From NCBI GenBank assembly GCA_903835065.1, contig CAILLO010000049.1:1-64000 (forward strand): 64,000 nucleotides of DNA, in the 5' to 3' direction. The notes beneath the pieces were generated by a model. It was not told where the DNA came from. It searched no databases and saw nothing but the letters and a program-made list of their open reading frames with translations. Origin of the DNA: an uncultured Eubacteriales bacterium. Its GTDB lineage: Bacteria; Bacillota; Clostridia; Saccharofermentanales; UBA5734. This document shows positions 1-64,000 of the stretch, one piece after another (positions within the stretch are counted from its first letter, which is position 1; each line of letters opens with the position of its first letter). The translations under genes and the position numbers were made by a program.

Positions 1-142
1 AGCCCGTCTTCACGTTGCGGTACTTGGTGCGGACGAAGGCGGCTCCCTTGCCTGGCTTGACGTGCTGGAACTCGATCACCTGGAACACGTTGCCGTCCAT
101 CTCGAAGGTGAGACCGTTCCGGAAATCCCCTGCGCTGATCAT
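1..142 (-). CDS. efp: Elongation factor P, 5' part (gene runs off the window start)
   Basis: Only the first 47 codons are present. EF-P enters the ribosomal E site and relieves stalling at polyproline stretches. The visible part is the N-terminal KOW-like domain, which starts [10 protein letters not shown]. It carries the loop PGKGAAF, in which the modifiable tip lysine is Lys32, the same position as in Bacillus EF-P. The ATG follows a strong Shine-Dalgarno sequence (GGAGGTAG) six bases upstream. A promoter and a repeat-rich element lie directly upstream (195-273). The C-terminal OB domains lie outside the window, so completeness cannot be judged. The modification enzyme is not in this window. 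Confidence 0.95.
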
Positions 143-194
143 CTTTCTACCTCCTGTGCCGGTCCTGTCCGGAATCCGGTTGAAATCCTAGAAT

Positions 195-223
195 AGTGTA
201 ATCGAGAACGTCCTTTGAAGCAA
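195..223 (-). promoter_or_regulatory. Promoter of efp
   Basis: On the minus strand TTGCTT (223-218), a 17-nt spacer and TACACT (200-195) form a reasonable sigma-A promoter about 50 nt upstream of the efp start. The CTAG-rich repeat at 228-273 ends five bases upstream of the -35 box. Confidence 0.6.
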
Positions 224-227
224 CTCA

Positions 228-273
228 GTGCTCTAGAAGCTTCTAGAGGCTTCTAGAGCAGCTTCTAGAGCAC
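228..273. repeat. CTAG-rich repeat block upstream of efp promoter
   Basis: Read on the minus strand, the block holds three direct copies of CTCTAGAAGC followed by one inverted copy (TTCTAGAGC). TCTAGA therefore occurs four times in 46 bp (232, 242, 252, 264). The outer 13 bases (228-240 and 261-273) are perfect inverted arms. There is no T-run on either side, and the block abuts the -35 of the efp promoter, so an operator or multimer binding site fits better than a terminator. It does not match CIRCE or LexA boxes. The function is inferred only. Confidence 0.6.
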
Positions 274-285
274 GTTCAACGCGAC

Positions 286-308
286 CGATGCCCGGTCGCC
301 GGGCATCG
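286..308. terminator. GC-rich hairpin between the endonuclease IV-like gene and efp
   Basis: CGATGCCCGG and CCGGGCATCG form a perfect 10-bp stem around a 3-nt loop, 38 bases downstream of the stop of the gene ending at 347. No U-tract follows on the minus strand. It may be a weak terminator or an mRNA 3'-stabilising stem. Together with the adjacent repeat block it fills the 204-base gap between the two genes. Confidence 0.45.
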
Positions 309-346
309 TGGGAGCGTTGAGAACGTCGCGATGCGCGGCCGATGGT

Positions 347-1225
347 CTACGGCCGCCGTCCGGCGCGCGCCTCCACGGCGGAAAGCCATGCATTCCTCAT
401 GTCCACGGCGTCGAGCGCCTGGGTGTCGTGCGATTCGCAGATCACGACCGGCGAAAGGTCCAGCTCTGCGCAGACCTCCGCGAAAGGCTCGAAATCCGGT
501 CCGAACCGCCGGTCGGCCATCGTCCAGTGCTGCTTCTCTCCGCCCGCCGTGTATTCGATGCGGCTGAAGTGCACGTGCATCCGGGAGAGGCGGTCCCGAC
601 CGATTCCGTCCTCGATGCGGAGGCAGGCGGAGCGGAAGTCCTCCACGGCGGCCATGCCGCCCTGGAGGCGCGCGTTGAGGTGTCCGAAGTCGACGCAGGG
701 CAGCAGGCGTTCGTCGATCCCACACAAGGCGATCACCTCGTCGAGACTGCCGAGCTGGTTGTTCTTGCCCATCACTTCGGGGCACAGCGCGATCCGGTCG
801 AGATATCCCTTGGAATCCGCTTCGCGGATCGCATCCTTCAGGACGCCCTTGGCGCGGTCGAGCGCCCGCTCGCGGCCCACGGCATCCTTCGCGCTGCCCG
901 GGTGCAGGATCACGCGTCCCGCGTCCAGCCAGACGGCCGCCTCGAGGCTCTCGAGGATATAGCCGATGCTGTTCCTCGCCTTTTCGGGTTCCTCCGAGGC
1001 GAGATTGATGAAATATGGCGCATGAACGCTCATCGCGATGTCGTGGGCCTTCGCCTCCGCGCCGATCCGTCGGGCGGTGTCCTCCTGGATCGAGACGCCG
1101 CGGCCGCACTGGTACTCGTAGGCGTCGAGCCCGAGACACCGCAGGTAGGCGGGCATCTCGAAGGAGTGCTGGGCGCCGGAATCGTAGAAGCTCTTCGGGT
1201 TTCCCGCGGGTCCGAATCGTGCCAT
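347..1225 (-). CDS. Endonuclease IV-like TIM-barrel protein (AP endonuclease family 2)
   Basis: The protein has 292 residues, close to endonuclease IV length (about 280). Likely metal ligands align with those of Nfo: His68 (in SVHAPYFINLAS), His108 (LHPGS), Glu150, Asp179 and His182 (VDFGH), His217, His233 and Glu264. The Asp of the usual DxH pair near residue 231 is replaced by Lys. Known family members cut DNA at abasic sites with a trinuclear zinc centre; divergent members can be sugar isomerase-like. The ATG at 1225 is preferred over upstream codons because GGGAGG lies just before it and the yqeG stop ends two bases upstream, which suggests translational coupling. Confidence 0.78.
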   Translation of the reverse strand: MARFGPAGNPKSFYDSGAQHSFEMPAYLRCLGLDAYEYQCGRGVSIQEDTARRIGAEAKAHDIAMSVHAPYFINLASEEPEKARNSIGYILESLEAAVWLDAGRVILHPGSAKDAVGRERALDRAKGVLKDAIREADSKGYLDRIALCPEVMGKNNQLGSLDEVIALCGIDERLLPCVDFGHLNARLQGGMAAVEDFRSACLRIEDGIGRDRLSRMHVHFSRIEYTAGGEKQHWTMADRRFGPDFEPFAEVCAELDLSPVVICESHDTQALDAVDMRNAWLSAVEARAGRRP

Positions 1226-1226
1226 G

Positions 1227-1844
1227 TCAACCTCCCGACCGTTCGGTCGATGTTCCCGACTTCCAGAGCCGGAGCTGTTCCGCATCGAGGATCCGTCGGA
1301 CCACCACCCGCTCCAGCATTCGCTTCAGGACGACCTGCACGGGTTCGCGACCGGGGATCGGATGCGTCAGGATGGCCAGAACGCCCGAACGCCTCGCACA
1401 GGCCATGTCGGTGAATAGCTGGTCGCCGAGGAAGGCGGTCTCCGCCGGGCGCGCGCCCAATCGTTCGAGCGCCGTCGCGACGCCCCGCGGGGAGGGCTTT
1501 CCCGCGTTCGCGAGAAACGGCAGGCCGAGTTTCCCGCAGAAACTTTGCATGCGTCTCTGTCCTGCATTCGAGACGATGTAGCAGCGGATGCCGGCGTCCG
1601 ACAGGGACCGGAGCCACTCCGAGACGCCTTCGGGAGGCGAGTCGGACCCATGCGGAGCCAGCGTGCCGTCGACGTCGAGCAGGAGGAAGGATCTTCCGAG
1701 CGCCTGCATGCGTTCCGCTCCGAGTTCCCGGTATCCGCCGACCACGAGGTCGGGACGGGTCCTCCCGACAGTTCGGGGGCCCTCGGAGCGGAAACGGGAG
1801 TCGGACTCGGGAGCCTTCGGATGCTGCATGCAATCAGTATCCAT
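1227..1844 (-). CDS. yqeG: YqeG-family HAD phosphatase
   Basis: This is a HAD-superfamily phosphatase of the YqeG type (phosphatidylglycerophosphatase-like, sometimes called HAD subfamily IIIA). Motif I is LDVDGTLAPHG, motif II is IVSNAG, and the acidic motif IV is FLGDQLFTDMA, followed by a family-typical ILTHPI stretch. About 205 residues is slightly long. The start is uncertain: an ATG at 1844 has a GAAAGGG just upstream, a TTG at 1859 and an ATG at 1829 are alternatives, and family alignment only requires a start before the PDLVVGG segment. It is followed by the endonuclease IV-like gene after one base. Confidence 0.82.
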   Translation of the reverse strand: MDTDCMQHPKAPESDSRFRSEGPRTVGRTRPDLVVGGYRELGAERMQALGRSFLLLDVDGTLAPHGSDSPPEGVSEWLRSLSDAGIRCYIVSNAGQRRMQSFCGKLGLPFLANAGKPSPRGVATALERLGARPAETAFLGDQLFTDMACARRSGVLAILTHPIPGREPVQVVLKRMLERVVVRRILDAEQLRLWKSGTSTERSGG

Positions 1845-1879
1845 GACCCTTTCGGACAAGTCAACCGAGGGCCGTTCGA

Positions 1880-1908
1880 TTGAAATGCGCCTTCCCGTGC
1901 CTTATAAT
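1880..1908 (+). promoter_or_regulatory. Promoter of the aspartate kinase gene
   Basis: TTGAAA (1880-1885), a 17-nt spacer and TATAAT (1903-1908) give a near-consensus sigma-A promoter. The leader to the ATG at 1961 is only about 46 nt, too short for a lysine riboswitch. Confidence 0.85.
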
Positions 1909-1960
1909 CGCCTCATTCCAGATATCGCCCGTGCGGGCTCTCCCAGGGAAAGGAACCGGA

Positions 1961-3310
1961 ATGAAGGTTTGCAAGTTCGGCGGCACGTCCCTCGCGAACG
2001 CGGAGCAGATCCGCAAGGTCTGCGACATCGTCCTCTCCGATCCGGACCGGCGTCTCGTCGTCGTCTCCGCCCCCGGCAAGAGGAACAAGGAGGACGCGAA
2101 GGTCACCGACCTCCTGATCGCCCTCGCCGAGACCGCCCTCCGCGACGAGAGCACCGACGCCGCACTGGATGCCGTCGTCAACCGCTTCCATGCGATCGCC
2201 GTCGATCTCGGCGTGCACGAGACGGTCGCCACGATCGCCGCCGACCTGTCCGCCCGGCTCGAACTCGACCGCAGGGACAAGGGACGCTTCATGGACGCCC
2301 TCAAGGCCGCCGGCGAGGACAATGCCGCTCGTCTCGTCGCCGCCTACTTCCAGAGCATCGGACAGGAAGCCTGGTACGTCGACCCGAAGGACGCCGGCAT
2401 GCTGCTGACCGACGAGTTCGGCAACGCGCAGGTCCTGCCCGAATCCTACGATCGGCTCGCCGCCCTGTCCTCCCGGACCGGCATCCTCGTCTTCCCGGGA
2501 TTCTTCGGCTATACCCGCAAGGGAGAGGTCGCGACGTTCCCGCGAGGCGGTTCCGACATCACGGGTTCGATCCTCGCGGCCGCCGTCATGGCCGAGGTCT
2601 ACGAGAACTGGACCGACGTCGATTCCGTCTATGCCGTGAACCCTCAGCTGGTGAACAACCCCCACCCCGTCTCCGAGATCACGTACCGCGAGATGCGCGA
2701 ACTCGCCTACGCCGGCTTCAGCGTCCTACACGAAGAGGCACTGGCGCCCGCCTTCCTTCGCTCGATCCCCGTCAACATCCGCAACACGAACAACCCGACC
2801 GCCAAGGGCACCATGATCGTGCGCACGCGCGGCAACTTCGACGGGACCGTCACCGGAATCGCCGGCGCCAAGGGCTTCACCACCCTCAACATGAGCAAGT
2901 ACCTGATGAACCGGGAAGTCGGCTTCGTCCTCAAGGTCCTGACGATCCTGGCCAGCGAGGGCGTGCCGTTCGAGCACATGCCGTCCGGCATCGATTCCCT
3001 GTCGATCATCGTGCGCTCCCAGGTGATGAATCCCGAACGGGAACAGACGATCCTGCGCCGTCTGCGCGAGGAGCTCGGCATCGAGGACGCCTCCGTCACC
3101 CACGGACTCGCGATCGTCATGCTGGTCGGCGAAGCGATGGCCCACACCGTCGGCGTGACCGCTCGCGCCGCCTCGTCGCTCGCGAAGGCCGGCGTCAACC
3201 TGGAGGTGATCAACCAGGGCGCCTCCGAGATCAGCGTCATGTTCGGCATCCGTGAAGAATACTGCAACTACGCGGTCAAGGAGCTCTACAAGGAGTTCTT
3301 CCTGAAGTAG
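1961..3310 (+). CDS. Aspartate kinase (monofunctional)
   Basis: Catalyses ATP-dependent phosphorylation of aspartate, the first step toward lysine, threonine, methionine and diaminopimelate. The 449-residue protein opens with the kinase signature KFGGTS (residues 5-10), has the amino-acid kinase core to about residue 300, and ends in a tandem ACT regulatory region containing SGIDSLSII. Length and the C-terminal ACT pair resemble the lysine/threonine-responsive class (AKIII or YclM type) rather than a bifunctional ThrA; the effector cannot be read from sequence. ATG 1961 has AAAGGAA upstream and its own strong promoter. It is the only plus-strand gene in the first 9.8 kb and converges with the next gene, only seven bases away. 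Confidence 0.93.
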   Translation: MKVCKFGGTSLANAEQIRKVCDIVLSDPDRRLVVVSAPGKRNKEDAKVTDLLIALAETALRDESTDAALDAVVNRFHAIAVDLGVHETVATIAADLSARLELDRRDKGRFMDALKAAGEDNAARLVAAYFQSIGQEAWYVDPKDAGMLLTDEFGNAQVLPESYDRLAALSSRTGILVFPGFFGYTRKGEVATFPRGGSDITGSILAAAVMAEVYENWTDVDSVYAVNPQLVNNPHPVSEITYREMRELAYAGFSVLHEEALAPAFLRSIPVNIRNTNNPTAKGTMIVRTRGNFDGTVTGIAGAKGFTTLNMSKYLMNREVGFVLKVLTILASEGVPFEHMPSGIDSLSIIVRSQVMNPEREQTILRRLREELGIEDASVTHGLAIVMLVGEAMAHTVGVTARAASSLAKAGVNLEVINQGASEISVMFGIREEYCNYAVKELYKEFFLK

Positions 3311-3317
3311 GTCCGCC

Positions 3318-5216
3318 TCATTTCGGCCGGGCCGGGTCCCGGACCGCAGAAGCGTCGAAGAACCGGCTCAGGTCCGTGTGCACCAGCGAATACCCGTTCA
3401 GCAGGACCCGGTCGAGGAACACGGAGTCCTTCCCGATCGACAGGTAGGGCGTCGCGCCGATTCCGCAGAAGATGCGGAAACCCGCCGCCTTCAGGACGGG
3501 CATCCTCGCGTCGTTGTTCTTGATCCAGCTGCCGTTCGGATAGACCAGGATGTTCGTGGGGCCGGTCAGCGATTCGACCTGGGCGGTCCATTTCGCGGTA
3601 TCCGCGGTGATCCGCGCGAGGCTCGCCTGGGAGATGTCGATGCCGCCATACGTCGAGGACGCGAAGGACCAGCCGTGGTCGGTCAGGACCTTGATCATCT
3701 GAAGCACCTGCTGCCGGTTCGCCTCGATCTGGTCGGCGGACAGCGAAATCGGTGCCTCCCCGTTGCTCTGCAGGGCCGCGTTCCGGTCATCGACCTGGTC
3801 TGCGTCCGTGACGGCGCCGAAGACGCACTCGTATCCGGTCAGGGAGATCGTCCCGCGCGCGCCGTTGAAGGAGAAATCGGGGTGTTCGACGAGGAAGGCC
3901 TCGAGCAGGCCGATCGCCTCCCCCTCGCCATCGGTCTTCATGCCCGTCGGGGAGGGATACGTCGAGACGACATGCCCGTCGGCGTCGAGCGAGAGGGAGA
4001 CCGAATTGCCGGTCATGTGGCGAGCGGCGTAGTAGTTCAGGCCTTCGATGTTGAACACGAGCGGCTTCTTTCCCTTGGGGATCTGCAGGGTCCGATGCGT
4101 GGCGACGACCTGACCGTCCTTCGTCTGGAAATCGAAGAGCGAGGGCAGGTCCACGAGGACGTAGCCGCGGTCGTAGAGTTGCTGGAGGATCCGCTTGAAT
4201 TCATAGGTCGTCAGCATCGCGTCGCCCGCGACCTTGGCGTAGGCGTCGCCGTCGAAGGCGGACGCGGTGTCGGCGATCAGCGGACGCACGGCGATGCATT
4301 CGATGTTGCCCGTCCAGGCTTCCAGCTCGGTCGTGGTCTGGGCCTGGCATTGCGCCAGCAACGAGGCGACGTCGGCGTCTCCCGGGTAGATCCTTCCGAG
4401 GACCTGGAGCCGGTCGAGGGCGGTATAGTAGCGCGCGCCGGCCATCATGGTCCGCACGTCCGCGAAGACCACGTCGCGCATGGTGGTCCTGCAGGCGTCG
4501 AGGCGCGCCTGGGCGGTCTCCCGGAGGAATCCGGTGCTGGAGTCGACCAGACCGAGATAGGCGGTCGCCGCGTCGATCCACTCCTTGCCCTGGAACGCCT
4601 GGTCGGCCGCGAGGAAGGTCGGTTGGGCGGCGGTCAGGGCGGGGATCTCGTCGAGAAGGCTCTGGATCGCGGAATGGGAGCCCTGCACGTCGACCAGCAG
4701 GGTCAGGACCCGACCGGTCTCCTCGATATCGCCGGTCCCCGCAAGATAGGCCTCGCAGGACGCGCGAGCCATGCGGGCGAGAATCATGCCCGAGACCTCC
4801 TGCATGCCGTCGAGCAACGACCGGGAGGCCGCATCGAGGGACTTCTCGCCCGACAGGTCGTCGTAGATCGACCGGATCCTCCCCGTCAGGTCGGATTCCA
4901 TGCGGGACATGGCCGCCTGGTATTCCGCCGTGTAGGTGAAGTAGCCGGGTTCGTGGAGGGCCCTCTGCTGGACGTCCCGATAGGTCTGGAGCGCTGCATC
5001 GTACTCGGAGGCGGTCATCTCGGCCTGGAAGCGGTCGTAGGCGGTCAGGGCGCGGTTGCGCGCCGTGAACCAGAGGGAGCCGGCGGCGATGCCGACGACG
5101 ACCGCCAGGATCGCGACGGTCGAGAAGAACCGGCGGTAGAAGCGGCGGCGGCGGCCGGCGCGACGGTCGAAGCCGTCCCAGCCGCGGCCCTGGATGCGGA
5201 GCGTCCTGGGCGTCAT
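3318..5216 (-). CDS. Membrane-anchored polysaccharide-deacetylase-like protein
   Basis: The 632-residue protein has a basic N-terminus and one transmembrane helix at about residues 31-52, so most of it should lie outside the membrane. A long helical, TPR-like or coiled region (about 55-290) is followed by a NodB-like barrel region. Segments such as LQQLYDRGYVLVDLPSLF and ILVYPNGSW resemble the core and motif-3 strands of polysaccharide deacetylases. The canonical metal triad (D-H-H) is not evident, so catalytic activity is uncertain. It starts one base after the parC stop and is probably cotranscribed with parE-parC. A role in envelope glycan handling is inference. Confidence 0.6.
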   Translation of the reverse strand: MTPRTLRIQGRGWDGFDRRAGRRRRFYRRFFSTVAILAVVVGIAAGSLWFTARNRALTAYDRFQAEMTASEYDAALQTYRDVQQRALHEPGYFTYTAEYQAAMSRMESDLTGRIRSIYDDLSGEKSLDAASRSLLDGMQEVSGMILARMARASCEAYLAGTGDIEETGRVLTLLVDVQGSHSAIQSLLDEIPALTAAQPTFLAADQAFQGKEWIDAATAYLGLVDSSTGFLRETAQARLDACRTTMRDVVFADVRTMMAGARYYTALDRLQVLGRIYPGDADVASLLAQCQAQTTTELEAWTGNIECIAVRPLIADTASAFDGDAYAKVAGDAMLTTYEFKRILQQLYDRGYVLVDLPSLFDFQTKDGQVVATHRTLQIPKGKKPLVFNIEGLNYYAARHMTGNSVSLSLDADGHVVSTYPSPTGMKTDGEGEAIGLLEAFLVEHPDFSFNGARGTISLTGYECVFGAVTDADQVDDRNAALQSNGEAPISLSADQIEANRQQVLQMIKVLTDHGWSFASSTYGGIDISQASLARITADTAKWTAQVESLTGPTNILVYPNGSWIKNNDARMPVLKAAGFRIFCGIGATPYLSIGKDSVFLDRVLLNGYSLVHTDLSRFFDASAVRDPARPK

Positions 5217-5217
5217 G

Positions 5218-7455
5218 TCAGTTCGTCTCCCCGAGTTCGAGCTGGCGCTGAGGCAGGCTTTCGGCCTTGAGATAGCTGCCGACGGCGGGCAGCGTGCGCG
5301 TCCGGTAGTACTTCGGGTCCTGGAGCCCGGACTCCGACAGCCGGACGATCGAGACGAGCCGGCTGCCCTTCTTCGACAGGAGGATCTGGACGCCCTGGTT
5401 GTCCCGCGCCGCCTTCATCGGCACGGCCGAGGACGGGAACACGAGGACCTTCCGGATGCTGCTCGTCGCGACGAAGTCGTCCTCGGACGGCAGGAAGAAC
5501 ATCGCCACGAGCGGCGACCCGTCGGAGTAGGCGTTCTTCAGCTTCCGGCGGTTGGTCTTGGTCTCATAGGACTTCAGATCGGCGCGCGCGACCTTTCCGT
5601 TCTCGAACGCGAACAGCAGCGCGCCCGCGTAGTCGTCCGTCGCCAGGAAGTGGACGACCTTCTCCCCTTCCTCGAGTTCGAGCCGGTTCGACAGGAACTC
5701 GCCGAGGTCCGAGGGCTTGTGGTCCGGCAGTTCGTAGACCTTCATCTTGAAGCAGTTGCTGCGGTCGGTGAAGAACAGGACGTCCGCCTTGTTGTGCGTG
5801 TCCTGGGCGAGGACGATCCGGTCGTCCTCCTTGGTCTTCAGTTCGCCGTTCGCGCGCAGGGAGGTCATCGGGATCTTCTTCAGGTAGCCGTGGGCCGTCA
5901 GGAACAGCCTGAGGTTGAAATCGTCGATGAAGTGGTGGTCCTCGACGACTTCGACGTTCTCGGCGGCGATCAGCCGCGTGCGGCGGGGCTTTCCGTACTT
6001 CTTCGCGGCGGCGTCGAGGTCGGCGACGATCCGGTTGTCCACCTTCATGGGATTCCCCAGGACGCTCCGGAGCTCGTCGATCTCCCCCTGGAGCGTGCGC
6101 AGGTCGCCCGTGCGCGCCAGAATGTATTCACGGTTGAGGTTTCGCAGCCGGATCTCGGCGACGTATTCCGCCTGGAACTCGTCGATGCCGAAGCCGGTCA
6201 TCAGATTCGGGACGACGTCGGATTCCTTCTCCGACTCGCGGACGATCTTCACGGCGCGGTCGATGTCGAGCAGGATCTTCTCGAGGCCTTCGAGCAGGTG
6301 CCGCTTCTCCTCCTTGCGCTCCAGCTCGAAGCGCGTCTCGCGACGGACGCAGTTCCGCCGCCAGGAGACCCACTCCGCGAGGATCGACTTCACGCCCATC
6401 ACGCGTGGCGTCCCGTTCACGAGGACGTTGAAATTGCAGGAGAAATAGGTCTGCAGACTCGTGTAGCGGAAGAGCTTGAGCATCAGGGCGTCGGGGTCGG
6501 CGGAGCGTCGGTACTCGATCGTGAGCCGCAGGCCGTCCAGGTCGGTCTCGTCGCGGACGTCGGCGATCTCCTTGACCTTTCCCGACCGGATCAGTTCGGC
6601 GATCTCGTCCATCACGGCCTCGACGGTCGTCGTGTACGGGATCTCGACGATCTCGACCATCGCGAGCTTCCGGTCGACTTCGTATCGCGCGCGCAGCTTC
6701 ACGGCGCCGCGACCGGTCGCGAACACCTCGGCCATCGCGGCTTCGTCGAGCAGGATCTCGGCGCCGGTCTCGAAGTCGGGCGCGGGGATCAGGGAGCGGA
6801 CATCGACGGCGGGGTCGCGGATATAGGCCGCGGTGGCGCGGCAGACCTCGGCGAGGTTGAACGAGCAGATATTGCTGGCCATCCCGACGGCGATGCCCTG
6901 GTTGGCGTTGACGAGGATCGTCGGGAAGGTCGCGGGCAGCAGGGCCGGCTCCTTGATCGACCCGTCGTAGTTGTCGACGAAGTCGACCGCATCCCGGTCG
7001 AGTCCGCGGAAGATCTCCTCGCAGATCCGGTCGAGCTTGACCTCGGTGTAGCGCGAGGCGGCGTACGCCATGTCGCGCGAATACTGCTTGCCGAAATTGC
7101 CCTTGGAGTCGATGAAGGCGTGCAGCAGCGCCCCGTTGCCGCGCGTCAGGCGGACCAGGGTCTCGTAGATCGCCTGGTCGCCGTGCGGGTTGAGTTTCAT
7201 CGTCTGGCCGACGACGTTCGCCGACTTGGTGCGCGAGCCCGTCAGCAGCCCCATCTTGTACATCGTGTACAGTAGCTTCCTGTGCGAAGGCTTGAAGCCG
7301 TCGATCTCGGGAATCGCGCGGGACACGATCACGCTCATCGCGTAGGGCATGAAGTTCTGCTCGAGGACGTCCGTGATCGGACGGTCGTCGACCGGTACCT
7401 GGGTCTCCTGGGCCGGCGCGCGCGGCGTCTCTTCGGGCGGTTTCCTGGCTGCCAT
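5218..7455 (-). CDS. parC: Type IIA topoisomerase subunit A (ParC/GyrA-like)
   Basis: This is the DNA-cleaving subunit of an ATP-dependent topoisomerase, 745 residues. The winged-helix region contains AASRYTEVKL, where Tyr is the catalytic residue and follows the conserved Arg. KPSHRKLLYTM, NPHGDQAIYETLVRL and LPATFPTILVNANQGIAVGMAS are typical of the family, as is the C-terminal beta-pinwheel-like region. There is no clear GyrA box, which favours a topoisomerase IV-type role. ATG 7455 has GAGAGGAACG just upstream and follows the parE stop by 11 bases. Pairing with parE supports an A2B2 enzyme. Whether it decatenates or supercoils cannot be told from sequence. Confidence 0.92.
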   Translation of the reverse strand: MAARKPPEETPRAPAQETQVPVDDRPITDVLEQNFMPYAMSVIVSRAIPEIDGFKPSHRKLLYTMYKMGLLTGSRTKSANVVGQTMKLNPHGDQAIYETLVRLTRGNGALLHAFIDSKGNFGKQYSRDMAYAASRYTEVKLDRICEEIFRGLDRDAVDFVDNYDGSIKEPALLPATFPTILVNANQGIAVGMASNICSFNLAEVCRATAAYIRDPAVDVRSLIPAPDFETGAEILLDEAAMAEVFATGRGAVKLRARYEVDRKLAMVEIVEIPYTTTVEAVMDEIAELIRSGKVKEIADVRDETDLDGLRLTIEYRRSADPDALMLKLFRYTSLQTYFSCNFNVLVNGTPRVMGVKSILAEWVSWRRNCVRRETRFELERKEEKRHLLEGLEKILLDIDRAVKIVRESEKESDVVPNLMTGFGIDEFQAEYVAEIRLRNLNREYILARTGDLRTLQGEIDELRSVLGNPMKVDNRIVADLDAAAKKYGKPRRTRLIAAENVEVVEDHHFIDDFNLRLFLTAHGYLKKIPMTSLRANGELKTKEDDRIVLAQDTHNKADVLFFTDRSNCFKMKVYELPDHKPSDLGEFLSNRLELEEGEKVVHFLATDDYAGALLFAFENGKVARADLKSYETKTNRRKLKNAYSDGSPLVAMFFLPSEDDFVATSSIRKVLVFPSSAVPMKAARDNQGVQILLSKKGSRLVSIVRLSESGLQDPKYYRTRTLPAVGSYLKAESLPQRQLELGETN

Positions 7456-7466
7456 CGTTCCTCTCC

Positions 7467-9452
7467 TCAGCCGACGTCGAGCATGTCGAGGTATCGGTGC
7501 CCGTTGGTCTCGATGTGGAGCTTGCGACCGGCCAGGTTTTCGCCGAGCAGCAGCTCGAAGACCTCCGCCGTCCGCTTCGCGTCCTCGGGACAGACGCGCA
7601 CGAGCCGCCTCGTCACGGGGTTCATCGTCGTGCGCCACATCATCTCGGGCTCGTTCTCGCCGAGCCCCTTCGAGCGCTGGATCGAGCACTTGTCGGCGCC
7701 GAGCCGCGCGAGCAGGTCGGACTTCTCCTTCTCGGAGTAAGCGAAGTGAGTCTGCTCCTCCTTGCGGTTGCGGTAGGTGACCTCGAACAGGGGAGATTCC
7801 GCGATATGGACCTTGCCCGATTCGATCAGGGTCGGCACCAGCCGGTAGAGCATCGCGAGAATCATCGTGCGGATGTGGAAGCCGTCGACGTCGGCGTCGG
7901 TGCAGACGATCACCTTGGAGAAGCGGAGCGAGGCCATGTCGAAGGCGGAGAGGTCCCGGTTGTGCTTCGTCTGGATCTCGACGCCGCATCCGAGGACCTT
8001 GACGAGGTCGGTGATGATCTCGCTGCGGAAGATGCTCTCGTAGTCGGCTTTCAGACAGTTCAGGATCTTGCCGCGGACCGGCATGATCGCCTGGAACTCG
8101 GCGTCGCGTCCGAGTTTGCACGAGCCGAGCGCGGAGTCGCCCTCGACGATGTAAAGCTCCCGCTTCGCGACGTCCCTCGTGCGGCAGTCGACGTACTTCT
8201 TCACACGGTTCGCGATGTCGATGCTGCCCATCAGCTTCTTGCGCAGGTTGAGCCGCTGCTTTTCCGCCGATTCTCGGGACCGTTTGTTCGCGAGCACCTG
8301 CTCCGCGATCCGATCGGCGTCGGCGCGGTTCTCGATGAACCACACCTCGAGCTTCTGGCGGATCGTCTCGGTCATGAATTCCTGGATGTAGCGGTTGTTG
8401 ATCGCCTTCTTGGTCTGGTTCTCGTAGCTCGTCGACGTCGAGAAGGAGCTGGAGACGAGCAGCAGGCTGTCCTGGACGTCCGGGAAGGTGATCTTCGATT
8501 CGTCGGCCTTGTATTTTCCACGCGTCTTGACGAGGCGTTCGATTTCCGAAACGAAGGCGCTGCGGACAGCCTTGTCGGGCGATCCGCCGTACTCGAGCCA
8601 GCTCGAGTTGTGGTAGTACTCGAGCACGTTGACCTCGTTGTGGAAGCAGAACGCGACGGACAGCTTGACCTTGTACTCCGGCTTGTCGTCGCGGTCCCGG
8701 CCGCGGCCGGCCGCTTCGAACAGGACGGGCTGCGACAGGGCGTTGTCGCCGGCGAGTTCCTTGACGTACCCCTCGATTCCGTCTGGGTACAGGAAGACCT
8801 CGGTCGTGCCGGCCGTCTCGTCGGAGAACGTGAATTCGACGCCGGGGTTCACGATCGCCTGGCGCTTCAGCGTGTCGAGGAAATAGGAATCCGGGATCTC
8901 GGTCTCGGTGAAGACCTCGCGGTCGGGCTTCCACTTCTGAAAGGAACCGGTCGCGTTGAAGCGCGTGGGCGTCTTCTTCAGCCCACCGACGTTCTCGCCC
9001 TTCTCGAAATGGAGCTCGTACTTGAACCCGTCGCGCTGCACGGCGACGTCGAACCAGGCCGAGGCGTACTGCGTCGCGCAGGCGCCCAGCCCGTTCAATC
9101 CCAAACTGTATTCGTAGCTCTCGCCGGAGAGATTGTCGTATTTGCCGCCCGCATAGAGTTCGCAGTAGACGAGTTCCCAGTTGAAGCGCGCCTCCTTCTC
9201 GTTGTAGTCGAGCGGAATGCCGCGGCCATCGTCCCGGACGGAGTAGGAGCCGTCCTTGTATCGGCGGACCTCGATCTTCCTGCCGTACCCTTCGCGGGAC
9301 TCGTCGATCGAATTGGAGAGGATCTCGAAGAAGGAATGCTGGCACCCTTCGAGCCCGTCGGAACCGAAGATCACGGAAGGACGCAGCCGGACGCGGTCCG
9401 CGCCCTTCAGGGAGGAGATGCTGTCGTTCCCGTAGACCTTCGCCTTCGCCAT
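7467..9452 (-). CDS. parE: Type IIA topoisomerase ATPase subunit (ParE/GyrB-like, divergent)
   Basis: A 661-residue GHKL ATPase plus Toprim subunit. The ATP site is visible as ILSNSIDES (Asn and Asp) and DDGRGIP, and YSLGLNGLGA stands in for the usual lid glycine box. Toprim acidic residues are in IVEGDSALGS and CTDADVDG, and RSKGLGENEPEMM is family-typical. The transducer part (about residues 270-390) is unlike classical ParE. The form with RDAEFQAIMPVRGKILNCLK resembles the second topoisomerase pair seen in many Clostridia. ATG 9452 follows GGAGGACGGG. It is the first gene of a parE-parC-deacetylase-like operon. Confidence 0.92.
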   Translation of the reverse strand: MAKAKVYGNDSISSLKGADRVRLRPSVIFGSDGLEGCQHSFFEILSNSIDESREGYGRKIEVRRYKDGSYSVRDDGRGIPLDYNEKEARFNWELVYCELYAGGKYDNLSGESYEYSLGLNGLGACATQYASAWFDVAVQRDGFKYELHFEKGENVGGLKKTPTRFNATGSFQKWKPDREVFTETEIPDSYFLDTLKRQAIVNPGVEFTFSDETAGTTEVFLYPDGIEGYVKELAGDNALSQPVLFEAAGRGRDRDDKPEYKVKLSVAFCFHNEVNVLEYYHNSSWLEYGGSPDKAVRSAFVSEIERLVKTRGKYKADESKITFPDVQDSLLLVSSSFSTSTSYENQTKKAINNRYIQEFMTETIRQKLEVWFIENRADADRIAEQVLANKRSRESAEKQRLNLRKKLMGSIDIANRVKKYVDCRTRDVAKRELYIVEGDSALGSCKLGRDAEFQAIMPVRGKILNCLKADYESIFRSEIITDLVKVLGCGVEIQTKHNRDLSAFDMASLRFSKVIVCTDADVDGFHIRTMILAMLYRLVPTLIESGKVHIAESPLFEVTYRNRKEEQTHFAYSEKEKSDLLARLGADKCSIQRSKGLGENEPEMMWRTTMNPVTRRLVRVCPEDAKRTAEVFELLLGENLAGRKLHIETNGHRYLDMLDVG

Positions 9453-9501
9453 CCCGTCCTCCGCTCCATATCTTGGGGTCCGTCTTCGCTGACCCGGTTC
9501 G

Positions 9502-9507
9502 ATTATA
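9502..9507 (-). promoter_or_regulatory. -10 box of parE operon
   Basis: TATAAT on the minus strand, 50 nt upstream of the parE ATG. No good -35 is seen 16-18 nt upstream (closest TGCCGT), so the promoter is only half convincing. Confidence 0.5.
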
Positions 9508-9562
9508 CACCATGTAGAAATGCGGACGGCATGGGAAAGCCGCCCTTTCGAGCGGCTCCATC

Positions 9563-9638
<76 letters not shown>

Positions 9639-9640
9639 GT

Positions 9641-9714
<74 letters not shown>

Positions 9715-9732
9715 GCGCCATTACGGTTGTGG

Positions 9733-9761
9733 ATTCTACCGCATCGACGGAGGTTTGTCCA
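9733..9761 (-). promoter_or_regulatory. Promoter of the tRNA-Gly/tRNA-Arg unit
   Basis: TGGACA (9761-9756), a 17-nt spacer and TAGAAT (9738-9733) on the minus strand, ending 19 nt before tRNA-Gly. Confidence 0.75.
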
Positions 9762-9834
9762 CCGCGGACTGCGGACGGTCTTCCGCATGTGCCCGGGACC
9801 ACCTGGGAACTCCCGCTTTCCGGCGTCTTTCCGT

Positions 9835-9863
9835 TTGACATACGCGGGGGGCTTCTCTATAAT
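9835..9863 (+). promoter_or_regulatory. Consensus promoter of the His/Gln/Lys tRNA unit
   Basis: TTGACA (9835-9840), exactly 17 nt, then TATAAT (9858-9863). This is a perfect sigma-A consensus, as expected for a strong stable-RNA promoter, 30 nt upstream of tRNA-His. Apart from this and the opposing promoter, the 178-base gap between the two tRNA units holds nothing I can identify. Confidence 0.92.
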
Positions 9864-9892
9864 CGCGTTGTGCCTTGCGCGCGGCTTCATAC

Positions 9893-9969
9893 GGTGGAAT
9901 TAGTTCAGTGGTTAGAGCGCCAGATTGTGGATCTGGATGTCGCGGGTTCAAATCCCGTATTCCACCCCA
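9893..9969 (+). tRNA. tRNA-His (anticodon GTG)
   Basis: A 77-nt tRNA including the extra G(-1) at 9893, which pairs with discriminator C9966. The anticodon loop ATTGTGGAT gives GUG. CCA is encoded. Confidence 0.95.
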
Positions 9970-10007
9970 GAACCCCCTCCGCGGGGCCCGAAAGGGCCCT
10001 GCCCCGA

Positions 10008-10082
10008 TGGGATGTAGCCAAGGGGTAAGGCACGGGACTTTGACTCCCGCACTCGCAGGTTCGAATCCTGCCGTCCCAGCCA
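10008..10082 (+). tRNA. tRNA-Gln (anticodon TTG)
   Basis: A 75-nt cloverleaf starting TGGGATGTAGCC. The anticodon loop CTTTGAC gives UUG, the discriminator is G, and CCA is encoded. Confidence 0.95.
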
Positions 10083-10085
10083 CAG

Positions 10086-10161
10086 GAGCCATTAGCTCAG
10101 TCGGTAGAGCACTTGACTTTTAATCAAGGGGTCCGGAGTTCGAGCCTCCGATGGCTCACCA
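10086..10161 (+). tRNA. tRNA-Lys (anticodon TTT)
   Basis: A 76-nt cloverleaf starting GAGCCATTAGCTCAG. The anticodon loop CTTTTAA gives UUU, and CCA is encoded. It is the last tRNA before the terminator. Confidence 0.95.
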
Positions 10162-10167
10162 GCTTCG

Positions 10168-10203
10168 AGAGGCCGGTACCCGGAAGGGGCCGGTCTCTTT
10201 GTT
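10168..10203 (+). terminator. Terminator of the His/Gln/Lys tRNA unit
   Basis: AGAGGCCGG (10168-10176) pairs with CCGGTCTCT (10190-10198), nine pairs with one G-U, followed by TTGTT. It starts seven bases after tRNA-Lys. Confidence 0.75.
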
Positions 10204-10250
10204 CGGGAATCGGCCCTTCACTGGTTCGGACACGACCAAAGGAGCGCAGC

Positions 10251-10802
10251 ATGGACCTTCCGCTCGACCTGCTCCAGGACCCCGACACCGAAATCCGGCT
10301 CGTCGCCTTCGACGAATCCCACCTGCCCGCACTCGCCCCCCTTTTCCTCGACCTACCGACGCTGCGGCTGTATCTTCCCACGCTCGCCCGTCCGCTCAAC
10401 GAAGCGCAGCTGCGCGGCATGCTCGGCGACTGGCACGACGCGACGACGCAGTTCGTCTTCACGATCTTCTTCAAGAACGGGATCGCCGGCATCTGCAACC
10501 TCGAAGCCGTCGACTGGACCAACCGAAGCGCCGAGGCCGGCGTCGCGCTCCTTCCGGGAGACAACCGGGGCCACGGGATCGCCCGGGCCTCGATGAAGCT
10601 GCTGATCGGCTTCTGCTTCCGCGAGATGGGTCTCCACCGCCTGCAGGCGCGCATCCAGGAAGGGAACGACCGCTCGATCCACCTCTTCGAGAGCCTCGGC
10701 TTCGTCCAGGAGGGCATGCTGCGCGAGGCGGTCTTCCGCTCGGGCCATTGGAAGGGCCTTCGGATGTACTCTCTCCTCGACCGGGACTTCGCAGCGCTCT
10801 GA
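10251..10802 (+). CDS. GNAT family N-acetyltransferase (RimJ/RimL-like)
   Basis: A 183-residue acetyl-CoA-dependent acetyltransferase. The acetyl-CoA loop is LLPGDNRGHGIARASM (Q/R-x-x-G-x-G/A type), followed by the family-typical GLHRLQARIQEGNDRSIHLF and a final SLGFVQEGMLRE strand, as in RimJ/RimL and ribosomal-protein acetyltransferases. The substrate is unknown. ATG 10251 follows AAAGGAGC. It sits between the tRNA terminator and the phosphofructokinase promoter, so it is probably read by leak-through or by a promoter I cannot place. Confidence 0.88.
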   Translation: MDLPLDLLQDPDTEIRLVAFDESHLPALAPLFLDLPTLRLYLPTLARPLNEAQLRGMLGDWHDATTQFVFTIFFKNGIAGICNLEAVDWTNRSAEAGVALLPGDNRGHGIARASMKLLIGFCFREMGLHRLQARIQEGNDRSIHLFESLGFVQEGMLREAVFRSGHWKGLRMYSLLDRDFAAL

Positions 10803-10825
10803 CCCGTCGCCCACGGCCCCCTTCG

Positions 10826-10854
10826 TTGTCGGAGGCGGGCCGTTATGCTATATT
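10826..10854 (+). promoter_or_regulatory. Promoter of the phosphofructokinase gene
   Basis: TTGTCG (10826-10831), 17 nt, TATATT (10849-10854), placing the start site about 40 nt before the ATG at 10902. Confidence 0.8.
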
Positions 10855-10901
10855 CACGATGTTTGCAGATTCCCGCACCCGCCCACCAAAGGAGGAACCC
10901 C

Positions 10902-12146
10902 ATGACCAAGCTCATCGGAAACGCGATCTTCGGCCAGTCCGGCGGCCCCACTTCCGTGATCAACGCCAGCGCGGCCGGCGTGATCCAGGAAGCCCTGAAG
11001 CAGAAGGGCACGATCGGGAAGGTCTACGGCGCCGCCCACGGCATCAAGGGCATCCTCGCCGAGCAGTTCTACGACATGTCCAAGGAGGACCCGGCCGAAC
11101 TCGACCTCCTGAAGACGACCCCCTCTTCCGCGCTCGGCTCCTGCCGCTACAAGCTCAAGAAGGCCGAAGACGACGAGACCGACTACAAGCGCCTTCTCGA
11201 GGTCTTCCGCAAGTACGACATCCGGTACTTCTTCTACAATGGCGGCAACGACTCGATGGACACGTGCAACAAGATCTCCAAGTACATGCAGAAGTCGGGC
11301 TACGAGTGCCGCGTGATGGGCGTCCCCAAGACGATCGACAACGACCTCTGGGGCACCGACCACTGCCCCGGCTTCGCTTCCGCCGCGAAGTACATCGCGA
11401 CCTCCACCATGGAGGTCTATCTCGACGCCCGCGTCTATGACACGGGTATGGTCACGATCCTCGAGGTCATGGGCCGCAACGCCGGCTGGCTGACCGCGGC
11501 GACCGCGATCGCCGCATTCAAGGGCCTCGGCCCCGACCTGATCTACCTGCCCGAAGTCGACTTCGACCTCGACACCTTCCTCGTCGACGTCAAGAAGATC
11601 TACGACCGCGAGAAGAAGTGCATCATCGCCGTCTCCGAGGGCATCAGGACCAAGGAAGGCAAGTACATTCCCGAACTCGGCGGCGACCTGGCCAAGGACG
11701 CCTTCGGCCACGCCCAGATGGGCGGCACCGCCTCCATCCTCGCCGGCATCGTGAAGGAGAAGCTCGGCTGCAAGATCCGGGCGATCGAATTCTCGCTTCT
11801 GCAGCGCTGCGCCGCGCATTGCGCCTCGAAGACCGACGTCGAGGAGTCCTACATGGCCGGCCGCACGGCCGTGGAAGTCGCCGTCGCCGGCGGCACCGAC
11901 CAGATGGTCGCCTTCCGCCGCGCCCCCGGCGCCGACTACGCCTGCGAGATCCACCTGATTCCGCTCGACGACGTCGCGAACACCGAAAAGAAGATTCCGA
12001 AGGAATGGATCAACGCCGAAGGGAACTTCGTGACGCAGGCCTACGTCGACTACGTCCTGCCCCTGATCCAGGGCGAGTCCTCTCCCCCGATGGTCGATGG
12101 CGTGCCGCGCTTCGCGAAGCTGAAGAAGGTCCTGGCGACGAAGTAG
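10902..12146 (+). CDS. 6-phosphofructokinase, probably pyrophosphate-dependent
   Basis: A 414-residue group-II-type phosphofructokinase converting fructose 6-phosphate to the 1,6-bisphosphate. FGQSGGPTS opens the fold and GVPKTIDNDL and EVMGRNAGW are substrate-binding motifs. The phosphoryl-donor loop is GGNDSMDT. Asn in place of the Gly of ATP enzymes (GGDGS), and Lys in PKTIDND instead of Gly, are hallmarks of PPi-using enzymes, so PPi dependence is inferred with fair confidence. Known PPi enzymes usually have Asp rather than Asn at the first position. It has a strong AAAGGAGG site, its own promoter and a 13-bp terminator. Confidence 0.9.
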   Translation: MTKLIGNAIFGQSGGPTSVINASAAGVIQEALKQKGTIGKVYGAAHGIKGILAEQFYDMSKEDPAELDLLKTTPSSALGSCRYKLKKAEDDETDYKRLLEVFRKYDIRYFFYNGGNDSMDTCNKISKYMQKSGYECRVMGVPKTIDNDLWGTDHCPGFASAAKYIATSTMEVYLDARVYDTGMVTILEVMGRNAGWLTAATAIAAFKGLGPDLIYLPEVDFDLDTFLVDVKKIYDREKKCIIAVSEGIRTKEGKYIPELGGDLAKDAFGHAQMGGTASILAGIVKEKLGCKIRAIEFSLLQRCAAHCASKTDVEESYMAGRTAVEVAVAGGTDQMVAFRRAPGADYACEIHLIPLDDVANTEKKIPKEWINAEGNFVTQAYVDYVLPLIQGESSPPMVDGVPRFAKLKKVLATK

Positions 12147-12175
12147 CCGGCTTCTTTGTCCCGACCGGGTCCGAA

Positions 12176-12212
12176 AGAGGGTTCCGTCAGACGACGGGGC
12201 CCTCTTCCCTTT
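12176..12212. terminator. Shared convergent terminator between the phosphofructokinase and MFS genes
   Basis: AGAGGGTTCCGTC (12176-12188) and GACGGGGCCCTCT (12193-12205) make a 13-bp stem with two G-U pairs and an AGAC loop. It is followed on the plus strand by TCCCTTT and on the minus strand by TTTC. It overlaps the last codons of the MFS gene and probably works in both directions. Confidence 0.75.
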
Positions 12213-13503
12213 CCGAGAGCACGGGAACGGGCTCGGGACGTCGCTTCCCGGCGTCGGGCGCACCCCGCAGGCGGTACCAGCGGACGGCGAATGCGCCGGC
12301 GGCGGCGAATCGAAGCAGCGACGAAAGGCCCATGGTCATCGACATGGCCCAGCGGTTCGAACCGAGCGACTCGTACATCCAGACGCCGAAGAGCGGGGCG
12401 AGGATGTTCGTGACCAGGGTCAGGCTGGAGAAGATCGCGATCCGCAGCGTCTTGTCCTCCTCCCCGACCACCTCGAGCAGGCATTGGAAGATCGCGAGCT
12501 GGAAGGCGGGGAAGGTCAGGCCGATCAGCGTGGTCATCGCGAAGAGCGCCGGAAGCGCGATTCCGGCCGGCAGATACGTCGAGAAGAGGTAGACGAAGGG
12601 CGTGGTCGCGACGCCGAGGATGCCGATCACGAGAGTCAGCCGGATTCCGTGGCGATCGATGAAGCGGCTCCAGTATCCGGTCGTGGCCATGTTCAGCAGG
12701 GACGACAGGACCGCGATCCAGCTTATCCAGGCTTCGTCGGCGCCGAGATAGCGGACCTGCGTCAGGAAGAAGAGGGGCCAGGCCATCTGCCAGGAGAAGT
12801 ACAGCAGCAGGGAGAGGGCGGCGAAGCCCGTGAACAGGCGGGAACGGACGAGCGACCGCACCGCGGACCCGAAGCGGTGGAGGCGCGCCGCAACCGGAGT
12901 CTGGGAATCCCCACCGCGCACCCTGCGGATCAGCTGGATCTGGAGGAAGGAGGCGAGGAACGCGATCGTGAAGAAGAGCTGGTAGAGGTGGATCCGGTCG
13001 CCGTCGGTCCGGGGCAGGTAGGCGAGCAGCAGCCCCGTGACGAGGACGATGACGGCGCCGCTCAGGAAGGTCAGGCGGGTCCGGCGGGCATAGTAGGAGT
13101 TCCGGAGATCCGGGGCGACGACGTCGGAGAAGTAGGCCTGCCAGCTCGTCGTGTAGAGCGAGAGCGGCGCGTTCGACAACGCGAAGAGGACCACCATCGC
13201 CCACACGCGGGACGCCCCGAGGAAGGGCGTGAGGCCGACGGCGAGATAGCAGGCCGCGAGCAAGAGGATCGAAATCTCGACCATCCGTCGCTTGTTGTGC
13301 ATCCGGTCGGTCGCGAGCGCTCCGGGAATCAGGACCGCGAGTCCGAAGAGCGGCGGGAGCGAACTCATGAGGCCGATCTGGAAGTCCGAAGCCCCCAAAC
13401 GGGTCGCGAACATGCTGGCGAAGGCGGTCGCGAGATTCGCGACGACGGCCGCCGCGAGACCTTCCCTGGCCAGCAGCGACCGGTTTTCCGGATGGTCCAT
13501 CAT
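12187..13503 (-). CDS. MFS transporter
   Basis: A 438-residue integral membrane protein with about 12 hydrophobic segments. The loop between helices 2 and 3 carries TDRMHNKRRMV, a degenerate version of the MFS D-R-x-G-R/K-R motif, and a second-half equivalent is SRFIDRHGIR. The substrate is not evident. Start ATG 13503 overlaps the stop of the flavin reductase gene (ATGA; an alternative ATG lies one codon on), so it is the last gene of a coupled operon starting near 17921. Export of a product of that operon is plausible but unproven. Confidence 0.85.
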   Translation of the reverse strand: MMDHPENRSLLAREGLAAAVVANLATAFASMFATRLGASDFQIGLMSSLPPLFGLAVLIPGALATDRMHNKRRMVEISILLLAACYLAVGLTPFLGASRVWAMVVLFALSNAPLSLYTTSWQAYFSDVVAPDLRNSYYARRTRLTFLSGAVIVLVTGLLLAYLPRTDGDRIHLYQLFFTIAFLASFLQIQLIRRVRGGDSQTPVAARLHRFGSAVRSLVRSRLFTGFAALSLLLYFSWQMAWPLFFLTQVRYLGADEAWISWIAVLSSLLNMATTGYWSRFIDRHGIRLTLVIGILGVATTPFVYLFSTYLPAGIALPALFAMTTLIGLTFPAFQLAIFQCLLEVVGEEDKTLRIAIFSSLTLVTNILAPLFGVWMYESLGSNRWAMSMTMGLSSLLRFAAAGAFAVRWYRLRGAPDAGKRRPEPVPVLSEREEGPVV

Positions 13504-14147
13504 CTGCCCTTCATGCGGCGTTTCAGCACCTGTTCTCCTGCGACGGAATACCCGAAGAATCCGAGGCAGCGGCCGAGCGTCCAGTATTCCCCATGGCAGT
13601 AGCCGACGAGTCCGGCCCTCTCCAGGGAGAGGCGGCCGTCATCGCCGAGCAGGTCGGCGCGGTGGGTGACGCCGGTCACCTCCGCCAGGAAGAGATCGTG
13701 CGACCCGAGTTCCTGGACGCTCTTCACGCGGCACTCGAGCGTCAGGGGGCTCTCGGCGACCGTGGGCGCAAGGGCGAGCGTGTCCGAGGAGACCTCAGTC
13801 AGCCCGCATTCGACGAACTTGTCGACCGTTTCTCCCGATTTGACGCCGCACAGGTCGGCGACGCGGGCCAGGCGGGTGTCGACGAGATTGACGGTGAATT
13901 CGCCGGACTCCGTGATCAGCCGGTGGGAGTACCGGCTCTTCCGGACCGAAATGGAGACCATCGGCGGATCCGAGCACACGGTGCCGGCCCAGGCGATCGT
14001 GATCAGGTTGGCGCGCGAGGTCTCCGGCGTCGTGCCGCGACAGCCGACGAGCACGACCGGTACGGGCGATAGCAGCGCGGCCGGCTTCATGCGAAGCCGC
14101 CCGTCCTGCCGGGGCGAATCCAAGTCGTGGGCTGTTCCTGTATCCAT
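13500..14147 (-). CDS. Flavin reductase-like (FMN-binding split barrel) protein
   Basis: A 215-residue protein of the flavin reductase-like domain family (DIM6/NTAB type). Residues 23-190 contain PVPVVLVGC, ITIAWAGTVCSDPPMVSISV and GEFTVNLV, which form the FMN-binding split barrel. Such proteins reduce flavin with NAD(P)H or act as small flavoproteins. The start at 14147 has GGAGGAACC immediately upstream and lies 12 bases after the preceding stop. The context with acetyltransferases, Ogt and an MFS carrier does not reveal a partner oxygenase. Confidence 0.82.
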   Translation of the reverse strand: MDTGTAHDLDSPRQDGRLRMKPAALLSPVPVVLVGCRGTTPETSRANLITIAWAGTVCSDPPMVSISVRKSRYSHRLITESGEFTVNLVDTRLARVADLCGVKSGETVDKFVECGLTEVSSDTLALAPTVAESPLTLECRVKSVQELGSHDLFLAEVTGVTHRADLLGDDGRLSLERAGLVGYCHGEYWTLGRCLGFFGYSVAGEQVLKRRMKGR

Positions 14148-14159
14148 GGTTCCTCCGGA

Positions 14160-15272
14160 TCAGCGGACTCCGAACATCTCGTGTTCCAGGAGCCATTCCT
14201 TCACGTCGAGCCCTCCGCTGAACCCGACGAGCTTGTTGTCCTTGCCGATCACGCGGTGGCAGGGAACGACGATCGCCAGCGGATTGGCCGAGCAGGCGGA
14301 GCCCACGGCGCGGGTGAGACGGCGGGCCGTCTCGGCGTCCTGGTCCGACATCCGGAGGGCGACCTGCTCATAGGTCAGCGTCGTGCCGAAGGGGATCCGC
14401 GAGAGCGTGCCCCACACCTTCTGCTGGAAGAGACTGCCGTTCGGGCGCGTCGCGATCTCGAAGGCGGTCCTCTCCCCCGCGATGTATTCCTCGATCTGCC
14501 TTGCGGCGCGCTGGACTTCGGCGGGCAGCTTCACTTTCCCCAGGGACTTCTTCGATTCCACGGAGAACAGCATGCCGTTACGGTCGCAAAGCCCCTGAAG
14601 GAACGCGGCGGAAAGGAGGGCGCCCTGTTCGACGGGCTGGTCCAGCCGCAGGAATCCGACCGCGTCGACGGCGTTCCGGTCCCCGCTGACATGGACATAG
14701 CCGCGGGCGAAGGGGACGAAGGCGATGCCGTACCCGTCGAATTCCTCCCGCAGCATCGAAAGCAGCGCGACATCGCGGAAGCCGTCGTCGATCGGAGAGG
14801 CGCCACGAAGCACACCTTCCCGAGTCCACCCAGGGAGATCCGCCTTTCGGTCCTCCTGGAGGGGAACCCGCATCTCGACGCGGTGAAGGCCGAAATGATA
14901 GAAGGCGGTCTTCAGGATCCGGTCGAGGACTTCGAGCAACTGGGGCTCGTCGAGCGACACGAGAAGCAGGAGTTCGGCGGAGGAGCGGACCGGGTCGATG
15001 CGCTGGAGGCCGGCGATTCCCGAGAAGGCTCCGTCGGTCGGGGATTCGACGGACAGGAACCAGGATCGGCCGCCGCGCTCGTCCTCGGCCCTGGCGCGGA
15101 TCCACTCGACGATCGACGATTCGCGCTGCTGAAGGTCCTCCGCGCCGGCCGAGATCGTTCGGTCTCCGGGTCGGCGGACCAGCACCTCGAGCGTGGAGGC
15201 GTCGGAAATCCGGAGAGGTCTGGCATCGGGTCTTCGATAGGCAACCATTCGCTTCTCACCGTCTCTTTCCAT
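14160..15272 (-). CDS. GNAT-like / O6-alkylguanine-DNA alkyltransferase fusion
   Basis: A 370-residue two-part protein. Residues 1-190 look like a RimL-type GNAT fold (RPLRISDAS, GIAGLQRIDPV, FYHFGLHRVEMRV), but the acetyl-CoA pyrophosphate loop is degenerate (LVSLDEPQLLEVL). Residues about 195-370 are a complete Ogt/MGMT: a ribonuclease-H-like subdomain, then FQQKVWGTLSRIPFGTTLTY and the active-site IVVPCHRVIG with acceptor Cys at about 338. Ogt removes O6-alkyl groups from guanine to its own cysteine. ATG 15272 overlaps the preceding stop (TGATG); an ATG at 15248 has a slightly better ribosome site and would trim only eight residues. This is unusual domain architecture. Confidence 0.85.
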   Translation of the reverse strand: MERDGEKRMVAYRRPDARPLRISDASTLEVLVRRPGDRTISAGAEDLQQRESSIVEWIRARAEDERGGRSWFLSVESPTDGAFSGIAGLQRIDPVRSSAELLLLVSLDEPQLLEVLDRILKTAFYHFGLHRVEMRVPLQEDRKADLPGWTREGVLRGASPIDDGFRDVALLSMLREEFDGYGIAFVPFARGYVHVSGDRNAVDAVGFLRLDQPVEQGALLSAAFLQGLCDRNGMLFSVESKKSLGKVKLPAEVQRAARQIEEYIAGERTAFEIATRPNGSLFQQKVWGTLSRIPFGTTLTYEQVALRMSDQDAETARRLTRAVGSACSANPLAIVVPCHRVIGKDNKLVGFSGGLDVKEWLLEHEMFGVR

Positions 15273-16798
15273 CAAGGGGCAAGGCCTGGAGTCGCCGAGG
15301 AGGTTTCCGACAGAGCCTTCCGCGCGGCGGCATCCATGTCGGCCGAGACGGTCTGGATCGATTCCAGACCCTGGAGCAGCTTCAGCGCGTGCGCATCAAG
15401 CGAGGCCGCGACGGCGGCGGACCAGCCGGGCACCCCGATGCGGCCTTCGACGAAGGACTTCGGCAGAAGGCTGCGCAGCGAAGTGAAATACAAGGAAGCG
15501 GTTCCCTGCCCGATCGCATCGGTCCACACGGAGGATTCCAGTTGCAGCGGAATCCTGCCGGAGTCGAAGCCGAAGCGCGATTCAAGCCGGAGCGCGTCGG
15601 CATCGGTCGCTAGGAAGCCCGTGAAGCGGACGGCGTCCGGGAGGTCCGTCGACTTGGGGTTCACGGCGAAGCAGCGGAGGGAGAGCGGCAGTCTTCTCTC
15701 GTCGAGGTACGGGATCGGCGCAATTCCGGTCGTCAAGCCGGCGACGCCGGTCCAATAGGAGACGCGGGAGCTGTCGTCGATCCAGAAGGCGATTTTCCCG
15801 AGAATGCGCGGATCCGAAGTCGAATAGTATTTCGTCAACTGGTCCTTCGTGAGCAGGTCCAGGGTCCACTGTCCTTTCACGACCGCGCGCAGGGCCGTTA
15901 CGGAGTCCGTGAAGGCCTGCGACCCGAAGTCGAACGACCCGTTGACGAATCCGCTCCAGCCCGCGGAGACGTCCCGCGTGGAGGGCAGCAGCGAGAGGAG
16001 AGGGAGGGCGTCGTAGAGCGCGTATTGGTGCGTGGTCGGCTTCGTGAGCGCCGGGAAGAGGGCGACCAGGTTCCGGAGGGAGAGACCGGCATCGAGGGTG
16101 GACGCATCGATGCCGGCATCAGCTATCAGCGTCGCATTGTAGAACAGGACCGGCGTGGAGGCGGAGTACGGCAGGCCCTGGATCTTCCCGTCGACGATGC
16201 AGGATTGAAAGGCGACCGGGAGGACCTTTCCCTCCTGCAGGAGGGATTCGACCGAGGCCCAGCCATCGAGAGACGTGGTGTAGCCGGCTCGCGAGAGTGC
16301 CGGAAGCTCATCGGTCAGATAGATGTCGGGCAGCGTGCCCGACGCGCCCATTCCCAGAAGCGCGGTCCTCAACGCGTCCCCCGTCGGGAGATCGACGAGC
16401 GTGGCGTTCAGCCCCTCCGTGAATTTGGCGAGGTCGTCGAGTGAGATCCTGGCGCCGACCGAACCGGGTTCGTCGGTCTTGACCAGTCGCCCGTCGGTCA
16501 TGCCGTTGTAGAGCTCGGACACGGCCGTCAGCATCTCGGACGAACCGGAAGGAATCCCGACGCTGAGGGACGCGGGGCCGACCTTCGGAGTCGGCGTCGT
16601 CGACGCGCCACCCGGCAACGTGATCTGGGGGTTCTCGTCGAAGATTGCGGGGAATCCGGTCGCGCTCTGCGACGCGCAGGCGGACAGGAGGGCCAGGGCG
16701 AGTGCCAGGGCGGTCAGGGCGGACACGCCGCGACGGCCTCCGCGGCGCGACGCCGCACAGGCCTTGTCAGAGGCCCCGCCTCCCCTAGCGGAGATCAC
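15272..16798 (-). CDS. Extracellular solute-binding lipoprotein, family 1-like (orphan)
   Basis: A 508-residue lipoprotein with a basic N-region, a hydrophobic stretch and lipobox LLSAC with Cys41. The mature part has the two-lobed binding-protein look (LPDIYLTDELPALSRAGYTTSL, IQGLPYSASTPVLFYN, GIAPIPYLDERRLPLSLRC) of sugar-type ABC binding proteins. No permease or ATPase gene is nearby, so it either serves a remote transporter or acts as a sensor. It overlaps the upstream GNAT gene by 14 bases and is coupled to the GNAT-Ogt gene. Confidence 0.82.
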   Translation of the reverse strand: MISARGGGASDKACAASRRGGRRGVSALTALALALALLSACASQSATGFPAIFDENPQITLPGGASTTPTPKVGPASLSVGIPSGSSEMLTAVSELYNGMTDGRLVKTDEPGSVGARISLDDLAKFTEGLNATLVDLPTGDALRTALLGMGASGTLPDIYLTDELPALSRAGYTTSLDGWASVESLLQEGKVLPVAFQSCIVDGKIQGLPYSASTPVLFYNATLIADAGIDASTLDAGLSLRNLVALFPALTKPTTHQYALYDALPLLSLLPSTRDVSAGWSGFVNGSFDFGSQAFTDSVTALRAVVKGQWTLDLLTKDQLTKYYSTSDPRILGKIAFWIDDSSRVSYWTGVAGLTTGIAPIPYLDERRLPLSLRCFAVNPKSTDLPDAVRFTGFLATDADALRLESRFGFDSGRIPLQLESSVWTDAIGQGTASLYFTSLRSLLPKSFVEGRIGVPGWSAAVAASLDAHALKLLQGLESIQTVSADMDAAARKALSETSSATPGLAP

Positions 16799-17921
16799 GG
16801 CTCATGAGCCAGTATTCCTTGTAGAGCTTGGCTCCGATGCTCTGGATGTTGGCCAGCGAAGGGTCGTTCTCCTCCCCCACGGTGGAGCAGTCGCCCCAGA
16901 CATAGCCTTTCTTCAGGCCGCAGAGGAAGACGTCGAGGAGAATCGCGGACATCACGCCCTTGTGCTTGTATTCGGGGACCACGAACTGGGCGAAGCCGCG
17001 CACCCCGTCGATTTTCCTCTTGTAATAGAGGAACTTGAGCGCGCCAATCGGACCCATGCGGCCGTTCAGGTGCCGAAGGACATCCCCGTAGTCCGGCAGG
17101 ATCAGGTCGAACCCGATCGGACGGCCGTCGGAAGTCCGGCGCGCGATCATGATCAGACCCGGGTCGGCGACCTTCCGCAGGGACTCCGCCTGCTTGCGCA
17201 GTTCATCGATGCTCGGCGGGGTGAGGTCCTCCCAGGACTCGAGGATCGCTTCCTCGAGGACATGCCCGATATCGTTCAGGTCGCGCTCCAGGTGGTCCAG
17301 GTCGATCGGGTCCACGCGGAACCCGTACCGCTCCTTCGCATAGGCGACCACGCGGCTGTAGCGCTCCAGCGGGATGTTCTTGATGTCGGCACGGAAGCCG
17401 AACAATCGGTGGATCTCCGTGTAGCCCAGCTTCTGGAAGAAGCCCGTATACCACTCAGGATTCCAGGAACAGAGATAAGGTGCCGGATAATCACGGCCCT
17501 TCTCCAGGAAGCCCTTGAATTCGTCGCCGCCGTTCGGGGACACCGGTCCCGTCGCCTTTTCGCAGCCCTTTTCCTTCAACCAGGAGGCGACGCGGTCCAT
17601 CAGGGACTTCGCGGCTTCCTCCTCCCCCGGAAGGCATTCGAACAGGGAGAACCACCCGTTGCGGACGTTGCGGATCCGGTTCGACTTCTCGTCGACTCCG
17701 GCCACGACCCGCGCCACGACGCGGCCACCCCGTTCAGCGAGCAGGACCGTGAAGGGTCCGTTGCCGAGGAAACCGTTGGTCTCGGGCGACAGATAGGCCG
17801 CCACGTCCCCGCGGAGCATCGGGATCCAGCCCGGTTCGCCCTTGTAGACCTGGAAGGCGAGATCGATGAAGCGCTCGCGGTTCTGCTTCGTGACGACCTC
17901 GAGGATGCGGATTTCCGGCAT
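16785..17921 (-). CDS. Large GNAT-like acetyltransferase (YghO-like)
   Basis: A 378-residue protein of the family whose N-terminal half starts FIDLAFQVYKGEPGWIPML with a PETNGFLGNGPFTVLLAER strand. The C-terminal half carries a GNAT-like segment, FVVPEYKHKGVMSAIL, resembling the Q/R-x-x-G-x-G/A loop (here KHKGVM). The substrate is unknown; relatives are often called hypothetical or YghO. ATG 17921 follows GGAGGGC and is preferred over a start 13 codons upstream that lacks a ribosome site. It is the first gene of the five-gene overlapping operon down to 12187. Confidence 0.75.
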   Translation of the reverse strand: MPEIRILEVVTKQNRERFIDLAFQVYKGEPGWIPMLRGDVAAYLSPETNGFLGNGPFTVLLAERGGRVVARVVAGVDEKSNRIRNVRNGWFSLFECLPGEEEAAKSLMDRVASWLKEKGCEKATGPVSPNGGDEFKGFLEKGRDYPAPYLCSWNPEWYTGFFQKLGYTEIHRLFGFRADIKNIPLERYSRVVAYAKERYGFRVDPIDLDHLERDLNDIGHVLEEAILESWEDLTPPSIDELRKQAESLRKVADPGLIMIARRTSDGRPIGFDLILPDYGDVLRHLNGRMGPIGALKFLYYKRKIDGVRGFAQFVVPEYKHKGVMSAILLDVFLCGLKKGYVWGDCSTVGEENDPSLANIQSIGAKLYKEYWLMSRDLR

Positions 17922-17962
17922 GTCAGGAGCCCTCCCGCTGCATTGTTCGAAGATTCCCATAC

Positions 17963-17971
17963 ATTATAGCA
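17963..17971 (-). promoter_or_regulatory. Extended -10 promoter of the GNAT/lipoprotein/Ogt operon
   Basis: TGCTATAAT on the minus strand is an extended -10 (TGn plus consensus TATAAT), 42 nt before the ATG at 17921. There is no recognisable -35, as expected for extended -10 promoters. It sits just past the tRNA-Thr terminator. Confidence 0.65.
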
Positions 17972-17995
17972 ATTCGAAGAGTCGTTGGGAGACGC

Positions 17996-18029
17996 AAAAG
18001 GAAGCCCCCGGGGGTTCCGGAGGCTTCCT
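17996..18029 (-). terminator. Terminator of tRNA-Thr
   Basis: On the minus strand AGGAAGCC (18029-18022) and GGCTTCCT (18006-17999) enclose a GC-rich inner stem. TTTT follows (17999-17996). The hairpin begins at the last base of the encoded CCA. Confidence 0.88.
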
Positions 18030-18103
18030 GGAGCCGCTGGTGGGAATCGGACCCACGACCTATTCATTACGAGTGAATCGCTCTACCCCTGAGCCACAGC
18101 GGC
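18029..18103 (-). tRNA. tRNA-Thr (anticodon CGT)
   Basis: A 75-nt cloverleaf beginning GCCGCTGTGGCTCAG. The anticodon loop CTCGTAA gives CGU, which reads ACG. CCA is encoded. A consensus-like promoter and a terminator flank it closely. Confidence 0.95.
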
Positions 18104-18117
18104 GTCTTGCCTATCAG

Positions 18118-18146
18118 AATATATCGGCTGGCGGCGGGACTGTCAA
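18118..18146 (-). promoter_or_regulatory. Promoter of tRNA-Thr, overlapping the mtaD stop
   Basis: TTGACA (18146-18141), 17 nt, TATATT (18123-18118) on the minus strand, 14 nt before the tRNA. The -35 box spans the stop codon of mtaD (18145-18143). Confidence 0.88.
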
Positions 18147-19477
18147 GACGCGGCGGAAACGATGTGGCGCGCGGACTCGAGCGCCTCGGCGCGGATCCGC
18201 TCCTCGTCGAGCGTCGTCAGCTCCCCCTTCCGGAGGAGCATGCGCCCGTCGACCAGGAGGCTTTCCACGCAGGAAGAGTCGGCACTGTAGACGAATGCGG
18301 ACATGGGGTCGCCGAGCGGTGTCATCGAGGCCCGGTCTACGTTCAGGACGACCAGGTCGGCCTGCTTGCCGACCTCGAGGATTCCGACGCCGGGGAACCC
18401 GCACCCGACCGCCCCATTGACCGTCGCCATCCGGAGCGCAGTTGCGGCGTCCATGATCGCGGGCTCTCCCGTGGATCCCTTGGCGAGGAACGACGAAAGG
18501 CGGATCTCGTGGAACAGGTCGAGGTTGTTGTTGCTCGCCGCGCCGTCCGTGCCGAGCGCGATGCGGATGCCGGCCCGCTGCATGGCGTGGACGTCGGCGA
18601 TGCCGCTGCCCAGCTTGAGGTTGCTGGAAGGGTTGTGGACGATCGTGACGTCGTTGCGCGCGAGGATCTCGCGGTCCGCGGGCATCAGGTGCACGCAGTG
18701 GGCGGCCAGCGTCGGCGTGCGGAAGAAGCCGGCGGCCTCGAGAAAGGCAGGCGGAGTCAAGCCGTGCCGAGCGACGCATTCCTCGACTTCGCGGCTGGTC
18801 TCGGAGACGTGGACCTGGACAGGCAGGCCGAGGTCCTCGGCGATCGCGGCCATCCCTTGGTAGATCCCGTCCGGATAGAGATAGACGGAATGCATCAGCA
18901 GGGAGATCGCCACGCGACCGTCCCCTTCGGTCCGCGCGAGCGCAAGGAACCGCTCGAGGTCCTCGGGAGCCGGAACCAGCGCCCCGGTCGCGTCGCGGCG
19001 CTTGCCGTCGATCGCGAGGTCGAGTCGCGCGCCCGCTTCGACGAAGGACTCGAGGACCGTTTCCTGGAAGAAGTACATATCGGCCGCCGTGCCCGTGCCC
19101 GATCGGAACATCTCGCAGAGCGCGAGCCGGGTTCCGGCACGCACGTCCTGGGCGCGAAGGCGCGTCTCACGCGGGAAGACGACGCTGAAGAGCCAGTCGT
19201 GCAGCGAAAGGTCGTCGGCGCTGTTCCGCATGAGGGTCATCGCGGCGTGTCCGTGCGCGTTCGCGAGCGCGGGCGCGAGGATCCGGCCGGAGCCGGAATA
19301 GGTCTCGTGCTCGACGCCCGCCAGGGACAGGAGTGCGGCGGGGCGCGAAGGGCCGATATGGACGATCATCCCATCGCGGACCGCTACGTACGCGTCGGTC
19401 ATCGTGAAGGCACCGCCGCTCAGGTCCGGGCTGATGACGGTGATTCGGTCGAACAGGACGTTGGTTCGTCCGATCAT
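18143..19477 (-). CDS. mtaD: 5-methylthioadenosine / S-adenosylhomocysteine / 5'-deoxyadenosine deaminase
   Basis: A 444-residue amidohydrolase of the MtaD/DadD family, which deaminates MTA, SAH and in some members 5'-deoxyadenosine to the inosine form. Metal and catalytic motifs are ANAHGHAAMTLMR (His75, His77), VQVHVSETSREVEEC, TLAAHCVHL and LGTDGAASNNNLDLF. The first motif has Gly where most members have Thr (HTH). It overlaps ahcY by four bases (ATGA) and follows PNP and AhcY in one operon. Substrate preference cannot be settled from sequence. An alternative is a chlorohydrolase-type relative, but the GTDGAASNN motif fits MtaD best. Confidence 0.88.
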   Translation of the reverse strand: MIGRTNVLFDRITVISPDLSGGAFTMTDAYVAVRDGMIVHIGPSRPAALLSLAGVEHETYSGSGRILAPALANAHGHAAMTLMRNSADDLSLHDWLFSVVFPRETRLRAQDVRAGTRLALCEMFRSGTGTAADMYFFQETVLESFVEAGARLDLAIDGKRRDATGALVPAPEDLERFLALARTEGDGRVAISLLMHSVYLYPDGIYQGMAAIAEDLGLPVQVHVSETSREVEECVARHGLTPPAFLEAAGFFRTPTLAAHCVHLMPADREILARNDVTIVHNPSSNLKLGSGIADVHAMQRAGIRIALGTDGAASNNNLDLFHEIRLSSFLAKGSTGEPAIMDAATALRMATVNGAVGCGFPGVGILEVGKQADLVVLNVDRASMTPLGDPMSAFVYSADSSCVESLLVDGRMLLRKGELTTLDEERIRAEALESARHIVSAAS

Positions 19478-20745
19478 GGGCGGTTCCCTTTCTCGGAGGC
19501 GATCTCCCAGGTCGTGGCGTACCGCTCCTGGGCATCGGTCAGCCGGTCGACCGAGGCGCCGCGTGATGCGAGGAACAGGGAGGCGACCCGTTCGTCGAAT
19601 TCCTTAGGGACGTCGTGGACCCGGACCGCGAGCGACCGGCCGTTCTGCGCGATATACCGCGCGGAAAGCGCCTGCAGGCCGAAGCTCATGTCCATGATCT
19701 CGATCGGGTGGCCGTCGCCGGCTGCGAGGTTGACGAGCCGGCCCTCCCCGAGGAGGTGCAGCGACCTGCCGTTCCGGAGGCGGTAGGAGCGGATGTTGGC
19801 GCGGGGTTCATCGACGGAACGCGCCAACGAGGCGAGTGCCGGGATGTCGATCTCGACGTCGAAGTGGCCGGCGTTGCACAGGACCGCGCCGTCCTTCATG
19901 ACTTCGAGATGTTCGCGGACGATGATGTCGCGGCAGCCCGTGACCGTGATGAAGAGGTCGCCCTGACGCGCCGCTTCCCGCATCGGCAGGACGCGGCAGC
20001 CGTCCAGGAGGGCCTCGGCGGCCCGGACGGCATCGATCTCGCAGACGACGACATCGGCGCCCAGGCCCTTGGCCCGAGCCGCGACGCCCTTTCCGCACAT
20101 CCCGTACCCGGCGACGACGACGGTCTTCCCGGCGATCAGCAGGTTGGTCGTGGCGAGGATCGCGGTCCAGGCCGACTGTCCCGTCCCGTAGCGGTTGTCG
20201 AAGAGATGCTTGCATCGCGCGTTGTTGACGGCGACAACTGGATAGAGGAGCCGGCCTTCCCGCTCCAAAATGCGGAGGCGGTTGACGCCGGTCGTGGTCT
20301 CCTCGCATCCGCCCAGCAGGTCGGCGGCGTCGGCGCGGCGCTTCCCGTGGAGCAGGTAGGCGAAGTCCCCGCCGTCGTCGATGACGACGTGGGGCCGGAA
20401 GGCCAGCGCCGCGCAAAGGTGGTCCTCGTATTCGGCCGGCGTCGCGCCGTGCCAGCAGTATACGTCCATGCCGGTCGCGGCGAGCGCTGCCGCGACGTCG
20501 TCCTGAGTGGACAGGGGGTTGCACCCGGTCAGCGCGACGTGGGCTCCCCCGATGCGGAGCGTCTCGGCCAGGCAGGCGGTCTTGGCTTCCACGTGCACGC
20601 TGACGGCGACGCGCAAGCCATCGAACGGACGCTCCCGCGCGAATTCCTCGCGCAGGGCGGCGAGAATCGGCATGTTGGCGGCCGCCCAGTCGATCTTCCT
20701 TCTCCCCTGGCCGGCCAGCGACGGATCCCGGACGATCGAGCCCAT
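19474..20745 (-). CDS. ahcY: Adenosylhomocysteinase-family protein (archaeal/Thermotoga type; possibly S-inosylhomocysteine hydrolase)
   Basis: A 423-residue NAD-dependent SAH hydrolase family protein. The NAD-binding loop is VVVAGYGMCGKG, preceded by the substrate/NAD motif NRYGTGQSAW. The N-terminal domain has HVEAKTACL and CNPLSTQDDVAAAL, and LCNAGHFDVEID is near the end. The NPLSTQDD form, without the longer insert of eukaryotic and proteobacterial enzymes, is the short archaeal/Thermotoga type, some of which prefer S-inosylhomocysteine. Encoded between PNP (one base) and the deaminase (4-base overlap), it may act after deamination; this is inference. The product is homocysteine plus adenosine or inosine. 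Confidence 0.9.
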   Translation of the reverse strand: MGSIVRDPSLAGQGRRKIDWAAANMPILAALREEFARERPFDGLRVAVSVHVEAKTACLAETLRIGGAHVALTGCNPLSTQDDVAAALAATGMDVYCWHGATPAEYEDHLCAALAFRPHVVIDDGGDFAYLLHGKRRADAADLLGGCEETTTGVNRLRILEREGRLLYPVVAVNNARCKHLFDNRYGTGQSAWTAILATTNLLIAGKTVVVAGYGMCGKGVAARAKGLGADVVVCEIDAVRAAEALLDGCRVLPMREAARQGDLFITVTGCRDIIVREHLEVMKDGAVLCNAGHFDVEIDIPALASLARSVDEPRANIRSYRLRNGRSLHLLGEGRLVNLAAGDGHPIEIMDMSFGLQALSARYIAQNGRSLAVRVHDVPKEFDERVASLFLASRGASVDRLTDAQERYATTWEIASEKGNRP

Positions 20746-20746
20746 G

Positions 20747-21589
20747 TCAGGCGTCCCCCATGCGGGACAGGACGGCTCCGAGCAGCCGGATCAGGCCATC
20801 GGCGGCTTCGCGTCCGACCTGGAGGACTTCCTCGTGGTTCAGGGGGGATTTCGAGATGCCGGCGGCGAGATTCGTGATGCAGGAGACGGCGAGGACCCGG
20901 GTGCCTCCATGGGAGGCGACGACCGCCTCGGGCACGGTGCTCATGCCGGCTGCGGAGGCTCCGAGCGAACGGAGCATGCGGATCTCGGCCGGCGTCTCGA
21001 ACTGGGGCCCCCTGCAGAAGGCGTACACGCCGCGGACGAAATGCAGTCCGATCTCCTTCGCGCACCGGTCGGCCAGGTCGACGAGCGCGGGGTCGTACAC
21101 GTGGGTCTGGTCGCAGAAGCGAGGTCCGAATTCGTCGAGATTGGGACCGCGCAGCGGGGATTCGCCGAAGAGACCGATGTGGTCCTCGATCAGCATCAGG
21201 CAGCCGGGCTTCATGGCTGGATCCATGCCGCCGGCGGCATTGGTCAGGATCAGGGTGCGCACGCCCAGGGTCTGGAGGACGCGGACCGGAAACACGACGT
21301 CGTGGATGTCGTGGCCTTCGTAATGGTGGAAGCGCCCCTGCAGGACGGCGACGGAGCGGCCGTGGAGCGTGCCGAAGACGAACCGCCCCTGGTGGCCGAC
21401 GACAGTGACCTTCGGGAAACCGGGGATCTCCTCGTAGGGGACGACGGTCGGCTGCTCCACGGCGTCCGCGAGGGGACCGAGTCCGGATCCCAGCACGATC
21501 GCGACGTCGGGCACCGTCCGGACCCTCTCGCGGATTGCGGCCGAGGCGTTGCGGATGCGTTCCCGATAGGCGGCGATATCGAAATCCAT
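20747..21589 (-). CDS. punA: Purine nucleoside phosphorylase (trimeric PunA type)
   Basis: A 280-residue phosphorylase that splits purine nucleosides with phosphate into base and (deoxy)ribose-1-phosphate. Phosphate and ribose motifs are VLGSGLGPLAD, GHQGRFVFG and LTNAAGGMD. FETPAEIRML provides the purine-binding Glu and SCITNLAAG the Asn that in trimeric PNPs selects 6-oxopurines (inosine, guanosine); MTA phosphorylases have Asp there. ATG 21589 follows GAGGAGGGAAG. It is upstream of ahcY and mtaD in one operon and 33 bases after secA, so secA transcripts may extend into it. Confidence 0.93.
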   Translation of the reverse strand: MDFDIAAYRERIRNASAAIRERVRTVPDVAIVLGSGLGPLADAVEQPTVVPYEEIPGFPKVTVVGHQGRFVFGTLHGRSVAVLQGRFHHYEGHDIHDVVFPVRVLQTLGVRTLILTNAAGGMDPAMKPGCLMLIEDHIGLFGESPLRGPNLDEFGPRFCDQTHVYDPALVDLADRCAKEIGLHFVRGVYAFCRGPQFETPAEIRMLRSLGASAAGMSTVPEAVVASHGGTRVLAVSCITNLAAGISKSPLNHEEVLQVGREAADGLIRLLGAVLSRMGDA

Positions 21590-21622
21590 GTGACTTCCCT
21601 CCTCGTCCGGGGTGCGCGGGCG

Positions 21623-24460
<2,838 letters not shown>

Positions 24461-24476
24461 CGTGGCTCCCTTCGGT

Positions 24477-24782
24477 TCAATCGGCGCGCTTGGTTCCGGA
24501 ATCGATCCGGGAAAGGACCGTCTTGTACCCGTCGGCGCCATACTCCAGGGCACGGTTCACTCGGCTGATGGTGGCGGTGCTCACGCCCGTCGCCTCGCAG
24601 ATCTCGGAATAGGTGCCTCCCCTGCGGAGGAGGATCGCGACGGTCAGCCGCTGGGCGAGCGATTTGATCTCCGCGACGGTGCAGAGGTCCTCGAAGAACG
24701 AATAGCACTCATCCTGGTCCTTCAAGGCGAGAATCGCCTCGAAGAGACGGTCGGTGTGCGCGTCCCTCAGTTTCTCGTTCAT
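24477..24782 (-). CDS. yerC: YerC/YecD family TrpR-related regulator
   Basis: A 101-residue protein of the Trp repressor superfamily (YerC group). Residues 30-90 form a TrpR-like helix-turn-helix containing [19 protein letters not shown] and [19 protein letters not shown]. YerC is a small DNA-binding protein common in Bacillota; its targets are generally unclear. ATG 24782 follows GGAGGTGG. It lies between an LCP gene (14 bases) and secA (16 bases). Confidence 0.9.
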
Positions 24783-24795
24783 GGAGCCACCTCCC

Positions 24796-26016
24796 TTACG
24801 GCGAGACGGAATCCTTCGGCGTGAATTCGAAGGTCTTCCCCCAGATGAACTGCTGGAGTTCCGGAATCGCCTTGTTGAAGTCGACGACGAAGCACCAGGT
24901 CGGGGTCGTGACGACGGTGCGCGTCGTGGCGGAGGGGATCGTGAACCCCTGGATCGCGCTCGCGGAGGTATCACTGGACATCTGGGTCGCGGCGAACTGC
25001 GCGAGGCCCAGGGCGTCGGAAAGCCGCAGGTTGGTCTCGACCATGCCGAAGACGCTGTTCATCACGTTCACCTTGGTTACGAGGTCCGCCGCGAAGAACT
25101 TGGCCATCAGTCCGCGGATCACGATCTTCTGGCGCTCGACGCGGCCCATGTCCATCGGATACGTCTTCCCGTCGACGACGAGGTCGATATGGCGGATCCG
25201 CGCGTAGCAGATCGTCTGCCGGGCGTCGAGATGCTGCAGTCCGGCGGCGACGACCAGGGGCGACGCCGGAGTATCGGGCATGATCACCTCGTTCGTCTCC
25301 TTGATGCTCGCGTTCATGTCCGCGATCTCGTTCTGGCTTACGTTGATTTCGAGTCCGCCGGCGGTCGAAATCACGGCTTCGGCGCTCTTGAAGTCGACCA
25401 GGACGTATTTCTGGATATCGAGGTCGAACGTCTTGTTGAGGGTGTTGATGCAGAGGCCGGGACCGCCATATGCATAGGCGGCGTTGATCTTGCCCTTGGC
25501 GACCTTCCCGTCGACCTCGATCGTGACGTAGGAGTCCCGGAGGACCGAAAGGAGCTTGATGGTCTTGAGCTTCCGGTTGACCGAGATGATCATCATCGTG
25601 TCGCTGTTGCCCTTGAGCAGTTCCGTATTGCGGCGGTCGACGCCGATCAGCAGGATGTTCTCGACATCCGGGTCCTTCTGCGCGACCGGTTCGATCGCGG
25701 TCCGAAGGTCGCGTTCGAATCCGGCCTTGTCGATCAGTGTGGGTTCCGCGGTCGGCCCACCCGTGGCCCCGTTCGACATCGATCCGGAGGGGGACGGAGT
25801 CGCCGTTCCGACCTGGGTGGCGCCGCCCGTCATCTTCAAGAAGCCGGCCACGAAGTATCCGCCGACCGAGACGACGCCCAGGAGGAGGACGACGAGCAGC
25901 ACCCGGACGACGGACGCGAAGGGGCGCCTTCTCGACCGGGACTTCATCTGGAACGGCATGACGCCATCGAACGACCGGGAAGACGAGCGGTTCTGGGGAT
26001 GTCTGGTGGTCTTCAA
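24796..26016 (-). CDS. LytR-CpsA-Psr (LCP) family protein
   Basis: A 406-residue LCP protein. Such enzymes transfer undecaprenyl-linked glycopolymers such as teichoic acid or capsule onto peptidoglycan at the outer membrane face. There is a basic cytoplasmic start, a transmembrane helix at about residues 37-60, a Ser/Thr/Pro linker, and the LCP domain from about 115: NILLIGVDRR, SDTMMIISVN, LLSVLRDSYVTIEV, INAAYAYGGPGLCINTLNKT, HLDARQTICYARIRH. The Asp and Arg residues that bind the pyrophosphate lipid are present. A TTG start at 26016 is chosen for the AAAGGAATCCAAGGA sequence in front of it; ATG 25959 is an alternative. Confidence 0.88.
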   Translation of the reverse strand: MKTTRHPQNRSSSRSFDGVMPFQMKSRSRRRPFASVVRVLLVVLLLGVVSVGGYFVAGFLKMTGGATQVGTATPSPSGSMSNGATGGPTAEPTLIDKAGFERDLRTAIEPVAQKDPDVENILLIGVDRRNTELLKGNSDTMMIISVNRKLKTIKLLSVLRDSYVTIEVDGKVAKGKINAAYAYGGPGLCINTLNKTFDLDIQKYVLVDFKSAEAVISTAGGLEINVSQNEIADMNASIKETNEVIMPDTPASPLVVAAGLQHLDARQTICYARIRHIDLVVDGKTYPMDMGRVERQKIVIRGLMAKFFAADLVTKVNVMNSVFGMVETNLRLSDALGLAQFAATQMSSDTSASAIQGFTIPSATTRTVVTTPTWCFVVDFNKAIPELQQFIWGKTFEFTPKDSVSP

Positions 26017-26068
26017 TTCCTTGGATTCCTTTCTGGTTGGAGTCGCCTCGGCGTTGCAGCGGTCAGGG

Positions 26069-27367
26069 TCAGGTGGTTATGGGCGTGGGATCTTCGGTCG
26101 CCGTCGGTCCGGAAGTGGGGGACGCGGTGTCGGGAGTCGGTGTCCCGGTGGATTCTGTCGGCGGTGCCGGAGTATCCGAAGGAGACGGCTCGGGCGTCGG
26201 GGACGGCGGGGTCGCCGGCCCGGTGCTCCAGATGAAGCGATGCAGTGCGTCGACCTGGGCAGGCAGGTTCATCACGAGGTTGTACGTGGCGGGGTCCTCC
26301 GTATAGAGGCCGCTCTGCGGGACCTTGTATTCCTGGATCGCGGTCGGATTGGCGACGAGCGTGCCCAGCGCGACCGACAGCATCTGGGCGTCGGTCATGT
26401 TCGTGTTGATCGCGCCGAGGGCGGCCTGGAGCGTGTCGTTCTTCTGCGACGCGGAGGCCTTCCAGAACGCGGCGAGGAGCTGCTTCATCACGTACCGTTG
26501 ACGGGCCGTGCGCTGGTGGTCGCTGTCGAGCTTGCGGATTCGGCCGTACGCGACGGCCTGCCGTCCGTCGAGCAGCTGGAGGCCCGGGACGGTGACCCAG
26601 GGGGACTGCGTCGACACCTTTCGGAAGAGGCTGTTCGCCTCGTCGATATCCCGGTTCAGATAGGGAATCTCGGCGGCCTTGACATCGATCGTGACGCCGC
26701 CCGCCATCTGGATCACCTTCTCCGCGCTCCAGAAATCGATCATGACGAAGTCCTGGATGTCGAGGTCGAAGGTCTCGTTGATCGTATTGATGAAGAGGCC
26801 GATGCCGCCGAACACGTAGGGAGAATTGAGCTTGTTGGGCAGCGTGCGGCCGGCGATCGCGACCTGCGTGTCGCGCATCAGCGAGGTCAGCTTGATCGCG
26901 TTGTGATCGGAGTCGATCGTGACGATCATCATCGTGTCGGTGCGGCAGGCCAGGGTCGAGGCCGACCGTGCGTCGACGCCGTAGACCAGGATATTGGTCA
27001 CGTTCGGGTCCTTCTGGGCCACCTTGTTGATCTGGATCGAAGGCACGACGTAGACGGCGCAACGGCCGTATCCCCAGATTCTCGGCTGCCCCGCGGGCGC
27101 CGAGGAGACGCCCGGCGCCGAGGGGTCGGCCGTCGGCTCGACCGGGTCGGTCGGATCCTCGGGGGGAAGCGTGATCTCGTCGAGCGAACCGGGCGGGACG
27201 GTCACCTTGTCGACGATATCCACATCGGTGTGCCCCGCGTTGCCGAGAAGGTCGAAGACATAGTACGCCGCAGCGCTTCCTGCGACGACGACGAGAGAGA
27301 CGATCGAGATCACGACCGCCCGCAGCCCTTTCCGCAGATGCTTTCCTGGACTCTTCTGGCTTTTCAT
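26069..27367 (-). CDS. LytR-CpsA-Psr (LCP) family protein with Pro/Thr-rich C-terminal tail
   Basis: A second LCP protein, 432 residues, with a transmembrane helix at about 17-39 and LCP motifs NILVYGVDAR, TDTMMIVTIDSDH, LTSLMRDTQVAI, FGGIGLFINTINET and LLDGRQAVAYGRIRKL. It differs from its neighbour by a C-terminal tail of about 45 residues made of Pro, Thr, Ser and Asp, probably cell-wall spanning. The ATG at 27367 overlaps the stop of the pilin-like gene (ATGA), with no clear ribosome site, so it depends on coupling. It is 52 bases before the other LCP gene; tandem LCP genes are usual in Gram-positives and are often partly redundant. Confidence 0.87.
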   Translation of the reverse strand: MKSQKSPGKHLRKGLRAVVISIVSLVVVAGSAAAYYVFDLLGNAGHTDVDIVDKVTVPPGSLDEITLPPEDPTDPVEPTADPSAPGVSSAPAGQPRIWGYGRCAVYVVPSIQINKVAQKDPNVTNILVYGVDARSASTLACRTDTMMIVTIDSDHNAIKLTSLMRDTQVAIAGRTLPNKLNSPYVFGGIGLFINTINETFDLDIQDFVMIDFWSAEKVIQMAGGVTIDVKAAEIPYLNRDIDEANSLFRKVSTQSPWVTVPGLQLLDGRQAVAYGRIRKLDSDHQRTARQRYVMKQLLAAFWKASASQKNDTLQAALGAINTNMTDAQMLSVALGTLVANPTAIQEYKVPQSGLYTEDPATYNLVMNLPAQVDALHRFIWSTGPATPPSPTPEPSPSDTPAPPTESTGTPTPDTASPTSGPTATEDPTPITT

Positions 27368-28362
27368 TCTATCGAATGATAACCCAAGCGTGAATCGACC
27401 GCAACCGGGTCGAGCCGCTCCTGGTATCGGACGACCGTGAGGTCCACCCCCCGGAGAACCGCGTCTTTCCCGGCGTCCCGGAGAAGTCCGGCGGACAGCC
27501 CGTCGTCGGTATTGACCGGAACGACGAGGAGAAGCCGGCGTGCGGCGACCGATCCCGGCCGCATGTCGATCGCATCGGCTCCCCAGGGGGCCGGCGTGCC
27601 GTCGAAACCGGCCAGTGCTTCGATCCAGCCTGCGAGTTCCTCCCGCGCTCCGACCTCGTCCTTCCATCCGTAGGGCGAAAGATCCATGCTGTGGATCGCC
27701 GTCGCCGTCCCGTTCCGGTAGCTGGCGATCACCGGGTAGCCGAGCGGAAGGTTGCCGCCGAACCGGACGCGGACCGCCCGCCCCCGTTCGAGGTTGCCGA
27801 GTTCCCAGACGTTCGACGTCTCCCGGGCGTCCCGCGTACCGTCTCCGTCATTCCAAAGGGCGAAGGCCTGCGTTCGACGCTGCCGGATCGCGCCGAACGG
27901 AGTCCGCAGCGAATAGGAAACGGTGACGCGCATCCAGCCGTCCGAAAGCCCGGATTCGCAGGAAACGGACCACCGGCGTGCGCCCTTCCCTGCGAACAGG
28001 CGGTCGACCGTTGCGGCGGGTGCGCCGGCGGTCGGTAGGCAGGCTTCGAAGAGAGTCGGCAGGAGCGTCGCTCCCGACCCGGAAACCACGACGTCCTCGA
28101 GGAGGGTCGTCCCGAAGGGCCAGTCCTCGATGCCGGCGGCTTCGCAAAGGCTCTGTTCCAGCCGGTCGGCCCCGACGAGATCGGCCGCAACGGAACCGAG
28201 CGAGAGGACGCGACCGGTCCTTTCCATCGCCGAATCGACCCTCAATCCGGCGATGACCGACAGCACCCCGTACAGGAGGAGGACGGACACCAGGACGAAC
28301 CCGGAAACCGCGATGGCCGACTCGATGGCGATGCTCCCCGCACGAGACCTAGGGAGCGACAT
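27364..28362 (-). CDS. TadE-like pilin-family membrane protein
   Basis: A 332-residue protein with a short N-terminus, AGSIAIESAIAVSGFVLV, in which Gly is followed by Ser+1 and Glu+5. This matches the prepilin cleavage pattern (G, then E at +5, then a hydrophobic stem). A single membrane helix is followed by a long extracytoplasmic region with two or three Cys. I cannot assign the C-terminal part to a named family. ATG 28362 has GAGGTACG upstream and overlaps the DUF5702 gene by 14 bases. No prepilin peptidase or pilus ATPase lies in the window. Confidence 0.6.
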   Translation of the reverse strand: MSLPRSRAGSIAIESAIAVSGFVLVSVLLLYGVLSVIAGLRVDSAMERTGRVLSLGSVAADLVGADRLEQSLCEAAGIEDWPFGTTLLEDVVVSGSGATLLPTLFEACLPTAGAPAATVDRLFAGKGARRWSVSCESGLSDGWMRVTVSYSLRTPFGAIRQRRTQAFALWNDGDGTRDARETSNVWELGNLERGRAVRVRFGGNLPLGYPVIASYRNGTATAIHSMDLSPYGWKDEVGAREELAGWIEALAGFDGTPAPWGADAIDMRPGSVAARRLLLVVPVNTDDGLSAGLLRDAGKDAVLRGVDLTVVRYQERLDPVAVDSRLGYHSIE

Positions 28363-29845
28363 CGCCGTACCTCGCGACCGCGGAGATCCCGTCGCCGCGG
28401 TAGACCGTCGAAGCCAGGACCGACGTGCAGAAGCCGGCGAGCGGCGCACGCCCGGGGGTCGCGTCCGGAACGCCGCCGAACAGCGCGAGGTCGTCCTCGA
28501 TCGTGGAGGCGATCCGGTCGAGCTTGACGGAATCCGGCGTCATGGCCAGGAACAGGACCAGGTAGTCGCCGTAGGCCGCCTTCACGGAGGCCAGCTCCGG
28601 CATGGACCGTCCGAGCGCGGCCGGCAGCAGCGGCGTGCTCGCTCCCTCGACCAGCCGCTTCGTATCGGCTTGGGCGGAACCGTAGGCCCAGGCGACCTGG
28701 ATCGCCGCGGCAAGGAACTCCTGGGGAACGTCGAGCGAACCGGAGGTCGCAACCGAAAGCAGAGCCGACAGGGCCGCCCCGAAGGCGCGCGCCCGGGACC
28801 GGGCCTCCTCGTCGACCGTCTGCGAAAGGAGCTGGAGCGCCAATCGGAGGGCCAGGATCCTGCGCTCGACCGCGGTCCGGTTCGCCTCGTCCGCCTCGTG
28901 ACCGACGATCAGGAATTCGACTTCGTACGTCCGCACGGTCGCGATCGTCGAGAGGTTCCGGCCGCGAAGGTCGCGATAAGGCGTCGTCGCGCCGGACTCG
29001 ACGGACTCCGTGACGCGCGATCGGAACATGGACGCCGCGTACGCGTCGAGGGTCACCGTATCGACCAGTTTCTCCACGGAATCCGGCAGGGATTCGAGCG
29101 TCCTGTCGAGAAAGCCGCCGAGCGCATCCGGGTCGAGCGGAGACGGCAGTCCGGGCGACGTCGGGTCGCCGGCCGCGTCGCGGTTCAGCGACTCGAGGGC
29201 CACCAGGCTGTCGCGGAGGTCGCGCGACGCGTCCCCCATGCCGTAGTCTGCGTCATCCGGAGAGCGAACGGAAGTCTCCGCCGGGCTGTCCCCGTTCTCC
29301 AGGGCATGGAGCAGGGCCGTCTGCCACTCCGAGGAAGCGCCGTCCCCTTCCCCGCCGGTATCGAAGAGGGGGTCGAACGACACGACGCCTTCCTGGCGAG
29401 CGAGGCCCGACCAGCTCCCGATGCCGCGCGACAGAAGCAGCGCCGGCACCCGTTCGAGCACGAAGCGTCGGATTCCCGCCTGCAGGATTCCCGGGTCCGC
29501 CAGGGAACCGTCCGGCCGGAGCGCGAGCGCGCAGTCCTTCGCATTCCCCGGGAGTCCCGACCGGAAGATCCCTTCCGCCCGCGCCTTCCAGGCAACGTCG
29601 TCCGAGTCGAACGCGAAGAGACCGTACCTCTGAAGCAGGACGCCGCTGTAGGCGGAGACCGCACCGTCGGCGGAGGACGTGACGGCCCGGAGCAGGCCGC
29701 TTTCGGCCGCCCGCATGCGCGCCCCCTGGAGGAAGATGGAGAAGACGACCAGGCAGGCTCCGACCACGACCGCGAGCACGAGGCTCGCGGAGCCGGTCCT
29801 CCCCCATGTGCGAAGTCGTCCGGTCCGAGCGGCGGGCTTCCGCAC
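28349..29845 (-). CDS. DUF5702-like membrane protein (TadG-like)
   Basis: A 498-residue protein with a basic start and one N-terminal helix, then the DUF5702-type opening GARMRAAESGLLRAVTSSAD and LLQRYGLFAFDSDD. The remainder is a large extracytoplasmic, helix-rich part without recognisable catalytic motifs. DUF5702 proteins are typical of Clostridia and occur next to TadE-like genes, as here. A GTG start at 29845 is chosen because AAGGAG lies ten bases upstream and the preceding gene stops five bases before it. Its function is unknown; a minor pilin or pilus-assembly role is inference. Confidence 0.65.
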   Translation of the reverse strand: MRKPAARTGRLRTWGRTGSASLVLAVVVGACLVVFSIFLQGARMRAAESGLLRAVTSSADGAVSAYSGVLLQRYGLFAFDSDDVAWKARAEGIFRSGLPGNAKDCALALRPDGSLADPGILQAGIRRFVLERVPALLLSRGIGSWSGLARQEGVVSFDPLFDTGGEGDGASSEWQTALLHALENGDSPAETSVRSPDDADYGMGDASRDLRDSLVALESLNRDAAGDPTSPGLPSPLDPDALGGFLDRTLESLPDSVEKLVDTVTLDAYAASMFRSRVTESVESGATTPYRDLRGRNLSTIATVRTYEVEFLIVGHEADEANRTAVERRILALRLALQLLSQTVDEEARSRARAFGAALSALLSVATSGSLDVPQEFLAAAIQVAWAYGSAQADTKRLVEGASTPLLPAALGRSMPELASVKAAYGDYLVLFLAMTPDSVKLDRIASTIEDDLALFGGVPDATPGRAPLAGFCTSVLASTVYRGDGISAVARYGDVAP

Positions 29846-29850
29846 GGGGC

Positions 29851-30117
29851 TCAGGCTCCTTCCCGCTGTCCGCCGAGAATCGAAAGCGCGTCGCCGAGTC
29901 CCGGCACCCACTCGGACAGGATCGCCGCGGAGTCGCCCAGTGCGAGTCCTGCGCGGATCCATCCGTCGGGACGCGTCGCAGGGGTCTCGCAAGTGGATGC
30001 GACCGCCTCCGCCGCCGAAGCGTCGGCCACGGCGTAGAGCCGCGGAGCGGTCAGCAGGAGCGCGAACAGGAGCCAGAACACCAGGGGAATCGCGATCGCC
30101 GTTTCGAGGGCCGTCAT
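29851..30117 (-). CDS. Small TadE/pilin-like membrane protein
   Basis: About 88 residues, starting MTALETAIAIPLVFWLLFALLL, a pilin-like N-terminus with Glu5 and one hydrophobic stem, then a short extracytoplasmic part with one Cys. ATG 30117 follows AAAGGCGGCAGGC. A GTG at 30177 would add a 20-residue leader ending in Gly directly before this Met, which would make a textbook prepilin cleavage site (G, then M, then E at +5), but no ribosome site precedes it. It is first in a coupled set with the DUF5702 and TadE-like genes. Confidence 0.6.
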   Translation of the reverse strand: MTALETAIAIPLVFWLLFALLLTAPRLYAVADASAAEAVASTCETPATRPDGWIRAGLALGDSAAILSEWVPGLGDALSILGGQREGA

Positions 30118-30262
30118 GCCTGCCGCCTTTCCCGCCCCGGTGGGGGCGCTGCCTCCATCATGAGGCGGACGGCGCACGAAGGGGCGTCGCGGAATCCGGC
30201 AGGAGACGGCAAATGTCCGCAGGGCCCGACGGAAGGGTCCGTTGGGTCCGGAAAAGGGGGCG

Positions 30263-31188
30263 TCAGGCGGGGTCGCGCGACCGCAACGGAAAGAGTTCCG
30301 CGGCCAGCATACCGGTCAGGACAAGAAGACATCCGGCCGCCTTCACGAACGTCAGGATTTCCGTGGTCCCGTCGGGGCCCGGGATGAACAGCGCGAAGAG
30401 CAGGCCGAACACCGGTTCGAAGGTGTAGATCAGGACCGCGCGAGCCGGTGTGGTGTGGAACTGGTAGACCGTCTGGACGGTGAAGGCGAGGAAGGTTCCG
30501 ACATGCCGGTGAAGAGGACGGCGAACCAGGGAACCGAGACCGCGGCCCCCGCCGCGAAGGGATGGCCCGTGGCCGCATAGGCGAGTCCCGCGAGGACCGC
30601 GACCGTCAGGAACTGCACGAACGAGAGGGCATAGGGGTCCTCCCCTTCGACGACCCGGTCGAGCGCCGCGACCTGGACCGTCCAGGCGAGCGTGCCGATC
30701 AGCGTCAGGCCGTCTCCGACCCGAAGGGCACCGAATCCGCGCATGGAGAGCAGTCCGGACAGGAGGGCGATGCCGGCGAGCGCCAGCAGGGCGCCGGCGA
30801 AGATGCCGCGGCCGGGGCGCCTGCGGCCGAGGACCGCCTCCAGCAGCGGCACCGTGATGACGATCAGTCCCGTGAGGAAGGCCGAATTGGAGGCCGATGT
30901 GGTCTGCAGGCCCCAGACCTGGAAGAGGATGCCGAGGAACAGGAAGATGCCTAGAAAGATGCCCTTCCGCGCCGTAGACGGCCGGAGGCGGGCGATGCGC
31001 GGGGCGAAGAACGCTCCGCAGAGGAGCGCCGCGACGAGAAATCGGAAGAAGACGAACCCCACCGGCGGGATCGACGCCGCGGCGTTCTTCATGACGATGA
31101 AGGTCGAGCCCCAGACGAGGGTCGCGGCGAACAGGAGTCCTTCCGCACGGCGTCTCGGACCCGCCACCGCGACCGACGCGGGCTTCAA
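30263..31188 (-). pseudogene. EamA/DMT-family transporter, frameshifted
   Basis: The first about 230 codons (from TTG 31188, overlapping the ATPase stop as TTGA) encode an EamA drug/metabolite exporter: LVWGSTFIVMKNA, ILFQVWGLQTTSASNSAFLTG, VTVPLLEA. At about 30500-30506 the frame breaks after PWFAVLFTGM. The matching continuation VGTFLAFTVQTVYQFH and a normal end are in a different frame to the stop at 30263. The total span (926 bases) is one short of a multiple of three, so a single missing base explains it. This is either a recent pseudogene or an assembly or sequencing error. If restored, the protein would be about 308 residues with ten helices, the usual EamA length. Confidence 0.75.
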
Positions 31189-31913
31189 CGCGGCAGCACC
31201 TTCGAGAGGAATTCCCGCGTGCGGGCTTCCCGAGGCGCGCCGAACAGGTCCGCCGGCGTGCCTTCCTCGGCGATCCGGCCCTCGTCCATGAACAGCACGC
31301 GGCTGCCGACTTCGCGGGCGAAGCCCATCTCATGCGTCACGACCAGCATGGTCATGCCGTCCTGGGCGAGCTCCTTCATGACGGCGAGCACCTCGCCCAC
31401 CATTTCCGGGTCGAGCGCGGACGTCGGTTCGTCGAACAGCATGATCTCGGGGTCCATGGCGAGGGCACGGGCGATTGCGACGCGCTGCTTCTGGCCGCCC
31501 GACAGCTTCGCGGGATAGACAAGCGCCTTGTCCGACAGGCCGACGCGCTTCAGGAGCGCGAGCGCCTTGTCCTCGGCGGCGGCCGGGTCGAGTTTCTTGA
31601 GCTGCACGGGGGCGAGCGTGAGGTTCTGGAGGACCGTGAGATGCGGGAACAGGTTGAAGAGCTGGAAGACCATGCCCATCTTCTGCCGCACGCGGTCGAT
31701 GTCGCAGCCCGGCGCGGTGATCTCCTCGCCGTCGACGAGGATGCGGCCGGACGTCGGCTCGTCCAGCCGGTTGATGCAGCGCAGGAACGTGCTCTTTCCG
31801 GAGCCGGAGGGGCCGATGACGACGACCTTCTCCCCTACCCCGACATGCTGGTCGATGCCCTTCAGGACCTCGAGGTCGCCGAACTTCTTGACGAGCTTCT
31901 CAACGGTGATCAC
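31185..31913 (-). CDS. glnQ: Polar amino-acid ABC transporter, ATP-binding protein
   Basis: A 242-residue ATPase of the GlnQ/HisP class. Walker A is GPSGSGKST, the Q-loop is [13 protein letters not shown], the signature is [15 protein letters not shown], Walker B is [14 protein letters not shown] and the H-switch is [10 protein letters not shown]. It energises uptake by the neighbouring permease and binding protein. ATG 31913 overlaps the permease gene by 14 bases. Gene order is binding protein, permease, ATPase. Confidence 0.95.
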
Positions 31914-32604
31914 TGCGTCTCAACCTCGTTTCCACCCGCTTCAGCAGGGACGTGAGGAACATGACGATGACCAGGTAGATCGCGGCGACGACGATCAGCG
32001 GCAGGAAGGCGTCGTAGGTCCGCGAGCGGATCATGTCGCCCGCCTTGGTCAGGTCCTGCACGGCGATGTAGCCCGCGATGGCGGTCTCCTTGAGGAGCGT
32101 GATGAACTCGTTGCCCATCGCCGGGAGGATGTTCTTCGTCGCCTGCGGGATCACGATGGTCCGCATGGTCAGCCCGTATCCGAGACCGAGCGAGCGCCCC
32201 GCCTCCATCTGTCCGCGATCGACCCCGAGGATGCCGCCGCGGATGATCTCGGCCATGTAGGCGCCGCTGTTGATGCCGAAGGCGATCACCGCGACGAGGA
32301 TCTTCGGGACGTCGACGCTCGCGAAGACGACGAAGTAGATGATGAGCAGCTGCACGACCGAAGGGGTGCCGCGGATGACGGTCAGGTAGAGGTCCGCGAG
32401 GAATCCCAGGGGCCCGACCTTGCCGCCGTTGTACTGCGTCACCTTGACGAGGGCGAGGCCGAGCCCGAGCACCAGTCCCAGCAGCGTCGCGAAGAGGGTG
32501 ATCTCGAGCGTGCTTCCGAGACCCCGGACGAGCCAGAGCCAGCGGTCGTCGGTGATGAAGTCCGACTTGAAATGCATCGCGAGATCGTTGAAGAACGCCG
32601 TCAT
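31900..32604 (-). CDS. Polar amino-acid ABC transporter, permease
   Basis: A 234-residue permease of the GlnP/HisM type with five or six helices. [18 protein letters not shown] opens the core and the EAA loop is [23 protein letters not shown], which docks the ATPase. ATG 32604 is chosen because AAAGGAGG lies just before it; the upstream codons are not needed. Confidence 0.94.
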
Positions 32605-32645
32605 GCCGAACCCTCCTTTCGGTCCATCCTGCACCCCGAGGGACG

Positions 32646-32681
32646 GACGACGGCCCCGGCGGGAAGCCGCAGGCCGTCGTC
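32646..32681 (-). terminator. Hairpin between binding-protein and permease genes
   Basis: GACGACGGCC and GGCCGTCGTC make a perfect 10-bp stem with a 16-nt loop in the 106-base gap, with no U-tract. It is a typical position for an mRNA-stabilising or attenuating stem that lets binding protein be made in excess over permease. Confidence 0.6.
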
Positions 32682-32710
32682 GCGTCGCGGGGCGGGTCGC
32701 GCGGGGCGGA

Positions 32711-33454
32711 TCAGCCGAGCAGCGTGTCCTGGTATTTCTTGACCAGGGCGTCGAGCGAACCGTCGGCCTTCATCTTCGCGATGACCTTGTTGATCGTCGC
32801 GAGCAGCGCGGTGTTGCCCTTCTTCACGGCGATGGCGTACTGTTCGGTGTCCAGGGGCTGGGCGAGGATCTGGAGGTCCGTGTACTGTGCGGCGTAGATC
32901 TGCGCCGGGAAGGAATCGATGATGACGGCGTCGACCTTGCCCTGCTCGAGCTCGAGGACGGCGTCCGCGAACTTGGTCGGGCGGTCGACGGTCGCGCCGC
33001 TGACGGCGGTCGCGAGCGTGTCGCCGGTCGTGCCCTGCTGGACGGCGATCTTCTTGTTCTTGAGGTCGTCCGCCGTCGCGATGGACGAGCCCTTCTTGAC
33101 CATCACGACCTGCGATGCGTCGAAGTAGGGGTCGGAGAAGTCGACGCTCAGCTTGCGCTCGTCGTTGACCGTCATGCCGGCGGCGGCGAAGTCGATCTTC
33201 CCGCCTTCCACGGCGGCGAGCAGGCTGTCGAAGGGCATGTCCTCGATGGAGAGGGTCTTGCCGGCCTCCGTCGCGATGGCGTTCGCGAGGTCGACGTCGA
33301 TGCCCTTCATCGTGCTGCCGTCCATGTACTCGAACGGCGCGAAGCCGGATTCGGTGCCCATGACGAGCTTGGTGGAGCTGGTGGAACAGCCGGCGAAGGA
33401 GAAGACCAGGGCGGCGACGAGAATCGTCGCGACGAGGATGCGGGTAGTCTTCAT
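32711..33454 (-). CDS. Polar amino-acid ABC transporter, substrate-binding lipoprotein
   Basis: A 247-residue family 3 solute-binding protein with a signal peptide and lipobox FSFAGC (Cys23), anchored on the membrane. GTESGFAPFEYMDG, GIDVDLANAIA, AAAGMTVNDERKLSVDFSDP and the QQGTTGDT hinge are family marks; Asp and Arg in these bind the alpha-amino and carboxyl groups. The side-chain specificity (Gln, Arg or Cys-like) is not readable. AAGGAGGG precedes ATG 33454 and the gene has its own promoter. Confidence 0.94.
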   Translation of the reverse strand: MKTTRILVATILVAALVFSFAGCSTSSTKLVMGTESGFAPFEYMDGSTMKGIDVDLANAIATEAGKTLSIEDMPFDSLLAAVEGGKIDFAAAGMTVNDERKLSVDFSDPYFDASQVVMVKKGSSIATADDLKNKKIAVQQGTTGDTLATAVSGATVDRPTKFADAVLELEQGKVDAVIIDSFPAQIYAAQYTDLQILAQPLDTEQYAIAVKKGNTALLATINKVIAKMKADGSLDALVKKYQDTLLG

Positions 33455-33502
33455 GGGATTCCCTCCTTGGAAAGCATGGATTCATTCAGAACCGACTGCA
33501 TA

Positions 33503-33531
33503 TTTATACATCAATGATGGATAGAACGCAA
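33503..33531 (-). promoter_or_regulatory. Promoter of the amino-acid ABC transporter operon
   Basis: TTGCGT (33531-33526), 17 nt, TATAAA (33508-33503) on the minus strand. The element starts eight bases after the pheT stop. Confidence 0.75.
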
Positions 33532-33538
33532 TCGATTC

Positions 33539-35965
33539 CTAGGCCGGGCGGAGCTCCGCGCCGGTGTCCTTCGCGAGGCGGCCGACCACGGAAGCCATGG
33601 CCGCGGAGACCTCCTCCTCCTTGAGCGTCCGGTCGGGCGCGCGGAACACCAGGCCGAAGGCGACGGACTTGAGGCCGGCCATCACCTGGGGTCCCTGGTA
33701 GACGTCGAAGAGCTCGACGGACTCGAGCAGGTCTCCCGCACCATCGCGGACGACCGCCTCGAGCGTGCCGACCGGCACGTCGACGGAAACGAGCAGGGCG
33801 ATGTCGCGGGAGACCGCGGGGAAGCGGGGCAGCGCGCGGGCGGTGCGTCGCGCCGTGGAGGCGTCGACCAGCGCGTCCATGCGGACCGACATCAGGACCG
33901 TGGACGCGGGCACCTCGTATTCGACCGCGACGTCGGGGTGGACGGTGCCGAGCCAGCCCGCCGCCTTCCCGTCGACCAGAACGGTCGCGCTGCGACCGGG
34001 GTGGAGCGAGGGATGGTCCGTCAGGACCTCGAACGCCAGCGTGCGGATCCCGAGGTGCCGTGCGGTCTCCTCGAGCGCGCCCTTCATCTCAAGGAAGGTC
34101 GTCGCCGTCGCATTGTCCCTGCCGGCCTCGTAGGCGGCCGCGGAGAGCATCGGAATCTCGTCGGGAAGCACGGCGCCGGCCTTCGGACGGTAGATCCGCG
34201 AGACTTCGAAGATGCGCAGCTGCGGAGCCGAACGGTTGGCGTTGAGGGCGACGACCGTCAGGAGGCTGTCCGCCAGGGTCGTGCGCATGACGCCGTAGTC
34301 TTCGCCGAGGGGGTTGAGGATGCGGACGCAGTCGCGGTCGGGGTGCCCCTCGGGAATGCGCAGCCGGTCGAACATGCGCGGACTGGAGAACGAATACGTG
34401 CAGGTCTCGTAGAAGCCCGCGGCGACCATCGCGTCCTTGACGGCCTCGACGGCCTGCTGGGCATAGGTGCGGCCGCCGACCGTGGCGGATTCGCCGGAGC
34501 GGAGCGACGCCGGGATGAGGTTGTACCCGTGGAAGCGGGCGATCTCTTCGGACACGTCGGCTTCTGACTCGAGGTCGGCGCGCCAGGTCGGCGGTAGGAC
34601 GACGCGCGCACCGGCATCCGCTGCAGGGGCGATCGTGCATCCCAGGGAGACGAGGATCTCCTCCATCTCGGACTCGGGGATCTCCGTGCCGAGGAAGGCG
34701 TTGATGCGGGCGGGGCGGAAGCGGACGCGCAGGGGTGCGGGCACGGTCGGGAACTCGTCGATCATGCCCTTGCAGACGGAGCCGCAGCCGAGCGCCTCGA
34801 TCAGCTCCGCGGCACGGTCGAGCGCACGGGGCGCGTTGTACGCGTCGAGGCCCTTCTCGAAGCGAGAGGAGGATTCGGTCCGGAAGCCGAGGGCCTTGGC
34901 CGTCAACCGCGTCCGGATGCCGTGGAAGACGGCGGATTCGAGCAGGATCGTCGTGGTGCCGGGCTCGATTTCGGAGTGCTCCCCGCCCATGACGCCGGCC
35001 AGGGCGACCGGGCCGGCCGGATCGGCGATGACGAGCATGGAGGAGTCGAGGACGTGGGAGGCGCCGTCCAGCGTTTTCATGGGCTCTCCCTCGGCGGCGC
35101 GGCGGACGATGATGCGTGCGTCGCGGATCCGGTCGAGGTCGAAGGCGTGCATGGGCTGCCCCAGCTCGAGCATCACGTAGTTGGTGATGTCGACGATGTT
35201 GGAGATCGGGTGGATGCCGGCGTCGCGCAGGCGGCGGCGCATCCATTCGGGCGACGGTCCGACGCGGACGTCGCGGACGACGCGGGCGCAGTAGCGCATG
35301 CAGAGTTCGGGCGCTTCGATGCGGACCGAGGCGAGCGAAGCGGTGGTCGCGGGGTCCTTCTCGAGCACGACCGGGCGGCGGGCCGTGAACGGCTGCCGCA
35401 GCGTCGCGGCGGCCTCGCGGGCCAATCCCTCGATGCTGAGGCAGTCCGGCCGGTTCGACGTGATTTCGAAGTCGACCGTCGTCTCCCCGAGGCCGAGCAG
35501 CGCCTTGAAATCGGCGCCCACCGGCGTCTCCGCCGGAAGCAGCCAGATGCCGTGCTCGTCGGCGTCGGGGAAGTCCTGGCGCGCGAACCCGAGTTCCTGG
35601 AACGAGCACATCATGCCTTCGGAGGCGACTCCGCGGAGCTTTCCGGCGCGGATCCCCTTCCCGTCCGCGAGCGTCGCACCGTCCAGCGCGACGGGCACGA
35701 TCGAGCCGACCGAGACGTTGGTCGCGCCCGTGACAATCTGCAGCACGCCGTGCAGGCCCGCATCGACCCGACAGACCGACAGGCGGTCCGCGTCCGGGTG
35801 CTTTTCGACCGACAGGACCCGTCCCGTCGCGATGCCCGAGACGCCTTCGCCGGAAACGGCAAGCGCCTCGACCTTGGATCCGCTCAGGGTCATCGCCTCG
35901 GCGAACGCATGCGCATCCGACGGAACGCTCGTGAAATCCTTCAACCAACCGATGGGAGCCTTCAT
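33539..35965 (-). CDS. pheT: Phenylalanyl-tRNA synthetase beta subunit
   Basis: 808 residues. Partner of PheS in the (alpha-beta)2 enzyme charging tRNA-Phe. The N-terminal EMAP/OB-type tRNA-binding domain spans about residues 40-150. The B3/B4 editing region follows (about 210-390, with EITSNRPDCLSIEGLARE before it), then the B5 domain and the catalytic-like core. The last 90 residues are the anticodon-binding FDX-ACB domain (ALPRFPAVSRDIALLV). ATG 35965 follows GGAGGAGGATC. It is 41 bases after pheS and is co-regulated through the T-box leader. Confidence 0.96.
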   Translation of the reverse strand: MKAPIGWLKDFTSVPSDAHAFAEAMTLSGSKVEALAVSGEGVSGIATGRVLSVEKHPDADRLSVCRVDAGLHGVLQIVTGATNVSVGSIVPVALDGATLADGKGIRAGKLRGVASEGMMCSFQELGFARQDFPDADEHGIWLLPAETPVGADFKALLGLGETTVDFEITSNRPDCLSIEGLAREAAATLRQPFTARRPVVLEKDPATTASLASVRIEAPELCMRYCARVVRDVRVGPSPEWMRRRLRDAGIHPISNIVDITNYVMLELGQPMHAFDLDRIRDARIIVRRAAEGEPMKTLDGASHVLDSSMLVIADPAGPVALAGVMGGEHSEIEPGTTTILLESAVFHGIRTRLTAKALGFRTESSSRFEKGLDAYNAPRALDRAAELIEALGCGSVCKGMIDEFPTVPAPLRVRFRPARINAFLGTEIPESEMEEILVSLGCTIAPAADAGARVVLPPTWRADLESEADVSEEIARFHGYNLIPASLRSGESATVGGRTYAQQAVEAVKDAMVAAGFYETCTYSFSSPRMFDRLRIPEGHPDRDCVRILNPLGEDYGVMRTTLADSLLTVVALNANRSAPQLRIFEVSRIYRPKAGAVLPDEIPMLSAAAYEAGRDNATATTFLEMKGALEETARHLGIRTLAFEVLTDHPSLHPGRSATVLVDGKAAGWLGTVHPDVAVEYEVPASTVLMSVRMDALVDASTARRTARALPRFPAVSRDIALLVSVDVPVGTLEAVVRDGAGDLLESVELFDVYQGPQVMAGLKSVAFGLVFRAPDRTLKEEEVSAAMASVVGRLAKDTGAELRPA

Positions 35966-36006
35966 GGCCGATCCTCCTCCGCCGTCCGGCGTGAATGCGT
36001 TCCGTC

Positions 36007-37038
36007 CTACTTGAACTGGGACAGGAAGCGCACGTCGTTCTCGTACATGGCGCGCAGGTCCTCGATGCCGAACCGGGCCATCGCGGTCCGCTCGACACCG
36101 ATGCCGAACGCGAACCCGCTGTAGACCTCCGGGTCGATGCCGCACCCGACCAGCACCTTCGGGTGGACCATCCCGGCGCCGAGCATCTCGACCCAGCCCT
36201 CGCCCTTGCAGGTCCGGCAGCCCTTGCCGCCGCAGACCCAGCAGCTGACGTCGACCTCGGCGCTCGGCTCGGTGAACGGGAAGTGGTGCGGGCGCAGCCG
36301 GATCTTCGTCTCCTCGCCGAACAGCCGGCGGGCGTAGAGCTGCAGGGAGCCGACGAGGTCTCCCATCGTGATCCCCTTGTCCACGGCGAGGCCCTCGATC
36401 TGGTGGAACACGGCGGAATGCGTCGCATCGATCGTGTCCGAGCGGTATACGCGTCCGGGGCAGACGATGCGGATCGGCGGACGGGTGCTCTCCATGACGC
36501 GCACCTGGACGGGCGAGGTCTGCGTGCGGAGCAGCACGGAGTCGGAGATGTAGAACGTGTCCTGGGTGTCGCGCGCGGGGTGGCCCGCCGGCGTGTTCAG
36601 CATCTCGAAGTTGTAGTGGTCCAGTTCGACTTCGGGGCCTTCCGCGATCGAGTACCCGAGTCCGAGGAAGACGTCGCAGATCTCGTCGGCCGCCTTCGAC
36701 AGCGGATGCCGCGCGCCCATCGGGCGGCGGATGCCCGGCAGCGTGATGTCGATCTTCTCCTCGGAGAGCCGGAGCGTCCGTTCCTGGGCGGCGACGACGG
36801 CCACCCGTTCCGCGAGCGCCGCCTCGATCGCCTCGCGCGTCTCGTTGGCGGCCTGTCCGGCGGCCGGGCGCTCCTCGGCGGGCAGCTGGCCCATCAGGCG
36901 GAGGACCGACGTCAGTTCGCCCTTCTTGCCCAGGTAGCGCACGCGCAGGTTCTCGAGTTCCTGCGACGAACCGGCGGCTCGCGCCTCGCGGTCGAACTGT
37001 CCGCGAATCCTCTCGAGCGACGTTCTCAGGTCATCCAT
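36007..37038 (-). CDS. pheS: Phenylalanyl-tRNA synthetase alpha subunit
   Basis: 343 residues. The catalytic class II synthetase subunit. The N-terminal coiled coil covers about residues 1-85. Motif 2 is in STRPPIRIVCPGRVYRSD with THSAVFHQIEG, and motif 3 is GFAFGIGVERTAM. A Cys-rich insert (SCWVCGGKGCRTCKGEGW), found in many PheS proteins, probably binds zinc. ATG 37038 follows GGAGGTGC. Expression depends on readthrough of the T-box terminator at 37055-37087. Confidence 0.97.
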   Translation of the reverse strand: MDDLRTSLERIRGQFDREARAAGSSQELENLRVRYLGKKGELTSVLRLMGQLPAEERPAAGQAANETREAIEAALAERVAVVAAQERTLRLSEEKIDITLPGIRRPMGARHPLSKAADEICDVFLGLGYSIAEGPEVELDHYNFEMLNTPAGHPARDTQDTFYISDSVLLRTQTSPVQVRVMESTRPPIRIVCPGRVYRSDTIDATHSAVFHQIEGLAVDKGITMGDLVGSLQLYARRLFGEETKIRLRPHHFPFTEPSAEVDVSCWVCGGKGCRTCKGEGWVEMLGAGMVHPKVLVGCGIDPEVYSGFAFGIGVERTAMARFGIEDLRAMYENDVRFLSQFK

Positions 37039-37050
37039 TCCGCACCTCCA

Positions 37051-37323
37051 TAGCAAAAGCCTTCCATCCCTGCTCGGGACGAAAGGCCCTTCAAGAACCC
37101 ATCGCGGTACCACCCGGATTCCGCCCCTTTCGGAAGCGGCACTCGATCGGCCTGTAACGGGGCCACCCGTCGCCTCCTACGCAGCCGTCCCGCAATCGGG
37201 ACTCCTTCAGGGCGCCGTTCCGGAGCGAACTTCGGCGGTCTGCATCCCGGGCGGCTTCCAGCCTCTGGCCGTCCCTCTCTGGCGGATGCGGTGAACGCGT
37301 ACTCTCTCCTTCGACACGTTGTA
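37051..37323 (-). promoter_or_regulatory. T-box leader of pheST (phenylalanine, UUC specifier)
   Basis: A roughly 270-nt leader that senses uncharged tRNA-Phe. The T-box core GGGTGGTACCGCG lies at 37115-37103 and includes the TGGN that pairs with the tRNA 3' end. In the stem I internal loop the sequence GAAGTTCGCTCC carries TTC at 37229-37227 as the specifier for the GAA anticodon. Upstream purine-rich AGAGAG/GGCTGGAAGC elements match the usual stem I and II region. Uncharged tRNA should favour the antiterminator and raise pheST transcription. The leader accounts for the 356-base gap before pheS. Confidence 0.9.
37055..37087 (-). terminator. T-box regulated intrinsic terminator
   Basis: On the minus strand GCCTTTCGTCCC (37087-37076) pairs with GGGATGGAAGGC (37070-37059) in a 12-bp stem with two G-U pairs and a 5-nt loop, followed by TTTT. 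The 5' side overlaps sequence that would form the T-box antiterminator. Confidence 0.88.
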
Positions 37324-37329
37324 TGCGTC

Positions 37330-37358
37330 ATCGTAGCACCCGCATCCGCCCGTGTAAA
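37330..37358 (-). promoter_or_regulatory. Promoter of pheST
   Basis: TTTACA (37358-37353), 17 nt, TACGAT (37335-37330) on the minus strand, directly before the T-box leader. Confidence 0.82.
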
Positions 37359-37394
37359 GGGCGCGGCATTGCATCGCACGGGGCTCGGCGGCCC

Positions 37395-37847
37395 TCAGTC
37401 GCGCTCGGCGGGGACGTCGATCTGGAGCGTGACGGGCCCGTCGTTCACGAGCTCGACTTCCATATGGGCCGCGAACCGGCCGTTCGCGACCGTCAGGCCG
37501 CTCTCCGCGAGACGTCCGACGAGCCGCTCGTAGAGCGCCCGCGCCGTCTCCGGAAGCGCGGCGCGTTCGAAGCCGGGCCGATTGCCCTTGCGGACGTCGC
37601 CATAGAGTGTGAACTGGGAGACGACGAGCAGGCCGCCCCGGACGTCCTCGACCGAGCGGTTCATCTTCCCCGCCTCGTCGTGGAAGATCCGGAGCCGCAG
37701 GAGCTTTCCGGCCATCGCCTCGACCTCTTCGGGTCCGTCGCCCTTCGACACGGCGACAAGGACCAGCAGGCCCGGCCCGATCTCCCCGACGGTGCCGCCG
37801 TCCACGCGGACCGCGGCGCGGGTCACCCGCTGGACGACGGCCCGCAC
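37395..37847 (-). CDS. dtd: D-aminoacyl-tRNA deacylase
   Basis: 150 residues, the normal Dtd length. It removes D-amino acids (and glycine mischarged on tRNA-Ala) from tRNA. The signature segments are MRAVVQRVTRAAVRVDG at the start, VVSQFTLYGD (the active-site SQ), and NDGPVTLQID with the cross-subunit Gly-cisPro that excludes L-amino acids. A GTG start at 37847 lies four bases after the nfnB stop with GGAGG upstream, so it reads out of the nfn operon. Confidence 0.95.
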   Translation of the reverse strand: MRAVVQRVTRAAVRVDGGTVGEIGPGLLVLVAVSKGDGPEEVEAMAGKLLRLRIFHDEAGKMNRSVEDVRGGLLVVSQFTLYGDVRKGNRPGFERAALPETARALYERLVGRLAESGLTVANGRFAAHMEVELVNDGPVTLQIDVPAERD

Positions 37848-37851
37848 GGAA

Positions 37852-39252
37852 TCAGGCCTCCGAGGAACGGACCAGCTCGTCGATCGACTTCGCGGCGATC
37901 TTGCCGGCGCCCATCGCCAGGATCACCGTGGCGGCGCCCGTGACGGCGTCGCCGCCGGCGTAGACGCGCGGCTTGCTGGTCGCGCCGGTGCTCTCGTCGA
38001 CGATGATGCCGCCCCAGCGCTGGGTCGAAAGTCCCGGCGTGGTCTGGCGGATCAGGGGGTTCGGGGACTGGCCGATCGCGATCACGACGGTCTCGAAGGC
38101 CAGGTCGTGTTCGGAGCCGGGAATCGCGTGCGTGGAGCGGCGGCCCTTCGCGTCGACCTCGCCGAGCTCCATGTCGACGACGGTCATGCCGCGGACCCAG
38201 CCCTTGCCATCGTCGAGGATCGCGGTCGGGTTGGTCAGCGTGACCAGCCGGATGCCCTCCTCCTTCGCGTGGTGGACTTCCTCGAGCCGGGCGGGCATCT
38301 CCTCCTCGGAGCGGCGGTAGACGATCGAGACCTCCTCGGCGCCGAGCCGCTTCGCGGAGCGCGCCGCGTCCATCGCGACGTTTCCGCCGCCGACCACGGC
38401 GACGCGCTTGCCGATCCGCACGGGCGTGTCGCATTCGGGCCACTTGTATGCCTTCATGAGGTTGATGCGGGTGAGGAACTCGTTCGCGGTATAGACGCTG
38501 TTCAGGTTCTCGCCGGGGACGTTCATGAACGAAGGCAGGCCGGCGCCCGTGCCGACGAAGACGGCGCTGTATCCTTCCTCGTCGAGCAGTTCGTCGATCG
38601 TCTCGGCGCGGCCGACCACCCGGTTCGTGAGGATCTCGACGCCGAGCTTGCGCAGGTCGTCGATCTCCTTCTGGACGATCGCCTTCGGAAGACGGAACTC
38701 GGGGATGCCGTACATCAGGACGCCGCCGGCGACATGGAACGCTTCGTAGACGGTGACGGCGTACCCCATCGCCGCGAGATCCCCGGCGCAGGTCAGGCCT
38801 GCCGGTCCGGAACCGACCACGGCGACCTTCTTCCCGTTCGGGGACGGGCGGAGGGGGGCTTCGCAGACCTTCTCCATGTGGCGGTCGGCGGCGAACCGCT
38901 CGAGACGGCCGATGCCGACGGACTGGCCCTTGATCGCCCGGACGCAGCGCTCCTCGCACTGGGTTTCCTGCGGGCAGACGCGGCCGCAGACGGCCGGCAG
39001 GGTGTTCGTGCTCTTAAGCACGTCGTAGGCGGCCTCGAAGTCGCCCTGTCCGATCTTCGCGATGAAGCCGGGGATGTCGACCTGGACCGGACAGCCGGCG
39101 ACGCAGGGCTTGTTCTTGCATTGCAGGCAGCGGGCGGATTCCTTTCGGGCGAGCTCCTCGGTGTACCCGAGGGAGACCTCGGCGAAGTTCTTGTTGCGCT
39201 GGTTCGGGTCCTGTTCCGGAATCGGGTATTTCTTCAGACTCATGTCAGCCAT
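37852..39252 (-). CDS. gltA: NADPH-dependent glutamate synthase small-subunit family, NfnB-type
   Basis: A 466-residue flavoprotein. The N-terminal region binds Fe-S clusters through CLQCKNKPCVAGCPV and CGRVCPQETQCEERC. It is followed by two dinucleotide folds: FAD at VVGSGPAGLTCAGDLA and NADPH at VAVVGGGNVAMDAARSA. Paired with the adjacent NfnA-like gene, it best fits the larger subunit of the electron-bifurcating NADH-dependent ferredoxin:NADP oxidoreductase, although relatives are annotated as glutamate synthase small chain GltA. No large GltB chain is present. ATG 39252 follows GGGAGGAC and overlaps nfnA by eight bases. Confidence 0.9.
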   Translation of the reverse strand: MADMSLKKYPIPEQDPNQRNKNFAEVSLGYTEELARKESARCLQCKNKPCVAGCPVQVDIPGFIAKIGQGDFEAAYDVLKSTNTLPAVCGRVCPQETQCEERCVRAIKGQSVGIGRLERFAADRHMEKVCEAPLRPSPNGKKVAVVGSGPAGLTCAGDLAAMGYAVTVYEAFHVAGGVLMYGIPEFRLPKAIVQKEIDDLRKLGVEILTNRVVGRAETIDELLDEEGYSAVFVGTGAGLPSFMNVPGENLNSVYTANEFLTRINLMKAYKWPECDTPVRIGKRVAVVGGGNVAMDAARSAKRLGAEEVSIVYRRSEEEMPARLEEVHHAKEEGIRLVTLTNPTAILDDGKGWVRGMTVVDMELGEVDAKGRRSTHAIPGSEHDLAFETVVIAIGQSPNPLIRQTTPGLSTQRWGGIIVDESTGATSKPRVYAGGDAVTGAATVILAMGAGKIAAKSIDELVRSSEA

Positions 39253-40090
39253 TGGAGAGTCCTCCCATGCGGCACTGGTGCATCTCGTCCGATTGCTTCT
39301 CTTCGTCGCGGTACATGGAGGAACGGCGGATCGCCTCGTCGAAGTCGACTTCGTGCCCGTCGAAATCGGGGCCATCGACGCATGCGAACTTCGTCTTGCC
39401 GCCGACGGTGACGCGGCAGCCGCCGCACATGCCCGTTCCGTCGATCATGACGGGATTGAGGCTGACGATCGTCCGGATTCCGAGGGGCTTGGTCATCTGG
39501 CTCACGAACTTCATCATCACGAGGGGGCCGATCGCGATCACGACGTCGTATTCGTTGCCTTCCGCGAGAAGCGCCTTGAGCTGGTCGGTCACGAAGCCCT
39601 TGACGCCGTTGGAGCCGTCGTCGGTCGTGATGATCGTCCGGTCGCTGGCCGCGCGCACTTCGTCCTCGAGGATCACCAGGTCCTTGTTGCGGAAGCCGCA
39701 GATCATGTGGACTTCGGCGCCCAGATCGTGCAGGGCCTTGGCCTGGGGCCAGGCGATCGCCGTGCCGAGGCCGCCGCCGATCACGCAGGCCTTCCTGATT
39801 CCTTCCGTGTGGGAGGGGATGCCGAGGGGGCCGACGAAGTCGAGGATCGAATCCCCTTCCTCCAGCTGCCCGAGCGCACGGGTCGTGCGTCCGACCTCCT
39901 GGAACACGATCGTGATCGTGCCGGCCGCCCGGTCGAATCCGGCGATCGTCAGCGGGATCCGTTCGCCCTCGTCGTGGACGCGCAGGATGATGAACTGGCC
40001 GGGTCTGGCCTTCTTCGCGATGGCGGGCGCTTCGACCGTCATCAGCTTGACCTGGGGGTTGAGGGTCTTCTTCTGGACGATACGGTACAT
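39245..40090 (-). CDS. Ferredoxin-NADP+ reductase-like subunit, NfnA/SudB-type
   Basis: 281 residues. A ferredoxin-reductase-type FAD domain (PGQFIILRVHDEGERIPLTI) and an NAD(H) domain (ACVIGGGLGTAIAWPQ) are followed by a C-terminal [2Fe-2S] loop with GMCGGCRVTVGGKTKFACVD. Together with the neighbouring GltA/NfnB it would form the NfnAB complex, which balances NADH, NADPH and ferredoxin in anaerobes. SudAB sulfide dehydrogenase is the alternative name for the same pair. ATG 40090 follows GGAGGTTCCC. The operon promoter lies at 40142-40170. Confidence 0.92.
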   Translation of the reverse strand: MYRIVQKKTLNPQVKLMTVEAPAIAKKARPGQFIILRVHDEGERIPLTIAGFDRAAGTITIVFQEVGRTTRALGQLEEGDSILDFVGPLGIPSHTEGIRKACVIGGGLGTAIAWPQAKALHDLGAEVHMICGFRNKDLVILEDEVRAASDRTIITTDDGSNGVKGFVTDQLKALLAEGNEYDVVIAIGPLVMMKFVSQMTKPLGIRTIVSLNPVMIDGTGMCGGCRVTVGGKTKFACVDGPDFDGHEVDFDEAIRRSSMYRDEEKQSDEMHQCRMGGLSNG

Positions 40091-40141
40091 GGGAACCTCC
40101 GTCGGACGCCGCTTCCACGGTCGCAACAGGCATACAAGAGG

Positions 40142-40170
40142 ATTCTAGGGGGAGGGGGAGGATTCGTCAA
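40142..40170 (-). promoter_or_regulatory. Promoter of the nfnAB-dtd operon
   Basis: TTGACG (40170-40165), 17 nt, TAGAAT (40147-40142) on the minus strand, 52 nt before the nfnA start. The rest of the 167-base gap up to 40257 shows nothing else I can identify. Confidence 0.82.
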
Positions 40171-40257
40171 ATGGAAATCCGGGCGCCTCGCGGTGTCCGG
40201 ATTGTGCACAACGGCGGAAACCGGATGGAAACACCCGGTCGAGTTACAGGAGGATTT

Positions 40258-40647
40258 TCAGCGGAGCAGCTTTCTCCAGTCGAGGTCGCCCCGGTCGATC
40301 GCGAGGACGAGGATCTCGGCGGTCGCGAGGTTGGTCGCGTACGGGATGCTGTTGATGTCGCAGGCGCGGGTCAGCGGGTTCGGGAAATCGTACTCGTCGA
40401 GCATCGGGTCGCGCAGGTAGATCACCGCGTCGATCTCGTTGAACATCGCGCGCGAGGCCAGCGGCTCGAGGCCGGCGGAATTGTCGGCGGACAGCCCCAG
40501 AACCTCGAGGTTCGAGGCGCTCTTCACCAAGCGGGCGGTGTTGGAGACCGAGACGAGCTCGTGCTTCTCCAGGATCCGCATGAACGCGATGCAGAAATTC
40601 ACGAGCAGTTCGTTCTTCCGGTGGTCTGCAAGCAATACGATCTTCAA
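40258..40647 (-). CDS. Methylglyoxal-synthase-fold protein, catalytic motif lost
   Basis: 129 residues, the length of MgsA, and alignable along its whole length. The start MKIVLLADHRKNELLVNF matches MKIALIAHDKKKQDMV of MgsA. The end is YLRDPMLDEY..CDINSIPYATNLATAEIL. The catalytic block (GPLGGDQQIG in MgsA, with the general-base Asp) reads SADNSAGLEPLA, and the phosphate-binding GTTG reads SNTA, so methylglyoxal formation from DHAP is unlikely. A regulatory or different ligand-binding role is inferred. A TTG start at 40647 follows GGAGGG. It is a single-gene unit with its own promoter. Confidence 0.78.
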   Translation of the reverse strand: MKIVLLADHRKNELLVNFCIAFMRILEKHELVSVSNTARLVKSASNLEVLGLSADNSAGLEPLASRAMFNEIDAVIYLRDPMLDEYDFPNPLTRACDINSIPYATNLATAEILVLAIDRGDLDWRKLLR

Positions 40648-40676
40648 GGAATCCCTCCTTCCCGTTCGTCGTTTCC

Positions 40677-40705
40677 ATGATAACGGCTGGAAGGTTCCAA
40701 TACAA
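40677..40705 (-). promoter_or_regulatory. Promoter of the MGS-like gene
   Basis: TTGTAT (40705-40700), 17 nt, TATCAT (40682-40677) on the minus strand, 30 nt before the TTG start. Confidence 0.7.
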
Positions 40706-40741
40706 GAGCGAAGGCCGTTCCGGGCGAAGGAGGCGCGGACG

Positions 40742-42952
40742 TCACCCGAGCCCGAAATAGGCGGTCAGGAGGTCCCGCGCGATGCCGGCGGTGTTCGAGC
40801 CCCAGACGCCCTTCTCCACGATCTGGGCGATGGCGACCTGCGGGTTGTCCGCCGGGGCATAGCAGATGAAGAGGGCGTTCGAGGACGACTTGTCCTCGAG
40901 TCCGGTCTCGGCGGTGCCGGTCTTGCAGGCGACCGCGATCGGGAATCCCTTGAACGCGGCGCGTCCCGTGCCCTGGCGATCCGTCACGACCGCCTTCATC
41001 GCCGTGCGGATCGCCGCGAGGTTGGCGTCCGAAACGTCGATCTTGGTCTTGGCCAGCGTCTCGGGGACCAGGATCGAGCCGTCGGAGCGGACGATCTCCT
41101 TGATGACGTGCGGCGTCACGAGATAACCGCCGTTGGCGAGCGCCGCCGTGTATCGGCAGAGCTGGAGGATCGTGAAGCTGTTGTCGAACTGGCCGATCGC
41201 GGTCTGCGCGGTGTCGGCGGGGAACCAGACCTGGTCTTCGGGATTCATGCGGAGTCTCTTCTTCATCTCCTTGCTCGCCCGTATGCCTCGGACCTCGCCA
41301 GGAAGGTCGACGCCCGTGTATTCGCCGAGACCGAAGCGTGCGCCCCAGGCATCGATCTGGTCGATGCCGGTCCAGGATCCGATCAGCTGGAAGAAGATGT
41401 TGCAGGAGGTCGCCATGCCGCGGGTGAGCACGAGGTCGCCGTGCCCGTGGAGTGGGTATTCGAGGCAATGGAAGGTCCAGCCGCCGATGTCGACCGTGCC
41501 GGGGTCGTGGACGACCGTCGTCGGAGTGATCGTGCCGGACTCGAGCGCGGCGATCGCGGTGATCGGCTTGAAGGTCGATCCGGGCGCGTAGTTCTCCATG
41601 ATCGCCCGGTTCAGCATCGGCTTGTCCTTGGTGTCCGCAAGATAGGCGGCCACGCGCTTGGCGGCGGCCGGGTCGGACCCGGCGTTCGCGAAATCGTTCG
41701 GGTCGTAGTAGGGGTAGCTGGCCATTGCGAGGATCTCGCCGGTCCTGACGTCCATCATGACGACGGCGCCGGAATCGGCATCGTTCTTGCTCTTGCTGTC
41801 CTGCTTCTGCTTGATGTACTCGATGTTCTTCACGAGCGAATCGATCGCGACCTTCTGGAGGCGCATGTCGAGCGTCAGCCGGACATCATAACCCGAGACG
41901 GAGGCTCTCCCGGCCGCTTCCGAGAAGAAGATCCCGGCTGCGCCGGCGGATGTCCAGACATTGTATGGCTCGACGCCGTCCACGCCGTGGAGATACCGCT
42001 CCGCATAGGCCTCGATGCCGGTCTGGCCGACGATCTCGTTCGGAGAGTAGCCGACGGCGGAGAGTTCGTCGTACTGCTTGGCGGAGATCGCGCCGACGTA
42101 TCCGATCACGTGGCTCGCGTACTTCGCGTCCGGGAGGTAGACGCGGCGTGACTCCGTCGAGGAGAGGACTCCGCGGAACCGGAAATTCTGCTCCTCGAGG
42201 AAGTGCACCGTCGTCGACTGCACGTCGGTCGAGACCTGGATCGGCGTGCCCGTCCGGAAGGCCCAGGAATTCTTGAAGATCACGTAGCGGAGCCGCATGA
42301 TCCGGTAGGCGTCGGCGTCGTTGTACTTCGCGTCGATCTGGAAGAGCGTCTCTCGGAGATATCGGTAGAAGACGTAGGGGTCGGTCTTGACGTAGGTCTT
42401 GTCGTAGTAGGAGACGACCGTTCCGGTCGGGGCGGCCTTGAGGCCGAACAGCGACTTGTCGGTCTGCCAGACCGCGGTATCCGCATCCGTGCCGACGAAT
42501 TTCGCGGGTCCGACGGTGAAATGGTCGGCGAGGCCGTCGTCGTAGGTCTCGCCCCGCGCTTCGAGCATCTGGGCGAGGTCGAGCAGCATCGCGTTCAGGG
42601 AGGCGCTGTCGAGGCCGGCGTAGGCGACGGACAGGTCGAGGATCGTCGAGCTCACGGCGAGCGGCTGTCCGGTGCGATCGTAGATGTCGCCGCGGGTGGC
42701 CTTCACGACCCGCTGCTGCGAGACGCCCGTCGTGCTGCCGATTTCGACGCCGGCCGTCGGCGTCAGCTGTAGGGAGGCGGTCGTCGCGAAGATCAGGACG
42801 CCGCACAGCACGAAGAGCAGCGCCAGGAGGCCGTATCGGTCGCGAAGCAGCCTCCGCGCCCTCGCGAAGAAGGAGGAGCCCTCCCCGCCCGTCTCGCGTC
42901 CTTCGGGTCTGCGAACGACCTTCCGTTCCGCGTTCCGTCTCCGGCTCGTCAT
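40742..42952 (-). CDS. mrdA: Penicillin-binding protein 2 (elongasome transpeptidase)
   Basis: A 736-residue class B PBP. It has a basic cytoplasmic start and a transmembrane helix at about residues 41-62, then the dimerisation/pedestal domain with TRGDIYDRTGQPLA. The transpeptidase domain follows, with the active-site serine in YAPGSTFKPITA (SxxK), TSCNIFF (SxN) and ACKTGTAE (KTG). It cross-links peptidoglycan during cell elongation. Its position directly after mreC and mreD favours PBP2 over FtsI. ATG 42952 follows GGAGGCGTGGAG and overlaps the mreD stop (ATGA). No rodA is present here. Confidence 0.93.
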   Translation of the reverse strand: MTSRRRNAERKVVRRPEGRETGGEGSSFFARARRLLRDRYGLLALLFVLCGVLIFATTASLQLTPTAGVEIGSTTGVSQQRVVKATRGDIYDRTGQPLAVSSTILDLSVAYAGLDSASLNAMLLDLAQMLEARGETYDDGLADHFTVGPAKFVGTDADTAVWQTDKSLFGLKAAPTGTVVSYYDKTYVKTDPYVFYRYLRETLFQIDAKYNDADAYRIMRLRYVIFKNSWAFRTGTPIQVSTDVQSTTVHFLEEQNFRFRGVLSSTESRRVYLPDAKYASHVIGYVGAISAKQYDELSAVGYSPNEIVGQTGIEAYAERYLHGVDGVEPYNVWTSAGAAGIFFSEAAGRASVSGYDVRLTLDMRLQKVAIDSLVKNIEYIKQKQDSKSKNDADSGAVVMMDVRTGEILAMASYPYYDPNDFANAGSDPAAAKRVAAYLADTKDKPMLNRAIMENYAPGSTFKPITAIAALESGTITPTTVVHDPGTVDIGGWTFHCLEYPLHGHGDLVLTRGMATSCNIFFQLIGSWTGIDQIDAWGARFGLGEYTGVDLPGEVRGIRASKEMKKRLRMNPEDQVWFPADTAQTAIGQFDNSFTILQLCRYTAALANGGYLVTPHVIKEIVRSDGSILVPETLAKTKIDVSDANLAAIRTAMKAVVTDRQGTGRAAFKGFPIAVACKTGTAETGLEDKSSSNALFICYAPADNPQVAIAQIVEKGVWGSNTAGIARDLLTAYFGLG

Positions 42953-43518
42953 CTCCACGCCTCCGCGGCGGCTTCCTGGGCCGTGACCCGGTTGGTCCTC
43001 CGCTTTCTGGGTCCGGCGTAGCGCATCAGGAGGAACAGCGGGACCGCGGAGCCCACGTCCAGGGCCATCTGCAGGGGGAAGACGCGGAAGAGGAATGCGC
43101 GCGCCCATTCCTCGGGCGTGAAGGAAACCGCTCCTTCAAAGAGGATTCCGCCTCCCTCGACGAGCAGCGCCGTGACCGCGGCCACGATCAGGACCTGGAG
43201 AAGGGCGGCGAAGAACCCCTTCCGGAAGAGGCGCTGGAAGAGCAGGCCGGAAAGGAGTCCTGCATAGAGACCGACGAGCATCCCGACGCCGACCGTTCCG
43301 CCGGCGAACGCGTCCCGGAAGAATCCGGTCGCGAGACCGACCACGGCACCTTCCACGGGCCCGTACAGGAATCCGGCCAGGATCGCGAGCACGAGCAGGA
43401 AATCGGGTTTCGCGAGATCGCCTGCGGTCCGGTCCGGGATCGTGACCTGGAGGATTCCGAGGACGAGGACCGCGCCGATGTAGAACAGGACCGCACGGGT
43501 CGTCTGGCTTGCCTTCAT
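42949..43518 (-). CDS. mreD: Rod shape-determining protein MreD
   Basis: A 189-residue protein with about five or six hydrophobic helices. The segment DFLLVLAILAGFLYGPVEGA and the following GLATGFFRDAFAGG match the MreD core (PDxLLIxxxxxGxxxGxxxGxxxGFxxGLxxD). It links MreC to the membrane part of the elongasome. It overlaps mreC and mrdA by four bases on each side, so the three are translated together. Confidence 0.9.
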   Translation of the reverse strand: MKASQTTRAVLFYIGAVLVLGILQVTIPDRTAGDLAKPDFLLVLAILAGFLYGPVEGAVVGLATGFFRDAFAGGTVGVGMLVGLYAGLLSGLLFQRLFRKGFFAALLQVLIVAAVTALLVEGGGILFEGAVSFTPEEWARAFLFRVFPLQMALDVGSAVPLFLLMRYAGPRKRRTNRVTAQEAAAEAWR

Positions 43519-44363
43519 GTCGGCTTCGCCTTCAGGACGAAGACGTACGCAAGGGTATCGAAATCGACGTAGGGCTTCAGGGTCGCGGTGCGGCCGGTCC
43601 CGTTCTTGCCCTCGTCGATCGACACGATCGTGCCGATCGGGATTCCGGCCGGATACAGCCCGCCGTCTCCCGAGGTCAGCAGCGAATCGCCGACCTCCAG
43701 CGTCGCATCGGCCGGAATCCGATCGACGAGGCACAACCCCTGTTCGCGCAGCAGGAGGTCGCCACGGACGCGGGCGCCGTATTCGCCAGGCCGGTCGATC
43801 CTGGCGTCGACGACGCTGCCCTGGTGGAGCAGGGGCAGGATCTTCGAGCTCACGAGATCGGACGAGTACACGCGGCCGACGAGGCGCATCGAGGAGTCGA
43901 CGACCGGATACGAAGTCGTGTCCGTCACGGAGATGCCGTCCCTCTCGCCGGCATCGACACGGAAGAGGTCGAACCAGGGACCGGCCGAGCGCGTCATCAC
44001 CTGGCTGCCCACGATCGTGTAGTCGGAGAACGTCTCCTTGATCTGGAAGGCGGCCTTCAGCTCGTCCCAGCGCCTGCCGTTCTCCTCGAGGCGCTGCACG
44101 TCGTTCTGGAGGGACGCGATCTGCAGCTTCAGCTGCTCGTTCTCCCGCCGCACGGCTTCGGCGTCGAAGATCGACTTCGCGAGCCCGGAGACCGAATCCC
44201 ACGAAGTGCGGAAGACCTTCTGAACGGGCTGGAACGCGGCCGAGACCGGCGTCGTCAGTTCATAGAGCGGGCTGCCGGGGAGCGAGGAGAACAGCACCGT
44301 CGTGACCAGCACCAGCGTCACCAGCACGAGAAGGAGAACCTTGTTCGAGAAGAAGCCCCGCAT
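43515..44363 (-). CDS. mreC: Rod shape-determining protein MreC
   Basis: 282 residues. An N-terminal transmembrane helix (about 8-27), a coiled coil (about 68-105), then the MreC beta-barrel domains with VDAGERDGISVTDT, GLVGRVY-like LVGRVYSSDL and the C-terminal GDSLLTSGDGGLYPAGIPIG, which is the family signature. It scaffolds PBP2 and MreB in lateral wall growth. ATG 44363 follows CCGGAGGG. No mreB gene is adjacent; radC lies upstream, as in many mreBCD loci. Confidence 0.95.
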   Translation of the reverse strand: MRGFFSNKVLLLVLVTLVLVTTVLFSSLPGSPLYELTTPVSAAFQPVQKVFRTSWDSVSGLAKSIFDAEAVRRENEQLKLQIASLQNDVQRLEENGRRWDELKAAFQIKETFSDYTIVGSQVMTRSAGPWFDLFRVDAGERDGISVTDTTSYPVVDSSMRLVGRVYSSDLVSSKILPLLHQGSVVDARIDRPGEYGARVRGDLLLREQGLCLVDRIPADATLEVGDSLLTSGDGGLYPAGIPIGTIVSIDEGKNGTGRTATLKPYVDFDTLAYVFVLKAKPT

Positions 44364-44410
44364 CGTCCCTCCGGACCCTGGAGCCGCGACCTGCGGATCC
44401 GTCGGGCATC

Positions 44411-44439
44411 ATCATAACCGATATCACCGAATCGTTCAA
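44411..44439 (-). promoter_or_regulatory. Promoter of mreC-mreD-mrdA, overlapping the radC stop
   Basis: TTGAAC (44439-44434), 17 nt, TATGAT (44416-44411) on the minus strand, about 48 nt before the mreC ATG. The -35 box covers the radC stop codon. Confidence 0.78.
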
Positions 44440-45131
44440 ACGAGCCCACGCCGCTTCAGGGAGACGCTTCCGCAGGCCGCGACGACGATGTGGTCGACCA
44501 GCCGGATGCCCAGCGTCTCGCCCGCCTCGCGAAGCCGCTCGGTCGCGCGGAGGTCGTCCTCGCTGGGTTCCGGGTCGCCGCTGGGGTGGTTGTGCGCGAG
44601 GATGACCGCGGAAGCGCCGCTCCTCACCGCATCGCGGAACAGGTCCCTGGGCTGGACGACCGTTCCGGCGATTCCCCCGCCCGCGAAGCGCAGGGTCCGG
44701 ATCAGCCCTCCGCGCACGTCGAGCAGGACGACCCACAACTCCTCGCGTTCGAGGAACCGCATCTCGTCGAGAAGGCCTTCCGTGAGGCTCTCCGGATCCC
44801 GGATCCGTTCCCCGGAGCGGGCCTGGGCGCCTCTTGTGGCGCGTCTGCCGAGTTCGACCGCCGCCTTCAGGGTCACGGCCTTCACGCGGCCGATGCCCGG
44901 TACCCGCTGGAGTTCCTCGACCGAGGCGTCCAGCAGGAAGGACGGACCTCTCCCTTCCCCGCCCATCAGGAGCCGCTGGGCGAGCGCGACCGAATTCTCG
45001 GTGCGGGAGCCGCTCCGGATCAGGACGGCGGCGAGCTCGGCGTCGGTCAGCGCCGCCGCTCCCAACGAGGCGAGTTTCTCATAGGGACGGTCGTTCTCCG
45101 GAAGCTGTCGTGTCGTGACGTGCCGTTCCAT
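44436..45131 (-). CDS. radC: RadC family protein (JAB/MPN domain)
   Basis: 231 residues. An N-terminal helix-hairpin-helix region (LQRVPGIGRVKAVTLKAAVELGRR, shown in part) is followed by a JAB metalloprotease-like domain with the metal motif HNHPSGDPEPSEDD. Despite the name, a role in repair is not established. ATG 45131 follows AAAGGGAACC and gives the usual RadC start before LPENDRPYEKLASLGA; an ATG at 45155 has a poorer site. The gene start lies inside the 3' end of maf (53-base overlap). Confidence 0.9.
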   Translation of the reverse strand: MERHVTTRQLPENDRPYEKLASLGAAALTDAELAAVLIRSGSRTENSVALAQRLLMGGEGRGPSFLLDASVEELQRVPGIGRVKAVTLKAAVELGRRATRGAQARSGERIRDPESLTEGLLDEMRFLEREELWVVLLDVRGGLIRTLRFAGGGIAGTVVQPRDLFRDAVRSGASAVILAHNHPSGDPEPSEDDLRATERLREAGETLGIRLVDHIVVAACGSVSLKRRGLV

Positions 45132-45819
45132 CCCCGGTTCCCTTTCGCCGGTCATCCATGCCGCCGGCCGGCGTCGGGGAGGGAGGCGAGACGAGACCAG
45201 GGAGCCCCGTGAGGTCCTCGATCTTCAGGAGCATCTCGAAGAGCCGGCGGAGCGGAAGGCCCATGACGTTGTAGTAGCAGCCCTCGATCCGTTCGACGAG
45301 CAGGGCGCCGTGGCCCTGGATTCCGTAGGCGCCCGCCTTGTCCATCGGCTCCCCCGTGGAGACGTACCAGTCGACGAGGTCGTCCGACAGGTCCGCGAAG
45401 ACGACGCCGGTCGTCTCGGCATGGCGCAGCAGGCATTCCGCGCGGCCCTCCCGGACGTACGCGAGGGACAGTCCGGTCACGACCTCGTGGCGTCGTCCCG
45501 ACAGCGTGCGGAGCATCCTGCGGGCATCGTCCGGATCCCTCGGCTTTCCCAGGATCCTGCCGTCGAGCTCCACGACGGTATCGGCCGACAGGACGAGGCA
45601 GTCCGCAAGGTCGCCGTGCGCGCGCTCCCTCGTCCACGCTTCCCGCTTGCCGTCCGCGATCCGCAGGGCCATGGCGGCGGGCGACTCGATCCGGCCCGGT
45701 GCCGCATCCTCGTCGAATCCGGTCGCGGCCCACTGGAAGCCGCTCTCGCCGAGAAGGCGCGACAGCAGCTCCCGCCGCCGCGGGGATCCGGAAGCGAGGA
45801 CGAAGGGCGGTCGTTCCAA
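45079..45819 (-). CDS. maf: Maf family nucleotide pyrophosphatase, C-terminally extended
   Basis: 246 residues. A house-cleaning nucleoside triphosphate pyrophosphatase (dTTP/UTP-type). LASGSPRRRELL is the phosphate loop at residues 9-20 and SADTVVELDG the metal site; STGEPMDKAGAYGIQGHGA is the C-terminal substrate region. The normal fold ends near residue 200; the last about 45 residues (Pro/Ser/Thr-rich) are an extension that runs into radC. A TTG start at 45819 is the only good choice (GGCGGAG upstream), two bases after the asnS stop. Confidence 0.9.
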   Translation of the reverse strand: MERPPFVLASGSPRRRELLSRLLGESGFQWAATGFDEDAAPGRIESPAAMALRIADGKREAWTRERAHGDLADCLVLSADTVVELDGRILGKPRDPDDARRMLRTLSGRRHEVVTGLSLAYVREGRAECLLRHAETTGVVFADLSDDLVDWYVSTGEPMDKAGAYGIQGHGALLVERIEGCYYNVMGLPLRRLFEMLLKIEDLTGLPGLVSPPSPTPAGGMDDRRKGTGDGTARHDTTASGERPSL

Positions 45820-45821
45820 GG

Positions 45822-47225
45822 TCAGTACTCCGCCGAACCCGTCGTGCGGGGGAAGGACTGGACGTCGCGGATGTTGGAGACGCCCGTGAGATACATCAGG
45901 ACCCGCTCGAAGCCGAGGCCGAATCCTGCGTGGCGGGTGCCGCCGAAGCGGCGGATGTCGAGGTACCAGTCGTAGGTCGACTTGTCGAGCCCGAGCTCGT
46001 CCATCCGGCGCTCGAGGAAATCGACGCGCTCCTCGCGCTGGCTCCCGCCGATGATCTCGCCGATGCCGGGCACCAGGCAGTCCATCGCGGCGACCGTCTT
46101 CCCGTCGTCGTTGACGCGCATGTAGAAAGCCTTGATCGCCTTCGGGTAGTCGGTCACGAAGACCGGGCGGCGGAAGACCTCCTCGGTCAGGTACCGCTCG
46201 TGCTCGGTCTGCAGGTCGGCCCCCCAGGAAACGGGGTATTGGAATCGTCCGGCGGGCACCTTCTCGAGCAGCGCGACCGCCTCCGTGTACGTGATCGAGG
46301 CGAATTCGTTGCGCACGACGTTCTCGAGGCGCTCGCGCAGCCCCTTGTCGACGAAGGCGCTGAAGAACTCCATCTCCTCCGGGCACTCGTCCATGACGTA
46401 CCGGATCACGTACTTCAGCATCTCCTCGGCGAGGGCCATGTCGTCCCGGAGATCCGCGAACGCGATCTCCGGCTCGATCATCCAGAATTCGGCCGCATGC
46501 CGCGCGGTGTTGGAATTCTCGGCGCGGAAGGTCGGTCCGAACGTGTAGACGTCGCGGAAGGCCATCGCGTGGCTCTCGACATTGAGCTGGCCGCTGACGG
46601 TCAGGTTGGTCGGCTTGCCGAAGAAGTCCTCGCCGAAGTCCACGGCGCCGTCCTCGGTCCTCGGGGGATTCCCGATGTCGAGCGTCGTCACGTGGAACAT
46701 CTCGCCCGCGCCCTCGGCGTCGCTGGAGGTGATGATCGGGGTATGGACGTAGACGAATCCGCGCTCCTGGAAGAAGCGGTGGATCGCGAAGGCCGTGACG
46801 GACCGGACGCGGAAGACCGCGGAGAAGAGGTTCGTGCGCGGACGGAGATGCGGCAGCGTGCGCAGGAACTCGACGCTGTGCCGCTTGGGCTGCAGCGGGT
46901 AGTCGGGAGGGCAGGCGCCCTCGATTTCGATGCGCGTCGCCTTCAGCTCGAAGGGCTGGCGCGCGTCCGGGGTCGCGACCACGGTGCCGGTCGCGACGAT
47001 CGCGGCGCCCGTGCCGAGCGAGGCGGCCGCGGCGTAGTCCTCGATTCCACCCTCTTCGAACACGACCTGGAGACTCCGGAAGAAGGTTCCGTCGTTGAGT
47101 TCGATGAAGCCGAACCGCTTCTGGTCGCGCACCGTGCGCACCCAGCCGCCGACCTTCACCGTGTGTCCCACGAAGGCCGCGGGGTCGCGATAGAGTTCCT
47201 TGATGCGGACCAGATCCCTCGCCAT
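45822..47225 (-). CDS. asnS: Asparaginyl-tRNA synthetase
   Basis: 467 residues. A class IIb synthetase charging tRNA-Asn. The N-terminal OB fold ([21 protein letters not shown]) binds the anticodon. The catalytic core follows, with motif 2 in [25 protein letters not shown] and motif 3 in [13 protein letters not shown] (quoted in part). [17 protein letters not shown] separates AsnRS from AspRS. ATG 47225 follows TAGGAGATAG. It is downstream of idh and a SEC-C gene in one operon; no T-box precedes it. Confidence 0.97.
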
Positions 47226-47252
47226 GGCCTATCTCCTATCCGCGGAAGCCCT

Positions 47253-47753
47253 TCAGGACTTCCCGCAGCAGACCTTGTACTTGCGGCCGCTGCCGCACGG
47301 GCAGGGGTCGTTCCGGCCGACCTTCGCGCTGACGGCCATCTTCGAGGCGCGGAACCGCCGGACCGTCTCCTCGCGCTTCCCCGCGTCCATCACACCGTCC
47401 CACGACGGCAGCTGGGAGAGCCAGGTCGCCTTGGCTTCCAGCATGTTCCAGTACAGGGTGTCGAAATCGATGTCGAGGCGGATCGGAGTCGCATCGTCGA
47501 GCGCGTCGAGGTCGACGCCTGCGGCAAGGCTCGGGTTCACGCCCTCGACGAAGCCGGCGAAGATCGGACTCTCGGTGAAGCCGAGCCGCGCGGATAGTTC
47601 CGCGGCCGTTCCCTCGATCTTCTCGGGGTAGGCCGAAAGGATCCGGTCGTAGGCTTCCTTCTCCTCGGCGTAGTACTTCTTGATGTAGGCCTCGCGCTCG
47701 GCGGGGTCGGCGTTCTCGTCGGTCCGGCTTCTCCATTCCTCGATATGGGACAC
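47253..47753 (-). CDS. SEC-C motif protein of unknown function
   Basis: 166 residues. The body is an acidic, helical domain without family marks I recognise. The last 20 residues are a SEC-C zinc motif ([18 protein letters not shown]), nearly the same as the SecA tail in this window. Such motifs bind zinc and can contact ribosomes or SecB. A GTG start at 47753 follows AAGGAGGAAC. It lies between idh and asnS. Confidence 0.8.
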
Positions 47754-47785
47754 TTCGGGTTCCTCCTTCTTCGTTGGGGACGGGG

Positions 47786-48994
47786 TCAGGCGTTCGCGGC
47801 GAGACGGCCGTGGATCGCGGTCAGGAAGCCCTTCGTGTCGACGACCTTCACGGACGGCAGGTCGCACAGAGAAGCGAGGTCGCCGGTCACGACTCCGGAC
47901 GACACGGTGTCGAGCGAGGTCTTCTCCAGGCGGTCGGCGAAGGCGGCCAGGTCGGGCAGCCCGTCGAGCTCCGCACGCCTGCGCAGCGCGCCCGACCAGG
48001 CGAACAGCGTCGCCATCGGATTCGTGGAGGTCGTCTCCCCTTTGAGGTGGCGGTAGTAGTGCCGGGTGACCGTCCCGTGCGCCGCCTCGTACTCGTACTT
48101 TCCGTCGGGCGAGACGAGTACGGAGGTCATCATCGCGAGGCTGCCGCACGCGGAGGCGACCATGTCGGACATCACGTCGCCGTCGTAGTTCTTGCAGGCC
48201 CACACGATCCCGCCCTCGGACCGCATCACGCGGGCGACGACATCATCGATCAGCGTGTAGAAATACGAAATTCCCGCTTCTTCAAAGCGCGCGCGGAACT
48301 CCGCCGCGAAGACCTCCTCGAAGAGGTCCTTGAACCGGTGGTCGTAGATCTTGGAGATCGTGTCCTTGGCGCCGAACCAGAGGTCCTGGCGGACCGAGAG
48401 CGCGTACGTGAAGCAGGCCCGCGCGAAGTTGCGGATCGAGCCGTCGAGGTTGTGCATGCCGAGCACCACGCCGGGGCCGTCGAAGTCGTGGATCCGCACG
48501 GTCTCCGTGCGCCCGTCGGCATAGATCACGACCAGGTCGGCCTTCGCGGGGCCGGTCACCAGCGTCTCGACATCGCGGTAGATGTCGCCGTAGGCGTGGC
48601 GGGCGATCGTGATCGGCTTCTTCCAGGATTTCACGAACGGCTGGATGCAGTCCACGACGATCGGGGCGCGGAAGACGGTTCCGTCGAGGATCGCCCGGAT
48701 CGTGCCGTTCGGGCTCTTCCACATCTTCTTCAAGTGGTATTCCTCGACGCGTTGCGCGTTCGGCGTGATCGTCGCGCACTTGACCGCGACGCCGAGCCGG
48801 AGGGTCGCTTCGGCCGATTCGACGGTCACCCGATCGTCGGTCGCGTCGCGGTGCTCGAGTCCGAGGTCGAAGTATTCGGTCTTGAGATCGACGAAGGGGA
48901 GCAAGAGGATATCCTTGATCTGCTGCCAGATGATCCGGGTCATCTCGTCCCCGTCCATCTCGACCAGCGGCGTCTTCATGGCGATTCTCTGCAT
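47786..48994 (-). CDS. icd: Isocitrate dehydrogenase, NADP-type class II
   Basis: 402 residues. Oxidises isocitrate to 2-oxoglutarate, feeding glutamate. It is of the homodimeric, eukaryote-like class: [13 protein letters not shown] at the start, [29 protein letters not shown] (substrate loop), and [17 protein letters not shown] plus [12 protein letters not shown] (cofactor region). Arg-rich residues around the cofactor loop suggest NADP, by inference. ATG 48994 has AAAGGAAAC upstream (an in-frame ATG lies five codons later). Confidence 0.95.
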
Positions 48995-49035
48995 CGTGTC
49001 GTTTCCTTTCTCGTGCCCGGTGGAGCATCCGCCCC

Positions 49036-49065
49036 ATTATAGGGGGGGGCCGGACGGGGCGTCAA
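49036..49065 (-). promoter_or_regulatory. Promoter of the icd/SEC-C/asnS/maf/radC operon
   Basis: TTGACG (49065-49060), 18 nt, TATAAT (49041-49036) on the minus strand. The spacer is almost all C on this strand. The start site is about 35 nt before the ATG. Confidence 0.78.
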
Positions 49066-49090
49066 TCGGCGCCGACGCTTCCCGTGGGGT

Positions 49091-50239
49091 TCAGGGGCGA
49101 CGCGGCGCGGACCGGCGGGACGGACTGCCGGCGAGCAGGGTCTCGAGGGCGGCGCGCTCCGGGAGGCGCCCCGTCTTCATGGCGGAATCGGCCTCGAAGC
49201 ATCGGCCATGGAGTTCCTCGAGCGCCTCGAAGGTGAAATTGCGCGCCTGTTCGGCGTACTTGCCCGCGATCGAGGGAGGAAGCCCGAGTGCCGACGCCAG
49301 GCGGCCGCGGTCGGGGATCTCCTTCGCGCGGATCAGGAGCCGCACGTGGCGCGCGAGCATGAACAGCAGCAGCTGGACCGGCTCCTTTCGGGCGATCAGC
49401 GCATCGAGGATCCGGAGGGCGTCACCGGGGCGTCCGAGACCGATCGCGTCGGTCATGTCGAAGACCTTGCCGGTGAGGTCCGGGATGCAGAGGTCCTCGA
49501 CGAGAGCGGTCGTCACGCGGGCGGTCCCGCTCCCCTTGCAATAGAGGCGCATCTTCTCCGTCTCCAGGACGAGCGTCTGCATGGACCCGCCGGTGCGTAC
49601 AAGGATCGAGTCCACGGCCGCGTCGTCGATTCCGATGCCTGCGGACGAGAATTCGCGCCGGACGAAGGTCCTGAGGTCCTCGGTCTCCTGGGTCGCGAAC
49701 TCGACGGCGCGTCCGTTCCGCTCGACGGCCTCGAGCGGCTTCTTCACCCGCCGGTCGATCTTCTTCTCGAGGAAGACCAGGCAGGCGGAATCCGGAACGC
49801 CGTCCAGCAGCCTCACGAGGGATTCCGTGCGGTCCTTCGCGGCGTCGCCCGAAGGCGAGGTCTCTTCGACCTCGTCGTCGTCCTCCGCGTCGCGGACGGC
49901 CGGTCCGTCCTTCCCGCCCCCTTTCCGGTCCATCCCGAAGAGGCCCGAGTTGCGGACGAGGACGAGCTTGCGGGACGACAGGAACGGCGGCGTAGCGGTC
50001 TCGGCGGCGACGCGCCGCAGGTCGAGCGCGGTCGGCCGGCCTTCGGCGTCGAAGACCACCCGGTCGAGCGCCTCGGCACCGGGCGCCAGGAGCCGCTTCG
50101 CGATTGCCTGCGTGAAGGTGCGCATCAGGTACGACTCCTCGCCGTAGAAAAGGTACACGCGCGCGAGGCGGTCCGACTCGATGTCGGCGCGCAGCGCCTT
50201 GAGCGGTGTCCCTGCGGACCTGGCTTCCCGTCCGGGCAT
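49091..50239 (-). CDS. holA: DNA polymerase III delta subunit
   Basis: 382 residues. Opens the sliding clamp as part of the clamp loader. The start RVYLFYGEESYLMRTFTQAI matches the degenerate AAA+ domain 1, with KKIDRRVKKPLEAV and FVRREFSSAGIGID in the middle and the family-typical LHGRCFEADSAMKTGRLPER near the end. An acidic insert (about residues 130-150, RDAEDDDEVEETS) lengthens the protein. ATG 50239 follows GAGGAGG. It lies two bases after comEC, as in many Bacillota. Confidence 0.9.
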   Translation of the reverse strand: MPGREARSAGTPLKALRADIESDRLARVYLFYGEESYLMRTFTQAIAKRLLAPGAEALDRVVFDAEGRPTALDLRRVAAETATPPFLSSRKLVLVRNSGLFGMDRKGGGKDGPAVRDAEDDDEVEETSPSGDAAKDRTESLVRLLDGVPDSACLVFLEKKIDRRVKKPLEAVERNGRAVEFATQETEDLRTFVRREFSSAGIGIDDAAVDSILVRTGGSMQTLVLETEKMRLYCKGSGTARVTTALVEDLCIPDLTGKVFDMTDAIGLGRPGDALRILDALIARKEPVQLLLFMLARHVRLLIRAKEIPDRGRLASALGLPPSIAGKYAEQARNFTFEALEELHGRCFEADSAMKTGRLPERAALETLLAGSPSRRSAPRRP

Positions 50240-50241
50240 CT

Positions 50242-52713
50242 TCAACCTCCTCGGATCCAGGGGAGGACCTTCGCCACCCCGTTTCTCACGATTACGAGCA
50301 CCGCGCCCGATGCGTCCGTCCTGCAGGTCCGGCACCCCGCCTCGTCCAGGCGGGCGAGCGTCTTCGGCGAAGGGTGCCCGTACAGGTTCGGTCCCACGCT
50401 CACGACGGCCACCTGCGCGGTCACGGCCGACAGGAAGGCGGCCGACGTGGAATAGGCGGAACCGTGGTGGGACACCCGGAGCAGGTCGACGTCGACGAGA
50501 GCCGGGGCGGTCGCGAGCGCCTCCTCGGTCGCCGCATCCGCGTCGCCCGCCACGAGGAAGGAGAACCGCCCGCACTCGACGCGAAGCACCAGGGAACGGG
50601 CGTTCAGGTCATCGGACGAAGTGTCCGGCGCCCCGTCCGACACGGAATCAGGGTGGAGAACCGTCACGGCGACGAACCGACCGAGTTCCATTCTATCATT
50701 CGCCGACTCCTCTTTCACGGGAATGCCGGCCCGGTCCGCCGCCTCGAGCAGGCGCGCCTCGAGCTGCAGTCCTTCCTCGGTCCCCGGCGCGCCTCCCGAC
50801 GCGCCGCTGTCGGAAGCGGAGGCCGAAACGGTCCCCGCGGGCACGTGGAACGTCCCGCAGGACACGTTGTCCAGCAGCCAGAGCACGCCGCCCGCGTGGT
50901 CCGCATGTCCGTGCGTCAGGTAGACGTCGTCCACGCGCGTGATGCCGTAATAGGACAGCAGGCCCTCCATGACGAATGGACCTTCCCCCGTTCCGTCCAC
51001 ACCAGCCGGCCCCCCGTCGACGACGATCGTGCGCCCGTCCCGCGCGACCAGCAGGGTGAGGTCCCCCTGCCCGACATCGGCGAACACGACCGTGACGTCG
51101 GGGGACGCGGCCTGCGCGACGAGGAGGAGCACCGCGGCGCCGACGGCGGCCGCCGCCGAAGCCATGGCGAGCGGGCGGCGCAGGTCGCGCCGCGGGACCG
51201 AGGCGACGGCCAGGAGGAGGAAGAAGGCCGGGAGGAAGACCAGCACCGAACGGACGGGCACGGGAAAGCGCAGCCAGCTCATGCGGGCCGTCCCGGTCGC
51301 CACATCGAGGATGAACCGGAGGAGTCCCTGGAGGGGGATCGCGAGAACGTGGGCGACCGGCGATGCGACGACGGCCGGTCCCGCGAAGGCCGCGGCCAGC
51401 CAGCCGAGGAGCCCCGCCGCCGCGCCGTAGAGCGTCACGATCTCCGCCAGCGGCACGACGGGCAGGTTCGACAGGATGCCCGCCAGCGAAAGGTTGCCGG
51501 ACATCGGCAGGGATACGGGCAGGACGGCGGCCTGCGCGGACAGGGTCACGGCCAGGAGGTCGACGACGCCGACGGCGAGCGACTGGCCGCGGAACGGAAG
51601 GTCCAGGCGCAGCGCGCGGTGGAACGCGCGGCCGAAGGGCTGCGACAGGACGAGAAGACCGAGCGTCGCGAGGACCGAGAGGCGGAACCCGTTGTCGAAC
51701 GCGGTCAGGGGATCGTAGAGCAGCATCGCGGCGCAGGCGGCCGCGAGTGCGCTCGGGGCGTCGGAGCGGCGGAGCAGGACACCGCCGGCCAACACGACGG
51801 CAGCCATCAGGATGGCCCGCGTGACGGACGCCTCCCAGCCGGTCACGTAGCCGAAGAAGCCGAGATAGAGCGCGAGGGCGGCGGCCTTCGACCGGCGCGG
51901 CATGCGTCCCCGGGACGCGAGCAGCGCGGCGGGCGCGAGGATGAAGGCGACATTGGAGCCGGAGACGGCCGTCAGGTGCGAAAGGCCGGCCATCCGGAAG
52001 GCCGTGGAGTCCGCGGGGTCCATCCCCGATACGTCGCCGAGCAGCATGCCGCTCATGAGCGACGCCTCGCGCGCCGGAAGCAGCGCCGCGTAGATTCCCG
52101 AAATCGCGTCCCTGACCCCTCTGCCCGCCACGACCAGCGGATTCCGCACAGCATCCCCATCGCCGTGCTCGTCCTCACCGAGCGCCCGCGCCTTCAGGAA
52201 GACACCGTCCGACGCGAGGCGCGACGCCTCGTCGTAGCCGCCCGGGTCGCGGGACCCTTCCGGACGCTCGAAGGCGCAGGGGATCTCGACCCGCTTCCCG
52301 TACGGAATCCCCTCCCCTTTCCTCACCAGGACGACGAGGCCGGTCCCGGGGGCGGAGACGAGGGACCGGCTGTAGGTCGCGCCGTCGGCGAGCGTCCCGG
52401 TCTCGACGCAGACTCCCGACAGGACTCCCGTCGTCCCGGCGAGGCGGTCCGCGGCGGCCTGCGCGGGTGCGACGGCGAGCAGCATGCGGCCCGCTCCGGC
52501 GAGGAAGGCCGCCAGGCAGACGAGCGCCGGCATGGGGAGCGGGCGGCGCACCAGCCGGCCGGCCGCGAAAGCGGCGAGCAGCAGGCCGAGCGCGGCCGCG
52601 GAAGCCGCCGGGCCCGCGCGGAAGGCCGCGACGGAACCCACGAAGAGGCCGACCGCCGCTGGCACGAGCGGGCGGCGGCGCGTCTCGACGATGACCCACT
52701 CCCAGAAGCGCAC
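50242..52713 (-). CDS. comEC: DNA internalisation competence protein ComEC/Rec2
   Basis: 823 residues. A channel for single-stranded DNA uptake. The N-terminal part has two helices and an OB-like domain. The competence domain contains GLSHLTAVSGSNVAFI and about ten helices. The C-terminal metallo-beta-lactamase domain has VFADVGQGD and LTHGHADHAGG, which keeps the zinc ligands expected for nuclease activity, with SHHGSAYS at the end. A GTG start at 52713 is chosen because GGGAGGAC precedes it. No comEA is adjacent. The 82-base gap before it holds nothing I can identify. Confidence 0.92.
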   Translation of the reverse strand: MRFWEWVIVETRRRPLVPAAVGLFVGSVAAFRAGPAASAAALGLLLAAFAAGRLVRRPLPMPALVCLAAFLAGAGRMLLAVAPAQAAADRLAGTTGVLSGVCVETGTLADGATYSRSLVSAPGTGLVVLVRKGEGIPYGKRVEIPCAFERPEGSRDPGGYDEASRLASDGVFLKARALGEDEHGDGDAVRNPLVVAGRGVRDAISGIYAALLPAREASLMSGMLLGDVSGMDPADSTAFRMAGLSHLTAVSGSNVAFILAPAALLASRGRMPRRSKAAALALYLGFFGYVTGWEASVTRAILMAAVVLAGGVLLRRSDAPSALAAACAAMLLYDPLTAFDNGFRLSVLATLGLLVLSQPFGRAFHRALRLDLPFRGQSLAVGVVDLLAVTLSAQAAVLPVSLPMSGNLSLAGILSNLPVVPLAEIVTLYGAAAGLLGWLAAAFAGPAVVASPVAHVLAIPLQGLLRFILDVATGTARMSWLRFPVPVRSVLVFLPAFFLLLAVASVPRRDLRRPLAMASAAAAVGAAVLLLVAQAASPDVTVVFADVGQGDLTLLVARDGRTIVVDGGPAGVDGTGEGPFVMEGLLSYYGITRVDDVYLTHGHADHAGGVLWLLDNVSCGTFHVPAGTVSASASDSGASGGAPGTEEGLQLEARLLEAADRAGIPVKEESANDRMELGRFVAVTVLHPDSVSDGAPDTSSDDLNARSLVLRVECGRFSFLVAGDADAATEEALATAPALVDVDLLRVSHHGSAYSTSAAFLSAVTAQVAVVSVGPNLYGHPSPKTLARLDEAGCRTCRTDASGAVLVIVRNGVAKVLPWIRGG

Positions 52714-52795
52714 GGAAAAGTCCTCCCGCGTCCATCCTGCGGCGGAAGGGAGGTGGAGGGAGCGTCGGGAATCCGTCAGCCGGGGGCGAAAAGGG

Positions 52796-53392
52796 TCAAG
52801 TCGGTGGCAGTCGCGTGCCTTTTTCGAGGATCGCGCGGAGTTCGTCGACGCCGGTGCGGTTCTCGGCGGAGAAGACGACCGCCGTCTCATCGTCGGCCAT
52901 CTTCAGGTCGGCGCGGATCGCCCGGACCCGTTCCTGGACCTCGAGGCGCCCGAGCTTGTCCGATTTCGTGAGGACCGTGACGGTCGGCAGACCGCGGGCG
53001 AGGAGCCAGCCGCGCATCAGCTGGTCCTCGTCGGACGGCGCGTGGCGGATGTCGACGATGTGGACCGCGAGCCTCAGGTCGCGGGTGGCGTGGAGGTAGC
53101 CTTCGACGAGGGCCGAGAACTTCTTCTTCTGGTCCTTGGCGACGCGGGCGTACCCGTAGCCGGGCAGATCGACGAGGAAGAAGGCGCCGTCGACGTCGAA
53201 GAGGAGGACCAGGCGGGTCTTCCCCGGCATGGAGCTGATCCGGGCGAGCGTGCGGTTGTCGCCCAGGGCGTTGACCAGCGAGGACTTGCCGACATTGGAA
53301 CGCCCGACGACCACCACTTCGGGGCGCGTCGGCGGCGGCAGGCCGGCGAGGTCGCCGGAGACGGAATGGAGCCGCGTCTTTCGGAAATCCAT
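52796..53392 (-). CDS. engB: Ribosome biogenesis GTPase YsxC/EngB
   Basis: 198 residues. GTPase needed for 50S assembly. G1 is GRSNVGKSS, G2/G3 PGKTR and DLPGYGYA, G4 TKSD and G5 SAEN. The start MDFRKTRLHSVSGD is preceded by AAGGGGGGACC. It diverges from prs across a 107-base gap. Confidence 0.95.
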   Translation of the reverse strand: MDFRKTRLHSVSGDLAGLPPPTRPEVVVVGRSNVGKSSLVNALGDNRTLARISSMPGKTRLVLLFDVDGAFFLVDLPGYGYARVAKDQKKKFSALVEGYLHATRDLRLAVHIVDIRHAPSDEDQLMRGWLLARGLPTVTVLTKSDKLGRLEVQERVRAIRADLKMADDETAVVFSAENRTGVDELRAILEKGTRLPPT

Positions 53393-53499
53393 CGGAACGG
53401 TCCCCCCTTTCCTGTTGACAATCCCCGCGGAATCCTTCTGAATAGAGGTACGGAGACTTCGTCGTCCGCACCGCTTACGATAACCCAGGGGGTACGCCG
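53393..53499. promoter_or_regulatory. Divergent engB/prs intergenic region
   Basis: A TTGACA lies at 53415-53420 on the plus strand with only a poor -10 (TGAATA at 53439) 18 nt on. TACGAT at 53476-53481 is a better -10 but lacks a -35. The prs ribosome site is AGGGGGTACG. I cannot place the start sites with confidence. Confidence 0.35.
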
Positions 53500-54801
53500 A
53501 TGTCTACAACGCCTCGGAACGAATCCAACTACTACCTCTACAACCAGTACGGCGACAACGCGATGCAGCCGGTCGCCCCGGTCGGAATCATCCCCCTCCG
53601 CGGCAGCCTCGGCTTCTCCGACAGCGTGAACACCTACCTCCACCGCCGCCGCGTCGAGTACCGCGAGACCAACCCCAAGCACGCGTCGGGCTGTCCCGGC
53701 TTCATGCGTTCGGACTACCGGATCGGCGTCGACACCCTGCGCTTCTCGTCCGGAGAAGGCAAGGCCGTGATCTCGCACACCGTCCGCGGCCACGACATCT
53801 TCATCCTGGCGGATGTTCTCAACTTCTCGTGCACCTACGACATGTTCGGCGTCGAGAACCACATGAGCCCGGACGACCACTACCAGGACCTCAAGCGCAC
53901 GATCCTCGCGATCAGCGGCAAGGCGCGCCGCGTCAACGTGATCATGCCCTTCCTCTACGAGAGCCGCCAGCACAAGCGCAATTCGCGCGAATCGCTCGAC
54001 TGCGCCTTCATGCTCGAGGAGCTCTACAACCTCGGCGTGGCCAACATCATCACCTTCGACGCCCACGATTCGCGCGTCGCGAACGCGATCCCGGTCGGCG
54101 GCTTCGAGAACATCTCCTCGACCTACCAGATGATCAAGGCGATGACCCACCGGATCCCCGACCTGCAGCTCACCGGGTCCGACCTGATGGTCGTCAGCCC
54201 CGACGAAGGCGGCATCTCCCGCGCGATGTACTACGCCTCGATGCTCAACGTCCCGCTCGGCACGTTCTACAAGCGCCGCGACTACACCAAGGTGATCAAC
54301 GGCCGCAACCCGATCGTCGCGCACGAGTTCCTCGGCGAATCCGTCGAGGGGATGGATATCCTGATCGTCGACGACATGATCTCCTCGGGGGACTCGATGC
54401 TCGACATCGCCCGCGAACTCAAGGAGCGCAAGGCCCGCCGGATCTTCTGCTGCGCGACCTTCGGCCTCTTCACGGACGGCGTCGCGTCGTTCGACAAGGC
54501 CTACGAAGAGGGTCTGATCACCCGCGTGCTGTCGACCAACCTGATCTACCGGCGGCCCGAGCTCCTCGCGGCGCCCTGGTTCATCGACGTCAACATGAGC
54601 AAGTTCGTCGCGCTGATCATCGACGCGCTGAACCACGACGCCTCGCTGTCCGGCCTCATGGACCCGACGGAGAAGATCCGCAAGCTGATCGAGAACCAGA
54701 AGAGACGCGTTACGCTGGACTCGGCGCCGGTCGAACCCGTCGAACCCGTCGCGGCGGTCGCGCCCGCCGAGCCCGCAGCGACCGAAGCGACCGACCTCTA
54801 G
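53500..54801 (+). CDS. prs: Ribose-phosphate pyrophosphokinase, long form
   Basis: 433 residues, against about 315 for typical Prs; matches the longer form seen in some Clostridia. It makes PRPP from ribose-5-phosphate and ATP. FDAHDSR is the catalytic histidine motif, YKRRDYTK the flexible-loop lysine/arginine, and DILIVDDMISSGDSML the PRPP-binding loop, with Ser-Ser-Gly-Asp where most have TxGT. A 60-residue N-terminal addition and a C-terminal tail of Val/Ala/Pro/Glu repeats (VEPVEPV, VAPAEPA) are extra. The start follows AGGGGGTACG. Confidence 0.9.
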   Translation: MSTTPRNESNYYLYNQYGDNAMQPVAPVGIIPLRGSLGFSDSVNTYLHRRRVEYRETNPKHASGCPGFMRSDYRIGVDTLRFSSGEGKAVISHTVRGHDIFILADVLNFSCTYDMFGVENHMSPDDHYQDLKRTILAISGKARRVNVIMPFLYESRQHKRNSRESLDCAFMLEELYNLGVANIITFDAHDSRVANAIPVGGFENISSTYQMIKAMTHRIPDLQLTGSDLMVVSPDEGGISRAMYYASMLNVPLGTFYKRRDYTKVINGRNPIVAHEFLGESVEGMDILIVDDMISSGDSMLDIARELKERKARRIFCCATFGLFTDGVASFDKAYEEGLITRVLSTNLIYRRPELLAAPWFIDVNMSKFVALIIDALNHDASLSGLMDPTEKIRKLIENQKRRVTLDSAPVEPVEPVAAVAPAEPAATEATDL

Positions 54802-54811
54802 ACGGAGAGCG

Positions 54812-55054
54812 CTATTCCCTGACCTTCCGGATGATGTAGACGGCCCAGAGAGCGCCGGCGAAGAGCAGGAATTCCGCTCCGACGAGCTGGTAGAACAGTG
54901 CGTACCGGTTGCCGGAGACGAGCAGGTCGAAGCCGCAGACGAGCGTCGCGGCGATCAGATACAGCACGAGACGGCCGAGGTAGGTCCTCGCGAGCAGCTC
55001 TCCGAACAGGGAGAGCAGGCCCTTCCTGCGCTGGGACGATTTTCTCCGTGCCAT
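54812..55054 (-). CDS. Small membrane protein of unknown function
   Basis: An 80-residue protein with a very basic start (ARRKSSQRRKG) and two hydrophobic helices (about 30-48 and 53-73). I do not recognise a family. ATG 55054 follows GAGGACGG. It sits convergent with prs (10 bases) and divergent from rqcH. The coding potential is supported by the Shine-Dalgarno site and hydrophobicity but not by family. Confidence 0.55.
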   Translation of the reverse strand: MARRKSSQRRKGLLSLFGELLARTYLGRLVLYLIAATLVCGFDLLVSGNRYALFYQLVGAEFLLFAGALWAVYIIRKVRE

Positions 55055-55174
55055 GTCCGTCCTCGCTTCCGGGTCCGGCGACTGGGCAAGGGACCCGCCA
55101 CGAGTGTAGTATACTGGTGGACGCAGCGCAAGCCGCGCCGGCCGCGGCGCAGGCGGCGCGCACACGGAGGTCGC

Positions 55175-56980
55175 ATGCCCCTCGACGGAATCACCTCGAA
55201 ATGCCTCGCCGCCGAACTCGACCGGGCCCTCGCGGGCGCCCGGCTCGACCGGATCGCCCAGCCGGACCGGTTCGACCTCGTTCTCCATTTCCGCAAGGAT
55301 GCGTCGAACCTGCGGCTGCTCCTGTCGGCGAACCCCTCCGCCCCCCGCCTCCACTTCCTCTCGGCGAATCCGGAGAACCCCCCCGAGGCGCCCACGTTCT
55401 GCATGTTCCTGCGCAAGCACCTCGGTGGCGCCCGCGTTCTCGGCGTCTCGACCCCGGCGTGGGAGCGCGTCTTCCTCCTGAAGTTCCAGGTCATCGACGA
55501 ACTCGGCGACAAGGTCGAGAAGACGCTGGTCGCGGAACTCATGGGCAAGCAGAGCAACCTGGTGCTGGTCAGCGCCGGCGGCCGCATCCTCGATTGCCTG
55601 CTGCACGTCGACCACTCCGTCAGCCGCGTCCGGGAAGTCATGCCGGGGCGCGTCTACGAACCGGTCCCGTCGCAGGGCAAGCCCGGCGCCGAGGAGGTGC
55701 TCGCCGCGATGCAGGCCGGTGCGCCGCCCTTCGCCGCCGCGGACGCGTCGACTCCGCTCGAGAAGGTCCTGCTCGCCTCGGTCCAGGGCTTCTCTCCCCC
55801 TCTCTGCCGCGACGTCTGCCGCAGGGCCGGACTCGAACCCTCCGCACGCCTCGGCGACGCTTCGCCGGACGCCCTCGCCGCGCTCGCGGAGACCCTCCGC
55901 GCGACACTGGCGCGCGCCGTCGCCGGCGATTTCGACCCCTCCGTCTTCTTCCGCGCCGAGGACGACGACGTCCCCTACGACTTCCACGCGCTGCCGCTGT
56001 CGGATTCCGGATTCGTCCGACCGGTCCGGACCGTCGGCGAGGGCCTCGAGCTCCACTACGCGGGCCGCGCGCTCCGCAACGCCTTCGACCAGGCGCAGGG
56101 CGCCCTGCTGCGCACCGTCGAGACCCGTCTCGACAAGGTCGTCCGCAAGCTCGCGATCCACGAGGCCGACGAACGCGCCTGCGCGGACCGGGATCGCTGG
56201 AAGCGCCTCGGCGACCTCATCCTCGCTTCGGTCCACGCGGTCCCCGAGGGCGTCGCATCGGTCGCGCTGCCCGACTACTTCCAGGACGGCGCCCCACTTG
56301 TGGACGTCGCGCTCGACCCGACTCTCTCCCCGTCCCGCAACGCCCAGCGGTACTTCAAGAAGTACGCCAAGGAGCGCCTCAAATCGGAGGCGAGCCGGCG
56401 CCTCGCCGAAGAGGACCGCCGCGAAATCGCCTACCTCGACGCGCTCCGCCAGGGGGTCCGCAATGCGGCCGATACGATCGACCTCCAGGCCCTGCGCCAG
56501 GAGGCCGCGCTGCTCGACGCCGCTTCTCCGTCCGGGGCCCGACCGGCCGCCCCTGTCCGCGGCAAGCCGCGCAAGGAGCCGAAGGCGCTGCCCGTCCGCC
56601 ATTTCGTCTCCGCGGACGGCTTCGACATCTGGGCGGGGCGCAGCAACCTCCAGAACGATCAGCTGACCTTGAAGAAGGCCTCGTCGAACGACCTCTGGTT
56701 CCATGTGCACAAGGCGCCCGGAACGCATGTGATCGTGCACGCCGCGGGTCGTCCGGTGCCCGACGCGACGCTGGTCGAGGCCGCCTCGATCGCCGCCTGG
56801 TACAGTCGCGCAACGCTGGCCGAGCGCAAGGCGGAGGCGGCCGAAGGCGCCAAGACCGCCGTCGACTACTGTCCCGTGAAGAACGTGCGGAAACCGCCCG
56901 GGGCGAAGCCCGGAATGGTCATCTACGATACGTACCGGACCCTGAACGTCACGCCGCGGCCTCCGAACGAGACCGCCTGA
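55175..56980 (+). CDS. rqcH: Ribosome quality-control protein RqcH (NFACT family)
   Basis: 601 residues. Binds split 50S subunits stalled with peptidyl-tRNA and adds alanine tails. The NFACT-N start is MPLDGITSKCLAAELDRAL (an EL motif with Asp-Gly). The middle has a helix-hairpin-helix and a coiled coil (about 290-430). The NFACT-R end has WAGRSNLQNDQLTLKKASSN and DLWFHVHKAPGTHVIV, the core RqcH signatures. It was once called FbpA, a fibronectin-binding protein. A -10-like AGTATACT (55108-55115), palindromic and so usable in both directions, lies upstream. Confidence 0.95.
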   Translation: MPLDGITSKCLAAELDRALAGARLDRIAQPDRFDLVLHFRKDASNLRLLLSANPSAPRLHFLSANPENPPEAPTFCMFLRKHLGGARVLGVSTPAWERVFLLKFQVIDELGDKVEKTLVAELMGKQSNLVLVSAGGRILDCLLHVDHSVSRVREVMPGRVYEPVPSQGKPGAEEVLAAMQAGAPPFAAADASTPLEKVLLASVQGFSPPLCRDVCRRAGLEPSARLGDASPDALAALAETLRATLARAVAGDFDPSVFFRAEDDDVPYDFHALPLSDSGFVRPVRTVGEGLELHYAGRALRNAFDQAQGALLRTVETRLDKVVRKLAIHEADERACADRDRWKRLGDLILASVHAVPEGVASVALPDYFQDGAPLVDVALDPTLSPSRNAQRYFKKYAKERLKSEASRRLAEEDRREIAYLDALRQGVRNAADTIDLQALRQEAALLDAASPSGARPAAPVRGKPRKEPKALPVRHFVSADGFDIWAGRSNLQNDQLTLKKASSNDLWFHVHKAPGTHVIVHAAGRPVPDATLVEAASIAAWYSRATLAERKAEAAEGAKTAVDYCPVKNVRKPPGAKPGMVIYDTYRTLNVTPRPPNETA

Positions 56981-57035
56981 TGTCCCGGAAGATGCGGGCT
57001 TCCCGGACCTTCCAGCCTTCCAGCCTTCCGGCCTG

Positions 57036-57602
57036 CTAGCCTTCCTGGCCGTGCTGGGCGAGCGAGGCGACGCAGCCGCAGTACCGCTGGCGGTACAGGC
57101 CGTCCTCCCGGGCCATCCGCTGTCCTTCGCGGTACCCCGGGCGGAAGTTCTCCTCGAGGAACCGGACGCCGTGGCGCGCCCCCGCCTCCCGTCCGGCTTC
57201 GAGCAGGGCGAGGCGGTCCTGATACGGACTGACCAGCAGCGTCGTCGTGAACGAATCCGCTCCCGTCTGTGCCGCCCTCTTTGCGGCCGCCTCCATCCGC
57301 ATCGCATAGCACTGGCGGCAGCGGGGGGACGCCGTGCCATCGCCGTGGACGCACGGGTCCTCCATCCGGGCGCGGAAGGGCGCCTCGTCGTAGGCGGGGT
57401 CCGATTCGAAGGCCAGGCCGCGCATCTCCGCGAGGCGCGATGCGTTCTCCAGACGGCGGGCCTGCTCCTCGGCCGGGTGGATGTTGGGGTTGTAGAAGTA
57501 GCCGGACAGTTCCCCCGAGGCGAAGTCCAGTCCGCGATCCTCGAACACGGTCAGCGGATATTCGGCGCAGGGGCCGCAGCAGATGTGCAGCAGCGTCTTC
57601 AT
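57036..57602 (-). CDS. queH: Epoxyqueuosine reductase QueH
   Basis: 188 residues. Last step of queuosine biosynthesis in tRNA: reduction of epoxyqueuosine. Cysteine motifs CCGPC (residues 8-12), RCRQCY and RYCGC bind iron-sulfur and the extra iron; [22 protein letters not shown] (in part) is typical of QueH (DUF208). ATG 57602 overlaps the ruvB stop (ATGA). It closes the ruvC-ruvA-ruvB-queH cluster. The 55-base gap before it holds only CCTTCCAG-type repeats. Confidence 0.92.
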
Positions 57603-58759
57603 GCGTCGTCCTTCGCGGGTCGGTCGAGGTCGAGGCGCAGCTGTCGGGACGCGGGGTCTTCCTTCCCTTCGCCCGCGCCGCTCGCGGCTCCGGGGTCGCG
57701 CGCCGAGCCGGCCAGCCCCTTGAGACGGCGTTCGTAGTCCTCGGGGCAGGCGAGTCCCAGGTGCTCCCAGCCGTGTCGCGTCAGGATGCGGCCCCGTGGC
57801 GTCTTCGCGAGGAAGCCGAGCTGCATCAGGTACGGTTCGTAGACGTCCTCGATCGTAACCGGGTCCTCGCCGGTCACGGCCGCCAGCGTGTCGAGTCCGA
57901 CGGGGCCGCCGCCGAACATCCGGGCCATCCCCTCGAGCAGGCGCCGGTCGACGCGGTCGAGTCCCATGTCGTCGATGTCGAGCGCGGTCAGGCCCACGCG
58001 GACGACCTCCCCGTCGATCGTCCCGGAGCCGCGGACCTGCGCGAAGTCGCGCATGCGCTTCAGGAGCCGGATCGCGATGCGGGGAGTGCCGCGCGAACGG
58101 GTGGAGATGCGCTCCAGTCCCGTCGCGTCGATGCCGATCTTCAGGATCGCGGCGTCGCGGAGCAGGATATGGCGCAGATCGTCCGGATCGTACAGCTCCA
58201 GGCGGTTCACCACCCCGAAGCGGTCGCGCAGCGGCGCCGTGAGCAGGCCGACGCGCGTCGTCGCGCCGATCAGCGTGAACTTCGGCAAGTCGAGGCGGAT
58301 CGAGCGGGCGCTCGGGCCCTTGCCGATCATGATGTCGAGCGCGTAGTCCTCCATCGCCGGATAGAGGATCTCCTCCACGCTGCGGTTGAGGCGGTGGATC
58401 TCGTCGATGAAGAGGACGTCGCGCTCGGCGAGGTTCGTGAGGATCGCGGCCAGGTCGCCGGGCTTCTCGATCGCGGGTCCCGAGGTGATCCGGAGGTTCA
58501 CGCCCAGCTCGGCGGCGATAATTCCGGCGAGGGTCGTCTTGCCGAGACCGGGCGGCCCGTACAGCAACACATGGTCCAGCGCCTCCTTGCGCTGGGCGGC
58601 GGCCTCGATGAAGACGCGGAGGTTCTCCTTGACGCGCGTCTGCCCGAAGTACTCCCCCCAGCGGGTCGGCCGCAGACCGGCCTCCTCGCTGTCCTCGCGG
58701 CGGCGCTCCATCCCCAGGATGCGGTCGTCCTCGCGGAATTCCTCGAAATCGACGGCCAT
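57599..58759 (-). CDS. ruvB: Holliday junction branch-migration ATPase RuvB
   Basis: 386 residues. AAA+ motor with Walker [12 protein letters not shown], Walker [11 protein letters not shown], sensor 1 IGATTR and arginine-finger region PLRDRFG. A winged helix follows (about 260-330). The last about 45 residues, rich in charged and Gly/Ala residues, are longer than normal. The start follows AAGGGTGAG and lies two bases after ruvA. Confidence 0.97.
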
Positions 58760-58761
58760 GG

Positions 58762-59376
58762 CTATCTCACCCTTTCACGCAGCGCCGCGCGGATGATCTC
58801 CTCGGTCTCCATGCCGGGCCGGAACACGGCGCCCACGACGCGCGCGGCGTCGTTCGCGGTGTAGCCGAGCACGACGAGGGCGGCGGCCGCCTCGGAGCGG
58901 CGCAGACCGTCCGGACCGGCGGCGGGTGGCGGAATTCCCCCGGACCCGGAGCCGTCCTCGGTCGCGGTCGAGACCCCCTTCAGCTTGTCCTTCAGTTCCA
59001 GGATCAGGCGCTCGGCGCCCTTCTTCCCGAGGCCCGACGCCTGCGTCAGCGTCTTCGAGTCCCCGGTCACGATGCTCATGGCCACCCGGCTGGGCGATGC
59101 GACGGCGAGGATGTTGCTCGCCACCTTGGGGCCGATGCCCGACACGGTCAGCAGCAGTTCGAACATCGACCGTTCCTCGCGCGACGGGAACCCGTACAGC
59201 GCCATCACGTCCTCGCGGACATAGAGGTGCGTGAAGACGGTCGTCTCCTCCCCGTCCCGTCCGAATCGGTCGATCAGGCCCGGCGCCGACTGGATCCGGT
59301 ACCCGATGCCGCCCGCCTCGATCACGAGCGCGTCGAGCTGCCGGTAGGCGATTCTCCCCTTGATGTAGGCGTACAT
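58762..59376 (-). CDS. ruvA: Holliday junction DNA-binding protein RuvA
   Basis: 204 residues. Domain 1 is an OB fold ([15 protein letters not shown]), domain 2 has two helix-hairpin-helix motifs ([19 protein letters not shown]), and domain 3 at the end ([17 protein letters not shown]) binds RuvB. A Gly/Pro linker separates domains 2 and 3. It is encoded between ruvC (six bases) and ruvB (two bases). Confidence 0.95.
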
Positions 59377-59382
59377 CCTCTT

Positions 59383-59877
59383 CTAGACCATCCTTCCGCT
59401 CGTCCAGCCCGTTCCCGCGTGCGCGTGGCAGATCGCGATCGCGAGGGCGTCGGCCGCGTCGTCCGGCTTCGGGACCTTGTCGAGGGCCAGGAGGATCCGG
59501 ACCATCTCCTGGACCTGCTTCTTGTCGGCCTTTCCATAGCCGCTGACGGCCTGCTTGACCTGCATCGGCGTGTATTCGTAGACCGGGACGCCGGAGCGGG
59601 CGGCCGTGACGATCGCGACGCCCCGGCCCTGGGCCGCGGCGATCGCCGTCGTCACGTTGCGCGAGAAGAAGAGCTCCTCGATCGCCACGGCGTCGGGCTT
59701 CGTCTGCGCGATCAGGACCTCGAGCTCCTCCGCGATCTGCAACAGCCGGCGGTCCATCGGGATGCCGGGCTTCGTGCTGACGACGCCGTAGTCGATCACG
59801 CGGAAGCGGTTCCCCTTGTACTCTATCACACCGTAGCCGGTGAGGGCGTAGCCCGGGTCGATGCCGAAGACGATCAA
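59383..59877 (-). CDS. ruvC: Holliday junction resolvase RuvC
   Basis: 164 residues. Cuts Holliday junctions. Catalytic acidic residues are Asp7 (FGIDPG), Glu in VAIEELFF and the Asp pair in PDDAADALAIAICHA. A TTG start at 59877 is chosen since it has GAGGTGCG in front and follows the preceding stop by two bases; no ATG is available. Confidence 0.95.
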   Translation of the reverse strand: MIVFGIDPGYALTGYGVIEYKGNRFRVIDYGVVSTKPGIPMDRRLLQIAEELEVLIAQTKPDAVAIEELFFSRNVTTAIAAAQGRGVAIVTAARSGVPVYEYTPMQVKQAVSGYGKADKKQVQEMVRILLALDKVPKPDDAADALAIAICHAHAGTGWTSGRMV

Positions 59878-59879
59878 GG

Positions 59880-60959
59880 TCAGCGCACCTCGACCGTTTC
59901 GTACGCGCGGCTGCCGAGCCCGAGGGCGGCCAGGCGGTCGAGCTGCAGGTAGGGGTCCTTGCCGTGGATGCGCTCGAAGAGATGACCCTTCTCGCCCATC
60001 TCGGTTCCGACCGGCACCGAGAGAGGGTTGAAGTCCTCGACGCGGATGCGGTCGAGGCAGGCCTGTTCGACGGCGACGAGGTCGTAGGAGGCGCAGATGC
60101 CGACGTCCGGCACGATCGAGGGCGTCGTGAAGCCCCAGCAATCGCACAAAGCGGTCATCTGCAGCATCGCGTTGACGTAGAGGACCCGGTCCTTCGGGAA
60201 GTCCTCGAGCGCGGCCCGCGTGCACAGGGCCATCCCGTGCTGGAAGTCCTCGTAGTTCGAACCGGTCGGCGAGATCGCGCCGGTCGGGCAGACCTTGACG
60301 CAGTGCTGGCACAGGGTGCAGTGGTGGTAGAAGACCTCGTACTTCCCGTTCTCGTCGAAGGAGTTGGCGTGGTGGTTGCAGCTGCCGATGCAGGCCTCGC
60401 AGTGCGTGCACTTCGACTCGTCCCAGGCGAGGCCGGTCTCGAGTCCGTGGATGCTGCCGCGGGTGTGGTCGTCGACGCAGCCCATGGCGATGTTCTTGCA
60501 GGCGCCCCCGTAGCCGCAGGCGCCGTGCCCCTTGACGTGGGAGAGGACGACGACGGCGTCGGCATCGTGGAAGTTTCCGGCGATGTTGGCGTATTCGAAG
60601 GTCTTGAACCCGATCTCCTTGCGGTACAGGTACTTTTCGGTCACGCCGCAGGAGGTCGTGATCGGGCAGCCGAAATAGTTCTCGGTGTATCCTCGCGCGG
60701 CAGCCCCGTCGACGGTCTGGTCGATCAGGTAGGGCGTCGCGCCGGCCGCCTTCAGCCGGTCGACCAGGATCTTCACGAACAAAGGCGGGATCGTCGAGTA
60801 GCCGATCTCGCGTCCCACGTGCATCTTGATCGCCGTGCGGGCACCCTTGAAGCCGGCCTCGAGGCCGACCGCGCCGAGCATGCGCTCGAACTTCGCGGGA
60901 AGGGTGCATTCGGGGGCGTACTTCTCGAAGGACATGCCGGAGTACCAGACCTTGGACAT
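59880..60959 (-). CDS. DUF362 domain iron-sulfur protein
   Basis: 359 residues. A DUF362 N-terminal region (about 1-210, IKMHVGREIGYSTIPP, VLSHVKGHGACGYGGACKN) and a ferredoxin-like part with two cysteine sets: HCTLCQHCVKVCPTGAI is canonical [4Fe-4S], while CTHCEACIGSCNHHANSF lacks the final Pro and has HH instead. Such proteins probably carry electrons; their enzyme partners are unknown. ATG 60959 follows AAAGGAGC. It follows the aldolase and precedes ruvC by two bases. Confidence 0.88.
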   Translation of the reverse strand: MSKVWYSGMSFEKYAPECTLPAKFERMLGAVGLEAGFKGARTAIKMHVGREIGYSTIPPLFVKILVDRLKAAGATPYLIDQTVDGAAARGYTENYFGCPITTSCGVTEKYLYRKEIGFKTFEYANIAGNFHDADAVVVLSHVKGHGACGYGGACKNIAMGCVDDHTRGSIHGLETGLAWDESKCTHCEACIGSCNHHANSFDENGKYEVFYHHCTLCQHCVKVCPTGAISPTGSNYEDFQHGMALCTRAALEDFPKDRVLYVNAMLQMTALCDCWGFTTPSIVPDVGICASYDLVAVEQACLDRIRVEDFNPLSVPVGTEMGEKGHLFERIHGKDPYLQLDRLAALGLGSRAYETVEVR

Positions 60960-61021
60960 CGAGGGCTCCTTTCGGAGTGGATCCGTCGCGGTTGCGCCCC
61001 GAGGCGTCCGCGCGGAGCGGC

Positions 61022-61762
61022 TCATCGCGTTTTCTGCCCGCCGGGCGTCGGGACGCCGGGGAAGTCGGACCGGTTCGTCTCGGCCGGAACCGAGGGCGGG
61101 ATCCCGCCGGCCACGATCCCGAGCCGACGGCGGGTCTCGAGGAGTTCCTCGATCTGCGCCGTGGACAGCTCGTTCGCGCGGCCGATCAGGCTCATGGCGT
61201 TCATCGTCAGGGTCGCGTAGGATTCGAGGGACTCCATGCGCCCGTATGCCTCCTGCAGCGTCGCCCCCCAGGTCAGGGCACCGTGGTTCGCGAGCAGGAC
61301 GGCGTTGGACGTGCGGCAGAAAGGGGCGATCGAATCGGGGACGTCCTGCGTGCCGGGCGTCGCATAGGGGGCCACGGGCACGACGCCGAGGTTGACCACG
61401 GATTCCGCCAGGATCGCCCGGTCGAGGCGATAGCCCGCGACCGCATAGGAGGTCGCGACGGGCGGGTGGGCGTGCACGACGGCCCCGACTTCCGGGTTCT
61501 CGCGGTAGACCCGCAGGTGCATCCCCAGTTCGGACGACGGCGCCCGACGGCCCTTCCGCACGCTGCCGTCGAGGTCGACGACGACGAGGTCGCGAGGCGA
61601 GAGGAAACCCTTGCACATCCCGGTCGGCGTCGTGAGCACGAGTCCTCCCGGCAGCCGCACGCTCACATTGCCGTCGAAGGAGGCGACCAGCCCGCGGGCG
61701 TACAGCCTCCGTCCGATCTCGCAGACCTCCCGGCGGATCCGGCCTTCCGACACCCGGTTCAT
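61022..61762 (-). CDS. Class II aldolase (FucA/Ald2-like)
   Basis: 246 residues. A zinc-dependent class II aldolase/adducin fold. The zinc ligands are His98, His100 (VHAHPP) and His160 (LANHGAL), and the catalytic Glu79 lies in PSSELGMHLRVY. Family members cleave fuculose-1-phosphate or ribulose-phosphates, or act as MtnB dehydratase. Its overlap with mtnA (ATGA) suggests the product of MtnA is its substrate, that is 5-deoxyribulose- or methylthioribulose-1-phosphate, giving DHAP plus an aldehyde (DHAP shunt); this is inference. ATG 61762 follows AAGGGAATC. Confidence 0.82.
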   Translation of the reverse strand: MNRVSEGRIRREVCEIGRRLYARGLVASFDGNVSVRLPGGLVLTTPTGMCKGFLSPRDLVVVDLDGSVRKGRRAPSSELGMHLRVYRENPEVGAVVHAHPPVATSYAVAGYRLDRAILAESVVNLGVVPVAPYATPGTQDVPDSIAPFCRTSNAVLLANHGALTWGATLQEAYGRMESLESYATLTMNAMSLIGRANELSTAQIEELLETRRRLGIVAGGIPPSVPAETNRSDFPGVPTPGGQKTR

Positions 61763-62835
61763 CCCCGATTCCCTTCGAACAGCCGGGCGATCGCCGGCCC
61801 GTAGGGCGGGCAAAGCACGCCGCGCTCGGTCACGATCGCCGAGATCCGGTCCGCTTCGGTCACGTCGAACGCGGGGTTGTAGACCTTGACGCCTTCCGGG
61901 GCCATCCGCACGCGGAATCCCATCTCGGTGACCTCCGAGGCGCCGCGGTACTCGATCGGGATCGCGCCGCCCGTGGCGCAGGCGAGGTCGATCGTCGACA
62001 GCGGCGCGCACACATAGAACGGCACCCCGTAGTGCTTCGCGAGGATCGAGAGGCCATTCGTGCCGATCTTGTTCGCGGCATCGCCGTTGGCGGCGATGCG
62101 GTCGCTGCCGACGAGGACCGCCTGCACGAGGCCGGACGCAAGGACGCTGGCGGCCATCCCGTCGCACAGCAGCGTCGTGTCCACGCCGTCCTGCATCAGT
62201 TCGAAGGCCGTCAGGCGGGCTCCCTGAAGGAGCGGCCGGGTCTCGTCGGCGTAGACGCGGAAGGCGTACCCGCGCTCCTGCCCGAGGTGGATCGGGGCGA
62301 GGGCGGTCCCGTAGCGCGAGGTGGCGAGCGAGCCGGCGTTGCAGTGCGTGAGCAGGCCCATGCCGGGGGAGAGCAGCGACAGGCCGTGCTCGCCGATGCG
62401 GCGGCAGTTCTCCTCGTCTTCGCGCAGGATCGCGTCCGCCTCCGCGAGCAGGACCTTTTTCAGCCCGTCGCCGGAATCGCCGGCGTATCGGGCGGCGCAG
62501 GCCTTCATGCGGTCCAGCGCCCAGAAAAGGTTGACCGCGGTCGGCCGCGAGGTCGCGAGATACGAACACACCTCGGCCAGGCGGTCCCGGACCGCCCGCG
62601 CGTCGTCGGTCTGCACGGCGGAGACGGCCAGCAGCGTCCCATAGGCGGCGGCGATGCCGATCGCGGGCGCGCCCCGGACGCGCAGGCTCCGGATCGCCTC
62701 GAAGACCTGCTCGGAGGAGCGGAGACGGAGGTGGACGATTTCGCCGGGCAGCCGGGTCTGGTCGAGCACGACCAGTTCCTCGCGGGCCGCATCGTATCGG
62801 AGGGGCGTCGTCGGGTTCATCTTCGGATCGTTCAT
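61759..62835 (-). CDS. mtnA: S-methyl-5-thioribose-1-phosphate isomerase
   Basis: 358 residues. Converts methylthioribose-1-phosphate (or 5-deoxyribose-1-phosphate) to the ribulose-1-phosphate. RVRGAPAIGIAAAYG is the substrate loop; Cys165 (THCNAGSLA) and Asp245 (GSDRIAANGDAANKIGT) are the catalytic pair at the expected spacing. ATG 62835 follows GGGAGGAC. A weak extended -10 (TGGTACGAT, 62865-62857) may drive it. It is the first gene of the operon with the aldolase. Confidence 0.94.
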   Translation of the reverse strand: MNDPKMNPTTPLRYDAAREELVVLDQTRLPGEIVHLRLRSSEQVFEAIRSLRVRGAPAIGIAAAYGTLLAVSAVQTDDARAVRDRLAEVCSYLATSRPTAVNLFWALDRMKACAARYAGDSGDGLKKVLLAEADAILREDEENCRRIGEHGLSLLSPGMGLLTHCNAGSLATSRYGTALAPIHLGQERGYAFRVYADETRPLLQGARLTAFELMQDGVDTTLLCDGMAASVLASGLVQAVLVGSDRIAANGDAANKIGTNGLSILAKHYGVPFYVCAPLSTIDLACATGGAIPIEYRGASEVTEMGFRVRMAPEGVKVYNPAFDVTEADRISAIVTERGVLCPPYGPAIARLFEGNRG

Positions 62836-62887
62836 GGAAGTCCTCCCGTCGCTCCCATCGTACCATTCTCTCCGACGAAAATCCCTG

Positions 62888-62917
62888 TTGACACTTCGGG
62901 GGTTCACTTCGTATAAT
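62888..62917 (+). promoter_or_regulatory. Promoter of tRNA-Lys(CTT)
   Basis: TTGACA (62888-62893), 18 nt, TATAAT (62912-62917), 13 nt before the tRNA. Confidence 0.88.
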
Positions 62918-62930
62918 CCAAAAGCGACTT

Positions 62931-63006
62931 GCGCCTTTAGCTCAGTTGGTAGAGCAACTGACTCTTAATCAGTGGGTCCTGGGTTCGAGCCCCCGAAGGC
63001 GCACCA
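62931..63006 (+). tRNA. tRNA-Lys (anticodon CTT)
   Basis: A 76-nt cloverleaf starting GCGCCTTTAGCTCAG. The anticodon loop CTCTTAA gives CUU, which reads AAG. CCA is encoded. It complements the UUU tRNA-Lys at 10086. Confidence 0.95.
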
Positions 63007-63010
63007 ATCG

Positions 63011-63046
63011 AAAAGAGTCCCGGAGCGAAGGCTCCGGGACTCTTTT
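63011..63046 (+). terminator. Strong bidirectional terminator after tRNA-Lys
   Basis: AAAAGAGTCCCGGAGC (63011-63026) and GCTCCGGGACTCTTTT (63031-63046) are perfect complements around a 4-nt loop, giving T-runs on both strands. It also serves the minus-strand zinc-ribbon gene ending at 63073. Confidence 0.95.
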
Positions 63047-63072
63047 CGTTCATGCTCGATCCGTCGGTCGGA

Positions 63073-63333
63073 CTACGCGTCGTGTTCGTGGGGGATGGCG
63101 GGGGCGAAGTAGACCGCGTTGCCGACCTTGAAATGGCCGTAGGAATCGTGCCAGTAGATGAACTGGGGAGTGGTGCCGATCTCCACGATGCCATAGACGT
63201 CCACAATCGTGCCGATCGGCATGCCGACGATCGTCTCGGTGACCGCCGCCTTGAAGAGGATCACTTCACGCTTGCGCCTTTCCCGGTAGACGACGGGGGC
63301 TTCGATATCGGCTCCGCACTGTGGACATTTCAT
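63073..63333 (-). CDS. Small zinc-ribbon-start protein of unknown function
   Basis: 86 residues, starting MKCPQCGADI, a half zinc ribbon (one CxxC), followed by a small beta-rich domain of unknown type (VGMPIGTIVDVYGIV). No second Cys pair is present, so zinc binding may need a dimer. ATG 63333 follows AAGGGAG. It follows the TM protein by 43 bases and may act with it; no function can be assigned. Confidence 0.7.
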   Translation of the reverse strand: MKCPQCGADIEAPVVYRERRKREVILFKAAVTETIVGMPIGTIVDVYGIVEIGTTPQFIYWHDSYGHFKVGNAVYFAPAIPHEHDA

Positions 63334-63376
63334 GGCGGGACTCCCTTCTCGTTGCGGTCGGACCGCCACGGCCGGG

Positions 63377-64000
63377 TCAGGACCCGGTCGCCTGGCTGAT
63401 GAAGTAGTAGGCCACCGCGAGGGCGGCCAGAACGGCGAGGATCGTGAGGAGGACCTTCGGGACGCTCACGGGATACGTGCCCGTCACTTCGGCCGTGTGC
63501 CCGTTGACGAGGAACCGGTAGGTCTTCAGGCCGTACCGGTAGGAGGAGATCCAGAGGGGCAGCAGGAGGTGCTTGTAGGTGATGTCGGTGTAATGCGTGT
63601 CGAGGGTCGCGAGGCGGATCTCGTCGGCGGCCACCTGGCGCGTGATGCCCTGCCGGATGCGGACGTCCATCTTCTGCTGGGCGATGGCGAAGCCTTCCTT
63701 CAGGTCCACTCCATAGCGTTCGGCCGAGAAGCCGGACAGATAATCGGGCCGATAGGGCTGCAACGCCTCCAGCGGGAAGGGTTCGAGCTTGTCGAGCCAC
63801 TTGGTCTCGATCGACTTCGTGGCGGGGACCAGGAGGTCGTCGAAGGCTTCGGAATAGTGCCCCGCGATATAGCGCCAGCGGATCTTCCGGACCTGCCGGG
63901 TCCGGAGCATGGATTTTCCGTTCACGATCTCGTTGTAGGATTCGGTGACGTAGTAGTAGTCGCCCGCCTGTCCCGTATAGTCGGATTCCGTCCCCGCGTC
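63377..64000 (-). CDS. C-terminal part of a membrane protein (zinc-ribbon family), runs off the window
   Basis: The reading frame is open to the last base (208 codons). The visible C-terminal part has a soluble domain (RKIRWRYIAGHYSEAFDDLL, YVTESYNEIV), a segment with SGFSAERYGVDLKEGF, and a single transmembrane helix near the end (VLLTILAVLAALAVAYYF). Similar proteins begin with a TFIIB-like zinc ribbon, which would lie outside the window; this is inference. The start seen inside the window (GTG 63925) is probably not real. Confidence 0.65.
   Translation of the reverse strand, partial: DAGTESDYTGQAGDYYYVTESYNEIVNGKSMLRTRQVRKIRWRYIAGHYSEAFDDLLVPATKSIETKWLDKLEPFPLEALQPYRPDYLSGFSAERYGVDLKEGFAIAQQKMDVRIRQGITRQVAADEIRLATLDTHYTDITYKHLLLPLWISSYRYGLKTYRFLVNGHTAEVTGTYPVSVPKVLLTILAVLAALAVAYYFISQATGS

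Follow-up and report, generated by a model that had tools for sequence, protein, structure and literature searches.

In the stretch of DNA analysed here, 64,000 nucleotides from an uncultured Eubacteriales bacterium (hereafter the window), an mtnA gene overlaps a gene for a class II aldolase, and the question raised by this locus is which sugar phosphate the two proteins act upon and how the cell comes by it. The pair resembles the last two steps by which the leftover sugar of S-adenosylmethionine chemistry is turned into food, namely the lower half of the dihydroxyacetone phosphate (DHAP) shunt. The less usual aspect is that profile searches recovered none of the known first-step enzymes from the genome; the waste nucleoside is probably first deaminated here and then cleaved by an ordinary purine enzyme. 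The window is one contig of a 2.51-Mb assembly that is 98.5% complete, and the absences reported below for this genome are those of profile searches. Its RuvB shares 61-72% identity with sequences from Bacillota, its nearest group, and 53-58% with those from Bacteroidota, Synergistota and Spirochaetota.

The mtnA-aldolase gene pair

61759-62835, minus strand: mtnA, 358 aa (TIGR00512; closest PDB entry 2yrf)
61022-61762, minus strand: class II aldolase, 246 aa (PF00596); candidate 5-deoxyribulose-1-phosphate / methylthioribulose-1-phosphate aldolase
61759-61762, minus strand: 4-base overlap of the mtnA stop and the aldolase start, ATGA on the coding strand

The mtnA product scored 414.7 bits against TIGR00512 (curated cut-off: 279) and 443.5 bits against PRK05720 (curated cut-off: 271), and its Cys165 and Asp245 sit within the conserved motifs TxCNAGSxATS and DRIAxNGDxANKIGT. 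An earlier note on this DNA had described the genes as fused by an overlap of four bases; the overlap was recovered, and "fused" proved to be loose wording since mtnA and the aldolase gene are separate reading frames encoding two proteins. The only other genome of the same genus (L180) keeps the pair, with a GTGA overlap at the junction. The two genes would constitute a translationally coupled, two-gene operon representing the lower half of the DHAP shunt.

The sole match of a promoter scan was the promoter of a tRNA-Lys gene on the opposite strand. This gene, tRNA-Lys(CTT) at 62888-63006, is divergent from mtnA and has a consensus-perfect sigma-70 promoter (TTGACA-18-TATAAT). At the other end, a DUF362-like gene of ferredoxin type (59880-60959) lies on the same strand, 62 bases 3' of the aldolase gene; it was rejected as an operon member because tblastn gave no match (E 1e-10) in the loci of other genomes, the mtnA locus of the congener included.

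Aldolase identity and linkage to mtnA in other genomes

The aldolase scored 177 bits against the Pfam family Aldolase_II (PF00596; cut-off: 22.2) and fell under every NCBIfam equivalog cut-off. Its catalytic Glu78 and metal-binding His97, His99 and His160 are invariant among 17 aligned relatives. The earlier note was right about intact zinc ligands and glutamate and about the number of His160, its other numbers (Glu79, His98, His100) being one too high. An AlphaFold2 model (pLDDT 80) gave DrdA (6btd) as its best structural match with a Z score of 29.2; YgbL and FucA came within one Z unit, and this tie means that the fold leaves the substrate unsettled.

In a maximum-likelihood tree the set that includes the window aldolase has 21 members, 19 of them mtnA-linked (support 84/93, the set being open), and is clearly separate both from YgbL and from a group containing FucA and DrdA (98/91). 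The aldolase thus belongs to a clade linked to mtnA and mtnK and not to that of DrdA, for which biochemical proof exists. The FucA/DrdA group also contains other mtnA-linked aldolases of this order, and the fact that two distinct aldolase clades adjoin mtnA suggests a functional link rather than chance.

These data bear on whether the enzyme performs other chemistry, i.e. MtnB-like dehydration in methionine salvage, decarboxylation of 3-oxo-tetronate 4-phosphate or cleavage of fuculose-1-phosphate. The top NCBIfam model is indeed the 3-oxo-tetronate-4-phosphate decarboxylase (140 bits) and Escherichia coli YgbL is 37% identical, but the scores against this model, MtnB and FucA (140/250, 77/137 and 84/400 bits against the respective cut-offs) are all under threshold and the tree parts the aldolase from YgbL, FucA and DrdA alike, grouping it with mtnA/mtnK-linked aldolases; we consider such chemistry improbable. 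None of the five class II aldolase matches in the genome reached the MtnB cut-off, and the full mtnBCDE set that the earlier note named as a refuting case was thus lacking its MtnB. The same assembly also has, on contig C28 (L005:760-2082), a single ORF with two tandem class II aldolase domains, an arrangement widespread in the family.

For 80 named genomes, selected on MtnA similarity alone, the genes within approximately 6 kb of mtnA were surveyed. An aldolase of this superfamily was present in 22 of them; 19 of these 22 aldolases are 43-60% identical to that of the window, and MtnK accompanies the pair at 11 of the 22 loci. Matches to PNP, DadD, AhcY or BMP (E 1e-4) were absent within 6 kb of mtnA across all 80. 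Co-occurrence, which the earlier note had proposed to check, was positive for aldolase orthologues and MtnA within this order (Fisher p ~0.005-0.01, phylogeny not corrected); three genomes (G003, G005, G012) have the aldolase and no MtnA.

Genes for bacterial microcompartment (BMC) shell proteins lie 3' of the aldolase gene in Clostridium bovifaecis, Ca. Epulonipiscium and Salipaludibacillus. The first two loci (L039, L053) were confirmed to encode an aldehyde dehydrogenase as well and the third (L061) a PduL-type phosphotransacylase, neighbours that fit a small reactive aldehyde product such as acetaldehyde. The order MtnK-MtnA-aldolase followed by shell proteins (L039:4700-12787, L053, L061) has the appearance of a BMC-enclosed DHAP shunt, of which the main text of a BMC catalogue paper makes no mention (PMC8217296).

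Several neighbours were initially candidates for kinases. The genes of about 515 aa that lie 3' of the aldolase in L039 and L053 are aldehyde dehydrogenases and not FGGY kinases, and the supposed sugar kinases of L226 and L229 are TrkH proteins. A true FGGY kinase is found 5' of the aldolase in L224, hence some aldolases of the window's own family may act on another substrate. A divergent group of MtnA-like paralogues (L198:6014-7060, L233:6130-7215 and about 20 relatives), about 27-30% identical and under the MtnA cut-off, was also observed in a sister family.

With the catalytic residues kept and the clade linked to mtnA and mtnK, it is very probable that the pair forms the isomerase and aldolase half of a DHAP shunt, as the earlier note had claimed, and acts on 5-deoxy(methylthio)pentose-1-phosphates. 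By analogy with Bacillus thuringiensis DrdA, for which this activity has been proven (PMC6079011), the aldolase is predicted to cleave 5-deoxyribulose-1-phosphate.

Sources of the pentose-1-phosphate

The earlier note stated that MtnK and MtnN are not encoded beside the pair and called for a genome-wide search; profile searches found neither of them, nor MtnP, nor an IU (purine) nucleoside hydrolase, anywhere in the genome. A search with PF01048 returned only two genes of the PNP superfamily, a uridine phosphorylase and the PNP of the window, the latter being the only purine phosphorylase found. With neither MtnN plus MtnK nor MtnP detected by these searches as the source of the pentose-1-phosphate, the DHAP shunt of this genome would be a variant at most. 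The waste nucleosides themselves are presumably produced, as the genome has about 15 radical-SAM matches and one spermine-synthase-family gene, from which 5'-deoxyadenosine and perhaps methylthioadenosine would arise. A candidate source lies about 40 kb from the pair:

20747-21589, minus strand: PNP, trimeric-type inosine/guanosine phosphorylase (TIGR01700, 316.6 bits, cut-off 293; ITN and LNHEEV motifs)
19474-20745, minus strand: AhcY of S-inosylhomocysteine-hydrolase (SIHH) type (HVEAK motif; best PDB match 7r3a)
18143-19477, minus strand: DadD/MtaD-type deaminase of the 5'-deoxyadenosine / methylthioadenosine / SAH deaminase family (PF01979; PDB 4f0r, TM0936)

This operon exists where the earlier note had placed it, except that it was described there as consisting of two genes, MtaD and PNP, and the AhcY gene between them was missed. 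One base separates PNP from ahcY, and ahcY overlaps the deaminase gene by four bases (ATGA). The best NCBIfam models for the deaminase are of the MTA/SAH/5'-dAdo deaminase type, all under their equivalog cut-offs. The best PDB match of AhcY is an S-inosyl-L-homocysteine hydrolase (7r3a, 490 bits, versus about 316 or less for SAHHs outside the archaeal-type group). The motif HxExK marks enzymes that prefer SIH (PMC10978960), and it reads HVEAK in the window and HVEAK or HLEAK in every relative copy that covers it; the window AhcY is therefore probably of SIHH type with a predicted preference for SIH. The PNP has a 6-oxopurine pocket with a CITN motif (equivalent to human Asn243). Judging from the HVEAK AhcY and the ITN PNP, the main job of the operon is probably to deaminate SAH to S-inosylhomocysteine, release inosine from this by hydrolysis and phosphorolyse the inosine to hypoxanthine. 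A tRNA-Thr gene (18029-18103) comes next after this probable SAH-to-S-inosylhomocysteine recycling operon (18143-21589), whose gene order is strongly conserved in two families.

The order PNP-AhcY-DadD was read in 24 genomes, comprising the window, 16 others of its family and seven of a second family (f2). None of the f2 genomes was listed with an MtnA, and in the window's own family most genomes have the operon while an MtnA match of any kind occurs in only 10 of 23. The operon hence does not exist for the sake of MtnA, which again points to SAH recycling as its principal role. This distribution favours the view that the distant operon serves SAH recycling only and that the pair, still as half of a DHAP shunt, is supplied by another source, which might be a phosphorylase or kinase that escaped recognition, a gene that the assembly lacks, or the import of 5-deoxyribose and its phosphorylation by an unknown kinase. 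It is likewise favoured by the resemblance of the PNP to an ordinary inosine enzyme and by the frequency of mtnA-aldolase pairs that have neither a kinase nor a PNP or deaminase close by (11 of the 80 loci). However, a genome that is nearly complete yielded no MtnK, MtnN, MtnP or nucleoside hydrolase, and in sister families MtnA is clustered with PNP and with SIHH or a deaminase, so that we hold a supply from elsewhere to be rather unlikely.

These clusters take several forms. PNP, MtnA and AhcY (SIHH) are contiguous in G065 (L235). In G033 and G044 (L187, L188), PNP, MtnA, a PnrA-type nucleoside ABC transporter and DadD are encoded on one strand; the run (L187:2769-12569, and L188) comprises PNP, MtnA, a PnrA/BMP nucleoside-binding protein, an ABC ATPase, two permeases and the DadD-type deaminase, and is a candidate operon for the import and salvage of 5'-deoxynucleosides. 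G040 (L198) has the order PNP-DadD-MtnA-like, in which one of the MtnA-like paralogues sits within a PNP-DadD operon. A same-strand run in Pusillibacter faecalis has an aldolase, MtnA, a PnrA-type importer, a DeoD-type PNP and an amidohydrolase. Its full order on pMM59_01 (L252:4821-13001, L256:1-5926) is aldolase, DeoR regulator, cupin, SDR, MtnA, BMP lipoprotein, DeoD-type PNP, ABC transporter and amidohydrolase; the plasmid is typed as conjugative and the strain is a human gut isolate. The amidohydrolase was considered as a DadD and rejected, being 8-oxoguanine-deaminase-like and 24% identical.

Human PNP carries a histidine, His257, that contacts the 5'-OH of the nucleoside. The equivalent position was compared between the window PNP (20747-21589) and those of loci L142, L144, L145, L146/L235, L187 and L188. 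Every one of the 24 PNP-SIHH-DadD operons, that of the window included (LNHEEV), has His at this position; the six PNPs encoded next to MtnA all have Ser, and four PNP-DadD operons that lack SIHH have Asp or Glu. The 5' pocket of the window PNP thus keeps the histidine, unlike those of the MtnA-linked PNPs, which makes its cleavage of 5'-deoxyinosine uncertain and that of methylthioinosine doubtful. Methylthioinosine is not cleaved by human PNP. Plasmodium PNP is hexameric and contacts the 5'-OH through another histidine, His7; there, a change of His to Ser shifts preference toward methylthioinosine (PMC3885546). Going by these residues, the PNPs of the sister genomes are probably dedicated to 5'-deoxyinosine, and that of the window is probably an ordinary inosine enzyme for which 5'-deoxyinosine would be a second substrate. 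The pattern may in part reflect ancestry rather than function; His versus Ser in the 5' pocket nevertheless offers a testable single-residue predictor of PNP substrate.

A PNP of inosine type also invites the reading that the pair degrades ribose-1-phosphate derived from inosine, with MtnA giving ribulose-1-phosphate and the aldolase giving DHAP and glycolaldehyde, as nucleoside catabolism and not salvage of a waste sugar. The aldolase does match the halobacterial ribulose-1-phosphate aldolase model weakly (111.7/300 bits), and PnrA-type nucleoside importers occur in the MtnA-linked clusters of relatives. Since the sister PNPs beside MtnA have lost the histidine that contacts the 5'-OH, pointing to 5'-deoxy substrates, and since the aldolase clade occurs with MtnK, whose known substrates (5-methylthioribose and 5-deoxyribose) have no 5-OH, we think this very unlikely.

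Proposed route and comparison with known systems

In the route that we prefer, the DadD-type deaminase would convert 5'-deoxyadenosine, released by the approximately 15 radical-SAM enzymes, to 5'-deoxyinosine; the operon PNP would split this into hypoxanthine and 5-deoxyribose-1-phosphate without a nucleosidase or kinase; MtnA would isomerise the latter to 5-deoxyribulose-1-phosphate; and the aldolase would cleave it to DHAP and acetaldehyde. In the window the link from PNP to MtnA is made by elimination, as no other recognised gene in the genome could make the MtnA substrate, and it gains support from the clusters of PNP, MtnA and SIHH or deaminase in relatives. With no MtnP and a 6-oxopurine PNP as the only purine phosphorylase found, the deaminase would have to act before phosphorolysis. 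Gene content, profile absences, residues, clade membership and linkage in relatives were observed, and from these every substrate, and the passage of the sugar phosphate from PNP to MtnA, is predicted.

The path from 5'-deoxyadenosine via MtaD and PNP, which the earlier note had suggested, is therefore borne out in part: the sister-genome clusters speak for it, while the 40 kb between the two operons, the probable SAH-recycling role of the distant one and the retained histidine speak against it. Whether DadD and PNP of the window do supply the pair, so that the whole deaminase-first route would operate in this genome, is in our judgement evenly balanced. More tentatively, in some Bacillota the DHAP shunt may be purine-coupled and deaminase-first, DadD and a PNP taking the place of MtnN, MtnK and MtnP, with the 5' pocket of PNP in this order having been switched between His (SAH/inosine operons) and Ser (beside MtnA), and the window representing an unlinked form whose one inosine-type PNP would serve both SAH and 5'-deoxyadenosine. 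The locus and its relatives suggest a route in which SAH recycling and 5'-deoxyadenosine disposal would be merged via one deaminase and one PNP.

Kinase-free and deaminase-first routes have each been published already, the former as the MtnP DHAP shunt (PMC10986504, PMC6079011) and the latter in Methanocaldococcus jannaschii (PMC6302742, PMC10978960). Hence the words "without a kinase" in the earlier note agree with the absence of MtnK from our search results and do not describe a novelty. No Bacillota system joining DadD, a trimeric PNP, MtnA and an aldolase turned up in the searchable literature, most subscription journals being outside its scope. The route is a plausible variation on a known pathway, its PNP step being predicted.

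The MtnN-plus-MtnK variant of the DHAP shunt (E. coli ATCC 25922; DrdK-DrdI-DrdA of B. thuringiensis) likewise has a clustered MtnA-type isomerase and class II aldolase, with DHAP and acetaldehyde as predicted products (PMC10986504, PMC6079011); in contrast, neither MtnN nor MtnK was found in the present genome, and its aldolase and B. thuringiensis DrdA fall into separate clades. The MtnP variant (Rhodospirillum rubrum type; the cluster of Clostridium phytofermentans) is likewise free of a kinase, the phosphorylase yielding the pentose-1-phosphate directly (PMC10986504, PMC6079011), whereas here no MtnP was found and a 6-oxopurine PNP was the one purine phosphorylase recovered. The deaminase-first salvage of M. 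jannaschii (DadD, MTIP, MtnA, SIHH) shares with the window the DadD-type deaminase, the HxExK SIH hydrolase, MtnA and a 6-oxopurine phosphorylase acting after deamination (PMC10978960, PMC6302742), and there 5-deoxyribulose-1-phosphate is proposed to be converted to 6-deoxy-5-ketofructose-1-phosphate (PMC6079011). The window, however, is bacterial, has a trimeric PNP in place of the promiscuous MTIP and has a class II aldolase adjoining MtnA. A route through MTA deaminase and methylthioinosine phosphorylase, deaminase-first upstream of MtnA, was reportedly described in Pseudomonas aeruginosa by Guan et al. in 2011 and 2012, works cited in PMC6302742. Salvage in P. aeruginosa continues via MtnBCD to methionine; MtnB was not found in the genome studied here, where MtnA is followed by an aldolase instead.
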